This document shows, one piece after another, positions 1 to 64,000 of a stretch of 64,000 nt of DNA; position 1 is the first letter of the stretch; each line of letters starts with the position of its first letter. The stretch is from Colletotrichum lupini (taxonomy: Eukaryota; Ascomycota; Sordariomycetes; Glomerellales; Glomerellaceae): positions 5,146,001 to 5,210,000 of the forward strand of contig NC_064678.1 of the NCBI RefSeq assembly GCF_023278565.1, in the 5' to 3' direction. A program made the position numbers and the translations under genes. The notes beneath the pieces were generated by a model. That model worked only from the letters and a program-made list of their open reading frames with translations. It was not told the origin of the DNA and did not search any database.

Positions 1-1155
1 AGTAGTTCCAATTTCATGTCAACCAGCGAATGCATTGGTTCTTTTCTGGTGCTAGGAGTCGGTTTTGCAGATTGGACATGCATGACTTCGAGAGCGGGTG
101 CAGATAACGGTCTTATTGTTTGTTACTTCCCAACCCCCACGATCCAGATGTCTGACTGTCTGGCTGTCTGACTGTCTGACAGAGCTGGGGTTTCGCAGGC
201 GGTTAGCACGGCAGGCCTGGTTGGTTTAGGCAGTCGAATAAGAAGGACACATTGCCTCAATTTCGTCGTCCGGAATATGTCTTATGAACTCTTGAATCCA
301 ACGATATCTGGATCATGACTCACGGGCGCATTCGTCTTCCTGACAGCGTGTTCTTCCCGGAGTTGCTGGTGGGAGAGAGGGTAGGCTGCGACGAAGCTGG
401 ACTGCATCATAGAGTGATAGCTTGAGCTTCCATCAGACAGCGATCCGTGCAGGATCGAGCGGTGAAGACCAAGGTGTCGCTAAGGTGAGGGAAAACAAGA
501 TGAGATGGTGCTTTGTCCATCACTAACAATTTCGGGTCAACACTGAGCCAGCGATGGCACCCAGGCAGTGGAATCTTTGCTGGTCAGAAACACGGCGGTT
601 GCAGTAGTGGGGAGGGGGCAGTTGGTGATCTATGAGATGAGAGGTGACGGCCGCAGCAGCGAGCGGCAGGCAGTGGCAGTGAAGCATCGCAAGATGGGAT
701 GGGAGAGAGAGAGACGAGAGCGGGATGGTGTGGCAGGTGCCCCGTGACATGCATGTTCGCTGCAACTCTTAGCTGCAACTGCCTGTAGCTGTTCTCCTGC
801 TGTCGCGGAAAGGTACCTTTGATTTGCACCATAGTGTATGGTGACAGATGTATCTTACCTACGTAACCGGTGTTGCAAGCCCACCACACCTCGCGCGTCC
901 TTGCCCACGGTTTCCCGAATCGGGCAAGTAGCGTCATAACGACGACCGGTCTGGCCACCACCAATCGCTGGTAGACAACCCCCCCAGCTTTCCCATCCCA
1001 GATCCAGTTGTTCCTTCCAAGGCAATTTGGCCATCTGCAATTCTTGCCTCACCCATCTTCTTTTCTTCCCAGGCAGAAAGGAGGGAAAAGAGAACAACAA
1101 CGACCTTGCTACACTCTACAGTGATCTGTTTTTATACAGTTGTCGATTCGCAAAG
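1..1155. other. Left intergenic region, no gene recognised
   Basis: No reading frame here resembles a known family and none has convincing splice structure. The last few hundred bases are pyrimidine-rich and probably form the promoter and 5' leader of the membrane-protein gene that starts at 1156. The only repeat seen is the small 8-mer array near 150. Confidence 0.5.
149..183. repeat. Short imperfect tandem repeat of an 8-mer
   Basis: About four copies of TGTCTGAC/TGTCTGGC follow one another directly. It is a simple microsatellite-like array in non-coding DNA with no evident function. Confidence 0.7.
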
Positions 1156-2023
1156 ATGACACGAGTCTCCGTCTACAGCGCCGCCCTCGTGGCCTTTGTC
1201 GCTGGTAAGTTGCATCTTTGCCTTGCGCCCGCCCTCCCAGAACCCAAAGCAGAGGGATCCACCCAGCATCGTCATCGCTGTTTTTGTGAGCGCACCTCAC
1301 TTCGGAGGCCTGCGACGACACACAGCTACAGCAGAACGGAGGGGAGAAACGATAACAAATGCTTCCAAGAATGTGGTGGAAATATTGCGGACGATGCTGA
1401 CTTTTACGTTCTAGCGACGGCGATGATTATTGCGTCTATTACGCTCCCCCACTGGGTCACGTACACCGTGACGACCGCCGAGGGCAAGGAATACTCAAAA
1501 CACATCGGTCTCCATCGATCTTGTTCCACTGGGTTCGACGAACCTTGCCAGGTGTTTCCGACCGAGGAGCTGTGTGCAAATGGCGAACGTTATTTCTGTT
1601 CCATGTGGCGCTCTGTCGGCTTCCTTGCCTCCTTCTCGACTATTCTGCATCTGGCGTCCATCGTCACGTTCCTTGTCATTATGGGCGGCGGCAAGTACAA
1701 GCGTGAAACAGGCTGGACAGTTCTTGGCGGGCTTCTAGTGTTTGTTGCGGCCATCGAGTTCACGCTGATGGGCATCGTGGTAAGTGGCCTGCTGAATGCG
1801 CCGGGCACGAGAGCAATGCTAAATATCGTGACCTTCCTCACAGGCATATCTTTACGACAACGACGAGCAGTTCCAGGTTCCTGGCTGGGGGCTGGACTCC
1901 TCCTGGATCTTGTGTACCGTGAGCGCTTCAATTTCGATTCTGTGTGCCGCTGGATTGGCCATTTCCGCCTTTGTGCTTCCGCCAGAGGAGGGCTACGAGT
2001 TCCTCAACGACCCCATGCCGTAA
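1156..2023 (+). CDS. Claudin/Sur7-like four-helix membrane protein
   Basis: Three exons (1156-1204, 1415-1779, 1844-2023) join in frame to 197 residues. Exon 1 ends at GTAAGT after one base of a codon; the second intron also has a GTAAGT donor and a CAG acceptor. Four hydrophobic segments are visible, the first about residues 7-28, two in the centre and one near the C-terminus. A long first extracellular loop starts with PHW and contains GLHRSC followed by a second Cys, which recalls the W...C...C pattern of the claudin/PMP22/Sur7 superfamily. Family members sit in the plasma membrane; the precise role in fungi is unknown. The upstream 393-codon frame reads through both introns and is not the real product. 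Good confidence in the gene, moderate in the superfamily. Confidence 0.8.
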
Positions 2024-2589
2024 TCGGCATGTCCAATAATCCAAAACTGGGTTTAGAATCAGCTTTCGAATCGTCGCGCATACAGAAAACCGGCGTCTTC
2101 ATTTGCCTTCAAGGGGGTGCATGTGTTTTATCTCATTTTCTTCCCGTTAGCTTACATGATGAAGGAGTTTTCATACTTGAAAATTTGAAGCGGCTTGAAA
2201 TGATGTGACGAGAGTGGTGCATCTGGTATATGCGCCATATAATCTAGGTATACAACACAGAATACACGACTTTTACCTTCTACTGGACTGCAAAGTTGTG
2301 CCGAATGTCTAAAAGTGACGCAGTGAGGCGATGTTGATAAGCGCGGGCTAATGTATTCGGGACCCGCCGCATCCCCGCATCCACATACCCATCTCTCCCG
2401 CCCAATATCAAACGGTGCGCCACTGCGAAACTCAAATGAGCCCATGCGAGTTTGTCAAATCTCACAGGATACAACTGGCTTCTCTCAAGCATTTCCCGCT
2501 CAGAAACAACAGAATAGTTTCAGTCTTCTCAAATCTCTGGATCCGAGCTTGACCCCGCTTTCTTATCACCCTATACACGACTCATCACC

Positions 2590-3564
2590 ATGACCGTCCC
2601 CGCACAAGACGAGGGTCTCACCCCGGAGCAACTCGAATCTTTCCACCGCGACGGCTACCTCATCATCCCCGGCGCCCTATCCCCGGAGACGGTCTCCGGC
2701 CTCCTCGCCGAGACCCACTCCCTGCTGGACAACTTCTCCCTCGCCGACCACCCCATGACGCGCTTCTCCACCGGCGAGAAGGCGGACCACGTCGGCGACG
2801 ACTACTTTCTCTCCTCGGGCGACAAGGTCCGCTTCTTCTTCGAGGAGGATGCCTTTGACGACGAGGGCAACCTCGTGAAACCCAAAGCCCGTGCCATCAA
2901 TAAGATTGGCCACTACCTGCACGTCCTCTCCCCGCCCTTTGCCGCCATCTCTGACCCCGCGTCTTCTGCTACCGGCGGTGCTGGGAGCGGCCCCGTCCGC
3001 GGTAAGCCGGCCGCCGTGGCCCGCAGCCTCGGGTTCCGGGACCCGCGGTGCCTGCAGAGCATGATCATCTGCAAGCAACCCGAGATTGGTGGCGCCGTGC
3101 CCCCGCACCAGGACTCTACCTTTTTGTACACGGATCCGCCGTCCGCCGTGGGCTTCTGGTACGCTCTCGAGGACGCGACACTCGAGAACGGGTGTTTGAG
3201 CTTCCTCCCCGGTTCGCACCGCTGGGCGCCCGTGTCGAGCCGGCTCGTGCGCAAGGCCGGGAACGCGGGGACGGAGATGGTGGACAATGAGGGCCCGCGG
3301 TTCCCGCCTGGCGATGTGTACGGCGCCGAGAAGGCGAGCGAGGAGGAGAAGGCTGGGGAGGGCAAGTATGTGCCCGGGGAGGTCAAGGCTGGGGACTTGG
3401 TGTTGATTCACGGTAACTTGCTGCACAAGAGCGAGAAGAACTTGAGTCAGAAGGGGCGCATTATTTACACGTTCCACGTCATTGAGGGAGAGGGGAACAA
3501 GTATGACGAGAGAAACTGGCTGCAGCCGCCCAAGGCTGGGTTCACCAGGTTGTATTCTTCTTGA
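2590..3564 (+). CDS. Phytanoyl-CoA dioxygenase (PhyH) family protein
   Basis: Single exon, 324 residues, ATG after CATCACC. Family members are Fe(II)/2-oxoglutarate oxygenases that hydroxylate acyl-CoAs or other small molecules. The iron-binding triad is visible: H173 and D175 in PPHQDST and H279 in HGNLLHKSEKN. R290, eleven residues after the last His, matches the 2-oxoglutarate-binding Arg of the family. The N-terminal FHRDGYLIIPGAL is the usual PhyH opening. The length fits a stand-alone enzyme. No PTS1-type C-terminus is seen (it ends YSS), so a cytosolic location is more likely than peroxisomal. The substrate cannot be told from sequence. It converges on the WKF gene, 130 bp away. Third codon positions are strongly C/G-rich, which explains long shadow frames on the other strand. 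Confidence 0.9.
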   Translation: MTVPAQDEGLTPEQLESFHRDGYLIIPGALSPETVSGLLAETHSLLDNFSLADHPMTRFSTGEKADHVGDDYFLSSGDKVRFFFEEDAFDDEGNLVKPKARAINKIGHYLHVLSPPFAAISDPASSATGGAGSGPVRGKPAAVARSLGFRDPRCLQSMIICKQPEIGGAVPPHQDSTFLYTDPPSAVGFWYALEDATLENGCLSFLPGSHRWAPVSSRLVRKAGNAGTEMVDNEGPRFPPGDVYGAEKASEEEKAGEGKYVPGEVKAGDLVLIHGNLLHKSEKNLSQKGRIIYTFHVIEGEGNKYDERNWLQPPKAGFTRLYSS

Positions 3565-3694
3565 GTGGAGATAGAAACTCGTGGGTATTCCTTTGATGGA
3601 GACTCAGTCTGCTCCTAATGAAATCAATAGACATAACATCCTCTATATCCTGACATCGAGGTGGTGTACTGGGACAGACAATTAAATAGTGTCA

Positions 3695-4960
3695 CTATTT
3701 CTTCGACCCCGTCCGCTTCTTGGGGGCCTCCTCCTCTTCCTCGCTATCATCCTCGCTGCTGTCGTCCTCCTCTTCCGACGACGAGGAAGATTCACTCGAA
3801 GTCTCGGCTTCACGCTGGGCAGCCTGGCGCTGTACTTCACTCGCGTTGTCCGACTCGTCCTCGGAATCGCTGTCGCTGTCCGAGTCCGAAGAGTCTGAAT
3901 CAGACGATTCCTCAGAGCTCGACTCGTCAACGTTGGTACGTCTCTTGCGACGGCGGGGTGCCTTTTCTTTCGTTGTGCCATCGTTGAGCTTGACCCGCTT
4001 GTCAGCAGACTCATCCTCCTGAGACGCAGCCGCCTGGGGAGGAGGGGCAGTCTCCTCGGTATCGATGGTCATGGCATCGCTATCCTCGCTGTCAGACAGC
4101 TCCTCCAATATCGTCTCGGCACGCATGCGCTTGATGACCCTCTGGGTAATGGCGACGTCTGTAGACTTGGACACGAAGCCGGCCTCGTCGAAGCGCTTTC
4201 TCTTGGAGCCAGCGCCATTGCCGAGCTGCATGAGGCCAGCCAGTACCTTTTCGTACTCTGACTGCTTCGAATCCATGTCCGGCGTGCCTACGGGGAAGGC
4301 AGCCTTGCCCTTCTCGGCGTCCTCCTTCTTGACTTCCGCCGCCGTCTCCCGCAGCCTCGACCGGGTGAAGCCCTTGAGGTCTTGGATGTACTCGTAAAAG
4401 GTGCCAATATCGCTCGACGGGATCGCATCGGCGTGGAATACCCGCTTCATCAGGATCGTTTGGTGGTTCTTGTTAAACTTCCACGACTGGCGGGCGGACT
4501 TCCAGGTCCTGAGGTACTCAAGGGAGGGCTTGATATCGGCAGTCGGCTGCTGGGTCGCTGGCTTGGCCGGCTTGTTGCTCTTCTTCTTGTTCTTCTTGGG
4601 GTCGACGGCGGTAGTGGTCTTTTTGACGTCGTCGGCAAAGGTCACGGACTTTTGCTTCCTCAGGGTCGGAGTTGCATTGCTGTCGCCGTCGGTGCGGGTC
4701 CTTTTGAAGGGGGAGTTGGAGTTGTACGCAGGGGGAGGAGTAGGCTGATCGAGACGTTTCCTTTTGGCGGCGGCGGCGGCGGCCGGCGAGGCGTAGGCGG
4801 CGTTGACGACGGGACCGCTGGCGTCCCGGTCGTGGTGTTGTTGCCCGTTGGGCTTCGATCCCTCGGCAGGAGCAGGGCCGCCAATCTCTGCGCCGGATGC
4901 GGGCTGCTTGAGCTTGAGGCCCAATCGCTTCCAGGCCGGGACGTTTGGTGCGGAGGACAT
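3695..4960 (-). CDS. WKF-domain protein (C7orf50-like), probably nucleolar
   Basis: Single exon, 421 residues from the ATG at 4960. The frame stays open to 4978 only if a GTG is used as start, so the ATG is preferred; it is followed by SSAPNVPAWKRLGLKLK, which looks like a genuine N-terminus. The diagnostic block in the middle has WKSARQSWKFNKNHQTILM and a following helix FYEYIQDLKGF, typical of the WKF domain (Pfam DUF2373). Long Ser/Glu/Asp-rich acidic stretches and basic Lys/Arg patches flank it, including the C-terminal EEEEEAPKKRTGSKK; this composition is common in nucleolar ribosome-biogenesis proteins. Function is inferred only from that. It is divergent from the proteasome gene at 5748, with a homopolymer tract just upstream of the start. 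Confidence 0.82.
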   Translation of the reverse strand: MSSAPNVPAWKRLGLKLKQPASGAEIGGPAPAEGSKPNGQQHHDRDASGPVVNAAYASPAAAAAAKRKRLDQPTPPPAYNSNSPFKRTRTDGDSNATPTLRKQKSVTFADDVKKTTTAVDPKKNKKKSNKPAKPATQQPTADIKPSLEYLRTWKSARQSWKFNKNHQTILMKRVFHADAIPSSDIGTFYEYIQDLKGFTRSRLRETAAEVKKEDAEKGKAAFPVGTPDMDSKQSEYEKVLAGLMQLGNGAGSKRKRFDEAGFVSKSTDVAITQRVIKRMRAETILEELSDSEDSDAMTIDTEETAPPPQAAASQEDESADKRVKLNDGTTKEKAPRRRKRRTNVDESSSEESSDSDSSDSDSDSDSEDESDNASEVQRQAAQREAETSSESSSSSEEEDDSSEDDSEEEEEAPKKRTGSKK

Positions 4961-5747
4961 GACGGGCAGCGGGCACACCCTCTTTTTTTTTTTGCTCTTT
5001 GCTGTGACCGGCTTTGTCTATCGGATTTCCTCTGAAGGGAGGGGTGCTGCTGCTGCTGCTTCCTCGGGCCGCTGCTGGATCGGAATTTGCGTTTCTGCGC
5101 GTTTGGCCTGACGAGACAAGCAACAAATGCAGAATTGGGCCGCTTCGATGTTTTCCACGTGCGATTGGCTTATTCGATTGGAATGCTGTGGCCTCGTATA
5201 CCGCAGTCCTATTGGGCGCAATGGATGGTGCTTGACACTTGAAAAGAGAGTATCGGGAATGGTCCCAATACTTTTTTTTTCTCTGGCTCTGAATACTGCC
5301 CAGCCAAAATTTTGGCAGCAGAGATGCGTTGTCGTTCCCACTGGACAGGGGTGCCCCGCTGCTCCCTAGTCAATTGGTGTACGTACTGGAGAGTGCCGCT
5401 TCAGTATTGGTCTCAGCACGTGCTGTGGTAAGCAGCCGTCGGAGCAGCCTTATGTAAGCTCTACGTCGTGCGAGAGTTGTTGCCTTACAGAATGAGCCCG
5501 GGTGCAAGGCATCCACTCAGCCTTCTAGCCCAGGCCGGGAGCTTCCCGCCGCTGTCGTTGCCTCTGCTCCAGGCAAGCTCCTGCAAACGCGTCGACATCC
5601 AAGAGCTCCGCTAGAGCTCAACCCCGACTTCATTGACGACACCCACCTCGACCTTCCACCCTTCAACGACTCTTTCAAGCTACTGACGACCGACCACGAT
5701 TTTCTTCGACTTAATTTGATCAATACAACCACAGCAATACCGCCAAG

Positions 5748-6824
5748 ATGTCGGGTGCGTCCGTCCTACGATAGCTGGCCCCAACACTTGTGAAAGCCCA
5801 CCATAGCTAACATGTCTTCCCTCACTCAGGTGGCTCAGCTTACGACCGACACATTACGATCTTCTCCGAGCAGGGAAGATTGTACCAAGTCGGTATGTGC
5901 AGTCTCCTTCCCTACAAACCGATTGCCCCTCCCTGTGGTGATGCCGTCATGCGGGGCTCGAAACGACCTGGGCTGGAAATAGTCGATGGGACTAACGAAC
6001 CGATGCCGAATAGAATATGCCTTCAAGGCAATCACAGCCGCCAACATTATGTCGATAGGCGTCAGAGGCAAGGACTGCGCCGTTGTCCTGTCTCAGAAGA
6101 AGGTCCCTGTAGGTCGAGAATCAGCTGAGTTGCCCGTAGAGGGAGAGGAACTGACCCAGGTACAAGGATAAACTCATCGACCCCGCCTCCGTCTCCCATC
6201 TCTTCCAGCTTTCTCCATCTGTCGGATGCGTGATCACGGGCTCCATCGCCGATGCCCGCGCCTTCTCCCAGCGTGCCCAGGGCGAGGCAGCAGAGTTCCG
6301 CTACAAGTACGGCTATGAAATGCCCGCCGATGCCCTGGCAAAGAGGCTGGCCAACATCAGCCAGGTCTACACACAAAGAGTGAGCAGAATGCAAACTTCG
6401 AGGTGGCGGTGAGAACAGGAACTGACGAGTGGTATAGGCCTACATGCGCCCGTACGGTGTTGCGACGACGCTCATCTCTTTGGACTCTGAGTTCGGTCCT
6501 CAGCTGTTCAAGTGCGATCCCGCCGGTTACTACATTGGCTACAAGGGTACTGCCGCCGGACCCAAGCAGCAGGAGGCTCTCAACCACCTGGAGAAGAAGC
6601 TGCGCAACAAGGAGCACGCCCCTGGTGACTGGACGGAAGTTGTTGAGCTCGCTATCACGACGCTCAGCACTGTCCTGAGCATGGACTTTAAGAAGGGCGA
6701 GATCGAAATCGGCATTGTTGGAGGACCTCGTGCCGACGGCAAGGAGGGCACCGATCCCGGCTTCCGCATCCTGACCGAAGATGAGATCGACGAACGGTTA
6801 CAGGCGATTGCGGAGAAGGACTGA
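5748..6824 (+). CDS. SCL1: 20S proteasome subunit alpha type-6 (alpha-1)
   Basis: Five exons (5748-5754, 5830-5892, 6014-6108, 6167-6379, 6438-6824) join to 254 residues with all phases consistent. The first exon codes only for ATG TCG and one base, a common design in fungi. The N-terminus [26 protein letters not shown] is the proteasome alpha-subunit signature in its alpha-1/PSMA6 version (RHITIF). The product is a non-catalytic subunit of the outer heptameric ring, in nucleus and cytoplasm. The charged tail with [14 protein letters not shown] is typical. The gene shares a roughly 0.8 kb divergent promoter with the WKF gene. High confidence in family and subunit type. Confidence 0.95.
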
Positions 6825-8906
6825 GGTGGAAGAAACACATTCCGGCCGGTGGAAGCTGGGAATGGTTGGTGCGGCGGATGCTCAGTCCAAAGTGACACTG
6901 ATGCGTTGACAGGCCAGATCACGCATGAAGTTTGCGGGATATTACAGATGAGAATCAAGTTTAAAGCCCCACGAACCGAGATCCCCGCACACGATTGTAC
7001 TACTAGCGAGCCTACCAACCACTATAGATCAAGACATTTGGAAGATACTGCCATGATCAATCCAACGGCTATCGATACGAAAGCGTTCGTGCTGCAATTT
7101 GTGGCTTGGCTGAGTGCTGATCGAGTAGGCATGCTGGGAAAGTCATGGCTTGCCCGAGGCCAGCGGATACCGTGACTCACGGAGTTTGCGCCGGACATTA
7201 CCTTGACGAGGGGATATGAGACAGGAGAAAATATGAGCACTCATATGGCCCGGTCAAACTGTGGGAGCATTATCAAATAACGGGCGCCGGATACTCCCAT
7301 GAGGCTGTCAAGGTGTCGTGAAACGGTCTCATAGGGCGGCCAGTGGTATTAAGTGAGTCGACTTCTCCAAAAAAGCAAAAATTGCAGATGATTAAGGACA
7401 TTAATAATTGCAGGTTGGTCCATTGAGAGCTCCTGATTGCTCAGCGACCCGAAGTCAGAAATGCTGTGCAAATGCAAGGCCATGTTTCCTTTATTGGGGG
7501 CTGCAGAGTTCACGAGGCCGAGACATGGATGACCGTTCTCTAGGAAGATGGCGTCCCGAGTCAGAGCTGGAGATATCAGCCCCCAAAAGCTCCCGACCAG
7601 TCCTTTTCACAGCAAATGAGTGCCGGAAGGAAAACACCTCCCGAGTCTCCCAGTCAGCCTTCTGCTAGGTCGCAAAGGGGAACGGGGACGGGGGCCTAAT
7701 GCGGGTGACGGTCCTACGATACTGGTTCAGCTGGAATAAAACGTGCCAAACGTGCCAGCCGTGGGCAAACGTCACAGTTTCGACGTTTAATTGGTCATTA
7801 TCCCCGTCACGCCACGAAGCTGTGGAGCAGCACTGCATGCAAAGCTCCAGCCCATTTCCCCTTCCGGCCGCCAAGTCTAGTGTGGATGCAGCTGAAGATC
7901 CACCAGCCTTACCTTATTCCGCATCCCTGTCACCGACCTGTCCGTTCTACCGGAGAAAAGACTCGCTTTTGATGGACTCGATGGAGGCTCGTCGGTTTTT
8001 TGTGGTTTTTTTTCCTCCGTCATCCCATCTTGGGACCCTCCCCCCCCCCCCCCCCCCGGCTGCCTGCCGACGAAGACCATGTGCTCGTTCCATCCCACCG
8101 TCCCAGATCTTCCCACCCTCTTCCCGGCCCAGGTCTCACATCCCATGCAGCCTTGTCCGGCCCATGTTGAGTGGCCGCAGCCATGATCCCGCATGCTGAC
8201 CTGCCCACCTTACACACCAGACTATCGTCAATTCTGATAGCCGTCCAGGGCTGGAACGTGGTCTTACAGGCTTTCAAGACGCAAGTTGGCATCATTCCAA
8301 GGCCTCCTGGCCCTCCACGATATCCAGAAAAGTGTCTCTATCGCATCATCTTGCCGGGAACCGGGGGTATGCCACCAGCTTGGCTAGGGTCTCCGTCTAG
8401 CTTTGAGCTTGCAAAGCCATCCCAACTGCCAGTACCCCGGCGTGTATTTTCCGATTCGTCAGCTAGCCCTATCAGCGAACTGGGGGGGCCGTGGATGTTC
8501 GAACAGATGAACCAAGGGTTCATTGGACACAACCCTCTCAATGATCTCATGCATCCCTATGGAGCTCCCTCCGCTCGAAGGACCCGGGCATGGGTTCTGG
8601 TTCATGGTTCCTGACGGGAGCCAGGCTTGACCTTGATTCGGACTACGCTCCGTAAACCTTCGCGGTTGATTTCTCGTGTCCTTTGGAGGCCGTCCAGAAC
8701 ATACAAAAGGAAAACAGCGTGGCGTTCAAGTTTGATGTCGATCATCATGCTCCATCCAGTGTTTCATGGTTCTCGGAAGCAACAGCCTCTCATTCGCTAA
8801 TCTGGCACTAATCTTTCTATCTACTTTCTATTCATTCGACTTATTTCCTTCACATCAGATTTCCTTTGATTACTAATAGTACCAATCTACCCTACGTACC
8901 ATCATA
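6825..8906. other. 2.1 kb intergenic region, no gene recognised
   Basis: It holds the 3' flank of the proteasome gene and the upstream region of the 8907 gene. A 143-codon frame begins at the ATG at 8183 and ends at 8614, but it has no recognisable domain and no splice support, so it is not called. An 18-base C run lies at 8041-8058. The last 150 bases are T/C-rich, as in a promoter or leader. Confidence 0.45.
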
Positions 8907-9666
8907 ATGGACGGATGTAAGTTGCAATACGTCAAAGTCCATCCATAGGATGTGTTCCGGATGGCATTGGCTCTCGTGGTGCGCTCGCGTCTAATGTTCT
9001 TGTTAGTGAATGACTATCGAACGACGAGAGTTGCCGAAGTGCTCTCCGATTTCCGTACTTTACAATACTACATCGCAGCAGCACCCACAGACCCCAGCAA
9101 CATGGAAGACTACTACACAGAAGGCTGGGCGGCTTTGCGCCAATGCTCCCTCGATGGGCAGCACATTCTCAACTGCGCCGCCGACACCAGCGTTCCACAA
9201 GCAAGTGGCGGGACCCTTGAGCAGGAGAAGGCGGAGCTGAGGCAGTAGGAAACATCATTCTGGCCGATCCTTCGGCAGGCAAGCTGACTTTGATATTGCA
9301 GATGCCTGCTTGACGCGTTCTCCAGAAGACACGAGTGCCAAAAGATTTACCTACGACAAGCTGCTGCGCAGCGATGGGTTACCAACAGGGATGGCATTCT
9401 GCAGGGCGCTCGACCGAACTCGAGAAACCAATCGCATCTGAGAGCGTGTGATCAACAGCTAAGAGCTGTAAGTTCGGGATATACCGAGAGTGCTGAGACT
9501 GGTTGGGCGGCTTGGACTAACACGATGACTCTAGGAGCTCGCTACCGTCACCGACGAGGCGATCTACAACGAACTGCAGGCATCAGATGCCGCAATGGGC
9601 CGCTGGACGGCTGAGGACCCAAGTCAACGAGCTGTGCAGCGCTGGCTCCGCGCACGTCGACCGTGA
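8907..9666 (+). CDS. Unrecognised protein, four-exon model
   Basis: I do not recognise this product. Four exons (8907-8916, 9007-9244, 9302-9467, 9535-9666) join to 181 residues. Support is internal: three introns with GTAAGT, GTAGGA and GTAAGT donors, CTGAC or CTAAC branch sites and AG acceptors remove every stop, and the total length is a multiple of three. The first exon codes for MDG plus one base. The protein is hydrophilic and rich in Gln, Arg and Ala, with no membrane segment. It opens LNDYRTTRVAEVLSDF and ends QRAVQRWLRARRP; the middle (QKIYLRQAAAQRW) looks helical. It could be a lineage-restricted gene. If intron 2 were retained, translation would stop at 9248 after 83 residues. Moderate confidence that it is real. 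Confidence 0.5.
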
Positions 9667-10213
9667 AGGCTCTCCGTCATGGTATCCATGAGACGAAGAC
9701 TCACGAAGTTGAAACGACTGAGGATGTTCGATGACCCAAGACCAAAAAAGTAATGTTTCTTCTGACGGCATCGGGAACGACGGATCTTTGACATAAACGG
9801 CGCATGGAGGATACCATTTACGAAGCGAGCGTTTCGATCATGATTTTTCTTTCCTTTCTTTCTCTTCTTTCTTCGGCGGAATGCATTATTACTAGCTTTT
9901 CATGGGCGGGCTGGACGCGCTTGAACAGGAAGAAGGTCCAGGCAGACCCAACGACTACAGAGAAGAAGGTTATGGTGATAGGAGAGAAGAGGCGAACGGT
10001 AGAAGTTTAGATGACTGAAGCTGCCTGGCGCAGGCACGTTGTTCGCTTCTACTGTATATATTTATTACACATATTCTACATGGATCGAGAATGCCAAACA
10101 CCACATCCTGCATTATGCACCTCGAGCGAGACAGCGGTATACACAGATTTCATGCATGCACCTTGTCTCTTCTCGGAAAAAAAGCGGCCCCCAAAAACCA
10201 TAGAGATTCAGAA
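9667..10213. other. Convergent intergenic region
   Basis: About 550 bases between the ends of the unrecognised 8907 gene and the TMEM234-like gene. It should hold both 3' UTRs. No gene or repeat is recognised. Confidence 0.5.
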
Positions 10214-10851
10214 TCAATACTTCGTTTTGCTGTGCACGCATAACGCTATGCCTGAAAGAGACAACACCATGCCGACCAAGGTTTCTGCAGCACATTTAGC
10301 CATCGTGACCAATCGAAGAGGGTTTCCTCATCTTTGGAACGTCCGCACTTACCTCGACTAATGACCTTCTTCTCAACCCACCAGTCTCCAATGACAGTGA
10401 AGAGGAACGCCAAGGTGTTGACGATGGGGACCGTCAAACTCAATTCTAGCACATTCTCCGTCATTCACAAGACTCTTCTCTCTCACTATCTCTACCTCAC
10501 TCCAGAAGGAATTGCGCTTGAATGAAGGGGGGGCAAATGAAGGTACTCACCAGCTTGCCCAATGAGTAGGAAGAACCAAACACTTCCGGTCAAGTTAATC
10601 AGCAGCGGCACGGCATACCGCGGGTTCCGCAACAGGTCGATGACGCCGAAGAAGGCGCCGTACACCCGGCTCCGGAGCCAGCTGTTCTTGACGGCGTCGG
10701 TGTCGAGGACCGGGTGCGGGGGCGGATTGTGGTCCTTTGCGGCGCGGCGGATAAACGGGGTCGTGAAGCCCCACGCCAGGCCGACGAGGAGGAAGCCGGC
10801 GACATAGTTGATGGCTGCAGGCTGGGACTCGGGGGCGTCCGGTGATGTCAT
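10214..10851 (-). CDS. TMEM234-like small four-helix membrane protein
   Basis: Three exons read on the minus strand (10551-10851, 10353-10445, 10214-10284) give 154 residues with matching phases; donors are GTGAGT and GTAAGT. Four hydrophobic segments: AINYVAGFLLVGLAWGFTTPFI near the start, YAVPLLINLTGSVWFFLLI, LTVPIVNTLAFLFTVIGDWW and GMVLSLSGIALCVHS at the end. The order, the short length and blocks such as GLAWG..TPFIRR and GQAELSLTVPI fit the TMEM234 family, which is related to EamA-type transporters. Known members are predicted integral membrane proteins without an established substrate. The last exon is only 71 bases and is easily missed. Good confidence in the gene, fair in the family. 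Confidence 0.8.
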
Positions 10852-11960
10852 TCTGAAGGAGGACGGGTGGGCAGCCCGGCAGTGATGTGTGTGTTGTGTG
10901 CGTGCGGATGTGGTGTTTCGATTCTCAGCCTCGTTTCGATATTTGGAGTGAGGTGTGGTTACATCAGCTGAGGCTCTATTGAAGGTTGATTGTGAGAATT
11001 GACGGGCAGGAGGGTTTCGTTTGGTTTGGTTTGCGATGGGATGCCGACGGTCCGGAGGACGGGGAATTGGGACGGGATGGTGTGTAGTCGGATTGGGGAT
11101 GGGCAGGGGCCCGAGCGAAGCCTCAGCTCAGCCACGCGGCAGGGTGGGTACGTTCTTCCTTGACAGCCGCGCTGGGAGTGGTGATTGGACGGTAAGTCCG
11201 ATCTGACATGGGGACCGCGGCGGCACTAGCCGAGCGGCTGACCTCACCGACTTCGTTCGATGCTTTTTCTTTGGCACGGACAACACTTACGCTTCCAATG
11301 ACTTCACCTGAAAGATGCATCGTCACCGAGAATAGCCATCATCGTGAAAACGGTGAAGAGGCCTCTCACGATACTGCAGAAACAGAACCGTCTGGTTTGC
11401 TACAATGGCTAACTTTTTCCTCCAGCTATTCAATGATCTAGTCATGATCCTAGACAGCTCGGGGACTTTTGGCAACACGAACTTGAGCTTGATAGGGTTG
11501 TCCTACTCTGTATAAAAACGGCTAGAAAGCTAAAACTCTCACGCCAGACCGAATTGTCTCACTCGGAAACAGACGCGATGCATTAGTCGGAAACTGAGTA
11601 GCCCCCCGCAGCCAGCGGGTTGTGGGCGACATGGCCTGGCCTAGGACTAAGTCAGGAGAAGCACGTATCTCCATCCTCGTCTCATTCGCTGCTGGGACCA
11701 CGATGGTCCTTTACACGTATGCAAGACAATGGATCTCATCCTACGGCTGATGCGCCGGTCACACGAGCAACATCGGTAGACGACGTGGAGTATCATGACT
11801 CTTGAGATTTACTCAAATGCCGGGCAGTTAAATATCTCGTGTTGCCAAGCGGCGCATGGTCAGAAGTCGAATGATTGGTGTCAAGTCAACACCGACGAGA
11901 CCCTGATATCCCTTATGGCTGGCTGAATGCACTAGCACATCAAACTTATTGAAACGGGGG

Positions 11961-12043
11961 TTTTTTTTTTTTTTTGGAAACGAGTGACCCACAGCCCAAC
12001 ATGACTGACAAGCGTCTATCAATTGGGGGGGGGGGGGGGGGGG
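11961..12043. repeat. Homopolymer tracts in the gene-poor gap
   Basis: A 15-base T run and, fifty bases on, a 19-base G run. Similar single-base tracts occur at 8,041 (C), 15,197 (T) and 30,971 (G), all outside coding exons. Confidence 0.7.
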
Positions 12044-14221
12044 AGAGTATGAGGGAAGATAAGTAGGGCAAAGCGATGAGCGTGATGGAGGGGCTCCGCG
12101 GTTCTACATATCTATGAATCCACCCGCATCTCACATTTTCTTACAGTTTCCTTCCCCTAACGATCATTACGCGAAGATCATTGCATCTCCCCTCATTCCC
12201 TCCGGACAAGAAGCTCCTGCCGTGGGGAGTCTGTGCTCTCCGCAATATGCATATTTGCGTCTTGGCCCGGCCTAGCTCGACCAGTCATTGACATCACCAA
12301 ACAAAGCCGATGAATCATCACCTCCTGGCCCTCGTTCGCAGCCGCATAGCCAGCCTAGCGGCACCACGCCGTAATGCTCTTAGCGAACGGGCGAAGCTTT
12401 GTGATGGTGGGATTGTCTAAAACGCACGACTTTTGCAAACGCAGACAGACTCACGCAAGATGAGCACAACATCAGCTTTCCCCACAGGCCACAGCCCCCC
12501 CGCACATCTCGGCCCCTTGCACGGTCTAGAAGCGGTCTTTGATGCTATTTGCTTCGGGCTAATACCTACTTGAGGGCTGGATCTGGGCAAGCTTTGGACT
12601 TGGGGCGGTACCTTGCATTCCTCTCCCAGATTACCATGTCAGATTTCGATCTCACATTGCCCGTTTTGGCGGGGGTTTGACAATCGGATTTATTCTTTGG
12701 CGGTGTCAGATACCCATGAAATCAGCATTTCATCTCATTCTTGTCCTCGTCACCGGGTCAGGTCACGGCGAACGTCGTCTGGATGAAGTTCAACCAGCCA
12801 ATGCACTCAATTGGTATCGGCATTTTCATAACAAGGTCCAATCGATGCCAATTGACTGAAGTGCTGCCGCTGGGAATCAGATACCTAGCCGTAATAGTTC
12901 ATCGAGCATTAAGTCTTCCTTTCTTCTTCCGTTCAATTAATGACGATAGTATTTGGTCATGACGACAAGGTTGGGCTGCCGAGAAGCGCAGCCTAAATGA
13001 GATCGGTCTACCTACATGCTTCCCACCGTACCTAGCATGGTGGTTTGAGCCTCGATCAAGCAAAGAGCGGTTCCAGATTGGTTCGCTTTGAGGTTACCCA
13101 AGCTCCAAGCTCCTGCAAAGAGCCGCTGCATCTCGAACACCCGCCTGATCACTTCCTCAAAGAACCTCTGCCCGGAGTGTTTGCTACGCTTCCTTCCCCT
13201 TGCTATGCCGTTTTCCCACTAGCATCATCGATCGATCTGACTTCATCCCTCCTCAACGACCGGAAGAATACCTAAATGGGAGGGGCGGACGGACAGGCAT
13301 GAACCGAATTCCCCTAGTGTCGTACGTCCCTTTGCTCTCCCCCACCCCCGCGTCTCCCGTTAATTGTAAAGTGTAACGTCGTAGGGGATTGTAGGGCTGG
13401 CACTGCTGTTTCCTTAACCAATACCACCAACCATGTTAACCACACGAAGCAGCGACCTTGAGGATGTCACCGTGTCACAGTCAGTAGTTTGTTCTTAGAC
13501 CGGTCTATCATCTTTCTTCCCGCCCCTCCCCCACAACTTTCGCCCCGGCGCCGGCCCCCTTTCACAACGTGTGCCTCTTTACGGAAAGTCATGTCTAAAA
13601 CCCCCTTCCAGGCACGCAAAGTACGACCGCTTGGGCGTAGCGGAATAAGGAACATGCAACACCATTCAAGCCACGACGCACCGACCTAGATCATCTCGAT
13701 CTCGCTCAGTCTGCTGGGACGATGTTCTTCTTCTATGAACATACTACTAGAAGGAAGACCAAGGACGTCATGACTTTTCCTCATCAATGATCGAAAGGGG
13801 GAAATGTCACTCGAGTACGAGGGAGCTTCCGGCACTAGGTCCATACAGTTCAGACCGCTCGGTCGTTGGCCCGGTAGCCTTGCCGTAGCTCGGATGAGTT
13901 GATTCCACGTCTTGCTTATTTCCCTTATGCAAAGGGGGTTGGAGGAAGATGTATCTTTTCACAAGTTCCGTATTTGATTACTTGGGTACCATGGGCAGTT
14001 TACCAATGTCGAAGTGAAAAGGCTATGTACATGAGGGGTAGATTCGATGATGACATGAATTACGTCGAAGCTGTCCGCTCCAACACATGGGGATAGCACC
14101 ACAAGCTCTAATGGCGGTCAGGGGATTGAACTGAAGCCTTGCTTTGTTTGGGTGTGTTTGTTCTCCTGCAGCTCGAGCTCGACTAGGTCACAAGATTCCA
14201 TCTCGATGAGCCCAGAAGATG

Positions 14222-14228
14222 TATAAGA
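14222..14228 (+). promoter_or_regulatory. Possible TATA box of con-6
   Basis: TATAAGA lies about 150 bases before the Con-6 start codon and is followed by a CATCATCACAACAAC-type leader. The spacing leaves room for a 5' UTR of roughly 100 bases. This is inference from position and motif only. Confidence 0.4.
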
Positions 14229-14374
14229 AGGAGGTAATCCGACACCTCTGGAACATACTTTCTCTCTCCTCATCATCACAACAACAAGCAATCAAACAAT
14301 CTCACCATCTACCAATAGCTTAACAGCAAACCACCAAGTTTCCCAACTTCAATCACCAATCACCAACCCTCAAC

Positions 14375-14682
14375 ATGCCTACCGAAGCTCAGATCGCCGG
14401 CGGCCACAAGGCCAACATCAACAACCCCAACACGTCTGAGGAGTCCAAGCAGAACTCCAAGAAGATTCTCGAGAACGAGTTCAACGGCGGCGATGTCCCC
14501 AAGGCTGGCGACAATGAGGAGAAGAACCCTGGCAATGTTGCCGGTGGCCTCAAGGCGTGAGTGTTCCTCCCCATGCTTGTACCTCGGACTGTTGCTAACA
14601 TGTCAATCACAGTACTCTGAAGAATCCCAATGTCTCCGATGAGGCCAAGGAGTCTGCCAAGGAGCGTCTTGACAACATGTAA
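14375..14682 (+). CDS. con-6: Conidiation-specific protein 6 (Con-6)
   Basis: Two exons (14375-14556 and 14613-14682) encode 83 residues. The protein consists of two copies of the Con-6 motif: GGHKANINNPNTSEESKQNSKK, and GGLKATLKNPNVSDEAKESAKERL near the C-terminus, with the intron falling inside the second copy. Con-6 proteins are small, very hydrophilic, probably disordered proteins that accumulate during asexual sporulation in Neurospora and relatives and are often stress-induced; their molecular role is not settled. A TATA-like box and a long A/C-rich leader precede the start, as expected for a strongly induced gene. It stands alone between two long non-coding stretches. High confidence. 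Confidence 0.93.
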
Positions 14683-15434
14683 ATGGTGTTTATGAACCGA
14701 TACCCACCTTATCGCTTGGGATGGAGCTGGCTAGCGAATATGAAAGAGTCAAGCGTTGTATCTTAATCAATTAGTCTGGCTTAGCAGGCGATAATGAGAA
14801 CACTGTCAAACTCAACAGTCTCTTCCACACAAACTCACAGTGATATGTTTGATAGCAACCGTAATACTAATCGTCTGGCCAGTACATTCACAGCTGCTTC
14901 ATATGATATCCAACGTTGGGCTCACCGAATTCGCCTTGCATCACATTAGGTACTGATTGAGTTGCTTACTAAACTCACATCTCATCCCGCCCATTTCATT
15001 GTAACCCTGAAATGTTATACTATAACTAAACCGGTATGTTTTTCTGATGGTGGTGTGGTTTTGTCCAGACCAGTCTTGTAGGTAGTTAAAGATGTTAGTT
15101 TATTTTTGTTCACTGTAACAATGTGTATCGATGCGAGCATTCTCATGTGTTACGGCCTTAAATGAAGTCCTTTTAGCTTTAGACCGCGACTCAGGGTTTT
15201 TTTTTTTTTTTTTTGGCAAGGATATGTATATATAATACCGATTGGTATTTCCCGTCTGTCTTCTTGCTTAGGAAATATTGCGGCAGGTGGACTAGTCGCA
15301 GAACAATCTAGACTCACGGATTAAAACAGCAAGGCTTGGGTAGCGAAAAGGCATGAAAGGTGTTATCTAGTACATTCATCTAATAGTCAAATTACAAGTC
15401 TATAGCTCTACATATGTGCAGGTATCTAATACAA
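14683..15434. other. Con-6 to MCP2 3' intergenic region
   Basis: Convergent gene ends. It is somewhat AT-rich, with an 18-base T run at 15,197-15,214. No gene is recognised. Confidence 0.5.
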
Positions 15435-17390
15435 TCACATGCCCGGAGCCGCAAACTCAACGCCTTTGAACCCAAACGCCCTCTTGGCGCTCAAATACAA
15501 CTCAAAGGCTCCAAGCTTGAGCTCCACCCTCAAGAAGCCGATCCACGCGGACATGAGGCGGAAGGTATTCGGCGGCCACAGCAGCGATCCCCGTTGCTTC
15601 AGGTCCTCGAGCTGCTCCTCAAAGACGGTCCGCGTGCAGTACCGAGCGAGGATCATGAAGGAGCGGATGGGACCCTGGCGGGTGTGCAGGTTCTCATCCA
15701 GACTGCGGGTGAGGTCGTTGGTCTTGAGGATGAGGAGGATGATGCGCGGGACCTGGCCGAGGAGCTGGACGAGATCGACAATCAGGCCTTCCTGCAGTGC
15801 GTCGCCCATCTCCTTCTTCTCGTCGTCGGTGCGTGTCTGCAAGACGGAGCCCTCGCTGTTGAGGACGCTCCAGTCGCGGCCTGTGATGGCGGAGGCGAAA
15901 AGGGGGAACTGCTCGTCGTTGATGTTGGCCACCTCCTTGGCATACTTGCGCATGCGCTTCATGTCGCCGTCAATGACAGCGAGCCACATCTTGGCGTAGG
16001 AGCGCTGCAGGTCGCGGGGGATTTCGCGGTAAAGGCCGTGGTCGTAGAGAATGATGTCAAAGTTGTGCCCGCCTCGGAGGCCGCGCCTGGACTCGTTCTT
16101 CCGAATGGCCAGGTTGCCGCCGTGGGGATCGCAGTGCAAGGGTGCATCGTGGCCAAAGATCATTTCGTTGAAAACGCGAGCGAGACAGGCCGAAACCTCG
16201 TCTCGGTCAATACCGTTGGCGTCAAGGTACTCGAGGTCGTCTAACCGGTGTCCTGATACCCGCTCCATGACCAGAATGCGCTCCTTCGACCAGAGAACAC
16301 CAGGAACGACGAGGGGGTGCTCAGGCAGCTTGGCGAAATGTTCCCTCGTACGATTAGCGTTATGCTCTTCTTCTCTGAAGTCCAATTCCTTCGGCAGCGA
16401 GATATCCATCTCTTTGGAGAGCCATTCCAAATCGTATTCCGGGAAGAAGCGCTTGAGCGTAGAGAACGTGAAACGTGTCAAGGCAAGGTCGAGTTGAGAC
16501 CACTGGCCAAGTCCTGGGTGCTGTACTTTGACAGCCACAGGCATTCCGGTGTCCTTCACTGTAGCGGTGTGTACTTGAGCGAGAGATGCAGCACCAATCG
16601 GTTCGTTTGAGAATTCGGAGAAGTAGTCCCAGAGCTCTTTTCCAGTATCCTTGCGGAACATTTCCTCAATTGACTCGAAGGACGATACGGGGCACTTGTC
16701 TTGTAATGGGATGAAGGTGTTTGTCCACTCTTGCGGGAGGAGGTAGTTCATCGCACTCTTGATGGTGTATTAGTTTCCAGAACTACAAGAAATATAAGAA
16801 TAGGGGGACTCTCACAAGGTGCTGGCCCAACTTGATGAAGATCCCGCCGTTCTTCTCCAAGACCTTTAGTGTTCGATCGGCGCATCGCTGGTGACAGTCT
16901 TTCAAAATTTTGTTTGCTAATTCGGGGTCGTCAATCGTTTCTTTCTGGTTGAGAGTCGTTCGGTAGCTGCAATTGCATTAGCAAAGACCACTCCGAGGGT
17001 GTACTTATTTGAAGAATATTCTCCTTACTCATTAATGCATACTGCGAGCGCAGCCGCAACACGGCCTGCTCGCTCTGCCGCATCGTAGCCGTACTTGATG
17101 TCGTCGCCCAGCGCAAGGACACCTGCTGTCGCAACGCCACCGCCTGAAGCAAGAAGCCACACGCGACCACCCTTCTTACCACCGCCAGTCCTCGGTGTAG
17201 CCCGGTTGATCGCGGTCTTCATGGTCGTGGAAGAGAACCCGCGTGCGGTGTTGCTAAATCGTTGCTGTTGTTGCTGTTGTGTCCGGCTGGACTGCTGCGC
17301 CAACGGGCCTCCACGACAGTTGGAGCATGTCCATGGCCGTCGAGTGGCAAGCCGGCGCAATGGGAGCGAGAAGGCGGTGAAGGCTTTCAT
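15435..17390 (-). CDS. MCP2: Mitochondrial ABC1/ADCK-family atypical kinase, MCP2-like
   Basis: Three exons (17029-17390, 16816-16966, 15435-16757) give 611 residues. The start is the ATG at 17390; the frame extends upstream only through a non-ATG codon. The basic N-terminus with a Gln run is a plausible mitochondrial presequence, followed by one hydrophobic segment (VWLLASGGGVATAGVLALG). UbiB-family landmarks follow in order: the KxGQ motif at 166-169 (FIKLGQHLSAMNYLLP), the Ala-containing loop GAASLAQVHTA, the catalytic HCDPHGGN at 379-386, and DHG at 410-412 in place of the usual DFG. Yeast MCP2 is an inner-membrane protein linked to mitochondrial lipid homeostasis. It is divergent from the 18109 gene. 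High confidence in the family, good in the MCP2 branch. Confidence 0.9.
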
Positions 17391-18108
17391 CTGGACTCTG
17401 GCCGACTGCCGCCGACGATAAGACAAACAGGAGAACTGTCTGCGCCGATGCTCATTCTACGAGTTTATGTTGGGATTCCGTGTTTGCTTTTGCATGCAAA
17501 GAGGCGTGTCTCGATATGGACTTTCCCAACAGTCGCTACAGATAGTGGAGTCGGTTTTCAAGGGATCGAGTCGCTTTGGGGGCGGTCCAGAGCTAATTAG
17601 TCGAATGTCATGTCGTCAGTCAACTCTTCTGGACTTTTTTTTTCTCTTCCTCTATCTTTCTGGCCCTGGGCCTGCGCCTGCCATATCGTTGGGGTCTAGG
17701 GGAACGGTGGCGCTCTTGACGGTCGCTTTCATTCGTCGAGCGCCACGTTTATCCTTACCTCGGGGCCCGTTCGGAAACCGCCGGGACAGTGGTCCAGCCC
17801 AGAAAACCGTAATTAACTGTTTCTGTATGATCCGTCACTGGACCGGCAAGGGACCCTCCAAAAGTGGATTTCACGTGTCACCGCTCCAAGCCACATGTGT
17901 TGTGGCGCAAAACATCTTTAGTTCAACCGCGTTCAGGTCGCGTTCAATGACACCTTCCCGCGCCGTGATTCAATTAAGCAACCTGCCAGAGGCGACAACT
18001 GCAACTACAGCCTCAGCTCCAGACTTCGGCACATTGGGATAGCACAACCAACAACCAACACTAATCTTTGCACTCAAGCAGTATTCATTCGATCGCGATA
18101 TCAACTCT
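17391..18108. promoter_or_regulatory. Bidirectional promoter region
   Basis: About 720 bases separate the starts of the MCP2-like gene (-) and the 18109 gene (+). No coding frame is credible here. No specific operator could be assigned. Confidence 0.45.
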
Positions 18109-18900
18109 ATGCAACAGAACAAGACATCAGACGTCAGCCAAAGCTCCGAAATGTTCTCCGTCGCCGGACCCGTACCCATCTTCAGCGACCGGACGTGGGA
18201 TTTCAGGCCCACGGTCCCATCGCCTCTTTCTTCATCGCCCATTCGCGCGTCATCACCCCTCTCGCCCATCAATGACAACACCGTACGCCACACACAATCC
18301 TCGCCTATTCCTCAACCAAAGTTCAAATACGCATCAAGAGCTACGAAACCGAACCCGATAGTTCGGAAACGCGAAAAAGCGCAGGAGAGCAGGCGGAAGT
18401 TGTTCCTCCAAAACGTGAGGCAGCGCGCGGATGATCGTCAATATCAGCGGCGGGACATGGAAGGCACTGTACGTGAAGGTTTTGCTACTGACTGTGATAC
18501 GGCCTACTGACGTATCCGACAGCTTCTCAAGTCTGACTGGGATCGCGACATGCGGCAACGGCATTATGCCAAGCAAATTGAAGGCAACGCGGTGTTTTCC
18601 GAAGCGGATATCGAAGACGCGGCAGCTGTTCTCCAAGATCGCGCGCAACGGATTCCTGATAACACTGACGATATGATGGTTGATGCCATCGCCCAGGAGG
18701 AGCAGGACGAGCTCGATGCGTTATTACTCTCCTACGACCAGTCATCTGATGTGCAGCCCGAGACTGGCTCCTCGCAAATGATGCAGTCAGATTCATACGG
18801 CCTGTCAGACGACGAGGATTACGACTCGTTATTCATGAATTTGGTATCACAGGAAAGCAGTCAGCCAGACGCGTCCTCGCAAGATATGGACATGTCATGA
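18109..18900 (+). CDS. Conserved-looking hypothetical protein, probably nuclear
   Basis: Two exons (18109-18468, 18523-18900; GTACGT donor, CAG acceptor) encode 245 residues. I do not recognise a named domain. The N-terminal third is Ser/Pro-rich and looks disordered. The middle is basic and helical (RKREKAQESRRKLFLQNVRQRADDRQYQRR), then an acidic C-terminal half has short hydrophobic patches and ends DEDYDSLFMNLVSQES with Ser/Asp clusters. Basic centre plus acidic tail suggests a nuclear protein, but that is inference. It is convergent with PEX19, with about 210 bases between the stop codons. Good confidence that the gene is real. Confidence 0.7.
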
Positions 18901-19111
18901 AAACATGGCGATGATTACGGCTGGTCTATTTGCTTTGCGGCGTTTATACGAGACTATTTGGCTTTTGGGGTCTGGGGGTTGCTATTTGGCGTCTGGCATT
19001 AAACAGCGGTCGGAATATGCCACGAATGGCTACTGTGTGTATGCAAGCTCACGGGACAAGGCACCGGTTGTGTAGGAACATATTTGACGGGACTTCCATT
19101 GGAAAGTCCGA

Positions 19112-20305
19112 TTATTGGGGATTGCAGCCCTCGTCTGCACTGAAAGCTTCTTGCGCTGATGGCATATCACCGACCAAATCAGACGGAGGTGAGCCAGCAG
19201 CTTGCATCTGTCTCCTGTTAGCGCGTGAAGATCCAAATTTGGAGAGGTTCCAACCTTTTGCATCCTGTCCACAATGTACTCTCTGTCCGCCGCGTTGGAA
19301 TCGGCGTACGTCTTCTCCTCGAACTTGGCCACGATCTCCTTGACTAGCGCTTGTTGCTCCTCGTACCGCTTGAGATCCTCTGCTGGCGTCTTTTCCTTGT
19401 TCTTTGCTAACCACTCGGGAAACTTGTCGTTGAGCTCCTTCATAGGCTCGTACAGGATTTCTTTGTTAGTGAGCTGCTCCATCATGCCCATGAGCATCTT
19501 TGAGAACTCCTCCTCGTTGCCACCGCCGCCTTCGAGGTTGCCCTCTCCGAGTTGCTTCATCATCTCTGCGAGGAAATCTTCGGTAGATGACTCTGCCGCG
19601 GCTGCAGTCGCCTGTTGTCCTGATGCTTGCATGCGTTCCATGGTCTTCTTGATAGTCTCCTGGAAGGAACCGTCGGCAATGGGGTCGGAAACGGGAACTT
19701 TGCTTGAAGATGAGGCTGATGCTAGCGGTGTCGGCGCTTTTGCTCCGGTCGTGCCTTCGGCAAGGTTTTCCGTTCCTGCCGCAGCTTCACTAATCTGCTT
19801 AAACACGTTGTCGAATTGCGCTTGCATCTCGGGCTATGGTGAATGGTTAGCAATCGTATCTGAGTCGGCTGGCAGTGGAAGTCTCCCACATTCTTCTCAA
19901 ATTCTCCAATCAGGTCAGCCATGCCGGCTTGGAGCTGCTTAGCGAAATCGTCGGAAGATAGCATCTCTTCCAGTGTCTTATCCTCAGAATCATCTTCCAC
20001 AGCTGTCGCGGGTCTACCTGGCCCAGCCGCGGTGGTTCTCGCAGCTGACGCAGCAGGTTGTGCTGTTTTCTTCGGTTCCACATTCACGGCAGCAAAGTCA
20101 TCGAGCATGTCTAGCAGAGTCAGTATATTCCAAAAGGCCGCAGAGGGTTCCCTATCGCAGGCGCACCATCCAAGTCGTCCAAGTCGTCTTCATCGGGGTC
20201 AGGAACATCCTCAACGACAGTTGTAGGCTTCGTCTCTTCCACTGGCGGTACCACGGGTTTCGCCTCGGCATTGCCGGCGCCGGCTGCGCTACCATCCTTC
20301 TCCAT
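19112..20305 (-). CDS. PEX19: Peroxin PEX19, peroxisomal membrane protein chaperone
   Basis: Four exons (20167-20305, 19890-20110, 19255-19833, 19112-19207) give 344 residues. The ATG at 20305 is chosen because the upstream extension has no ATG. PEX19 binds newly made peroxisomal membrane proteins in the cytosol and docks on PEX3. The N-terminus is acidic (DEDDLDDLDDMLDDF), and the helical C-terminal domain holds the typical MMEQLTNKEILYEPMKELNDKFPEWL. The last four residues are CNPQ (C341), a CaaX farnesylation box as in other PEX19 proteins. The last exon is only 96 bases, behind a 47-base intron with a less usual GTTGGA donor and a good CTAAC branch site; it is needed to reach the CaaX. 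Shares a divergent promoter with UBC9. High confidence. Confidence 0.93.
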
Positions 20306-21179
20306 CTTTGCAGAGTGCCTCAAGATGCGATTCCCAAATACGATGCGTGCTGCAGTAAATCAAAGGCGCTTGGGTTCAGTCTTGACAAAGGTAACTTGCA
20401 GTGCGCATTGGTATAGAGGCGACAGGAACCGGAGCCTCGGGGCGCTGCAGGTGATGGACAGCCTCCGAAAGGTTGGGTCAAGATTGACAGTCGCACCGGG
20501 CTGGGATTATGACCTTTGTACGTGCAGAAAGATGGACTGTCAGATGAAAGCCGAGGAATCGGCCTGAAGCTTCTGGGTTGTCTTGCATCTGGGCAGGTCC
20601 ATTAGCCCCACGTCAGATTCCCAGCACCCCGCGCCGCTGGACTAACACGGTATAGGGCGGGGTCCTTTCTCCCATTTGTCCATTGGGCGACCTGATGTTC
20701 CGCCTCGCGCCCCAGCCGCCCCCCTCCAGGAGCCCCAACTGCCCTGAGCCCCTGCGGAAGGTACCGCGGCATCTCACGTTTACCAGGTCTCACACCTTCC
20801 ATCCGTTGGTCGATCGGAATCGGTACGTACCTTTACCCCGAAAATCTTCCGCCTTCCAACGCGGCGCATTCAGTGAGGCAAGTGCGAGGTGCCTTACCTT
20901 AGGTAACTCGTTGACGACTTCCACTCGCTGCGGCTTTGCCTTTACACACCGAACTATCTTCGGAATCCCTCAGCCTTACCACTTTTCTCTTCTACATCGA
21001 CTGGCGTGACCGTTCTACGACATCTCCGCCATCCGAACGCCTCGATCCCTCGACTACGGCCCGATACGAAGGTTGAATCGTCCCGATTGTGCACAACCGC
21101 AACCTTTGCGACACGCGAGCCAGACGTCGCACGCGACTTCGGACACATACACTCTAAGCAACGATCACACTTCTCCACG
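20306..21179. promoter_or_regulatory. PEX19/UBC9 divergent promoter
   Basis: About 870 bases between the two start codons, GC-normal, with no credible coding frame. No specific site was identified. Confidence 0.45.
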
Positions 21180-21840
21180 ATGTCGCTTTGCCAGAACAGA
21201 CTTCAAGAGGAGCGGTATGTTGTTCAGCTACCCCGATCCTACGACCAATGCCTAACTGATCTGACTGTGCTACAGCAAGCAGTGGCGCAAGGACCACCCC
21301 TTTGGTTTCTTCGCGAAGCCTCAGCGTAATGCGGCGACTGGAACCCTCGACTTGAAAGTCTGGGAGTGCGGCATTCCTGGCAAGGAGAAGACGATTTGGG
21401 AGGGCGGCCTGTTCAAGTTGACAATCACATTCCCTGAAGGTATGTTACCTAGAGAAATGACAGTGGAGTGAAAGCCGGTTACTGACAATTCTGCGCGGAA
21501 AAGAGTACCCAACGAAGCCACCCAAGTGTGAGTTGAAAACACCCCTGAGCTTGCAACTATACAGTAAACTGACAGAAGTTCCTCAGGCAAATTTGTCCCT
21601 CCGCTGTTCCACCCCAATGTCTACCCCTCCGGCACTGTTTGCCTGTCGATCCTGAACGAGGAGGAGGCGTGGAAGCCTGCCATCACGGTGAAGCAGATCC
21701 TGCTCGGCATTCAGAACCTGCTCGATGATCCCAACCCCGAGTCGCCCGCTCAGGCTGAGGCCTACAGTCTCTTCAAGAAGGACAAGACGGAATACGAGAA
21801 GCGCATCAAGCGTGTTGTGAGAGAAAACCCGGCGCCTTAG
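21180..21840 (+). CDS. UBC9: SUMO-conjugating enzyme E2 UBC9
   Basis: Four exons (21180-21214, 21276-21439, 21504-21527, 21587-21840) join to 158 residues, the usual UBC9 length. The third exon is only 24 bases. UBC9 takes activated SUMO from the E1 and transfers it to target lysines, mostly in the nucleus. The catalytic Cys is C93 in [16 protein letters not shown]; the HPN motif (FHPNVYPSG) lies just before it. The N-terminus [17 protein letters not shown] and the loop [13 protein letters not shown] are diagnostic of UBC9 rather than of other E2s. High confidence. Confidence 0.97.
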
Positions 21841-23279
21841 GAGCAAAGGCAGCTATGTGTGAATAGATTTACGAGATCACAGCGTCATGCCAATAGGCAG
21901 GACTTCGGAGTTACGGGAATACCATACGGTCTGCTTCTCTGCTTTCGATATGTCATATGACAATGCAATAATGATATTGTGAGGGAAGCAAACAGGGGGG
22001 CCTTCAACCCACACCCCAGCTGTTGATCTATTGAATAGGATATTTGCGTGTGAGATGCATCAATTGAGTGCTTGGAAAGACGAACAGACGTGCTATGCGA
22101 ATCGACTACACGAGCCTGGCACGCAGGTAGGTAATGATGACTCTTTTGGCGGTGATTCCAAACCCCACCAGACCGTGGTGGGAGTCTCATTTTATTACCC
22201 GTCGAAAGCCGCCGGCTGTGAATATTCCACCGGAACCAATGCCGCCGGGCTGTTGTGTCGGAGGAGCGCGCCTCCACAATAGCTTGCTTGGCATGAGACC
22301 CGGAACCCTGACACTGGTGACGAGTAAGTCGGGGGTTGGAAGAGTCAGGACTCAATGGGAGCGGGCGTATTACCAAACGGTGAAAGACACGGGCTCCCGA
22401 AAGCCTCGTTTTCCCGCCAGTCAAAGACTTCATCCCGAGCAAAGTGAGGTAAGTATGCCCGGCAGCGTTAAGAACTGCAGCTTCGCAGATAGAAGGCGTC
22501 TCCGTGGCACCATATGTAGGCTGTCGCGGAAAAACAGATTAACAGCAAGCAGCAAACAGCAAACGGCAGAACCACACCGACTCGTTGTCTGCGTTCTCGT
22601 TGGTGGCTGGGCACGATGCAGTTTCTTATCAGTCGGCAAGGTTAGGTAATTGGGAGACTGGTGAACTCTGACTGGCCAGTCCGCCAATGGGTGCGAGAGC
22701 CGAGATCGGCCCAGGGGACCAGCTATGTTACACTAGCGCAGCGCAGCAGATTAGCGTATCGTGCAGATGCAGCCAGTCACTGTGGTTCCGTCGCAGCGGA
22801 CCTGCAATTTTGGCACACTCTGACACCCCTTGGGGATACTTTGGCACAGAGTTGTAGACGGCCCTGACGTTTCTGACCCTTATCGAAGCACCGGCTACGG
22901 CCTCCGACAACCCAAGCTTGGTAAAGTACCGGGTGTCAGGGCTGGGCTTTTTGTCGGATGAGCCAGGTGCTAGGGGGGGATGTCATTGTATCAGAAGCGC
23001 GGTCCAATGCTTCCAAGTAGGTACTCTCTGGGGCCGTTGCGGCAAATGGAAAGGGTAACTAATGTCATAAACAAATAACGATAAAATAAAAAACTGGGTG
23101 AAGCGCAGGAAGAGTCATAATTCTTTCACTCCCACCCCTTCACCCGGTTGCTCCCACCTCTTGCTCCGTATTTATTCTCCCGGGACACGTCTTTCGCCTC
23201 TTCGACCTTTTCTTGAGTTGCAAAGTTCATCCCATACACATACACAAACACACTGCCGTAGCTTCGAGAGACTGCAATC
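21841..23279. other. Intergenic region upstream of asparagine synthetase
   Basis: About 1.4 kb with no recognised gene. The proximal 200 bases are rich in C/A and hold a TGACTC-type site. Confidence 0.45.
23112..23118 (-). promoter_or_regulatory. Possible CPC1/Gcn4-type site upstream of ASN
   Basis: The minus strand reads ATGACTCTT, eight of nine positions of the ATGACTCAT general amino-acid control element, about 165 bases before the start codon. Asparagine synthetase is a known target of this control in fungi. A perfect TGAGTCA also lies in the third intron at 23572-23578. No expression evidence is available. Confidence 0.4.
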
Positions 23280-25665
23280 ATGTGTGGCATTTTCGCTTGT
23301 CACCGGTAAGCCCAACTGCGAGATCGTCCCTACTTCGGCGCGGATGGAGGGGCAGCGCGAGCTCCCCTCCCAAAAAAAATTAACCCCGCCATGATGCCTC
23401 TGGAGAATGCGACTGACCGTGTGCGCGCGCAGTCACCCCGACGTCCAAAAGTTCAAGCCTACGGCTTTGAAGCTGGCAAAGGCGTAAGTTTTCCATCGTC
23501 CATCTGCAAGGCGCATCAATTGACCCCCAGTTCGCAGCATCCGTCACCGTGGCCCCGATTGGAGTGAGTTCTGAGTCACCGCGATGCGCTACTTCGGCAC
23601 CAACCAAGCAGACAACTGACAAAACTTCCTCGCTTAGGCGGAAGCGTTATTTCCAACAAGACGAGTACGTTGAACTTGATCTCGACGATTGGTATTCCAT
23701 CAATTGACCATCAATCGCAGTTCTGTGCCATGAGCGTCTTAGCATCGTCGGCGTCGGTATGTCCACCCTCAATACCTGGCCACGATTTCCACGGCTAACC
23801 ACCCTCACAGAATCCGGCGCCCAGCCCCTTACCAACGATGATGAGAGCATCGTCCTTGCCGTCAACGGTGAAATCTACAACCACCGTCTGATCCGCAAGT
23901 CCCTCAAGCACAAATACCACTTCAAGACCGGTTCCGATTGCGAGGTCGTCATCCCTCTGGTGAGTCAAGATCACCCCGCGACCTGATACCCACAACAGTA
24001 GACATGGATATCTAACGTATCACAGTATATGGAGTATGGCCTCGATGCCCCGAAGCACCTCGACGGCATGTTCTCCTTTGTCTTGTACGATAAGAAGCAG
24101 GACCGCACAATCGCCGCCCGCGACCCCATCGGCATCACCACCCTCTACTACGGCTGGTCCTCAAAAGAGCCTGATGCGGTGTACTTTGCTTCCGAGCTGA
24201 AGTGCCTGCACAGCGTCTGCGACAAGGTTGAGGCCTTCCCGCCTGGTCACATCTACGACTCTGCCACCGGCAAGACCACAAGATACTTCGAGCCTACCTG
24301 GTGGGACGCCGCAAAGGTCCCCGAGACCCCGCTCGACCTCAAGTTGATCCGCGAGAAGCTCGAGAAGTCGGTCAGAAAGAGACTCATGGCTGAGGTGCCC
24401 TACGGTGTCCTGTTGTCCGGTGGTCTGGATTCCAGTTTGGTCGCGGCCATTGCCCAAAGAGAGACTCTGCGGTTGAAGCAGGCGGCCCTTGAGGCCAACG
24501 GTGGTGCGCTCCCCATGACGGAGAACCCCGACACTGGCGATGGCATGGTTGGTATCGACGACGACAACAAGCTGTCAACAGTCACATATCTTCCTCAGCT
24601 CAACTCCTTCTCCATCGGTCTCCCTGGATCGCCCGACAACAAGGCTGCCCTCGAGGTCGCCAAGTTCCTCGGCACCAAGCACCATGTCATGACCTTTACC
24701 ATCGAGGATGGTCTTAACGCTCTGTCCGACGTCATCTACCACCTCGAGACCTACGATGTCACCACTATCCGTGCCTCCACACCGATGTACCTCCTTTCCC
24801 GTAAGATCAAGGCCATGGGCATCAAGATGGTTCTCAGTGGTGAGGGAAGTGATGAGATCTTTGGTGGTTACCTTTACTTCCACGCCGCTCCCGACAAGAA
24901 GGCGTTCCACGAGGAAACTGTTCGCCGTGTCAAGAACCTGCACCTTGCCGATTGCCTGCGCGCTAACAAGTCCACATCCGCTTGGGGTCTTGAGGCGCGT
25001 GTGCCCTTCTTGGACAAGGAGGTGAGTAGAGTGCAAATCCCGATGAAATCTCGGCTTCGCTGACTTTTTATTTCCTGTAGTTCCTTGAGGCCTGCATGAA
25101 CATCGACCCCTCAGAGAAGATGATCACCAAGGAGAAGATGGAGAAGTACATCCTCCGTAAGGCGTTCGACACCTCTGACGAGCCCGGCGCCGAGCCGTAC
25201 CTCCCGGACAACATTCTGTGGAGACAAAAGGAGCAGTTCTCCGACGGTGTCGGATACGGATGGATCGACGGCCTCAAGGACACCGCCGAGCTCCACGTTA
25301 CCGATGAGATGATGAAGAACCCCAAGCCGGAGTGGGGCAGCGACATTCCGGACACCAAGGAAGCGTAAGCATCGTCCAATATTTATCCCTCTTCTGTTGT
25401 TGCGAAAGATCAGGCGCCGCTAACACACGATTTGACAGATACTGGTACCGCCTCATGTTCGACGAGCACTTCCCGCCGCATTGCGCCTCGACTGTCATGC
25501 GCTGGACCCCCACATGGTCCAAGCAGACGGACCCCAGTGGCAGGTGAGTCACAAGACGCCCCCCTCTCCCCAGTTCCCCAGTGAAAATGGCCAAGTCAGT
25601 TTGCTGACCCGTTGCATGACAGAGCTATTGCCGTCCACGAGCAGAAGTACGAGAACGCCGCATAA
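23280..25665 (+). CDS. ASN1: Asparagine synthetase, glutamine-hydrolysing
   Basis: Ten exons (23280-23305, 23433-23483, 23538-23563, 23638-23664, 23721-23756, 23811-23959, 24026-25021, 25081-25364, 25439-25543, 25623-25665) give 580 residues with every phase matching. The enzyme makes asparagine from aspartate, glutamine and ATP in the cytosol. C2 of MCGIFAC is the glutaminase nucleophile; RHRGPDWSG and NGEIYNH are further glutaminase-domain motifs. The synthetase domain has the ATP pyrophosphatase loop SGGLDSS at 236-242 and [12 protein letters not shown]. The first five exons are 26-51 bases each, so simple frame searches see only the large exon. Whether it equals yeast ASN1 or ASN2 cannot be told; the symbol is nominal. 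High confidence. Confidence 0.96.
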
Positions 25666-26875
25666 AGTGGTAATTTGGAGGAAAGACAACCTGTATCCTA
25701 GCACTTTACGTCAATGCGGGCGGGTAAAGGTAGAGGCGTCCTGGTTTGTTGGATTATGTAGACCCTCAACAAGTTTAGAGTCTCAAAAAATGGGAATTGA
25801 AGTTGTGATTACTATCTGCCATTGCGCCTTCATGAGTATTTGTGTAGATCGTTATTATGACGAAAAGTCTGATGAAGGTATGTCTGGCCATTTCCTTCTC
25901 TGTGTTCCTCTCCATAGGTAGTCAGGTCTTGGCCTGTTGTGTTGGTTCCCGGAGCTCACAAGAGAAAGCAACATCCCAGAGCCTTCCCCAGCTTCCGTTG
26001 ACTTCTTCCATCCAAGAGTCCACTTTGTGTGCAACAATAATTGAGTGTGATTGCCCGGGAATGTTAGTGTGGTGCCGGTAATTGGCCAAGTGAGCATCCA
26101 CAGTGACTCGGTTAGCCCCCAATATGAACAGTGAAGATGATGGACAACAGAGTCGGCAGTCAAAAGGTAAGGTGACACAATGGAGTAATTAGAGTTACAC
26201 CACAAAGACAAGCGTATGAAGATGAATGAGCGGTGGTGCGAACAGGGACGAAGCAGCGGACAGAGGCAGGAACTAAGGGAAATAATTCTGTGCCTGCCTC
26301 TTCTCTCAGGCTTACTGTAAGAATCTCACGCCTGCCGGTTCTCGCTAACTCTCTTATTTTCTGTCCCGAAGTCAACCTTCCACTTGCTCTCGATTTCACC
26401 CTCTACACATTCACTCAGACACACGCAAACGAGTACAACAATCAAAGAATAAAATTGAAAAATCGCATTGAGCACCTGAGCCTTAGGTAGCCCACACTGC
26501 TGGCACTCGACATCCACTCTCTCAGTGCTTTACTCTACCTTATTACGATCCCCTGTCCTCCAGAGTCCCATCTGAGCTGGCCAGCCGACAACAATCCCAA
26601 CAAACCAATAACAGATCCCCCACGTGCAGCCAAAAGCGTCCTAGTGCGACTCCGTCACAGCAAAGCTCCTCCGGACCGAATTGCGCCGGGAATCCCCGTC
26701 AACCAATTGATGCAACCAAAACATTTTCTCGAACAGCTTCCGCCCCAGCAGACCATCTCCTGAAAGGACACCTGCAACCCGCCTGTTTTTGCCCGTCGCA
26801 TCTCGTCAACCGCTTTCCCATTGTCTACTCAATTTTTCTCCCCAAAATCCTCTTCCCTGTCAAAAATCAGCAATC
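25666..26875. other. ASN to porin intergenic region
   Basis: About 1.2 kb. The last 350 bases are C/T-rich and form the probable porin promoter and leader. No gene is recognised. Confidence 0.45.
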
Positions 26876-28187
26876 ATGTCTGTTCCTAACTTCGGAGACA
26901 TCGCCAAGTCGGCCAACGACGTATGCGCTTTCCCTTTCTCCCTCTCTACCTTTCTCGGGTAATCGCGGACGTGGAAAATCGAGCTCTAGGCTCCTTCCCC
27001 AGCCGAGGTCATCTACGATAAAAGAAACCACTCAGCTGACATTGGCCTTCAATAGCTCCTCAACAAGGACTTCTACCACCTTTCTGCCACCACCTTCGAG
27101 CTCAAGAGCAACACCCCCAACAACGTTGCTTTCAAGGTCACCGGCAAGACCTCCCACGAGAAGAGCACCGCTGGTGCTGTAAGTCCCGCCCTAACATTCA
27201 CCGCTTGACGATGCATCAAGGGTGGCATAAACGAACAAAGATGAACCTTAGCTAACCTTATCTTTTTTACCATCCAGATCGAGGGCAAATACTCCGACAA
27301 GGCTACCGGTACAGCAACCACCACCCATCGTTTAAAGCGCTTGAATCTTAGCTTGGGTCGAATATATGGACGGCCTTACGGCAGTCCAGTCTCATTCGCA
27401 GCCAACGTATCGCCAGGATTTGCACATTTGCTAATGTTCTACCATCGCACAGGCCTGACCCTCACCCAGACATGGAACACCGCTGCTGCCCTTGACACCA
27501 AGGTCGAGCTCGCCGACAGCCTCGCCAAGGGCCTGAAGGCTGAGGGTGTCTTCTCCTTCCTGCCCTCCGCCGGTGAGAAGGCCGCCGCCAAGAAGGGCGC
27601 CAAGTTCAACCTCACCTTCAAGCAGAGCAACTTCCACAGCCGCGCTTTCTTCGACCTCCTCAAGGGTCCCACCGCCAACATCGACGCCGTCGTCGGTCAC
27701 GAGGGCTTCCTCGCTGGTGCCTCTGCCGGCTACGATGTGAACAAGGCCTCCGTCACCGGCTACGCCGCCGCTGTCGGCTTCCAGGCCCCCACCTACTCTG
27801 CTGCTATCACTGCCAGCGACAACCTCAGCGTCTTCGCTGCCTCATACTACCACAAGGTCAACTCCCAGGTTGAGGCCGGTGCCAAGGCTACCTGGAACTC
27901 CAAGGCCGGCAACAACGTCGGTCTTGAGGTCGCCAGCAAGTACCGCATCGACCCCGTCTCCTTCGCCAAGGTGCGTGATATTGTCCCGTTTGCAACCTTT
28001 TTGTATAATATCCTTACTGACCAATTTCCGCGTACAGTTCAAGGTCAACAACAACGGTGTCGCCGCTCTCGGCTACAACGTCCTCCTCCGCGAGGGTGTT
28101 ACCCTTGGCCTCGGTGCCTCCTTTGATACCCAGAAGCTTGACCAGGCTACCCACAAGCTTGGTGCCAGCTTCACCTTCGAGGGCTAA
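26876..28187 (+). CDS. POR1: Mitochondrial outer-membrane porin (VDAC)
   Basis: Five exons (26876-26920, 27056-27178, 27278-27308, 27453-27970, 28038-28187) encode 288 residues, close to the 283 of yeast Por1. The protein forms the 19-strand beta-barrel channel for metabolites in the outer mitochondrial membrane. The N-terminal helix is MSVPNFGDIAKSANDLLNKDFYH; alternating polar and apolar strands follow. The C-terminal block holds the eukaryotic porin signature region (YNVLLREGVTLGLGASFDT) and ends KLGASFTFEG. Strong codon bias (mostly C-ending codons) suggests high expression. It is convergent with the J-protein gene, 275 bases away. High confidence. Confidence 0.96.
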
Positions 28188-28462
28188 GCCTTTGTTCACC
28201 ACATGTATTCTTGACGAGGAAAATTCTTTCAGCTCCTTTCTCCGGCCGGGTAGCGGACCCAATGCTCTTCTGGTTTCATTTGGAGGCTCCTGTCTAGTGT
28301 AGATTAGTTCGGGGAGTAATTGAGTTTGGTCGACCGGGAAATCATGGTGTCTTTGCATGCGAGCGCTTCGTGCTGATCCGAACGCTTGGCTTTCGGTCGT
28401 GTGATTTATATCTATCATGATAGATGTCTACAGGTTTATGCGCAAGCTCTATTGCTTGGTCT

Positions 28463-29560
28463 CTATGATTTGGCATCTTTCTTCTTTCGGCTCAGTCCGC
28501 CGGTAGCAACAAAGGGTATGAAAAAGGAAAAGAACAAGATCCCGCTGACTACCAAAAACGCTCCCACAGAAGTCTCCTGCGGTCCAACCGGGACCTGCGT
28601 GCCCATGATCCTATGCGACCGCCGCGAATCCTGCTTTTGCTGTGTCTTTGTATGCGTATGCGAATCAAAGTGCCGCGGCGCGGCCGACCTCGTGTGCCCG
28701 TACGGATCAGACCCGGGGCCCATCCCGGGCTGTTCCTTCTCCGCGCCGGTGCCGGTGGTATCCTCGTGGGCTTCCCGCCTCTTCGCCGAATGTTCGCCCC
28801 AGCCGCCGGACCTGTAGAAGCTCGGGGGCGGGCCGCGAAAGGTTGTGCGCCGCCGGGAGAGGCCCGATGCGGGGCGGCCTCCCGCGGGACCCGAGCTGCT
28901 GTGGTAGGAGCCGCATCTGTGGGCGCCGTGGTGGCTGTTGTGGGAGGAGGAGGGGAGGGAGCGGTCGTAGGCTGCGCGTTTGGCGGGCGTGCCGAGGACG
29001 GAGTAGGCTTCTGCTATTGCGTGGAATTTGCGGGATGCGTTTGGGTCGTCGCGATTGTGGTCTGGGTGGTGGGTTTTGGAGAGGGCGTAGAAGGATCTGG
29101 GAAGGACGACGAAGGGTTAGTTTTAAGAGCCCTTGAAGACATGGCAATGATTGGGTGTGGGCAAGCAGGCCCATGGAGCGAGTATTGGATAGACGTTGCG
29201 GGCGGGGAATAGGACATGTTGCTATAGATCTGTGCCGCCTGAATGCGACCAGAATTATACATAATACACAGCCAATTGGGCTTGGGTATGTAGGTAGGAA
29301 CATGGCACTCACTTCTTAATATCAGACGGCGAGGCATCGTGGGCGACCTTCAAGGTCTCGTAGTGGTTCGTGGAAGCGACGTCATTTCGAAGCGCACGCG
29401 ACGTCGTAAACGTACGACACGGAAACCGAACTCGGAGGCAAATCTGTCCTGGTTCGACAGCAGGAGTAGCTCTCGTCTTCGTTGTCGTCCTCGTCGAAAA
29501 TGCGCCGGCGCGGTAGAGGGAACGGGCCGCTGCGGGTTGAAGGAGCCGGGGGAGGAGCAT
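28463..29560 (-). CDS. Mitochondrial DnaJ-domain (J-)protein with C-terminal membrane anchor
   Basis: Two exons (29313-29560, 28463-29096) encode 293 residues; the 216-base intron is long for this window. The N-terminus is Arg/Ser-rich without acids, a likely mitochondrial presequence. The J-domain starts at NHYETLKVAHDASPSDIKKSFY and has the invariant HPD in THHPDHN, then FHAIAEAYSVLGTPAKRAAYD. The intron splits the domain just before SFYALSK. A Gly/Ser/His-rich linker follows and, near the C-terminus, one hydrophobic segment (VGAFLVVSGILFFSFFIPFVA) with a basic tail. J-proteins stimulate the ATPase of Hsp70 partners. The layout suggests a membrane-anchored mitochondrial J-protein, but a one-to-one match to a yeast protein is not certain. 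Confidence 0.85.
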
Positions 29561-31541
29561 GCCGGGCTCGAGCCCGGGCGTTTTCGAGGGGCTTGGTTCT
29601 CCGTGACGATTCGACTACGAGATTCAATTGAAGGAGACAATAGAGAGTAGTGGTGGGGGAGGAGCTGGGCGAGCTTTAGGTTGTTTGGGAGAAGCTCGGG
29701 ATATGATGTCGGAGAAGGAGTGGAGGAAAGTGAGTGTGATTTCGGGATCTGGGTCTCTCTCGCTTCGTTTCTTACGTTCGTTGCGCCCGGGACGGAAGTA
29801 GTGACGAAATCGATGGTCGCTTTTGCTCTCGTCGGTCGGTAGATCGGAGCTTGGTGGTACCTTACCCCTGCGCCTCTGGGGTTGTGGCGCTGATTACATA
29901 AGGTAATGAAGGATCCAATCGCCTGCAGTGAGAAAAGTTGCAGAATTACGGAACAACAACAATACTCATGCTTCTAACGTGATTGATGTGAAGCAATTCT
30001 CAGAGCAACACACGTCATTCATGACGGTTTTGAAATTTTCAGGGATCATCTGGTATGGCCACTGCGCTATTGACTCTTACTGAGTCCTCGGGTTGGGAAC
30101 GCAAATGACTCCTCTCAGCCTACATTTGTCCCGACGGTTTGAACAGCTTGGAGCGCATGAGAGTATATCTGAGGATGGAAGTTTGCTGACTTGTGCCTTT
30201 TGAAGTGAGCTCCCGCACTATGGATGGTGGTCAAGATGAGAGTTATTCTTCAGGGCGACTCCTGACCGTCGCGATCACGTATTGCTTTCTCTCCTGCAGT
30301 CTGGTCCAGTCACTCAGGCCGAGTACCCAGGATACACGATTCCTGCCCGCGTGGTGATGTTGATCTATTCTACGTCGCGATCTGGCATATCGTGTTCATT
30401 CTCGTAATGAGAGTCGAGCTCTGGTTAGCGTGGATACGGCCACAGTGGCCTCGTTGTACCTTAAGCCCCTCGTCTAGTCTCCTCTGGGCTTGTCATTGCC
30501 ATGCCACTCTGCCTCATCCCTAATCACTGCCTCCTGTTCCTCGTGAAGCTAATTCGGCGTCTAGACTTATGATTAGCACTTCTTGTACAGAAGGTGGCCT
30601 GTATAGGAGGGTGTAGAATTTATGTAATCTCGGGGGGTATCAAGCAGGTTCCTCATACACTGTGTTTCCTTGGGGATTCTGTCTTCGAAGGAGCAGCGAT
30701 GCTGCTGCTATCTTCTCCCATTACAGTGAACCCGTACCACCTTGTCATATGTCAGCTGTATCTCCATGGCGGTACCATATGTCGGTCTTGCCTTTGCCTC
30801 GTCTCAATCATGGAATGGTTGTACTACATCGTGTCGTCTGGACCGCTGTTCGATGTCTAGCCCGGATAGGGTATATGTGCCCTCCACCTCCATCCCTTCC
30901 CGGCTTCCTTCAGGGCTTGGGATTGATCGTTCTCTCATATGTATTTTTAACTTCCATCTGCCCGGGAAACGGGGGGGGGGGGGGGCAGCCGTGTGTTGCA
31001 TGCTGGGAAGTGAAGCGTTGGCATCACGGACCTGGAGGCCCCTAGCCAATTGCTTACCTTACCAGGACCCGAAGGTGACAGTAAAGCAAAGGGTTTATGT
31101 TAAGAGATGAAAAGCTCTTGTAAAACCCGAGTACCTCTGGTGGAGTAGTGACTCACTTGTCCGTGGCGCGCTGTTAAGGCTTTCAACCACCAACAAATCC
31201 GGATATTATGGCGCGTCGCCCGATGCGATGTGTTGTCGTGAGAACTCGGAAAAGCGAGGTCTTGTATCCCTTATCCCTCACAGCCTTTGCGGTCATCTTT
31301 CTCGAAATACACATCCTCCGACAAAACTTGGAAGTTGACTTTGAGCAAAAGACGAGTTACCTAGCGGAGCTGATCTTCACGACAAATCTCCCAGATTCGT
31401 AAATGCAGAGGCTTCGCGACGCATTCAAACGCTCAGGGGCTCGAATAGACTTATATAATCTTTCTCTTTATGCTTAAAATTACAGTTGATGAACCTTACT
31501 CGCAGATGTCGATATCTGGGAGTGGTTGACGCTTCATTACG
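29561..31541. other. 2 kb intergenic region, no gene recognised
   Basis: Several frames of 60-130 codons overlap on both strands at 30.6-31.1 kb, but none has recognisable domains or splice signals. A 15-base G run sits at 30,971-30,985. Confidence 0.45.
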
Positions 31542-33011
31542 CTATACATGGAATGTTGATGTGCTGACATGGATATCGGTCTTTCGTATGATCCCTTTCC
31601 GACTTGAAGAGTCATCGTCGTCGGTCTCATGCTCTCTGGCACCCGCACGCGAGGTGCCCCGTTTGGCTGATGCATGATACGTTCTGTCGTTGCCACTGAG
31701 CGAGCCAAGCTTGATGCCTGGGCCAGCACTTCCAAGGGCGTCTCCGCTCTACAAGAGAGATTGGGTTAGACACCGTCTACAGCATGACGCGGAGTAGGGG
31801 CATAGCTTACCTCGCCTGTGATTTTGTAATTCCCGTCGTGAGAGGAGCCATAGTAAAATTTGAATAGTTTTCGCAGGGGAGGAAGCGACGATCCAATTAT
31901 TCCCAAACTGCACTCGAGGTTGGAAGTAATGCTGATGACTCCTAGGTGATCTATAGGATAGGCATGCCGCGTAAGTTTATGTTTGAAGAAGAGAAAGTGT
32001 AGTTGTAGAATATGACTTACAGGCGATCTCCGTGGGATATTTCGCAGTGTCGTAATACTTGAGGTAGGGCATGCGGATGCAGGTAGCAATACTGGCGAAA
32101 ATTCCGAGGCCGAGAATAGCTATGACTGAAACTTTCTTACGGCGAGACATTTGCAGGCCGGCCACAATAAAGAAGGGAACAATGGCGCATGTCCAATCCG
32201 TCAACATCTGAATCGCAGAGACGATGTAGCTGACAGTCTGCAAGCTGATCTTCTTTTGGCATGATCCCCTGTTAAACGAAGTCAGTGGACGGACGAAAAG
32301 GGGCAATCTGATTTCCAATAAAAAAGCTGATGTCCAATCGCAACATCCACTATAGCTCAAAGAAAGACTTACAATGCCGGGTTCCATGTTGCTGCAAGCG
32401 GGGTGCAGTTTGCAAAGACAAAGATCAAAGCCGGATGGCCACAACCACCATTACAGACATGTTGAGGATCATACAGATGACCACTCGCTTCCGTCGATCC
32501 AGACGTATACAAGTGAACCCAATGGCGCACTTAATAATAGTTGACGAGATGAAGTATAGTACTTCCCAGTAGGTCTGATACTCGGAGGCGCGAATCAAGT
32601 AAAGTTGTGATGGGAGGTCGGCATCGTGGAATCCTACGCCAAAGCGTGATGCAAGAACTGCGAAAACGACTGCTGGTATAAATGGAAGCTGTTGCGCTGT
32701 TAGTTAGCGAGTTTTCGAGAGTGATCTGGTATAGTAAAATGATACGAATGGTTGAGGAGCGCAAGGCTAGTGTCTAAGCCGAGGAGACCTACAGTTCCTA
32801 TTACTGCCAAATAATCTTCAACGCCCCAGAGTCGTGATGAAGCACCTGATAAACCGGCACGAACGTAGATTCGGAGTGACACGACGATGACGCTGATAAT
32901 GCCCAAGATGATGGCGACAAACTCGACGGCAGGCGCCAGGCCCTTGGGGGCAAGGGGCTCAAGTTGGTAGGCAAAGGCTTGTATCTGCTCCCCCGTCATA
33001 GAAGCCGCCAT
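31542..33011 (-). pseudogene. Rhodopsin-domain (PTH11-like) membrane protein with one frameshift
   Basis: Five exons can be assigned on the minus strand: 32793-33011, 32373-32688, 32021-32268, 31811-31950 and 31542-31748. All junctions have good splice sites and match in phase, except that exon 2 is one base short. Its frame runs from LPFIPAVVFAVLASRFGVGF to MVVVAIRL and a stop, while the family continuation ALIFVFANCTPLAATWNPAL sits in the next frame from about 32,430. A single lost base near CCGG (32,431-32,434) explains this. The protein belongs to the fungal rhodopsin-domain group (seven helices, EDYLAVIGT, then a Cys-containing loop), which includes Pth11-like receptors. The tail is Ser/Asp-rich. 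Everything outside the one base is intact, so recent loss or an assembly error are equally open. Confidence 0.72.
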
Positions 33012-34103
33012 CTTGGGCGTAGTTCGGTCAACCCTATGGCCTCCGCTTCACAAAGGAGGTCGTTCTATGCCTTTTCTTCGTCGCGGACCCGAGATGCCAA
33101 AGAGGGGAAGAAAGCGAATCTCGAGACGAACTTTGATCTAGACTCTAGGCTGGAGACATCGGAGGAATTCAAAAGCGAAGTGGGATGCCGGGAACATGCT
33201 GCCCACCACATGGGAAGGGAGGCATTTTACTACAGACCGCGGTTCCTGGATTTGACTGACAGCTGGATGCTGTGGGGGAGCTCCGACGTAACGTGCATCC
33301 CTGGTCAACGTCTGGTCTCATTCCCATGTCTTCTTCCCATGGTTAGGTGGAGGATTTGGCTCCTTGGACGTCCCAGAAGAGGCAGATTTTCGTAGCCAAC
33401 CCCACAAACGGAACGGCAATAAGAGCTCGTTGAGACTTTAATATGTAAATACCAAGGCAAGATATTCATTTTCAACATGTCGACCTGGGCCTTGGGTTTC
33501 GACGAGTCAGCGGAAGCCACATTTTGGTCGAGATGAGCCCTGCCTCGTGGGGCGAACTGTCAGTTTTCGTCCGAGGCCCTCGCGACACCCATGGCGACGA
33601 AACCCCTTTCTGCCATCAGTGCCATGGCTTCTTCATGGCAACTTTGCAAGGCAGCACATAAGCGAGACCATCGGCTCATCGATGCCTCCTCTTCGGTCAA
33701 GGTATGTAGGTTTCGCTAACAGCTCTAGCTGCAGTAGCTGAGTTCAGTCGTTAAGAGGATTGATGCAACCCAACCAGTTTTCGTGGTGCAGTACGAGATC
33801 GCCCCTGCCCGCGATCAACCGTCTCGTTACCATCTTTGACGTGGTGGCCGCTGCGGACGCTTGTGCCGCGGGTTGGTGCAATCTCTTTTCGTCCCTGGCC
33901 TAGAACTGGGGGTTCGTTGGCGTTTTGATAGGACCCGGGGGAGGGGATCCGGAGGCAGGGGAGTAGTAGCGAACTCCACCGCCCGACGCTATCCAGCCAG
34001 TCAAATAACGATGATCACCAGGACGGCACGTTGCAATAAATGAATCTAGCTGTGCCATAGGCTGCAGTTTTCGTAAAACGTCCAGGACCCTGTCTAAGAA
34101 ATA
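33012..34103. other. Intergenic DNA up to the transposon insertion point
   Basis: Normal-GC DNA, with no gene recognised. It ends in AAATA, the target-site duplication of the large insertion, and was originally continuous with base 55,263. Confidence 0.5.
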
Positions 34104-34164
34104 TGTCACAAAAAGCGGGCCCACTCAATGTGGGCAGCATTAACCACATCCATATCTCGTGACA
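34104..34164 (-). repeat. 61-bp LTR, left copy (3' LTR)
   Basis: It begins TGTCAC and ends GTGACA, so it is bounded by TG...CA with a 6-bp inverted repeat. It contains a perfect 6-bp hairpin, GCCCAC at 34119-34124 and GTGGGC at 34130-34135. It is not RIP-mutated. Confidence 0.85.
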
Positions 34165-34199
34165 TACCCCCTAGACGCCTAGAGCTATCATCCGTATAA

Positions 34200-34299
34200 T
34201 AGGCGTCTACACTGCGCCTTAGCCCTAAAGGTAGTAGACTAGTTAGAAATGGGCGTTTATACTATACCTTAGCCCCGAAGGTAGTAAACTAGTTAAAAA
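34200..34299. repeat. Two 50-bp tandem units near the 3' end of the outer element
   Basis: Units 34200-34249 and 34250-34299 align throughout, sharing CTTAGCCC and AAGGTAGTA. They differ mostly by C/T and G/A changes, as RIP would make. Confidence 0.8.
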
Positions 34300-35240
34300 A
34301 ACCCTGCTTATATAAAGACTCGAACGATCGCCTCTCGCTTTTTAAATATACGACTTATAAATAATATAGTACTTAACTATTATAGTAATAGTAGATAGGA
34401 GCTAAGCTTATAATTATTACGAGTTATAATATATAGTAATAGGTATACGGAGTATAATAAAAGTAACTTAATTATTAAAATAAAAATAGATAAAAAGAAA
34501 AGGTCTATATATATAATATTTAAAATAAATACGTAATTTAGTACGTAACAAGTACTTTATAAAGTACGATTATTATCCTTATTATATAATATACCCCCTA
34601 ATTACTACCGCTAAGGAGCTATTATATTTAAAATAAAATCTTTAAATACTTTTATAAAGGCCTAATTTAGTTAAAAAAAAAAAAAATTTAAGTATAAGGG
34701 ATATCTATTTTTTAAACTATATTTATTATAAATATATCTTTTTATTTAAAATAAATAGAATCCTAACTCGGAATAGTACGTATTTTATTATTTTTAATAT
34801 ATAAATTACTAAGGGCGAGGCTACTTAGCCGCTTTGCATATATTTAAATTCTTATAGCGTTACTTAGTTATTATTAAATTTTTTTTTTAACTTCTCGTAA
34901 TTATTATAAGTACTTGTATTTATTATGCGCGCGTACTTATATTATTAAATTATTTACTAATTTTATTTTAAATATAAATATTTAATATATTTAGAAATAA
35001 TAATAAGTTTTATATAATTTTTATAATACTTCTTATATATATATTATATAGTTTATTAAGAACTTAAATAAGTAATAATACTAACGAGCCTTTTTAAGTT
35101 ATTACTCCCCCTATAACCTCTTATTTACTTATTAAAGCTTAGTTATTAAGCTTTTTTTCTTTAGTTAAGAAGATATTAAGGTTATTAATTAAAATATTAA
35201 GGATTTTATTAAGTTTAAAGCTCTTTTTAATAATTATTAT

Positions 35241-35442
35241 TGGATTAAAAGTCTAATTCGACCGTAGTATATAGCCGACTGCGCAGGGGCTAATTAAGGG
35301 CCCTATTTATAATTATTATAGCTAGCCTAACCTATAGTTAGAACCTCCTTTTTATACTTACTATGCAAATCTTTATATAATTTAATTAATCTTTTTATTA
35401 ACTACGGTTCGAACTAACTACTTTATAATAGGGATACTAATA
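35241..35442 (+). repeat. LTR of the RIP-degraded element (left)
   Basis: 202 bp, homologous to 48387-48588 and, inverted, to 56424-56622. It includes the block GGTTCGAACTAACTAC near its right end. Confidence 0.8.
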
Positions 35443-38400
35443 CTAATTAGTAATTAAATTCTATTATTATAAATTAATAAAGTATCTTATTATATGAAAA
35501 AGACGACCTCCTAATATTATATAAGATAAGAAATTCGTACTAATTAACTTTATAAAAGTAGATAAAAAAGAAGGTAATTCTTAAATATTATATAAAATTA
35601 AGTAATTATAGCCCTTTATTACTTATAAAAAGTTAACGTCTATTATATTAAAATATATTAATTAATAAAACCGCTTAAATAACTAGCCTTTTACTATCGC
35701 CCCGAGTAGCTTTTTTACTAAATAACTTTTCTATAGCTAGCCTATAATTAAAAATTAACTAGTTAAATTAATAAAAAAAATACTTATATAATAACTACTT
35801 ATTTAATTAATTAGTATAATAAACGAGCTTAATAATATAATATAAAAAAGTACTACGTAATTAAAAAAAGGGATCTTTAAACGTAAACATTCTTACTTAG
35901 TAATAAAAATAACTTTATAAGAGTTATTAAGTTAAAATATTTATAATATATAAAAAAGTCTATTATTATAAGAATTTTATAAATATAACCTTAAGCCCGC
36001 GATCTAAATAACCTCTTTATAACTCTTTTAATTACCCCCCGGGTATTATTTAAAAATATAATATAAAGAATAGTTTAATAAAAGAAAAGGGGATTTAAAA
36101 GTCCTAATAATATTAAGTTAAGAGTATTACGGATTTTAAAAATTAACTTAAAAAAAAGGCGGCTATCCTAAAATAATCTTATAACCTCTTATTAAAGTTA
36201 TTATTAGCCTAAAAAAAAGCTAAAGAAATAAAAATCTAAAAAAAAAAAAATTCCTCTAAAAAGCTATTAAAAGGCTTTTTTTTATACTAACTCTTAGCGC
36301 AAAATTACTAATTTTAAAAAGTTAACTAAATAATAAAAAGGATCGCTAGTAAGTAATAATTACCTAACTATAATTAAACTATAAAAAAAACTATTTAAAA
36401 AATATAAAATAGGGTACTAAAAGGTTATAAAAATAAAATTTCTAAAGTATCTAACCCTACCGCGTACGAATAATAAATAAGTATTTTTAATAAATCCTTA
36501 AAATCTATAATTTTATAAAAAAAAGGGCTTAATTTTATTAACTATACTTAACGGCCTATACGGTTTTTAATAGCCTATATAGCTCTTTTATAAGCCGCTT
36601 AATATTTATTTTTAACTATTTTTATAAAATACTATTTTAAAAAAAGTAAGTTAAAAAAAGAAGTTATTTAAAAATTATAAAGAGTATAAGGCTTAACAGG
36701 TTAGAAGTATACGGGATAATAAAAATTAGTAATTAATAAAAATCCTAAGACTAATTACTATATCTTCTTATAATAATATAAACGTCTATTACTATTATTA
36801 TAAAAAAGAACTACTAAAACTTACCTTTTTATATTAAAAAAAAAAAAAAGATTTTAATAAGTATAATAATTAGTAATTTAAAAAAGTAATAGTAATTACT
36901 AAAAATAATAAAAACAAAAATAGTAATAAAATAATAAAAAAAAATAGGAATTTCCTAGACCCTAATAAATTCGTTGAGTAATAAAAGCACGGATTTACTA
37001 CGACTAATACGCAAATTAAATATATCCCTATTAAAATTAAATATATTAGTAATTACTAATACGAGTATAAACTAAAGCACGACCCTTAATAAGTTAAAAA
37101 AAAAAAAAGGATAAAACCCGATCTTAAATAGAATCCTAATCCCTTATAAATAAGTAAATATTAACCCGGACTATTAAAGAACGTAAATATATAAAATCGT
37201 AAATTAGCTTAATAATAAGTAAATTAATATAGTATTAATCTATTTAACTAAGGTTTATAAAAAAAAAGGGCTATAAGGGCAACCCTTATTTTATAAGATT
37301 ATAAATAACCTTAGTTACTAATTAAATGAATAATTTATAAGCGTAAGCTTAAGAATTATAAAAGTAGTTAATAAATTCTTTTACGGGCGAGGGGTATTAT
37401 TAATATAATTATAATTATAAAAGCTATATAAAATACTAATAATAATAATTATAAAAAAGGAATTCGTACTATAAAACTAAATATAGGTCGATAGAGCGTA
37501 TAATTACTTTAATAAATTTTAAGAAAAGGTAAACAACTTAGATTTCCTCCCTATAATCACTAATAAAAATCTATTATTATAAAAGGATATACCGGGGTAA
37601 AATATAATACTAAAAATACGATAATTAATAATTTTACTTATTTCGATCTATAACTCGTTACTATTACTAATATAAAATTTAGCGCTAATTAGCTAATAAA
37701 AAAAAAGGTAAATAACCTAAAATTACTAATAATACGTAGTAACATAGGGATCGTATATAAATACTAAAAATTTAGTAATAAATACGAGGTAATTTATAAA
37801 CTTTAAAAAAATCTTTTTAAAAGAGAAAATCTTTTTAAAAGAGAAATTATATTCTAAAGAGAAGTATAAGGTTTTATAAAAAACCTTAATAATATTTTAT
37901 AATTACTATAAGAAAATCAGAATTAAAGAATACTAATACTATTTAATAATTAATATTATACTTATAAGTAAAGCCTCTAATTATTATTATAAAGTAGTAC
38001 GTAATTTCGATTAAAACGACTTTTTTAATATAATTAACGCAATTTAAAGCCGCTTTAAGACCTATAATAAGAACCTAAAGCTCTTATCTAAGCTATAAGT
38101 AATTTCTTTTATATTTATAGCTAGGATAATAGAGGATAAATCGTAAATAAAGATCTTTGAAAAGCTTATTAATTAAATTAATAAACTAATAAAAACCTAG
38201 CTAAATAAGGGGATAAATAAGTAAAAAATTAAATATCTCTATACCGCAATTTAGTATATATTAAAAACAAAAATAACCCTATACTAAGTACTTAAAAACT
38301 ACAAAACGCTCTACTTAAAGCTAAAATCTAGTTTTAATATTAAAGTAAAAATACCGCGCCAAATCCACCTCTAAGTATATAACGGCCCTTATTAGTAATA

Positions 38401-41276
38401 TTAAGTCGATCGAACGTATAATAAAAAAAAAAGAGGCTAGATATAGTAATCGTTAGTAAAAAAGCCTAAATTCGTTAAATAAATAAAGATCTAACTTACG
38501 GGCAGAGTAATAAAAGAAGTAATACTATATTTATAAAAAAAATAGATATTAATTAAATAACTATTCTAAAGAAGAGCGTACTAAAGTATACGAATAATAT
38601 AAAAAGTCGAGGGTAGTAAATAGTAAAACTAGCCCTCGTTAGTTTAAATAATTCCTTATTATATATAAAAACAAATCTAAGGGTATAAAACTTAGTCATA
38701 GTAGTTAAAGTAGCGGCCTAAAGCATATACCCCCTATAAAAATTTAGAAAATAAAAAAGATCTTACCCCCTATACTAACGAATTAAATTATAATAAAATC
38801 GATAATATTAACTACTCTTTTTTTACCCCGTTAGCCTCTAGAGGATATATAAAGCTAAATAAATAAAAAGTAGCAGAAGCTCTTAATAAATAGGCTTTTA
38901 TTTATAAATAATAAAAAAAGGTCCCTTAAATAATAGATATTAAATAATTAAAAGGGTAAATTTAATAAGGCCAAAGCCCATTCTCTTAATAATTAAAAAG
39001 AAAATACTATCTCTCTTAATATTTAAAAAAAAAAACATAATACTAAGCAAATTTAGGGGTAGCTAAAGGGGTCCTTTTTATATTACCTAGATCCCTTAAA
39101 TACTAAACTTATATAAGTATTTTATATAAATAAAAAGTATAGCCTAGATAATTTTTATAAAATTATCCTAAATACTAAGGTATCGTAATAGTTAATTAAA
39201 AACAAAAGGTAATTCTAGGCGCTATAAAAGATCGTATTAATAACGATTAATATATTGATAATAAGTATTATAAAAATTAGTTTCGGCCTAAGTAAAAAAA
39301 TCGTTACCCTAAGTATAGTAAAAATAAAAACGTACTTCGGAATAATAACTTTCTATATTTTACTTATGAATACCCCATTTCTCTTATATTTAAAAGATAT
39401 AGATTAACTAAGTATTATATTTAATAATATAAAGAATAAAATCTCTAGTAATAAGCACTTTAAAATAATTAAATAATAATAGGGGTATACGTTTATAAAG
39501 CTCACTAATAATATAAAGTTAATTAATTACTTAATAAAAAATAAGCTTAAAAAACTATACTAGAGATTTAGGTACCTATTAGTTATGAAGCTATATAACC
39601 TCCTAAAGTAATTAAATAATAATAATATTAAAATAGGGGTACTAGAGTAGTTAATAAAAGTATATTATTAATACTAAATAAATACGTAGAGCCTACGTAA
39701 ATTTAAGTTTAAATTACGTAATAAGCTTAACTTTAACTAAAAAATCGTTATTAATATCTTTTACTTAAATAGTCGGCTAGTACTATATATAATTAACGTA
39801 ACTATATCTTTCTAAGTAAAGCAATTCCTCCGGGATTTATAAATAAAAATAATATAAACAGCCCTATAAAAAAGCTAAATCGATATATACTAAGGACCGC
39901 TAAATAGTATTAGAACCGATACTAATACTAGCTTTAAATCGGTAAAGTTTAAAAATAATATAATAGCTTATAATATATAACTAAAAGTTATACTTATTAA
40001 AGCGCACTATAATATTAAAAAGGTAAAAAGAGCACACTAGTAGTTAAAAAGGGCGTTTAGAATTATTAAAAAAAAAAGTCTAAATTTTATTAATAATAAA
40101 TACCTCTAAATAGTACTTAAATACTATAATAATATTATAAAGCCTAACGGACTTATACTAACGCTATTAATATTTAGAGTATATTTAAAAATAACCTTAG
40201 CCTTACTACCGTTACTAAGTATAAGCTAACGAGCCTAAGTAATTAAAAAAGTAATATAAGTACTGCGCGAGGTAAGTATAAAAAAATAAGTTAATAAAGT
40301 AATTACTATATATAATAAGCTTAATATAAGGAGTAATCTAAATATATTACTAAATTCGAATATATAAATATAATATAAAATTACTTAATAATAAGCTAGG
40401 CTATATAAATTAATTTTTATTAACGAGCGCTCTTATATAACTATAAAAAATCGTAACTAGTTAATTAAAATATTAATTATAGTAATTAAACCGTACTATA
40501 TAAATCTTAATAAAGTAACTTTTAACTTATAAAAAAAAAGAGCTAGAGGAAACTATATAATCCGTAGTAAAAGTATAAAAGATTATCCTTGATAAAATCG
40601 TTATAATAATACTAATAAACGATAAAAAAAAAATTACTAAAAGGGCACTAATACTACTAACAAAACGTTATAAAAAACTATAATAACAAGCCCTAACGTA
40701 GCAATTCATTATTAATAACGAAGTAATTAATACCTTTTATATAAAAAAAAAAAGCTAATTTCGAGCTAGTAATTAAACTACGTAAAAAAAGTATAATTAT
40801 AACTACTAAAAAGCTATATAAAAGATTAGATCTTATTAAAACAAATACTCTTCGTAATTAAGGGGTCTATTAATTTATCCTATATAACCTAAAAAGATAT
40901 ATAAACCTCTATATATTTAAATTATAAATAATTCATAAGATTAAAGGGAAAGGAACACCCTAGCCGTACGAAAAGTCTAAATACGTAATTTAAAAATACG
41001 GTAATATTAAAAAAATAACGCTACTTATATAATCGCCCACTATATAGCGCTATAGTTAATAATTAATAATAGTACTAATAGCATCGCTATAGAAAAAGGG
41101 ATATGAGATTTAGAGCCGTAATATTACCTAGGCCTATACCTAATTAGCTATAGGGCTTATAAGGAAAATCCTAGCTTATTTACTAAACAAAATAGCTAGT
41201 AAATACTTAAAAAGCACGATTATTAGAATACTTAAGCTACTATATAGGCTCGTAAAATTAGGCACTTATTAATAAG

Positions 41277-41790
41277 TGTTACGAAGGTAACTTTGTTTAC
41301 CTTATTATTCGCCTTATTATCAATATTACGTAAGCAAACTATATACCATATTAATCTACGATTTCTGTAGATTATTATAGGTATTGATTATGTAAGCAAT
41401 ACTGCTTATATAAGCTTACGTGAGCAGTGGAAAGTACTGGAAGATAACTGAATAATCTGGAATTTACTCGAGGCGGAATTACGTACTACGATTACGCATT
41501 CACTTACGTATATGCTTATTAATTATATCATAATTAATAAGCAATGGAATATTCTAGTAGGAGGTTTTTATGCCTATATGTAGGCGTGTATTTGCCTACC
41601 TAGACCTTTCGTTAAGCAAGCAACTTCTCATATAGTAATTCAACTATATTACTCTCTTTATTACAAAAACCTCTTTTATATACGCTTATTTCCCCTATAT
41701 TCATATATTCTTGCTTCTATATGAATATTCACTTTTCATATTCTATATAAGAATATCCCGCATTACCTCGTTAAAGCTATACGTGCTAGA
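41277..41790 (+). repeat. Copia 5' LTR
   Basis: 514 bp, beginning TGTTACGAAGG and ending GCTAGA. It contains a perfect 13-bp inverted repeat with a 3-base loop at 41514-41542. Promoter elements were not assigned. Confidence 0.93.
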
Positions 41791-41804
41791 GGTTATGAGC
41801 CCAG
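41791..41804 (+). other. Primer-binding site, half initiator tRNA-Met
   Basis: GGTTATGAGCCCAG is directly next to the LTR and complementary to the anticodon arm of initiator tRNA-Met, as in Drosophila copia and Ty5. The same core marks the outer short-LTR element. Confidence 0.85.
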
Positions 41805-42259
41805 TTATTATATAACTGAGGTTTTATTTACTTAAGTGAATATTATTCACTTATCCGAGCTCTTCTATTTTTATTTACCTATATCATACCTATTATCATT
41901 TAGGTATATGCCTTTATCCGGTATATGCATATTCATATATTGAGATATCTTACTCCGCCCAAAATCACTTTTTCGAATTCGAAAATTCGAAATCGACCTT
42001 TATATTTAATAAAGGATTTATATATAAAAAGGCAGACGAAGTGTAAGTCCTTTTTATACTATATACTTACTTTTATTAAATATCTATTTATAAGAAAAAG
42101 AAGTCAAAATAGACTTTTTCTTATATATATTTTTAGACTTAAAATAAGTCTATTTTCAAGCTTAAAAACAAGCTTGAATTCTAAGCTTAAAGTAAGCTTA
42201 TTTATACTAGGAACAATACTAGTATATATTTATATTATATATATTCTAAAATATATATA
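41805..42259 (+). other. Copia leader with an array of perfect hairpins
   Basis: At least six perfect inverted repeats follow closely: 41833-41853 (10-bp stem), 42090-42124 (11-bp stem), 42135-42151, 42155-42178 (9-bp stem), 42182-42200 and a palindromic TTCGAATTCGAA block. A 111-codon frame from ATG 41925 ends in TAA at 42258-42260, overlapping the Gag-Pol ATG by one base (TAATG). Its product is rich in Ile, Leu, Tyr and Lys and is not recognised; it may be chance in AT-rich DNA. Confidence 0.6.
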
Positions 42260-45200
42260 ATGGCGGATATTATCAAGGCAATTACAGGCTGCCTTATGCC
42301 TGAAAATCAACGCCTAAAAGGTAGTCAAAATTGGACTACTTGGCTTTCTACTCTTCATATTTATCTTCGACTTTTGAAATTAAATACCTATTTCGAAGTT
42401 GAAAACGAATATGAAAATATTACTGAAGAGCAAAAAACCCAATCCTTATTATTAATAAGGCAAAATATTCAACCTGAGCCTCTTTCACTTATTTTTGATC
42501 AAATTGATCCAAAAGAGGCTCTTAATACCCTTAAAGCATCCTATGAGGGTACAGGACCAGTTCTACGTCAACAATTATACCTCGAATTCCACGCTATTAG
42601 ATTGGAGCATTTTAATAGCTTAAATGAGTTTATTAGCTCATTTAAAAGCTATATTTCCAAATTAAAAAGCGTAGGAGCTATTATTGAGGATATAGACCAA
42701 AAAACGGTCTTTATATCAGCCCTAACTAATATCTTTCCGATTTGGGCTGATCGTCAAAGGTCTAATTTAAGACTTAAAGAGCCCCCTACTTTAGAGGCTC
42801 TTATTACGGATATATTAGACGAAAATAGGAGAGAAATCGATACTCCTATGTCTAGTAATACTATTAAGAGTAATAAATACTCTCGAAATAAGTATAATAA
42901 GTCTAAGACTTATTATAAGCAAAATACCAACCCAAATACCAACCCAAATAAGCCCTCAAATTACCCAAATAAGCCCTCAAATAAGCCCTCATATCAACCC
43001 AAACCAAACCAACCCCGAAACCAGCCCCGAAACCAACCAAACCAGCCCAATCTTTTTACGAAAAACCAACGCCCACATGGAGATTTGAACCCTCAGCCCT
43101 TACAATCAAGGAATTATATGGTTAGTGGTTCCGACCACTATACCATAGACCCACTTGATGAAAATTATCAACCTTTTCTCCCTCATATATTACCCAACTC
43201 GACTCCAAATGATAATTTGGGCCTTTCGGGAGAAAATACCAATAATTCGGCTAATATGGGCACAAATACAACTGAAAGGTGGTTGTATGATACGGGTTCA
43301 ACAGTCCATATTACTAATAGTATGGATTTATTCGAAAATTTCGATAATAGGGACAATTTACCCCCTATTCGAACCGGAGCTGGCCCAGTTTACCCACAGG
43401 GTATTGGGGACTTAATTTTACCTATCTATTTACGGGGTAAAATTATACCTATAAGGTTAAAAAATACCTTATATATTCCAGAATTCCCACTTAATATCTT
43501 TTCAGGTATATTACACTACAAAAATGGTGGATATATTGAAAAGAATTATTTAGTGGATTCTGAGGGCAATGTATTTGCTTATTTGGATTTCAAAAGGCAT
43601 GGATTTTTCCTTAATATTGCTTGGAAAAATCGAAGGCCTACTACAGGGTACCAACAAAACGATTTGGACCCTAAAAATCAGTATTTGGATCTAAAAAATA
43701 TTTTAGAATCCATTCAAAATTCTCTTCATAATATTACTATTAATAATAGTAATATAGAGAAAAATACTGATTATTTATCTGAAAATTCAGATAATCAGGC
43801 CTATTCAATCACCCAGGAATGGCACGAAAAATTAGGTCATCCTTCTTACCCTTATTTATTAAAAACTGCGAAAATAACTAAGGGAATTCCTTTAGACAAA
43901 TTAAAGGAAAAAGACCTAAATTGCCCGAGCTGTACTACAGCTAAGTTAACTAGGCAACAGCCTAAAATTAACTATAATCGGGCATTATTTCCACTAGAAA
44001 GGGTCTGTATTGATACAGTTAAAATTACCCCTACTACTATTAGTGGAAATAATTACGCTATTCCGTTTACGGATGATTTTACTGGTTTTCGAGATGTTGA
44101 ATTCTCAAAAACCAAAGAGAATATAATTAATATTCTCAAAAACAAACTGGAATTTTATTTTAACCAGTTTAATTCCTACCCTAAGTATATACGCTTAGAT
44201 AATGGTACGGAATTCAATATAGGGGAATTATTACCCTATATTAACGAAAAAGGCATTATTTTAGAGCCTTCCACGCCCTATACGCCCGAGCAAAATGGTA
44301 TAGCCGAAAGGACTAATAGGGCCCTTATCGAAAAGGCTAGAACTATTTTATTAGCAGAGAAATTACCCCTATATTTATGGGACGTAATTTTGAAAGAATT
44401 AACTAAATTAGTTAATTTTACCGCTAATATACGCCTTGAAAAGACCCCTATCGAGGCTTTTCTCGATTATTTCTTCCCAAAAAGAAATAATAAGCCGGAT
44501 TTATCTAATCTAAGAAAAATCGGCTCTAGGGTACTTATTTATTACCCTACTCAAAAGCGAGTCACTTCGAATAAAATGTATACCTATACTCAAAATGGTA
44601 TATATTTAGGAAAAGAAGGTAATAATATATATGTTATATATTGCCCTTCTAATCCTTTTCGATCTCGATTATTACGGACTTCGCATATTCGATTTATTCA
44701 AAATAATAGAATAGAGGGGGTAGAAAGCGTAAATCCTCCTTTATATTCTAAAATTTTTGATAAAATCGAAGATATTCAGGAAATACCTTCTAAAATAGAG
44801 GTATTAATTCCCAAATTATCTGAGGAAGAAAAATCTAAATATAAAGATTTTACTCAGAGTATTACCCTACCTCCAGAGCCTAATACACTAAAACAGGCTC
44901 TAAATAGCTCAGAAAAATCAGAATGGTTAAAAGCTATATATTCTGAGCTAGAGGTTATTATTAAAAAGGGTACTTTATTAGCTATAGACCCAAATAAGGT
45001 CTATAAAGCTAATAAAAATCCACTATCTACTAGATGGGTCTTTAAACGAAAAATCAATATTAATACTGGTAATATTGATAAATATAAGGCCCGATTAGTA
45101 GTTAGAGGCTTCGAACAACAGTATGGAGTCGATTATTTCCAAACTTTTGCTTCTGGAAGTAATCCTACTACCTATAGGGTACTTATAGCCCTATCTGCCC

Positions 45201-46507
45201 CTTTAAACTGGCATATACACCAAATTGACGTTATTGGTGCCTTTTTAAATGGGGATTTATTAGAAGAGGTATATATAGACCCTTCTAATATACCTTTAAC
45301 TGAATTTTTTGAAAAATACCCTAATTTAAATACTATAAATTGGGATAAATCAAAAAATCAGTTATTACAGCTTTTAAAAGCCTTATATGGGCTCAAACAA
45401 AGCCCTAGACAATGGCAACTAAAGCTGAAGTCTATTTTTAATAAAATAGGCTTTTTACCTCTAAAATCCGATGAGGCTACCTATTTCAACCAGGATTTCA
45501 AAAATCCTGCTTTTATTGTTACCCACGTCGATGATTTCCTTATATTTAATAAAAATATTAAATATATAGAGGAAATTAAGGGTAAAATATCGAAATATAT
45601 CGATATTAAAGACCTAGGCGAAGCCTCGAATTTCCTAGGCGTCAAAATTACTAGAAATCGGTCTAATAAGACTATTTCTCTCTCTCAAAGTCATTATATT
45701 AAGGAAATTCTTAATAATAATGATTTTTCCAAAGCTAAAATCACTAATATACCTATAAATCCGGGTATATTAAATAGTGATTTAGGGAACGAAAAAGATG
45801 ACTATTTACCTTCAAAAGAGCTATTAAAGACCTACCAGCACCTAGTAGGATCTTTAATGTACGCTATGGTTGTGACTAGGGCTGATTTAGCTTTTTCAGT
45901 CTCTTTCGTCTCCCAATACCTCCATAAGCCCACTATTTACCTACTTAAGGTAGTAAAAGGTATTTATAGATACCTTAGTGGCACTATTCACTATAATATT
46001 ACCTATAATGGTAATATTGGGCCTGTAGAATTAGTAGGCTATACTGATTCTAACTGGGCCGGGTGTAAAAGTACTAGAAAATCAACTTCTGGGTACTTAT
46101 TTACACTAAATGGAGGTCCGATTAGCTGGAAGTCTAAAAAACAGTCTACTATAGCACTTTCTACTACAGAGGCTGAATTTAATGGACTTCAGGAAGCTAT
46201 TCGGGAAGCTATTTGGCTTCAGAATTTATTATCGGAAATAGGTTATCAAGTTAAACCTATTACTATTAAAACCGATAATAATGGGGCATTATCTCTTGCT
46301 TATAATCCTGAATATCACCAAAGGACTAAGCATACTGCCCTATATTATTATTATACTCGACAGGAAGTAGAAAAAGGGAATATTAAAGTAGAATATCTCC
46401 CTTCTACTATAATGCCTGCCGATGGGTTAACAAAACCCTTACCTCGGGTTAAACATAAGGAATTCGTTAAGCTAATAGGCTTAAACGATCCTAATAACCC
46501 TATTTAA
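42260..46507 (+). CDS. Copia Gag-Pol polyprotein, intact
   Basis: One 1,415-codon frame with the copia order Gag, protease, integrase, reverse transcriptase, RNase H. Gag (about 1-200) has the UBN2-type opening GSQNWTTWLSTLHIYL; an Asn/Pro/Lys-rich repeat linker follows, and no CCHC zinc knuckle is seen. The protease has DTGS at D344. Integrase has an HHCC-type region (WHEKLGHP...CPSC) and the catalytic D585, D647 and E683, the last two 36 apart as in the D,D35E pattern. Reverse transcriptase has D990 and V-D1091-D1092 (HVDDFLIF), and the copia block KALYGLKQSPRQW. RNase H has D1263 (YTDSNWAG), E1304 and D1339 (TDNNGAL), and ends MPADGLTKPLP. All catalytic residues are present, so it could be active. 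Codon third positions are mostly A/T, unlike host genes. Confidence 0.96.
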   Translation: MADIIKAITGCLMPENQRLKGSQNWTTWLSTLHIYLRLLKLNTYFEVENEYENITEEQKTQSLLLIRQNIQPEPLSLIFDQIDPKEALNTLKASYEGTGPVLRQQLYLEFHAIRLEHFNSLNEFISSFKSYISKLKSVGAIIEDIDQKTVFISALTNIFPIWADRQRSNLRLKEPPTLEALITDILDENRREIDTPMSSNTIKSNKYSRNKYNKSKTYYKQNTNPNTNPNKPSNYPNKPSNKPSYQPKPNQPRNQPRNQPNQPNLFTKNQRPHGDLNPQPLQSRNYMVSGSDHYTIDPLDENYQPFLPHILPNSTPNDNLGLSGENTNNSANMGTNTTERWLYDTGSTVHITNSMDLFENFDNRDNLPPIRTGAGPVYPQGIGDLILPIYLRGKIIPIRLKNTLYIPEFPLNIFSGILHYKNGGYIEKNYLVDSEGNVFAYLDFKRHGFFLNIAWKNRRPTTGYQQNDLDPKNQYLDLKNILESIQNSLHNITINNSNIEKNTDYLSENSDNQAYSITQEWHEKLGHPSYPYLLKTAKITKGIPLDKLKEKDLNCPSCTTAKLTRQQPKINYNRALFPLERVCIDTVKITPTTISGNNYAIPFTDDFTGFRDVEFSKTKENIINILKNKLEFYFNQFNSYPKYIRLDNGTEFNIGELLPYINEKGIILEPSTPYTPEQNGIAERTNRALIEKARTILLAEKLPLYLWDVILKELTKLVNFTANIRLEKTPIEAFLDYFFPKRNNKPDLSNLRKIGSRVLIYYPTQKRVTSNKMYTYTQNGIYLGKEGNNIYVIYCPSNPFRSRLLRTSHIRFIQNNRIEGVESVNPPLYSKIFDKIEDIQEIPSKIEVLIPKLSEEEKSKYKDFTQSITLPPEPNTLKQALNSSEKSEWLKAIYSELEVIIKKGTLLAIDPNKVYKANKNPLSTRWVFKRKININTGNIDKYKARLVVRGFEQQYGVDYFQTFASGSNPTTYRVLIALSAPLNWHIHQIDVIGAFLNGDLLEEVYIDPSNIPLTEFFEKYPNLNTINWDKSKNQLLQLLKALYGLKQSPRQWQLKLKSIFNKIGFLPLKSDEATYFNQDFKNPAFIVTHVDDFLIFNKNIKYIEEIKGKISKYIDIKDLGEASNFLGVKITRNRSNKTISLSQSHYIKEILNNNDFSKAKITNIPINPGILNSDLGNEKDDYLPSKELLKTYQHLVGSLMYAMVVTRADLAFSVSFVSQYLHKPTIYLLKVVKGIYRYLSGTIHYNITYNGNIGPVELVGYTDSNWAGCKSTRKSTSGYLFTLNGGPISWKSKKQSTIALSTTEAEFNGLQEAIREAIWLQNLLSEIGYQVKPITIKTDNNGALSLAYNPEYHQRTKHTALYYYYTRQEVEKGNIKVEYLPSTIMPADGLTKPLPRVKHKEFVKLIGLNDPNNPI
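43066..43152 (-). other. tRNA-like segment, antisense inside the copia frame
   Basis: On the minus strand this stretch has an A-box-like TGGTATAGTGG followed by a perfect hairpin GTGGT-CGGA-ACCAC, a second hairpin CCTT-GATTGT-AAGG, and a B-box-like GGTTCAAATCTCC near its end, spaced as in a tRNA gene with a long variable arm. The acceptor and T stems pair poorly. It lies in the Gag-protease linker and is translated as part of the polyprotein. It may be a degenerate captured tRNA sequence; real transcription is not shown. Confidence 0.35.
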
Positions 46508-46574
46508 CCTATATTATACCCCTAATATAGGTATTTATTTTCCTTATATTTTATGAATACTTTAAGGAAAATAC

Positions 46575-46652
46575 TCTAGGGTACCAAAAGATTGTTCTAG
46601 GGTACCAAAAAACTATTCTAGGGTACTAGAAATCTACTCTAGGGTACTTGGT
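46575..46652 (+). repeat. Four tandem 21-bp units before the copia polypurine tract
   Basis: TCTAGGGTAC recurs at 46575, 46596, 46617 and 46638, exactly 21 bases apart, between the stop codon and the polypurine tract. Each unit centres on GGTAC followed by A-rich sequence. Confidence 0.85.
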
Positions 46653-46679
46653 TAGCTATTTCAACATAGCTAATAAGGC

Positions 46680-46690
46680 AAAAGAGGGAG
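46680..46690 (+). other. Copia polypurine tract
   Basis: AAAAGAGGGAG ends exactly where the 3' LTR begins, the expected plus-strand primer. Confidence 0.88.
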
Positions 46691-47203
46691 TGTTACGAAG
46701 GTAACTTTGTTTACCTTATTATTCGCCTTATTATCAATATTACGTAAGCAAACTATATACCATATTAATCTACGATTTCTGTAGATTATTATAGGTATTG
46801 ATTATGTAAGCAATACTGCTTATATAAGCTTACGTGAGCAGTGGAAAGTACTGGAAGATAACTGAATAATCTGGAATTTACTCGAGGCGGAATTACGTAC
46901 TACGATTACGCATTCACTTACGTATATGCTTATTAATTATATCATAATTAATAAGCAATGGAATATTCTAGTAGGAGGTTTTTATGCCTATATGTAGGCG
47001 TGTATTTGCCTACCTAGACCTTTCGTTAAGCAAGCAACTTCTCATATAGTAATTCAACTATATTACTCTCTTTATTACAAAAACCTCTTTTATATACGCT
47101 TATTTCCCTATATTCATATATTCTTGCTTCTATATGAATATTCACTTTTCATATTCTATATAAGAATATCCCGCATTACCTCGTTAAAGCTATACGTGCT
47201 AGA
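46691..47203 (+). repeat. Copia 3' LTR
   Basis: 513 bp; by eye it is identical to the 5' LTR except for one C missing in a run of four. Confidence 0.93.
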
Positions 47204-48386
47204 ATAAGCTACCTACTACGATTTTTATATTAATTAATTATTAATAGTTATTTCTATATATAACCCGTACTTACTAATCGTAAAGTACGAAAATAATTAA
47301 TTTAGGATTATTAAAATATAGACTAATAATATATTAAGCCTATTTAATATTAACTTTATAAAAAAAGAGAATAAAGAGCTTTAAAAAGCGGGCTTTATAA
47401 TAAAGCTAAAAAAAGTCCTTATAATAAATACCCCCTTAGTATTTAATAATAGGATTCTTATAATTAAAAAAAAAACTATTGTTTTTTAATAAAAAGGGTA
47501 GAATAAAAAGATTAACCTCGTTAATCTAAACGTAACCGATATTAAAAAGTAATATAAAGCTAAGCTCGTATAAGGAGTATATATTATAAATATTTATTAG
47601 CCCGAGGTAACGTTTAATTACGCTAGGGTAACGTAAGTTATAAATCTAACTAAATAAGATATTAAAGTACTTAATAAGCGGCTTAAGTAGTAATAAATAA
47701 ATCTTAATTAAGGTCTTATTTACTACTTAATTAACTTTATAATTAGTAAGCTTTACGTCTTTATTAATAAGTTATTTATAAATAATAATAACCTTATTTC
47801 GTAATTAGGGTATATTATTATCCTAACTAATAAGAATATAAATAAAAATAAATTTACTATATATAGCAATATAATCCACTACTTATTAACTAAAAATAAA
47901 TAAATAATAAGAAATATATTAATATTAAAGGTTTATAGTATAGTTAATAACATTAACCTCTTTTACGCAATTTTAATAACGCTAAAGAAAATTATTAATC
48001 AAATTAGCCTTTTACTTATTTTAACGGTTATTTATACTAATTCCTACTCGCTCTATAAATACCTCGTTAAATTAAGAATAAAAAAAGAAAAGCTTATAAT
48101 TAATATTATAGCCCTTAGGTAATTATATAAAAAGCGCAAAATACTTAAGATCCGTTAGATTAATAATAAAAATAACTTTATAAACGCTTTTATAAAAGTA
48201 ATACTAAATAAGGGATTAGAGTAATTCATAAGTAGTAAAAAAGTTATTATATAAATAAAGGGATAGGTTATATAAAAAAAGTAAAAAAAAGGGAGAAAAA
48301 GGAGATAACTTAATAAACGGGCCCGAGGTTAAATTATACCTCTAACTATAGTAATTAAATTAATAAAAAAAAAAGAAAGTTAGTAT

Positions 48387-48588
48387 TAAATTAAAAGTCT
48401 AATTCGACCGCGGTATATAACTAACTATATAAGGGCTAATCAAGGGCCCTATTTATAATTATTATAGCTAGCCTAACTTATGGTTAGAACCTCCTTTTTA
48501 TACTTACTACGTAGATATTTATATAGTTTAATTAATCTCTTTGTTAACTACGGTTCGAACTAACTACCCTATAATAGGGATACTAATA
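48387..48588 (+). repeat. LTR of the RIP-degraded element (right)
   Basis: 202 bp, the same length as the left LTR and followed by the ATTAT duplication. Differences are mostly C/T and G/A. Confidence 0.8.
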
Positions 48589-48593
48589 ATTAT

Positions 48594-51500
48594 AATAAAA
48601 TAATAATAAAATAAATAATAATAATAAGAGCTTTAACGGGCTTTTATTTATCCCCCCCTCGGAGTTTAAAAATAAAAATAAGATTAGTTTAAATAATAAG
48701 TCCTTTAAAAAAAGTATATCGTATACTTATTATTTTAAAAATTTATATTTAATATTATTTTAAGGTTTAAAAAATATAAAGCTAGCTTTTTTTAAAAAAG
48801 TAATAAAAAATAAAGAAAAACGCTAAGAAGCTAAAGTACCCCCTATAGTAAATATAGTTCTTTTTATTATTTTAAGCTTATTTAATATATACTTAGTCCT
48901 TAAAAAGTTTAAAAAAGAGGCTCTTAAGGAACGGGAGATTTAATACTTACCCTATTTTAAAATAGCCCTTTAGTATACTAATTTTAAAAATAGTAATTAT
49001 TATTTAATAAAAAGTAATAGTTAGTATATGCGCTATTTTAATAGTTATTTAGTTAAAGGGTATATTAATATATTAATCGTTTTATAATTAATAACCTAGG
49101 CCCTTACCGAGGCTATTATAAATAGCGCTCCCTCTTTTATAAATATATTATCCTTTTTTATTATTAAAAAGCGTACTTTTAATTATAGTTTTAATAAGAT
49201 ATTACTAAGCTCTATAATATCGTTTACTAAATATATAATAATTAAAAGATATATAAGAACTATATTAGCTTTTATATAAAGGACTTTTTTAACGCGCGCC
49301 CCTAGTCCTTTTTTATACTTATTATAGTTATTTATAATTAACTTCTTATTATACTACCCGCTTTTATATTTTAAGTTATCAATTTAATAATTATTCTAGC
49401 TCTTATACCCCCTATTACCCCTATTATTCTTAATTTTATAAACTTTAAAATACGTAAAACGCGTTTTTTAATATACATACTAACCCTCTTTTTTAATAAC
49501 GCTATACTCTTAATAATTACGTACTTTATAAACTAAGAATTTAAATAATAAATATAAACCTAGGTCTTATTTTTATATATATATACTTTATAAAATAAAG
49601 TTATTCTAAAAGTTTAGGCTTTTAAACTATAAGAGGTTTTTATTTTATTTATTTTAAGCCTCCGGGCCGTATTTTAAGTTCTATTTATTATTTATTTTTA
49701 AATATTAAGTTTTTTAAATATAGCTTAAATTAATTATTCTTAACTATTTTAGCTATTTATAATAGTTTTTTATATATTATAAAAGTTAAAAAATATATAG
49801 AAATATTCGAACTTAGTTTATAAAAAGTTTTTAGTAAGTCTATTTACTAATATATTTTTTATTAATATATAAGTAACTTTAAAGCTATTTTTAGCGTGCT
49901 CTTATTTTAGTTATATATTTTATATATTAATATAGTAAAGTTAAGTAACTATTTTTTCTTTTTCCTTTATAATAAGTTAAATCGTTTATTAATTATTGTA
50001 GTTAACTAACTATACTTTTCTTAAATTAAGAGTAATATTTTTAAAAAGGCGCTTTAGAACTATAGTCTTTTTTATAGTTTTTTTAAAATAAAAAAGCTTA
50101 GCTTTAGTAATTAATATTATAACTATCGCTTAGTATACTAATTATTATTAAATTAGGCTATTAAAAAAGAATATTATATATTTTTAAAATAATTATTGTA
50201 TTACCTTATTATTCATAAAATTAGTATTTTTAATTAAAAATAATAATTACGTACTTAGTATATTATTATAATAGAGCGTAAAATATCTCGTCATATAAAA
50301 ATATTAAATATAGTAGTTAATTATTTTAATATAAGTTATGCTTAAGTTAGTTAGAAACTATAATAATTATAAATAAATAAAAGCGACGTTTAGTTTAATT
50401 ATAATAGTTATATAAAATATACTCTTAACCTTCTCTTGATGGCTCTTTATTTCCTCTTTTATTACTTACTCCTTATTTAGTTTAAACTCTTTTTAAAAAA
50501 GAGGGGTAGCTAGATATAATAAATTTATAAAGTTAAAGCGCTTAATAACTTACTTAATATATACGTTATAAATAAAATAAACCTTATAAGTAATATAGTT
50601 TTATAAAATCCGCACTCTAAAAAAGTAATTAATTAGTCTATTCTTTTTAAAATTAATATATTTTTTTATACTATTAACGATCCCTTAAGCTACTTTTTAG
50701 TCGTTTTAATAATTAAAAATAATAAAGTTATTAATATAAAATACTAATATTATTTTCTTATTTATAGTTTAGTAAATATAAATCTCTTTATAGTTATATA
50801 TTATATTTATATTACAAAGTATAGAAGTAAAAGTTTAAAACTAGAGAATTACTAAGTTTCGGAAGTTATATAGAGTACGTTAGAGCTTATTTACTTTATT
50901 AATAACTTTATATCTTTTTAAGAGTTTAATAATTATTAGTTTATTACTCTTAAAAAGCGCGTTAAGGAATACGTTAATAATATTTTACTAATTTATTTTA
51001 AGGTTAAATTAGGTAATTATTATTCTTATAAGCCTAAAGGCTTTTATAATAAGCGTCGAAGCGTACGTATTTTATAAAGGGTTAAGTAGTTATATATCCC
51101 CCCTTATATATATACGTACTTTTACCTCGCTAACTTCGTTATTAACATCGTATTTATAAATATATACTTATTTTAATAAAAATAAGATCCCTTATTTAAA
51201 ATTATAATCGATCTCTTTTTATATACTAATATCCCTTAGTTTTTTTATTTTTACGTTTATAGTATCCCTAAGTAGCTTTTATAATTATAGTAAGAGATAT
51301 TTAATATTATTAAACTTCTTTAGTAAGCTTTAAAAATTAATTTTAATAAGTTATAGTTTTTAAACTCCTTTGGAGCGCTCTAAATAAGTCTTATAAACTA
51401 CTCTTTTTATTATTTAATAAAATATTATATATTTTATATTACTTTTTTTTATAGCTTTTTATTAATTAAATATAAACGTAGAAAAAGAGTAGTCTTAGAG

Positions 51501-54500
51501 ACGGTTATAATAATCGCCGTTTCTTATATTTAAATATAAGAGCGTTATAAAAATATTATTATTAAAGCGTTATAGAGGTTTACGGGCCCGGTTTAAATAT
51601 TTAAAACTTAATAGAGCTTTATTTAGTACTTAATAAAGTAGTTTTTATAAGCTCTGTTTTTATATAATAATAGAGGTTTATTATAAGGGTTTTTTATTAA
51701 TATTAACTTTAGTATTAAGAATTATCTTTTTATAATTAATACCTTATTTATTACGTACTCTAGCGTTTTATTAAGAGCTATTAAGAATTAAAACCTCGAG
51801 AACTTTTATAATATATATAAGCGCTTATAAAAAGGATTATAAACTACGTAAAACTATTTATAACTTAGTTATTATATCCCCTTTTTTATCCCTATTCCTA
51901 AGCTTATATAAGGGGGTTATTTTAAAAATTAATAATAAAAATAAGATTATATTAGCCTCTTTAGTTTTATTTACTATACTTTAAAATACGTTTATTAGTT
52001 ACTTAGTCTCCTAAATAATTAAAAATTTAATAATAATACTATTTTTAATTATAGAGTTATTTTAAATATTAGTATTTTTAAAGTCTAGATTTACTTCCCT
52101 AAGTACTTAAACTAACTTATTATTAATATTAAAATTTTTTTCATATTTCTTAGATTACTAAATTTACTTATTTATTTATAATAGCTTGCTCTTCGTATGC
52201 GGGATTATAAAAAACTTTTTTATTAAACTTAATATTCTTCGTAATAAATACTTACTTAAGCGTAGGTACTTAGACCTTATATAAATTATATATTTCTAAT
52301 ATATATTTAACTAAGTATTTTATATACCCGCGGGGAAGTATTTTAAACTCTTTTTAACGTATACTCTTTTTATAATTTTTATAAAAAGGGTATACTTAGT
52401 AACTATATATATAAAAGCTACCGAGATACGAGGTAACTAGTTTAGAATCCCGTACTTAGTAACCTATTTATTACTAGCGTTAATACCGCTTTTACTAATT
52501 AATTTTTATTATAATAAATAAATCTCTTTTATTAGCCTCCTATAAGGTAATATTATAAATAAAAACTACTATTAGTACTATTTTATCTTATAAATTTATA
52601 AAAAGGTTTATAAAAAAGCGTATTTTATAAGCTTTAGTAATTATAAATTAACTTACTCTTTTAGCGTTACTTACGGGTTCTTTTATATATAAAAGTAAAA
52701 ATTCTATTCTAATTCCTAGCTTATTATACTACGTTTTATATATATGTTTAACGTTTATAATTAAGAGAGCGGTTTTATTATTATTTTTAAAAAAGTAAAT
52801 TAAAATCCCTTTTTAATAATAAATCGCTACTTCGAGGCTTTATAGTATAAAAAGCACTTCCTCCTCTATTTTAATTTTTAAAAAGAACCCCCTAAGCTAC
52901 TTATTATATTTATTAAAAGCTATAAATATATATTATTATCTATTAAAAAATAGTTTAAAATAAAAGAGATTTTAATATATACGGTACTATAATTATAAGG
53001 CTTTTTTTAAGGGTAGTCTTCTTAAGATTACTATCTTAGCTTTAAATAATATATATACTTTATATTTAACTTATAATAGAGGTTTAATACGTATACCTCG
53101 AGTTTTATATAATAATTAATAAAGAGTATTAGGTCTAAAATAACCTATTTTAAAATATTAAAAGAGCGTACTATTAGACTTCTTATAGGTACGTTAATAT
53201 AAGTAACGGAATGTTTTATAGCTAATTAATAATATAATACTAACTAAGTTTTATAAAATATACTCAAGGTTTATAAAAAAAGGATAGGATTAAAAGAGCT
53301 TATATTTAAAGAAAACTAGATTATTTTTTTAAATAAGATATTTTTTAATAATACTTTTATAAAGCGTTCTTTATTATAAAATATAATTTAGACTATAGTA
53401 CTAAAGTGCGCTTCTATTTAGTAAAGTCTTTAAGATTATATTAATATAAAATCCCTTAACGTAAGTAACGTTTTAAAGCTTTAGATTATAAGTTTTTTTT
53501 TTTAAGTCTATTTAAAACGCTTTTTATAATACGAGTACTACGTATAGTAATAAGTAATATAATAGTTCTTAATTTAATATAGTTTTTATTATTTAATAAT
53601 ACGTAACTCTTAGGTTTAAATAAGCTCTTATTATTAACTAAATATATTATTTTATAACTATTTATTACCGTACTCTAAAAAAGGGGGTAAGCGCTACTTA
53701 TAAGAATACTAAAAATTACGTTTATTTTTAAGTTTTAACTCTTTATAAGTATAGTAACTACGTAGCCTTCGTTTTAGTTTATTAATAAGCTCGCTATAAG
53801 TTAGTTAGAGGATTTTTTTAAAAACTTAGGTTTTTTAAGGGTTCTATTATTCCTTAGCTAACTAGCTTTTTTAAGCTTATTATAAAGTAATTTTTACTTA
53901 CTTAATTTAATAATAGCGAGGACTTCTTTTATATAGCTCTTTAGTATTCGTATTAATAACTTATTAACGTTTTAATTTATAAATACTTCTTTTAATTTTT
54001 AATATACTATAGGGCGCTATAGATATACGTAATTATAAAAGTATATAACGTTATTTTTATTGTTTACGTCGTTAACTAAGTTAAAGCGTTTAATAAAAGT
54101 AAAATAAGCCCTTTTTTAATTTAAAAGTCGTTTAATATATACGTCCTAAGTTATTAAATTAAATATATATATAATTTTTTTAAAGGTCCTCGTATACGTT
54201 TTAAAAATTATTAATTTACTAAAGGTTTTATATATACGTTAGCCCTATATAGGGTTAAGTCTAAACTTAATTATAATTAAGAAGTTAAGTATAGCGATTT
54301 CTTTATTAATTTTTAAAATATTATACGTTTTAGCTCAGAGGTAAATAAACTATTACTCTTTATATTAATATTTAAGGTTAATTCTAGTCCTCGTTTTATT
54401 AAAGGCTTATTAATACTCCTTTCGAACTATATTCCTTATTATTAATTTAGGGGGCATAAATTCCTATTTTAAATATTTAATAATTTATTATATACTAAAC

Positions 54501-55201
54501 TTAGCACCGTTCTTAATAACTTTTTAAAATACGTATTTATATAATATAGCGTTAACTAATTTTATTAATTACTAAGCGAGGATTTTAATATATATATTAA
54601 TAATATTACGTTTATAAGTTATAAATTACTTATATTTAGTATTAAGTTCTTATTAGTTTTAAATATTTTTAAGTATATAGATTCTTTTTATAAGTATAAT
54701 ATAGGGATAGATTTATTTATATAAAATAAGTAATATAGTTAGTTTTATAAAAAGAAACCCGGCTTAGTTTTATAAATTACTTATACTTAAAGAAGTTAAA
54801 AAGTTCGTATTAAGAATTATGTTTAAAAGCTATTAATAAATAATTTCTTAGTTTTTTTAGTTATTTTTAAACGCTTTATAATAAGCTTAATAAGCTTATA
54901 GTTTTTTTTTATTATAAGTTATAATTAATTATCCGAATTTTAAAGGTAAAATAAGTATTATAAAAGGGTTAAAAAATATATTAAAATTTAAAGCGTTTAA
55001 GTCGACGTATTTTTAAACCCCGACGCTCTTATTTATAATACGAAGTATATTAAACTATTTAATTTAATTATTATAACTAATTAATTTGGCTTAGGTTAAA
55101 GTAGGTATAAGTAAGTTAGTTATTTTAAAGAGATCGTAAGAATCGTATTAATAAGTACGTTATCGTGGTATAAGGTCTTAACTAAGAGCTGGGCTCATAA
55201 C
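48594..55201 (-). other. RIP-ruined interior of the outer element, no surviving gene
   Basis: About 6.6 kb of very AT-rich DNA nearly devoid of CpA and TpG. Stops are so dense that no frame can be read. Together with 34165-35240 it forms the body of the outer short-LTR element. Confidence 0.7.
55189..55200 (-). other. Primer-binding site of the outer element
   Basis: The minus strand reads TTATGAGCCCAG one base inside the right 61-bp LTR. It has escaped RIP and matches the copia primer site. Confidence 0.75.
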
Positions 55202-55262
55202 TATCATAAAAAGCGGGCCCACTCAATGTGGGCAGCATTAACCACATCCATATCTCGTGACA
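55202..55262 (-). repeat. 61-bp LTR, right copy (5' LTR)
   Basis: Identical to the left copy over 55 bases. The remaining six at its inner edge read TATCAT instead of TGTCAC, one G-to-A and one C-to-T change as RIP makes. It is followed by the AAATA duplication. Confidence 0.85.
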
Positions 55263-56016
55263 AAATACCACCCAGCACCACGTACAAGCCACTGACTCGA
55301 CTGCAATGCGACTTCGGCCAAAATCTGGATGGTGTTTTTGTGCTCTAGGATAACGGCGAAACCCTAGAGGCTGGTGCTGTGCCAATTTCATCCGGGTTGA
55401 TTTTTTCTTGAAAACTCATTATCACATTGGTTCGTCAGTTATGAAGCTCGATCCTTTGGGCGTACCTGTTCTGCACAACTCTGATGCTGAGAGTACATAC
55501 CGTGCTAGGTACGCCAACACGATAGTGACACACACGCTTCGCGCGGAGACAGCCTATGAATACTTACTCAGTCCCACGCACCCATCTGTGCAGCCGTTAA
55601 CGCAACACTCAAGATTTCTATTGGCAGAGGATCCGGGATGTCCATACCTAGCGTGCTAGCCAGGCCACCCAATATGTTTGACACCTGATTCTTTACCAAT
55701 GCGGCGGGATTGTCCACATCACGGATAATAACCCTGGTCTGAAAAAGCCGCCAAGTGGTCTAGGTTAGCAGTTGCACCAACAAGTCACTTCATGCGGAGC
55801 TTCCTGCTGAAGAATGTGGCACTGGGGTTGCAAGATCCAGGGGTCTTATCAACTGACCACTCAGAAGCTCGAGATATTTCATCCATTTTCCGAAGATGTG
55901 CGAATTTCCGCTGTTGACCGTCGAGAGCTCCCCCCTCTCTCATAATCATACTCTTCGCTCTTTGTTTGTATAGACAACTCGTGTAGACGGTGAGTCATCG
56001 ATCGTACTTCGTCATA
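55263..56016. other. Normal-composition island upstream of the P450 remnant
   Basis: Ordinary-GC DNA, once joined to 34,103. It has no recognised gene of its own and presumably carries the P450 promoter. Confidence 0.5.
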
Positions 56017-56423
56017 ATGTTGGGCACTATTCTTGCATTCGTGGCGCTGTTAGCCTTCTATCTCATCGGCAGCGCCATCTACAACGTCACTCTCCATCCG
56101 CTGGCCGATGTGCCCGGCCCCAAGATCTGCGCCATTACTCGAATTCCATACTGGCTTGTCGCATTGAAAGGTGAAGATATAGAATGGATGAAGAGCTTAC
56201 ATGAAGCTTATGGCCCTGTCGTTCGTTTCGGCCCTACGGACCTAAGTTACACGGCCGGAGAGGCCTGGAATGATATCCATGGGCCCAAGGTGACTGAAAA
56301 AGCCCAAGAGTTCTCAGTTCAGCCTGTGAATGGTGCGTCATATCCCGACAGCTTAGGTTCCCAGATTCAACTTTGGCACATGAGCTAACACCAAATACCG
56401 ATGGGTTGCAGGCGTCCCAAGTA
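56017..56423 (+). pseudogene. Cytochrome P450, 5' fragment cut by an LTR insertion
   Basis: Exon 1 (56017-56332) encodes an N-terminal membrane anchor (LGTILAFVALLAFYLIGSAIYNV), the proline-rich hinge HPLADVPGPK and YGPVVRFGPTDLSY, typical of fungal secondary-metabolism or xenobiotic P450s. The start is the ATG at 56017; the frame opens earlier only with GTG. A 79-base intron follows (GTGCGT donor, CAG acceptor). Exon 2 then reads G-V-P-S for 12 bases before the LTR begins at 56424. The I-helix, ExxR and haem-binding Cys regions are missing from the window, so this copy cannot make an enzyme. The fragment itself shows no RIP. The rest of the gene, if it exists, should lie beyond the right insertion. 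Confidence 0.85.
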
Positions 56424-56622
56424 TGTTAGTATCCCTATTACAGGGCAGTTAGTTCGAACCGTAGTTAACGAAGAGATTAATTAAACTATATAAATATTTG
56501 CGTAAGTATAAAAAAGAGGTTCTAACTATAGGTTAGGCTAGTTATAATAATTATAAATAGGGCCCCTAATTAGCCCCTATATAGTTAGCTATATACCGCG
56601 GTTAAATTCGACTTTTAATTTA
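56424..56622 (-). repeat. LTR of the inverted second copy
   Basis: Its outer edge TGTTAGTATCCC keeps the original TG, where the first copy shows the RIP-altered complement ATA. It is less mutated at this edge than the other two LTRs. Confidence 0.8.
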
Positions 56623-59600
56623 ATACTAACTTTATTTTTTATTTATTAATTTAACTACTATAATTAGAGGTATAATTCGACCTTAGGCCCGTTTATTAAG
56701 TCGTCTCCTTTTCCCCCTTTTCTTTACTTTTTTTATATAACCTATCCTTCTATTTATATAATAACTTTTTTATTACTTATAAATTACTTTAATCCCTTAT
56801 TTAATACTACTTTTATAAAAGCGTTTACGAAGTTATTTTTATTATTAATCTAACGAATTTTAAGTATTTTATGCCTTTTATACGATTACCTAAGGGCTAT
56901 AATATTAATTATAAGCCTCTTTTCCTTCGTTATTCTTAATTTAATAAGGTATTTATATAGCGAGTAGGAATCGGTATAAATAACTATTAAAATAGGTAAA
57001 AAGCTAATTCGATTAGTAATTTTCCTTAGCGTTATTAAAATTATATAAGAGAGGTTAACGCCGTTAATTATACTATATATTTCTAACGCTAGTATACTTC
57101 TTATTACTTACTTATTTTTAGTTAATAAGTAATAAATTATATTACTATATATAATAAATTCGCTCTCGCTTATACTCTTATTAGCTAGGATAATAATATA
57201 CCCTATTTACGAAGTAAAGTCGTTATTATTTATAAATAACTTATTAATAAAAATATAGAGCTTATTAATTATAAGGTTGATTAGGTAATAAACGAGACCT
57301 CGATCGAGATTTATTTATTACTATTTAAGCCGCTTATTAAATACCTTAACGTTTTATTTAGTTAGATCTATGGCTTACGCTATTTTAATATAGTTAAAAG
57401 TCGTTTTAAGCTAATAGATATTTATAATATATACCCCTCGCGCGAGCTTAGCTTTATACCGCTTTTTAATATCGGTTTTATTTAAATTAACGAGGTTAAT
57501 CTTCTCGCCCTACCCCTTTTATTAAAAAATAATAGTTTCCTTTTTAATTATAAAAATCCCGCTATTAAATATTAGGGAGGTATTTATTATAAGGACCTTT
57601 TTTAATTTTATTACGAAGCCCGCTTTTTAAAGCTCCTTATTCTCTTTTTTTATAAAATTAATATTAAATAGGCTTAATATATTATTAGTTTATATTCTAA
57701 CGATTTTAAATTAGTTACTTTCGTACTCCGTAACTAGTAAGTATAGGTCGTACGTAGAGGTAACTATTAATAATTAATTAATATAAAAATCGTAATAAGT
57801 AGCTTAATAATAGGTGCCCGATTTTGCGAGCCTATATAGTAGCTTAAGTACTTTAATAATCGTGCTTTTTAAATACTTACTAACTATTTCTTTTAGTAAA
57901 TAGGCTAGGATTTCTTTTATAAGCCTTATAACCGATTAGGTATAAGCCTAAGTAATATTACAGCTCTAAATCTCGTATCTCTTCTTTTATAATAATACTA
58001 TTAATATTATTATTAATCGTTAGCTATAGCGCTATATAATGAGCAATTATATAAGTAGCGTTGCCTTTTTAACGTTACCGTACCCCTAAATTACGTATTT
58101 AAACTTCTTATACGGCTAGGGTATTCTTTTTTTTTTAATCTTATAAACTATTTATAATTTAAATATACGGAGGTTTATATATTTTTTTAAGTCGTATAGG
58201 ATAAATTAATAAACCCCTCGATCGTAAAGAGTATTTACTTCGATAAGATCTAATCCCTTATATAGTTTTTTAGTAATTATAATTATACCTTCTTTACGTA
58301 GTTTAACTACTAGCTCGAAATTAGCTTTTTTCTTTACTATATAAAAGGTATTAATTACCTCGTTATTAATAATAAATTGCCGCGTTAGGGCTTATTATCG
58401 TAGTTTTTTATAACGTCTTACTAGTAATATTAGTGCCCTTTTAGTAATTTCTTTTTCCTTATTATCTATTAGTATTATTATAACGATTTTATTAAGGATA
58501 ATTTCTTATACTTTTACCGCGGGTTATATAATTTCTCCTAACTCTTCTTCTTTTTATAAATTAAAAATTACCTCGTTAAGATCTATATAATACAGTTTAA
58601 CTACTATAATTAATATTTTAAATAGCTAATTACGATCTCTCGTAATTATATAAAAGCGCTTATTAACAAAAATTAACTTATATAGCCTAGCCTATTATTA
58701 AGTAATTTCGCGCTATACTTATATATCCGAATTTAGTAATATATTTAAATTATCCCCTATATCGGGCCTATTATATATAGTAATTACCTCGTTAACTTAC
58801 TTTTTTATACTTAACTTACGCAATACCTATATTACTTTTTTAATTACTTAAGCTCGTTAGCTTATACTTAGTAACGGTAGCGAGGCTAAAGTCGTTTTTA
58901 AATATATTTTAAATACTAATAACGTTAATATAAGTCCGTTAGGCCCTATAGTATTATTATAATATTTAAGTACTATTTAGAAGTATTCGTCGTTAATAAA
59001 ATCCGGATTTTCTTTTTTAATAATTTTAAACGCCCTTTTTAATTACTAATATGCCCTTTCTACTTTTTTAATATTATAATACGCTTTAACGGGTACGACT
59101 TTTAGTTATATATTATAAGCCGTCGTATTATCCCTAAATTTTATTAATTTAAAGCTAATACTAACGTCGGTTTTAATACTATTTAGCGGTCCTTAATATA
59201 TATTAATCTAGCTTTTTTATAAGGCTACTTATATTATTATTATTTATAGATCCTAGAGGAATTGCCCTATTTAGAAAGATATAGCTACGTTAATTATATA
59301 TAGTACTAGCTAACTATTTAAATAGAAAATATTAACGACGATTTCTTAGTTAAAGTTAAGCTTATTATATAATTTAAACTTAAATCTATATAGGCTCTGT
59401 GTATTTATTTAGTATTAGTAATATACCTTTATTAACTACTCTAGCGCCCCTATTTTAATATTATTATTACTCAATTACTTTAAGAGGTTATATAGCCTTA
59501 TAACCGACGGGTATTTAAATCTTTAATATAGTTCTTTAAGCTTATTTTCCGTTAGGTAATTAATTAACTTTATATTATTAATAAGCTTTATAAACATATA

Positions 59601-62600
59601 CCCCTATTATTATTTAACTATTTTAAAGTACTTACTATTAAAGATTCTATTCCTCGTATTATCGAATATAATGCTTAGTTAATTTATGTTTTTTAAATAT
59701 AAGAGAAATAGAGTATTAATAAGTAAAATATAAAAAGTTATCGTTCCGAAGTACGTCTCTATTTTTATTATACTTAGGGCGACGATTTCTTTACTTAGGC
59801 TAAAACTAATCCTTATAATACTTATTATTAACGTATTAAGCATTATTAGCGCAATCTTTTATAATACTTAGAATTACCCTTTTTTTCTAATTAACTATTA
59901 TAATACCTTAATATTTAAAATAATCCTATAAAAATTATCTAAGCTATACCTTTTACTTATATAAAATACTTATATAAGCTTAGTATTTAAGGGATCTAAG
60001 TAGTATAAAAAGGACCCCTCTAGCTACCCTTAGATATACTTAGTATTATATTCCTTTTTTTTAAATATTAAAAAAGAGAGCGTCTTCTCTTTAATTATTA
60101 AGAGAATAGGCTTTGGCCTTATTAAATTCGCCCTTTTAACTACCTCTATATCCGTTATTTAAAGGACCTTCTCTTATTATTTATAAATAAAAGCCTATTT
60201 ATTAAAAGCTTTTATTACCTTTTATTTATTTAGCCTCGTATATCCTCTAGAAGCTAATAGGGTAAAAGAAAAGTAATTAATATTATTAATTTCGTTATAA
60301 TCTAATTTATTAATATAGGGAGTTAGATCTTCTTTATTTTCTAAATCTTTTATAAGGGGTATATACTTTAAGCTACTATTTTAACTACCGTTACTAAGTT
60401 TTATACCCCTAGATCTGCCCTTATATATAATAAGGAATTAGTTAAACTAATAAGGGCTAGTTTTACTATTTATTACTCTCGACTTTTTATATTATTTATA
60501 TAATTTAGTACGCTCTTTTTCGGAGTAGTTACTTAATTAATATTTATCTTTTTTATAAATATAGTATTACTTTTTTTATTACCTTACTCGTAAGTTAAAT
60601 CTTTACTTATTTAATAAATCTAGGCCTCTTTACTAACGATTATCGTATTTAGCCTCTTTTCCTTTTTTATTATATATTTAATTAACTTAATATTACTAAT
60701 AAGGGCCGTTATATATTTAAAAATAAGTTTAGTACGGTATTCTTATTTTAATATTAAAACTAGATCTTAGCCTTAAATAGAGCGTTTCGTAGTTTTTAAG
60801 TACTTAATATAAGGTAATTTTTACTTTTAATATACGCTAAACTATAATATAAAAATATTTAACTTTCCGCTCGTTTATCCCCTTATTTAGCTAGGTTTTT
60901 ACTAGCTTATTAATTCGATCGATAAGCTCTTTAAAAATCTTTATTTATAATTTACCCTCTATTATCCTAGTTATAAATACGAAAGAAATCGCTCGTAGTT
61001 TAAATAAGAGCTTTAGGTTCTTATTATAAGTCTCGAAGCGGCTTCGGATTACGTTAATTATACTAAAAAAGTCGTTTTAATTAAAATTACGTACTGTTTC
61101 GTAATAATAGTTAAAAGCTTTGCTTACGAGTACGATATTAATTACTAAATAGTACTAGTATTTGCTAATTTTAACTTTTTCGTAGTAATTATAAAATATT
61201 ATTAAGGTTTTTTATAAAACCTTATACTTCTCTCTAAAGTATAATTTCTTTTTTAAAAAGATCTTTTTAAAGTTTATAAATTACTTTATATTTATTATTA
61301 GATTTTCGGTATTTATATACGATCCTTACGTCGCTACGTATTATTAATAACTTTAAGTCGTTTATTTCTTTTTTATTAGCTAATTAGTACCGAATTTTAT
61401 ATTAGTAGCGGTAACGAGTTATAAATCGAAATAAGTAGAATTATTAATTATTATATTTTTAGTATTATATTTTGCCCCGGTATATCCTTTTATAATAATA
61501 GATTTTTATTAGTAATTATAGGGAGGAAATGTAGGTTATTTACTCTTTTTTTTAATTTATTAAAGCGATTATACGCTCTATCGACTTATACTTAGTTTTA
61601 TAATACGAATTCCTCTTTTATAATTATCGCTAATAGTATTTTATATAGCTCTTATCATTATAATTACGCTAATAATACCCCTCGCTTATAAAAGAATTTA
61701 TTAACTACTTTTATAATTCTTAGGCTTACGCTCGCGAACTATTTATTTAGTTAGTAACTAAGGTTATTTATAATCTTATAAAATAGGGGTTACCCCTATA
61801 GCCCCTTTTTCTTATAAACCTTAGTTAAATAGATTAATACCGCGTTAATTTACTTACCGTTAGGCTAATTTATAATTCTATATATTTATATCCCCTAATA
61901 ATTTAGGTTAATATTTACTTATTTATAAGGGATTGGGATTTTATTTAGGATTAGGTTTCGTCCTCTTTTTCCTTATTTTAACTCACTAAGGGTCGTGCTC
62001 TAGTTTATACTTATATTAATAATTATTAGCGTATTTAATCTTAATAAGGATATATTTAATCCGCGCGCGGGTCGTAATAAATCCGTACTTTTATTACTTA
62101 ACGAATTTATTAGGGTTTAAAAGATTCCCGCTTCCTCTTACCGTTTTGATACTACTCTCGTTTTTACTATTTTTAGTAATTACTATTACCTTTTTAAATT
62201 ACTAACTATTATACTTACTAAGATCCTCCTTTTTATTTAATAAAAAAGGGTAGGTTTTAGTAGTTCTTTTTAATAATAATAGTAATAAACGTTTATATTA
62301 TTATAAGAAGATATAGTAATTAATCTCGGGATCTTTATTAGTTATTAATTCCCGTTATTTTATATACTTTTAGCCTCTTAAGCCTCGTGCTCTTTATAAT
62401 TCCTAAATAGCTTCTTTAGTTAATTTCTTAAAATTAGTAATCTCGTACTAGGAGTTAATATAAAAAAAAAGCCTTTTAGCAGCCCTTTAGAGAATTCCTT
62501 TTTTTTCTCTTTAGATCCTCGTTTTTTTAGCTTTCTTTTAGGCTAATAATAATTTTAATAAGAGGTTATAGGACTACTTTAGGGTAGCCGCCTTTTTTTT

Positions 62601-62950
62601 AAGTTAATTTCTAAGATTTATAATATTCTTAGTTTAATATTATTAAAACTTCTAAATCCCTTCTTCCCTTATTAAACCGTCCTTTATATTATATTCCTAA
62701 GTCATATTTAGGGAGTAGTTAAAAGAGCTATAAAGAGGTCGTTTAGATTACGGGCTTAAGGTCGTATTTATAAAATCCTCGTAATAATAAACTTTCTTAT
62801 ATATTATAAATCTCTTAGCTTAATAACTTTTATAAAATTACTTTCGCTACTAAATAAGAATATTTACGTTTAGAAATCCCCTTTTTTAATTACGTAGTAC
62901 TTTTCTATACCGTATTTTTACTAATTTAACTAGTTAATTTTATAAGAGAT
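56424..62950 (-). mobile_element. Second RIP-degraded copy of the Gypsy-like element, inverted
   Basis: From 56424 the sequence is the reverse complement of the element at 35241-48588, with its nested copia missing. The 199-bp LTR (56424-56622) starts TGTTAGTATCCC. Blocks at 57,800-57,980, about 60,000 and 62,470 match 41,276-41,100, 39,060 and 36,250 of the first copy. Homology stops near 62,950, before the other LTR, so the copy is truncated or interrupted. No frame survives. It disrupts the P450 gene. Confidence 0.75.
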
Positions 62951-64000
62951 TAGGCTATGAGCACTTAACTAGCGAGGCTATAATATAGGTATGGGTATAT
63001 TATAAGACTAAAGCTTATAGAGTCTTTCGTAAGGGCTCTGCTTTTTAAAAAGTTCTTTTATAATAAGATCTGTATACCGGTCGCTAAGTTATCGGCATCT
63101 TATCGCTAGCCGCATCCCGAATCTATTATAATTACTCCCCCCTTATATAACTTTAGTCCCCAAAGTCATTACGTAATATCTTTTTTTAACGCTAATAATA
63201 AAGCTATTAACGTCGTTATTCGTAATAGATTCCGTAAGGCGTTAATAATATCCTTTCTTACTTAGGAATAAGGCATTGCTCCTATCTCCTTATCTAACGG
63301 ATGCCTTATTATTATTATTTGGTAATAGCGCGCTAACTAGTTACTAGGTTAGTAATATGTATTCGTAGTAAAGTATTCTAACCGTCGTAATATATAAGAG
63401 CCTGCCTAACCTCGTAGTTATTATTATTACTAAGCTATCGATTATAGTAAAAGATTTTTCGTCCGTTACTAGTTACGTGTTTACTTTTTCTTCTCTCCTT
63501 TTATTCGGCAACCGTTCTACGAATTCTTTTTTATATAACTATACTTTTCTTTTTACGATATTCTAATTCCGTATCGTTTCCTAATTATAACTCTCTTGCT
63601 ATACTATTGCTAAGTATTTGTTAAAATATCTACTATTTTATATATCTAGGACATACTTAATATAGAGTATAATTTTAAAAAGGGCTTCTGCAGTCTCCGT
63701 AGTAGTGCTCCCTATATACGCTACTTAGCTAGTCTATATCGCAATATCGACGAGCTTATCTATATCGCTAGCGCTCACGTCGCTAAGTATATTATTTATT
63801 AAATTAATAAAAAGAAGTATTCTACCATAAGTCGTCGAGTCCTCGCTAATCCGTTACTAAAATATTAGCTAACGATATCTCTTAGGTTCCCGAGGAGCTA
63901 TATAGCGCTACCTAGTTTACTTAGAATACCCTTATAGAGTTTTATAATACTAAGGAGTAGGGTAGCCTTAACTCTTATAAGCGCGGCCGCGTTTTTTATA
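62951..64000. other. Unidentified AT-rich, RIP-like sequence
   Basis: Homology to the Gypsy-like element has ended. The stretch has somewhat more GC than the rest of the block, still with dense stops on all frames. It could be another element nested in or joined to the second copy. No termini were recognised. Confidence 0.5.

What the first reader, a model, noticed from the sequence alone, without database searches (positions are those of the whole stretch)
41277..47203. Copia element tiled with perfect short hairpins, including the coding frame
Reading the element by eye, perfect inverted repeats with short loops follow each other in the LTR, leader and Gag-Pol frame. Stem pairs with positions: 41514-41526/41530-41542 (13 bp), 41833-41842/41844-41853 (10), 42090-42100/42114-42124 (11), 42155-42163/42170-42178 (9), 43731-43741/43745-43755 (11), 44117-44124/44130-44137 (8), 44217-44224/44234-44241 (8), 44397-44406/44408-44417 (10), 45053-45062/45070-45079 (10), 45542-45551/45556-45565 (10), 45995-46003/46010-46018 (9). 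Nested two-part stems occur at 44974-45016 and 45739-45782. With base pairing at about 0.28-0.30 per position, only one or two stems of 9 bp or more with loops under 15 would be expected in 6 kb. In the frame this requires synonymous choices that favour self-complementarity. It may reflect quasi-palindrome (template-switch) mutation during reverse transcription, or selection for RNA structure.
Basis: partly seen in the sequence, partly recalled or inferred. Interest (0 to 1): 0.8.

Follow-up and report, generated by a model that had tools for sequence, protein, structure and literature searches.

The report
Fungal retrotransposon with hairpin-packed RNA
A jumping gene in a plant-infecting Colletotrichum fungus has its RNA, including the protein-coding part, packed with many more small hairpins than chance allows, apparently because its codons were chosen so that the RNA folds tightly, at about the level of strongly folded RNA phages.

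Summary
All 11 listed stems are exact. The element holds 41 perfect stems of 8 bp or more (loop 0-15) against 4.0 in dinucleotide shuffles; its Gag-Pol frame holds 24 against 3.6 (synonymous shuffle) and 6.5 (junction-preserving shuffle); no shuffle reaches the observed value. Folding energy exceeds 350-nt dinucleotide shuffles by about 51% across the frame; host fragments give -1%, RIP-degraded flanks 5%. The same method gives 22-35% for two genes each of phages MS2 and Qbeta, with similar z. Another Copia in the genome and 11 distant Copia loci show far less. Shuffling only codons for conserved residues still loses structure (z -10). The sense strand is favoured (z -4.3, -3.2), though G-U pair counts do not show this. 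Best reading: selection for genome-wide structure of the sense RNA of a half-tRNA-primed Ty1/copia element. Template-switch mutation is less supported but may have supplied stems. A within-family substitution test was inconclusive. Function (shielding from silencing or nucleases, compaction for packaging) is inferred.

The parts
41272..41276 (.). target-site duplication ATAAG, left copy (right copy 47204-47208)
   Evidence: sequence; the flank's inverted second copy runs on undisturbed near 57803-57806 (arms I2 and I5)
41277..41790 (+). 5' LTR (514 nt); carries perfect stems 41352-41374, 41513-41543 (14 bp) and 41697-41728 (11 bp)
   Evidence: 513 aligned bases identical to the 3' LTR with one 1-nt indel; stems; sense fold z -5.0 for 41277-41792
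41791..41804 (+). primer binding site GGTTATGAGCCCAG, complementary to the anticodon region of tRNA-Met(CAT): half-tRNA priming
   Evidence: sequence; 8 genomic matches of the tRNA core, one of the 8 fetched and called tRNA-Met(cat) by ARAGORN
41805..42259 (+). leader; 42089-42262 folds as six back-to-back hairpins ending at the start codon
   Evidence: sense fold z -8.8 for 41793-42259; structure; stems
42260..46507 (+). single open Gag-Pol frame of 1415 aa, tiled with hairpins; gag, integrase and RT by Pfam, protease (DTGS) and RNase H (TEAEF) by recalled motifs only
   Evidence: 24 stems vs 3.6; folding z -21.7 sense; 350-nt fragments 51.6% more stable than shuffles
44974..45016 (+). two-part stem with an asymmetric 2-nt bulge in the frame
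   Evidence: fold -17.2 kcal/mol
45739..45782 (+). two-part stem with a 4-nt bulge in the frame
   Evidence: fold -14.2 kcal/mol
46508..46690 (+). 3' untranslated part with hairpins, a 21-bp tandem repeat (46568-46647, 3.9 copies) and a purine-rich tract just before the 3' LTR
   Evidence: sense fold z -3.9
46691..47203 (+). 3' LTR (513 nt)

Best explanation
This is a recently active Ty1/copia-type LTR retrotransposon of a Colletotrichum fungus whose full-length sense RNA is under selection to fold into closely spaced local hairpins. Codons were chosen, at conserved as well as variable residues, to complement neighbouring sequence. At 33% G+C, stable stems must be long, which would explain why they look like perfect 8-14 bp palindromes (inference). 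Shown by computation: the excess, its sense-strand preference in folding energy, its spread over the whole element, and its absence or much lower level in host blocks, RIP debris and other Copia loci. Inferred: that structure is a selected property of the genomic RNA. Most likely use (inferred, roughly even between the two): keeping the RNA poorly accessible to Argonaute or other silencing and nuclease attack without forming duplexes long enough for Dicer, and compacting the RNA for packaging into particles.
For: Perfect stems of 8 bp or more exceed composition-, protein- and codon-preserving nulls 3.7- to 10-fold, more for longer stems. 120-nt folding z in the sense strand -21.7 (codon shuffle) and -15.3 (junction-preserving), antisense -14.6 and -11.8 (strands out of phase); in phase, codon shuffle, -20.4 and -17.6. 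Sense-minus-antisense energy, same windows: native 1.15 against 3.13+-0.46 and 2.78+-0.51 kcal, 0 of 80 shuffles each. The energy gain from allowing G-U pairs is kept in the sense strand (-3.78 vs -3.93 in shuffles) but reduced in the antisense (-4.67 vs -6.79). In the element without its 3' LTR, G-U-bridged helices are 8 vs 2.3 expected, A-C-bridged 4 vs 3.4; one-sided p for the G-U share 0.057, and 0.037-0.038 at the other two cut-offs. Shuffling only 304 conserved codons: z -10.2 sense, -7.9 antisense. 80 of 80 fragments exceed shuffles, by 22-89%. Enrichment is confined to loops under about 80 nt (12 shuffles). No uninterrupted helix over 14 bp even with G-U and loops 3-500. Host has two stop-free Piwi-domain frames and two neighbouring pairs of RNase III domains.
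Against: No structure was probed. The number of G-U pairs in the predicted folds falls alike in both strands (sense 167 vs 214, antisense 271 vs 363), so the strand preference rests on energy alone. With only conserved codons shuffled the strand difference is weak (1.15 vs 1.68+-0.30). Helices bridged by other mismatches are also in excess (26 vs 14.1). No covariation could be shown: the polarity-free substitution test is not significant for the sense strand (36 lineage vs 152 private changes, p 0.23) and is nominally so for the antisense (p 0.039), the opposite of the sense reading; young-only variants look neutral (n=39, p 0.24). The three codon registers are about equally enriched, whereas purely synonymous tuning would favour two of them. 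Short-range direct repeats are also in excess (element 36 vs 9.3; frame 21 vs 12.2). The MFED percentage is inflated by low G+C: in z and kcal the element is similar to Qbeta, not beyond it. No null was computed for the 14-bp maximum.
Confidence: 0.62

Rival explanations
1. Templated mutation: foldback or intramolecular template switching during reverse transcription repeatedly turned imperfect inverted repeats into perfect ones, and stems persist without being useful.
For: Stems are often perfect with short loops; the codon registers are about equally enriched; a weak complementarity exists in the codon positions 1-2 (74 runs vs 54.7+-7.4); stems of 8 bp or more lie at residues less conserved among 11 homologs (27% vs 37%); G-U pair counts show no strand preference.
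Against: It gives no reason for the sense-strand preference in energy or for tuning at conserved codons. Codons in stems of 8 bp or more are not significantly less like the two nearest relatives than the rest (51.5% vs 48.7%, p 0.60; 46.7% vs 52.9%, p 0.27). A copia in the same genome and 11 distant copia loci with the same kind of enzyme show far less.
Confidence: 0.2
2. Both: foldback mutation by this element's reverse transcriptase supplies hairpins and RNA-level selection keeps them.
For: Combines the register-independent perfect stems with the sense bias in energy; short direct repeats are in excess too.
Against: No single event was caught between copies; only one pair of facing changes was seen among the shared changes, a G-C to A-T pair of the RIP type.
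Confidence: 0.13
3. DNA-level function (cruciforms, or single-stranded cDNA hairpins).
For: Both strands fold far better than shuffles.
Against: DNA-level selection should be strand-symmetric, yet the energy comparison favours the sense RNA.
Confidence: 0.04
4. By-product of low G+C, low complexity or RIP.
For: The element is 32% G+C; one RIP stretch, 57000-63500, has a stem excess of its own (26 vs 12.7).
Against: Dinucleotide, codon and junction-preserving shuffles all fail to reach the element's counts; two of three RIP flanks, at roughly 18-28% G+C, are near the shuffled number; a distant copia at 34% G+C has 3 vs 1.9 stems.
Confidence: 0.01

Closest known systems
[quoted passage not shown]
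   Same: Sequence-order-dependent folding excess spread over the whole RNA including coding sequence, made of many consecutive stem-loops; the abstract and passages of PMC7642675 give 7.5-10.7% for HCV, 12.5% for human pegivirus, about 15% for SARS-CoV-2 and 23.4% as the highest recorded in vertebrate RNA viruses. The abstract of PMC3950689 links GORS to weaker innate recognition of the RNA.
   Different: Here it is in an LTR retrotransposon of a fungus; about 51% by the same kind of measure; made of long perfect A-T-rich stems; vertebrate interferon sensing does not apply.
Single-stranded RNA phages MS2 and Qbeta
   Same: Coding RNA folded throughout: z -4.9 to -7.3 and 24-34 kcal per 350 nt below shuffles in the maturation and replicase genes, against -6.9 and 31.0 here. 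Qbeta genes also have a small perfect-stem excess (2 vs 0.4 and 3 vs 0.15).
   Different: The phage genes have 1-3 perfect stems of 8 bp or more each; the element has 24 in its frame.
Ty1/copia retrotransposons (Drosophila copia for the half-tRNA primer, recalled; yeast Ty1 and Ty3 for probed RNA structure)
   Same: LTRs, integrase before RT, primer from the anticodon half of tRNA-Met. PMC11381356 (passages) reports a well-folded core of about 19.4% of Ty3 RNA.
   Different: Distant copia loci tested here, by the longest open stretch of each, fold only -2.6% to 17% better than codon shuffles, against 55% for this element.
Quasipalindrome-associated template-switch mutation (PMC7202029, search listing with start of abstract only)
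   Same: Produces perfect inverted repeats with short loops (recalled).
   Different: Described there for E. coli DNA replication; predicts no strand preference of the RNA.

Membership tests
Ty1/copia LTR retrotransposon | paired LTRs with a short target-site duplication | tested here: met
   LTRs identical but for one 1-nt indel, TSD ATAAG
Ty1/copia LTR retrotransposon | integrase before reverse transcriptase, RVT_2-type polymerase, copia-type gag | tested here: met
   Pfam order gag_2, Pol_BBD, gag_pre-integrs, rve, SH3, RVT_2; RVT_2, gag_2 and Pol_BBD pass their curated cut-offs, gag_pre-integrs, rve and SH3 fall below theirs
Ty1/copia LTR retrotransposon | tRNA-derived primer binding site next to the 5' LTR | tested here: met
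   14-nt match to the anticodon region of tRNA-Met
Ty1/copia LTR retrotransposon | zinc knuckle CCHC in Gag (common in the group, not universal; recalled) | tested here: not met
   no CX2CX4HX4C in the frame, in P0001 or in L061
GORS | folding energy exceeds sequence-order shuffles throughout, coding region included | tested here: met
   80 of 80 fragments, mean 50.5%
GORS | acts in the sense RNA | tested here: met
   energy bias in the same-window test, z -4.3 and -3.2; indirect, and G-U pair counts show no bias
GORS | structure confirmed by probing and linked to persistence | not testable with these tools
   needs probing and in vivo assays
Template-switch (quasipalindrome) product | multi-base one-arm replacements templated by the other arm, seen between copies | tested here: inconclusive
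   copies differ by RIP-type and few other changes; one pair of facing changes, RIP type

The most novel reading that the evidence does not exclude
An LTR retrotransposon has turned its whole genomic RNA, coding frame included, into a phage-like folded genome that hides from RNA silencing, possibly with its own reverse transcriptase writing the hairpins by foldback synthesis and selection retaining those that help.
Probability: 0.3. Interest if true: 0.85.

Novelty: new variant of a known kind. Interest (0 to 1): 0.65.

Why it matters
Genome-wide ordered RNA structure has been discussed for RNA viruses. A fungal retroelement with structure at ssRNA-phage level, beside another copia with little of it in the same genome, is a natural test of why RNA genomes fold: vertebrate immune sensing cannot be the reason here, so silencing, nucleases, packaging or something else must be. 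Three paper searches that joined GORS or folding-energy terms with retrotransposons or transposable elements showed no earlier case in the titles listed (5 of 5, 12 of 27 and 8 of 50 papers listed); most subscription journals are not in that library, so this is weak evidence of novelty.

Tried and rejected
Low complexity, A+T richness and RIP as causes: rejected for the element by shuffles, two of three RIP flanks, host blocks and other Copia loci. Four RIP-degraded loci of other Copia families (L078-L081) have 9-14 stems at 8 bp vs 5.6-8.4 expected, and all four lie above the mean at 9 bp (3-6 vs 1.6-2.8; L079 6 vs 1.6, 0 of 60 shuffles), so a small excess is not unique to this family. Among the 11 distant loci, L073 has 4 vs 0.9 (0 of 40), and 10 of 11 fold somewhat better than codon shuffles.

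Substitution test: at first lineage changes seemed strongly structure-sparing. I withdraw that reading, because a change that arose in the reference lineage looks unpaired in the reference fold. The polarity-free test is not significant for the sense strand (p 0.23) and nominally so for the antisense (p 0.039).

A first sense-antisense comparison used windows out of phase between strands; the same-phase repeat is weaker but holds.

Relatives with DNA: viral contigs gave none with one protein or with alignment A1; genome contigs gave 11 distant loci, probably eukaryotic contamination of prokaryote assemblies (inferred). The nearest proteins, P0001 and P0002 (47-48% identity over 36% and 58% of the query), come from sources whose DNA could not be scanned here. 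Rfam: no match at gathering scores.
Full report
WHAT IT IS. Positions 41277-47203 hold a complete LTR retrotransposon: two LTRs that differ by one 1-nt indel, a TSD of ATAAG, and one open frame of 1415 codons. Pfam places copia-type gag, integrase-side domains and an RVT_2 polymerase in Ty1/copia order (three of six domains are below their curated cut-offs); protease and RNase H are read from recalled motifs only. The primer site next to the 5' LTR matches the anticodon region of tRNA-Met, a half-tRNA primer. The host is a Colletotrichum of the acutatum group, judged from one host gene in the window that is 100% identical to a C. simmondsii protein and 99% to one of C. acutatum. The genome held is 63.4 Mb; 34 matches to the protein were found (a lower bound), of which 20 cover all 1415 residues at 100% (rounded) identity without a stop. 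Older copies carry RIP: of 362 CpA sites (both strands), 66-89% are changed in the five copies examined, one of which covers only part of the element. RIP in transposon families of the genus is described in PMC6180176 (passages). So the family was hit by RIP in the past and has since multiplied again (inference).

THE HAIRPINS. All 11 listed stems are exact. The whole element has 41/24/15/9 perfect stems of at least 8/9/10/11 bp with loops of 0-15, against 4.0/1.1/0.3/0.1 in 200 dinucleotide shuffles, none of which reaches the observed value. The frame has 24/14/7/3 against 3.6/1.2/0.4/0.1 in 200 shuffles that keep the protein and the codon set, and against 6.5/2.7/1.5/0.4 in 100 shuffles that also keep the bases at codon junctions. 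The excess falls off with loop length and is gone by about 80-120 nt. The leader just before the start codon folds as six hairpins in a row.

FOLDING. In 120-nt windows the frame folds at -26.6 kcal/mol, codon shuffles at -17.1 (z -21.7) and junction-preserving shuffles at -18.2 (z -15.3); leader z -8.8, LTR -5.0, 3' part -3.9. In 350-nt fragments against dinucleotide shuffles the element is 50.5% more stable on average, with each of 80 fragments between 22% and 89%; 20 host fragments average -1.0% and 41 RIP-flank fragments 4.9%. As a yardstick with the same method, two MS2 genes give 22 and 28% and two Qbeta genes 34 and 35%; mean z is -4.9 to -7.3 for the phages and -6.9 here. The percentage is pushed up by low G+C, so the fair statement is that the element folds about as far beyond chance as Qbeta. 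Published values for vertebrate viruses reach 23.4% (PMC7642675, abstract and passages).

CONTROLS. Another intact Copia in this genome (L061) has no such stem in its frame (0 against 0.8 expected) and folds 7% better than codon shuffles. Eleven distant Copia loci in prokaryote assemblies, by the longest open stretch of each, have 0-4 stems and fold between -2.6% and 17% better; one (L073) has 4 stems against 0.9 expected. The low-G+C one (L072, 34%) has 3 against 1.9 and 9%. This element stands at 55% by that measure. Four RIP-degraded loci of other Copia families show a small excess (9-14 vs 5.6-8.4). The trait at this strength therefore belongs to this family, or to its unsampled near relatives, and not to Copia elements or this genome in general. 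A weak hint that the nearest relatives share it: complementarity in the codon positions fixed by the protein is slightly high in this protein, P0001 and P0002, but also, and more clearly, in the distant P0005.

RNA SELECTION OR TEMPLATED MUTATION. Three results favour selection on the sense RNA. First, Watson-Crick complementarity serves both strands equally, but G-U pairs serve only one: the sense strand keeps its energy gain from G-U pairs while the antisense loses about a third of it, and the sense-minus-antisense energy is lower than in all 160 shuffles (80 of each kind). Against this, the count of G-U pairs falls alike in both strands (sense 167 vs 214, antisense 271 vs 363). Second, shuffling only the 304 codons whose residue is conserved among homologs costs 3.5 kcal per window, z -10.2. 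Third, codons in strong stems are not significantly more diverged from the two nearest relatives than the rest. On the other side, the three codon registers are about equally enriched, short direct repeats are also in excess and helices bridged by other mismatches too (26 vs 14.1), which leaves room for a mutational contribution. The direct test, whether changes in the living lineage spare the structure, failed to decide: after an apparently strong result I found it confounded by polarity; the corrected test is not significant for the sense strand and nominally significant for the antisense (p 0.23 and 0.039).

HOW IT MAY WORK. The same RNA must be translated, packaged and reverse transcribed (established for LTR retrotransposons). 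The host has two stop-free Piwi-domain frames, two neighbouring pairs of RNase III domains that look like Dicers, and C5 DNA methyltransferases (by domain only). Closely spaced hairpins of at most 14 uninterrupted pairs would leave few open sites for Argonaute or single-strand nucleases and no duplex of Dicer length (recalled, about 20 bp), and would compact the RNA. This step is inference; experiments are listed under next steps.

VERDICT. Real and strong, and at this strength seen only in this family among those tested; a new variant of a known phenomenon (genome-scale RNA structure) in an unexpected kind of genome.

Noticed in passing
window 40735-41276 and 47205-48109 against 56902-58344: The copia sits inside an older RIP-degraded repeat whose inverted second copy at 57.8 kb runs on undisturbed through the insertion site (arms meet with a 4-nt overlap, close to the 5-nt target duplication).
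   Followed up: partly
window 46568-46647: A 21-bp unit repeated 3.9 times lies between the stop codon and the 3' LTR; function unknown.
   Followed up: no
G000 C5:6816400-6816747, C2:7982760-7983095, C2:7858758-7859096, C8:30690-31028: Four stop-riddled Piwi-domain fragments of similar length, three of them within about 31 kb of contig ends: perhaps a degraded, mostly subtelomeric repeat that carries a piece of an Argonaute-like gene.
   Followed up: no
window 42870-43060: The C-terminal part of Gag is an Asn/Pro/Lys-rich repeat stretch without a zinc knuckle; folding excess is lowest nearby (fragments starting 42957-43167: 22-32%).
   Followed up: no
window 57000-63500: This RIP-degraded stretch has a stem excess (26 vs 12.7, 0 of 60 shuffles) that its inverted counterpart at 34300-41270 shows only weakly (23 vs 17.3).
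   Followed up: no
L067-L077: Eleven contigs filed under bacterial or archaeal assemblies encode Ty1/copia proteins, probably eukaryotic contamination.
   Followed up: no
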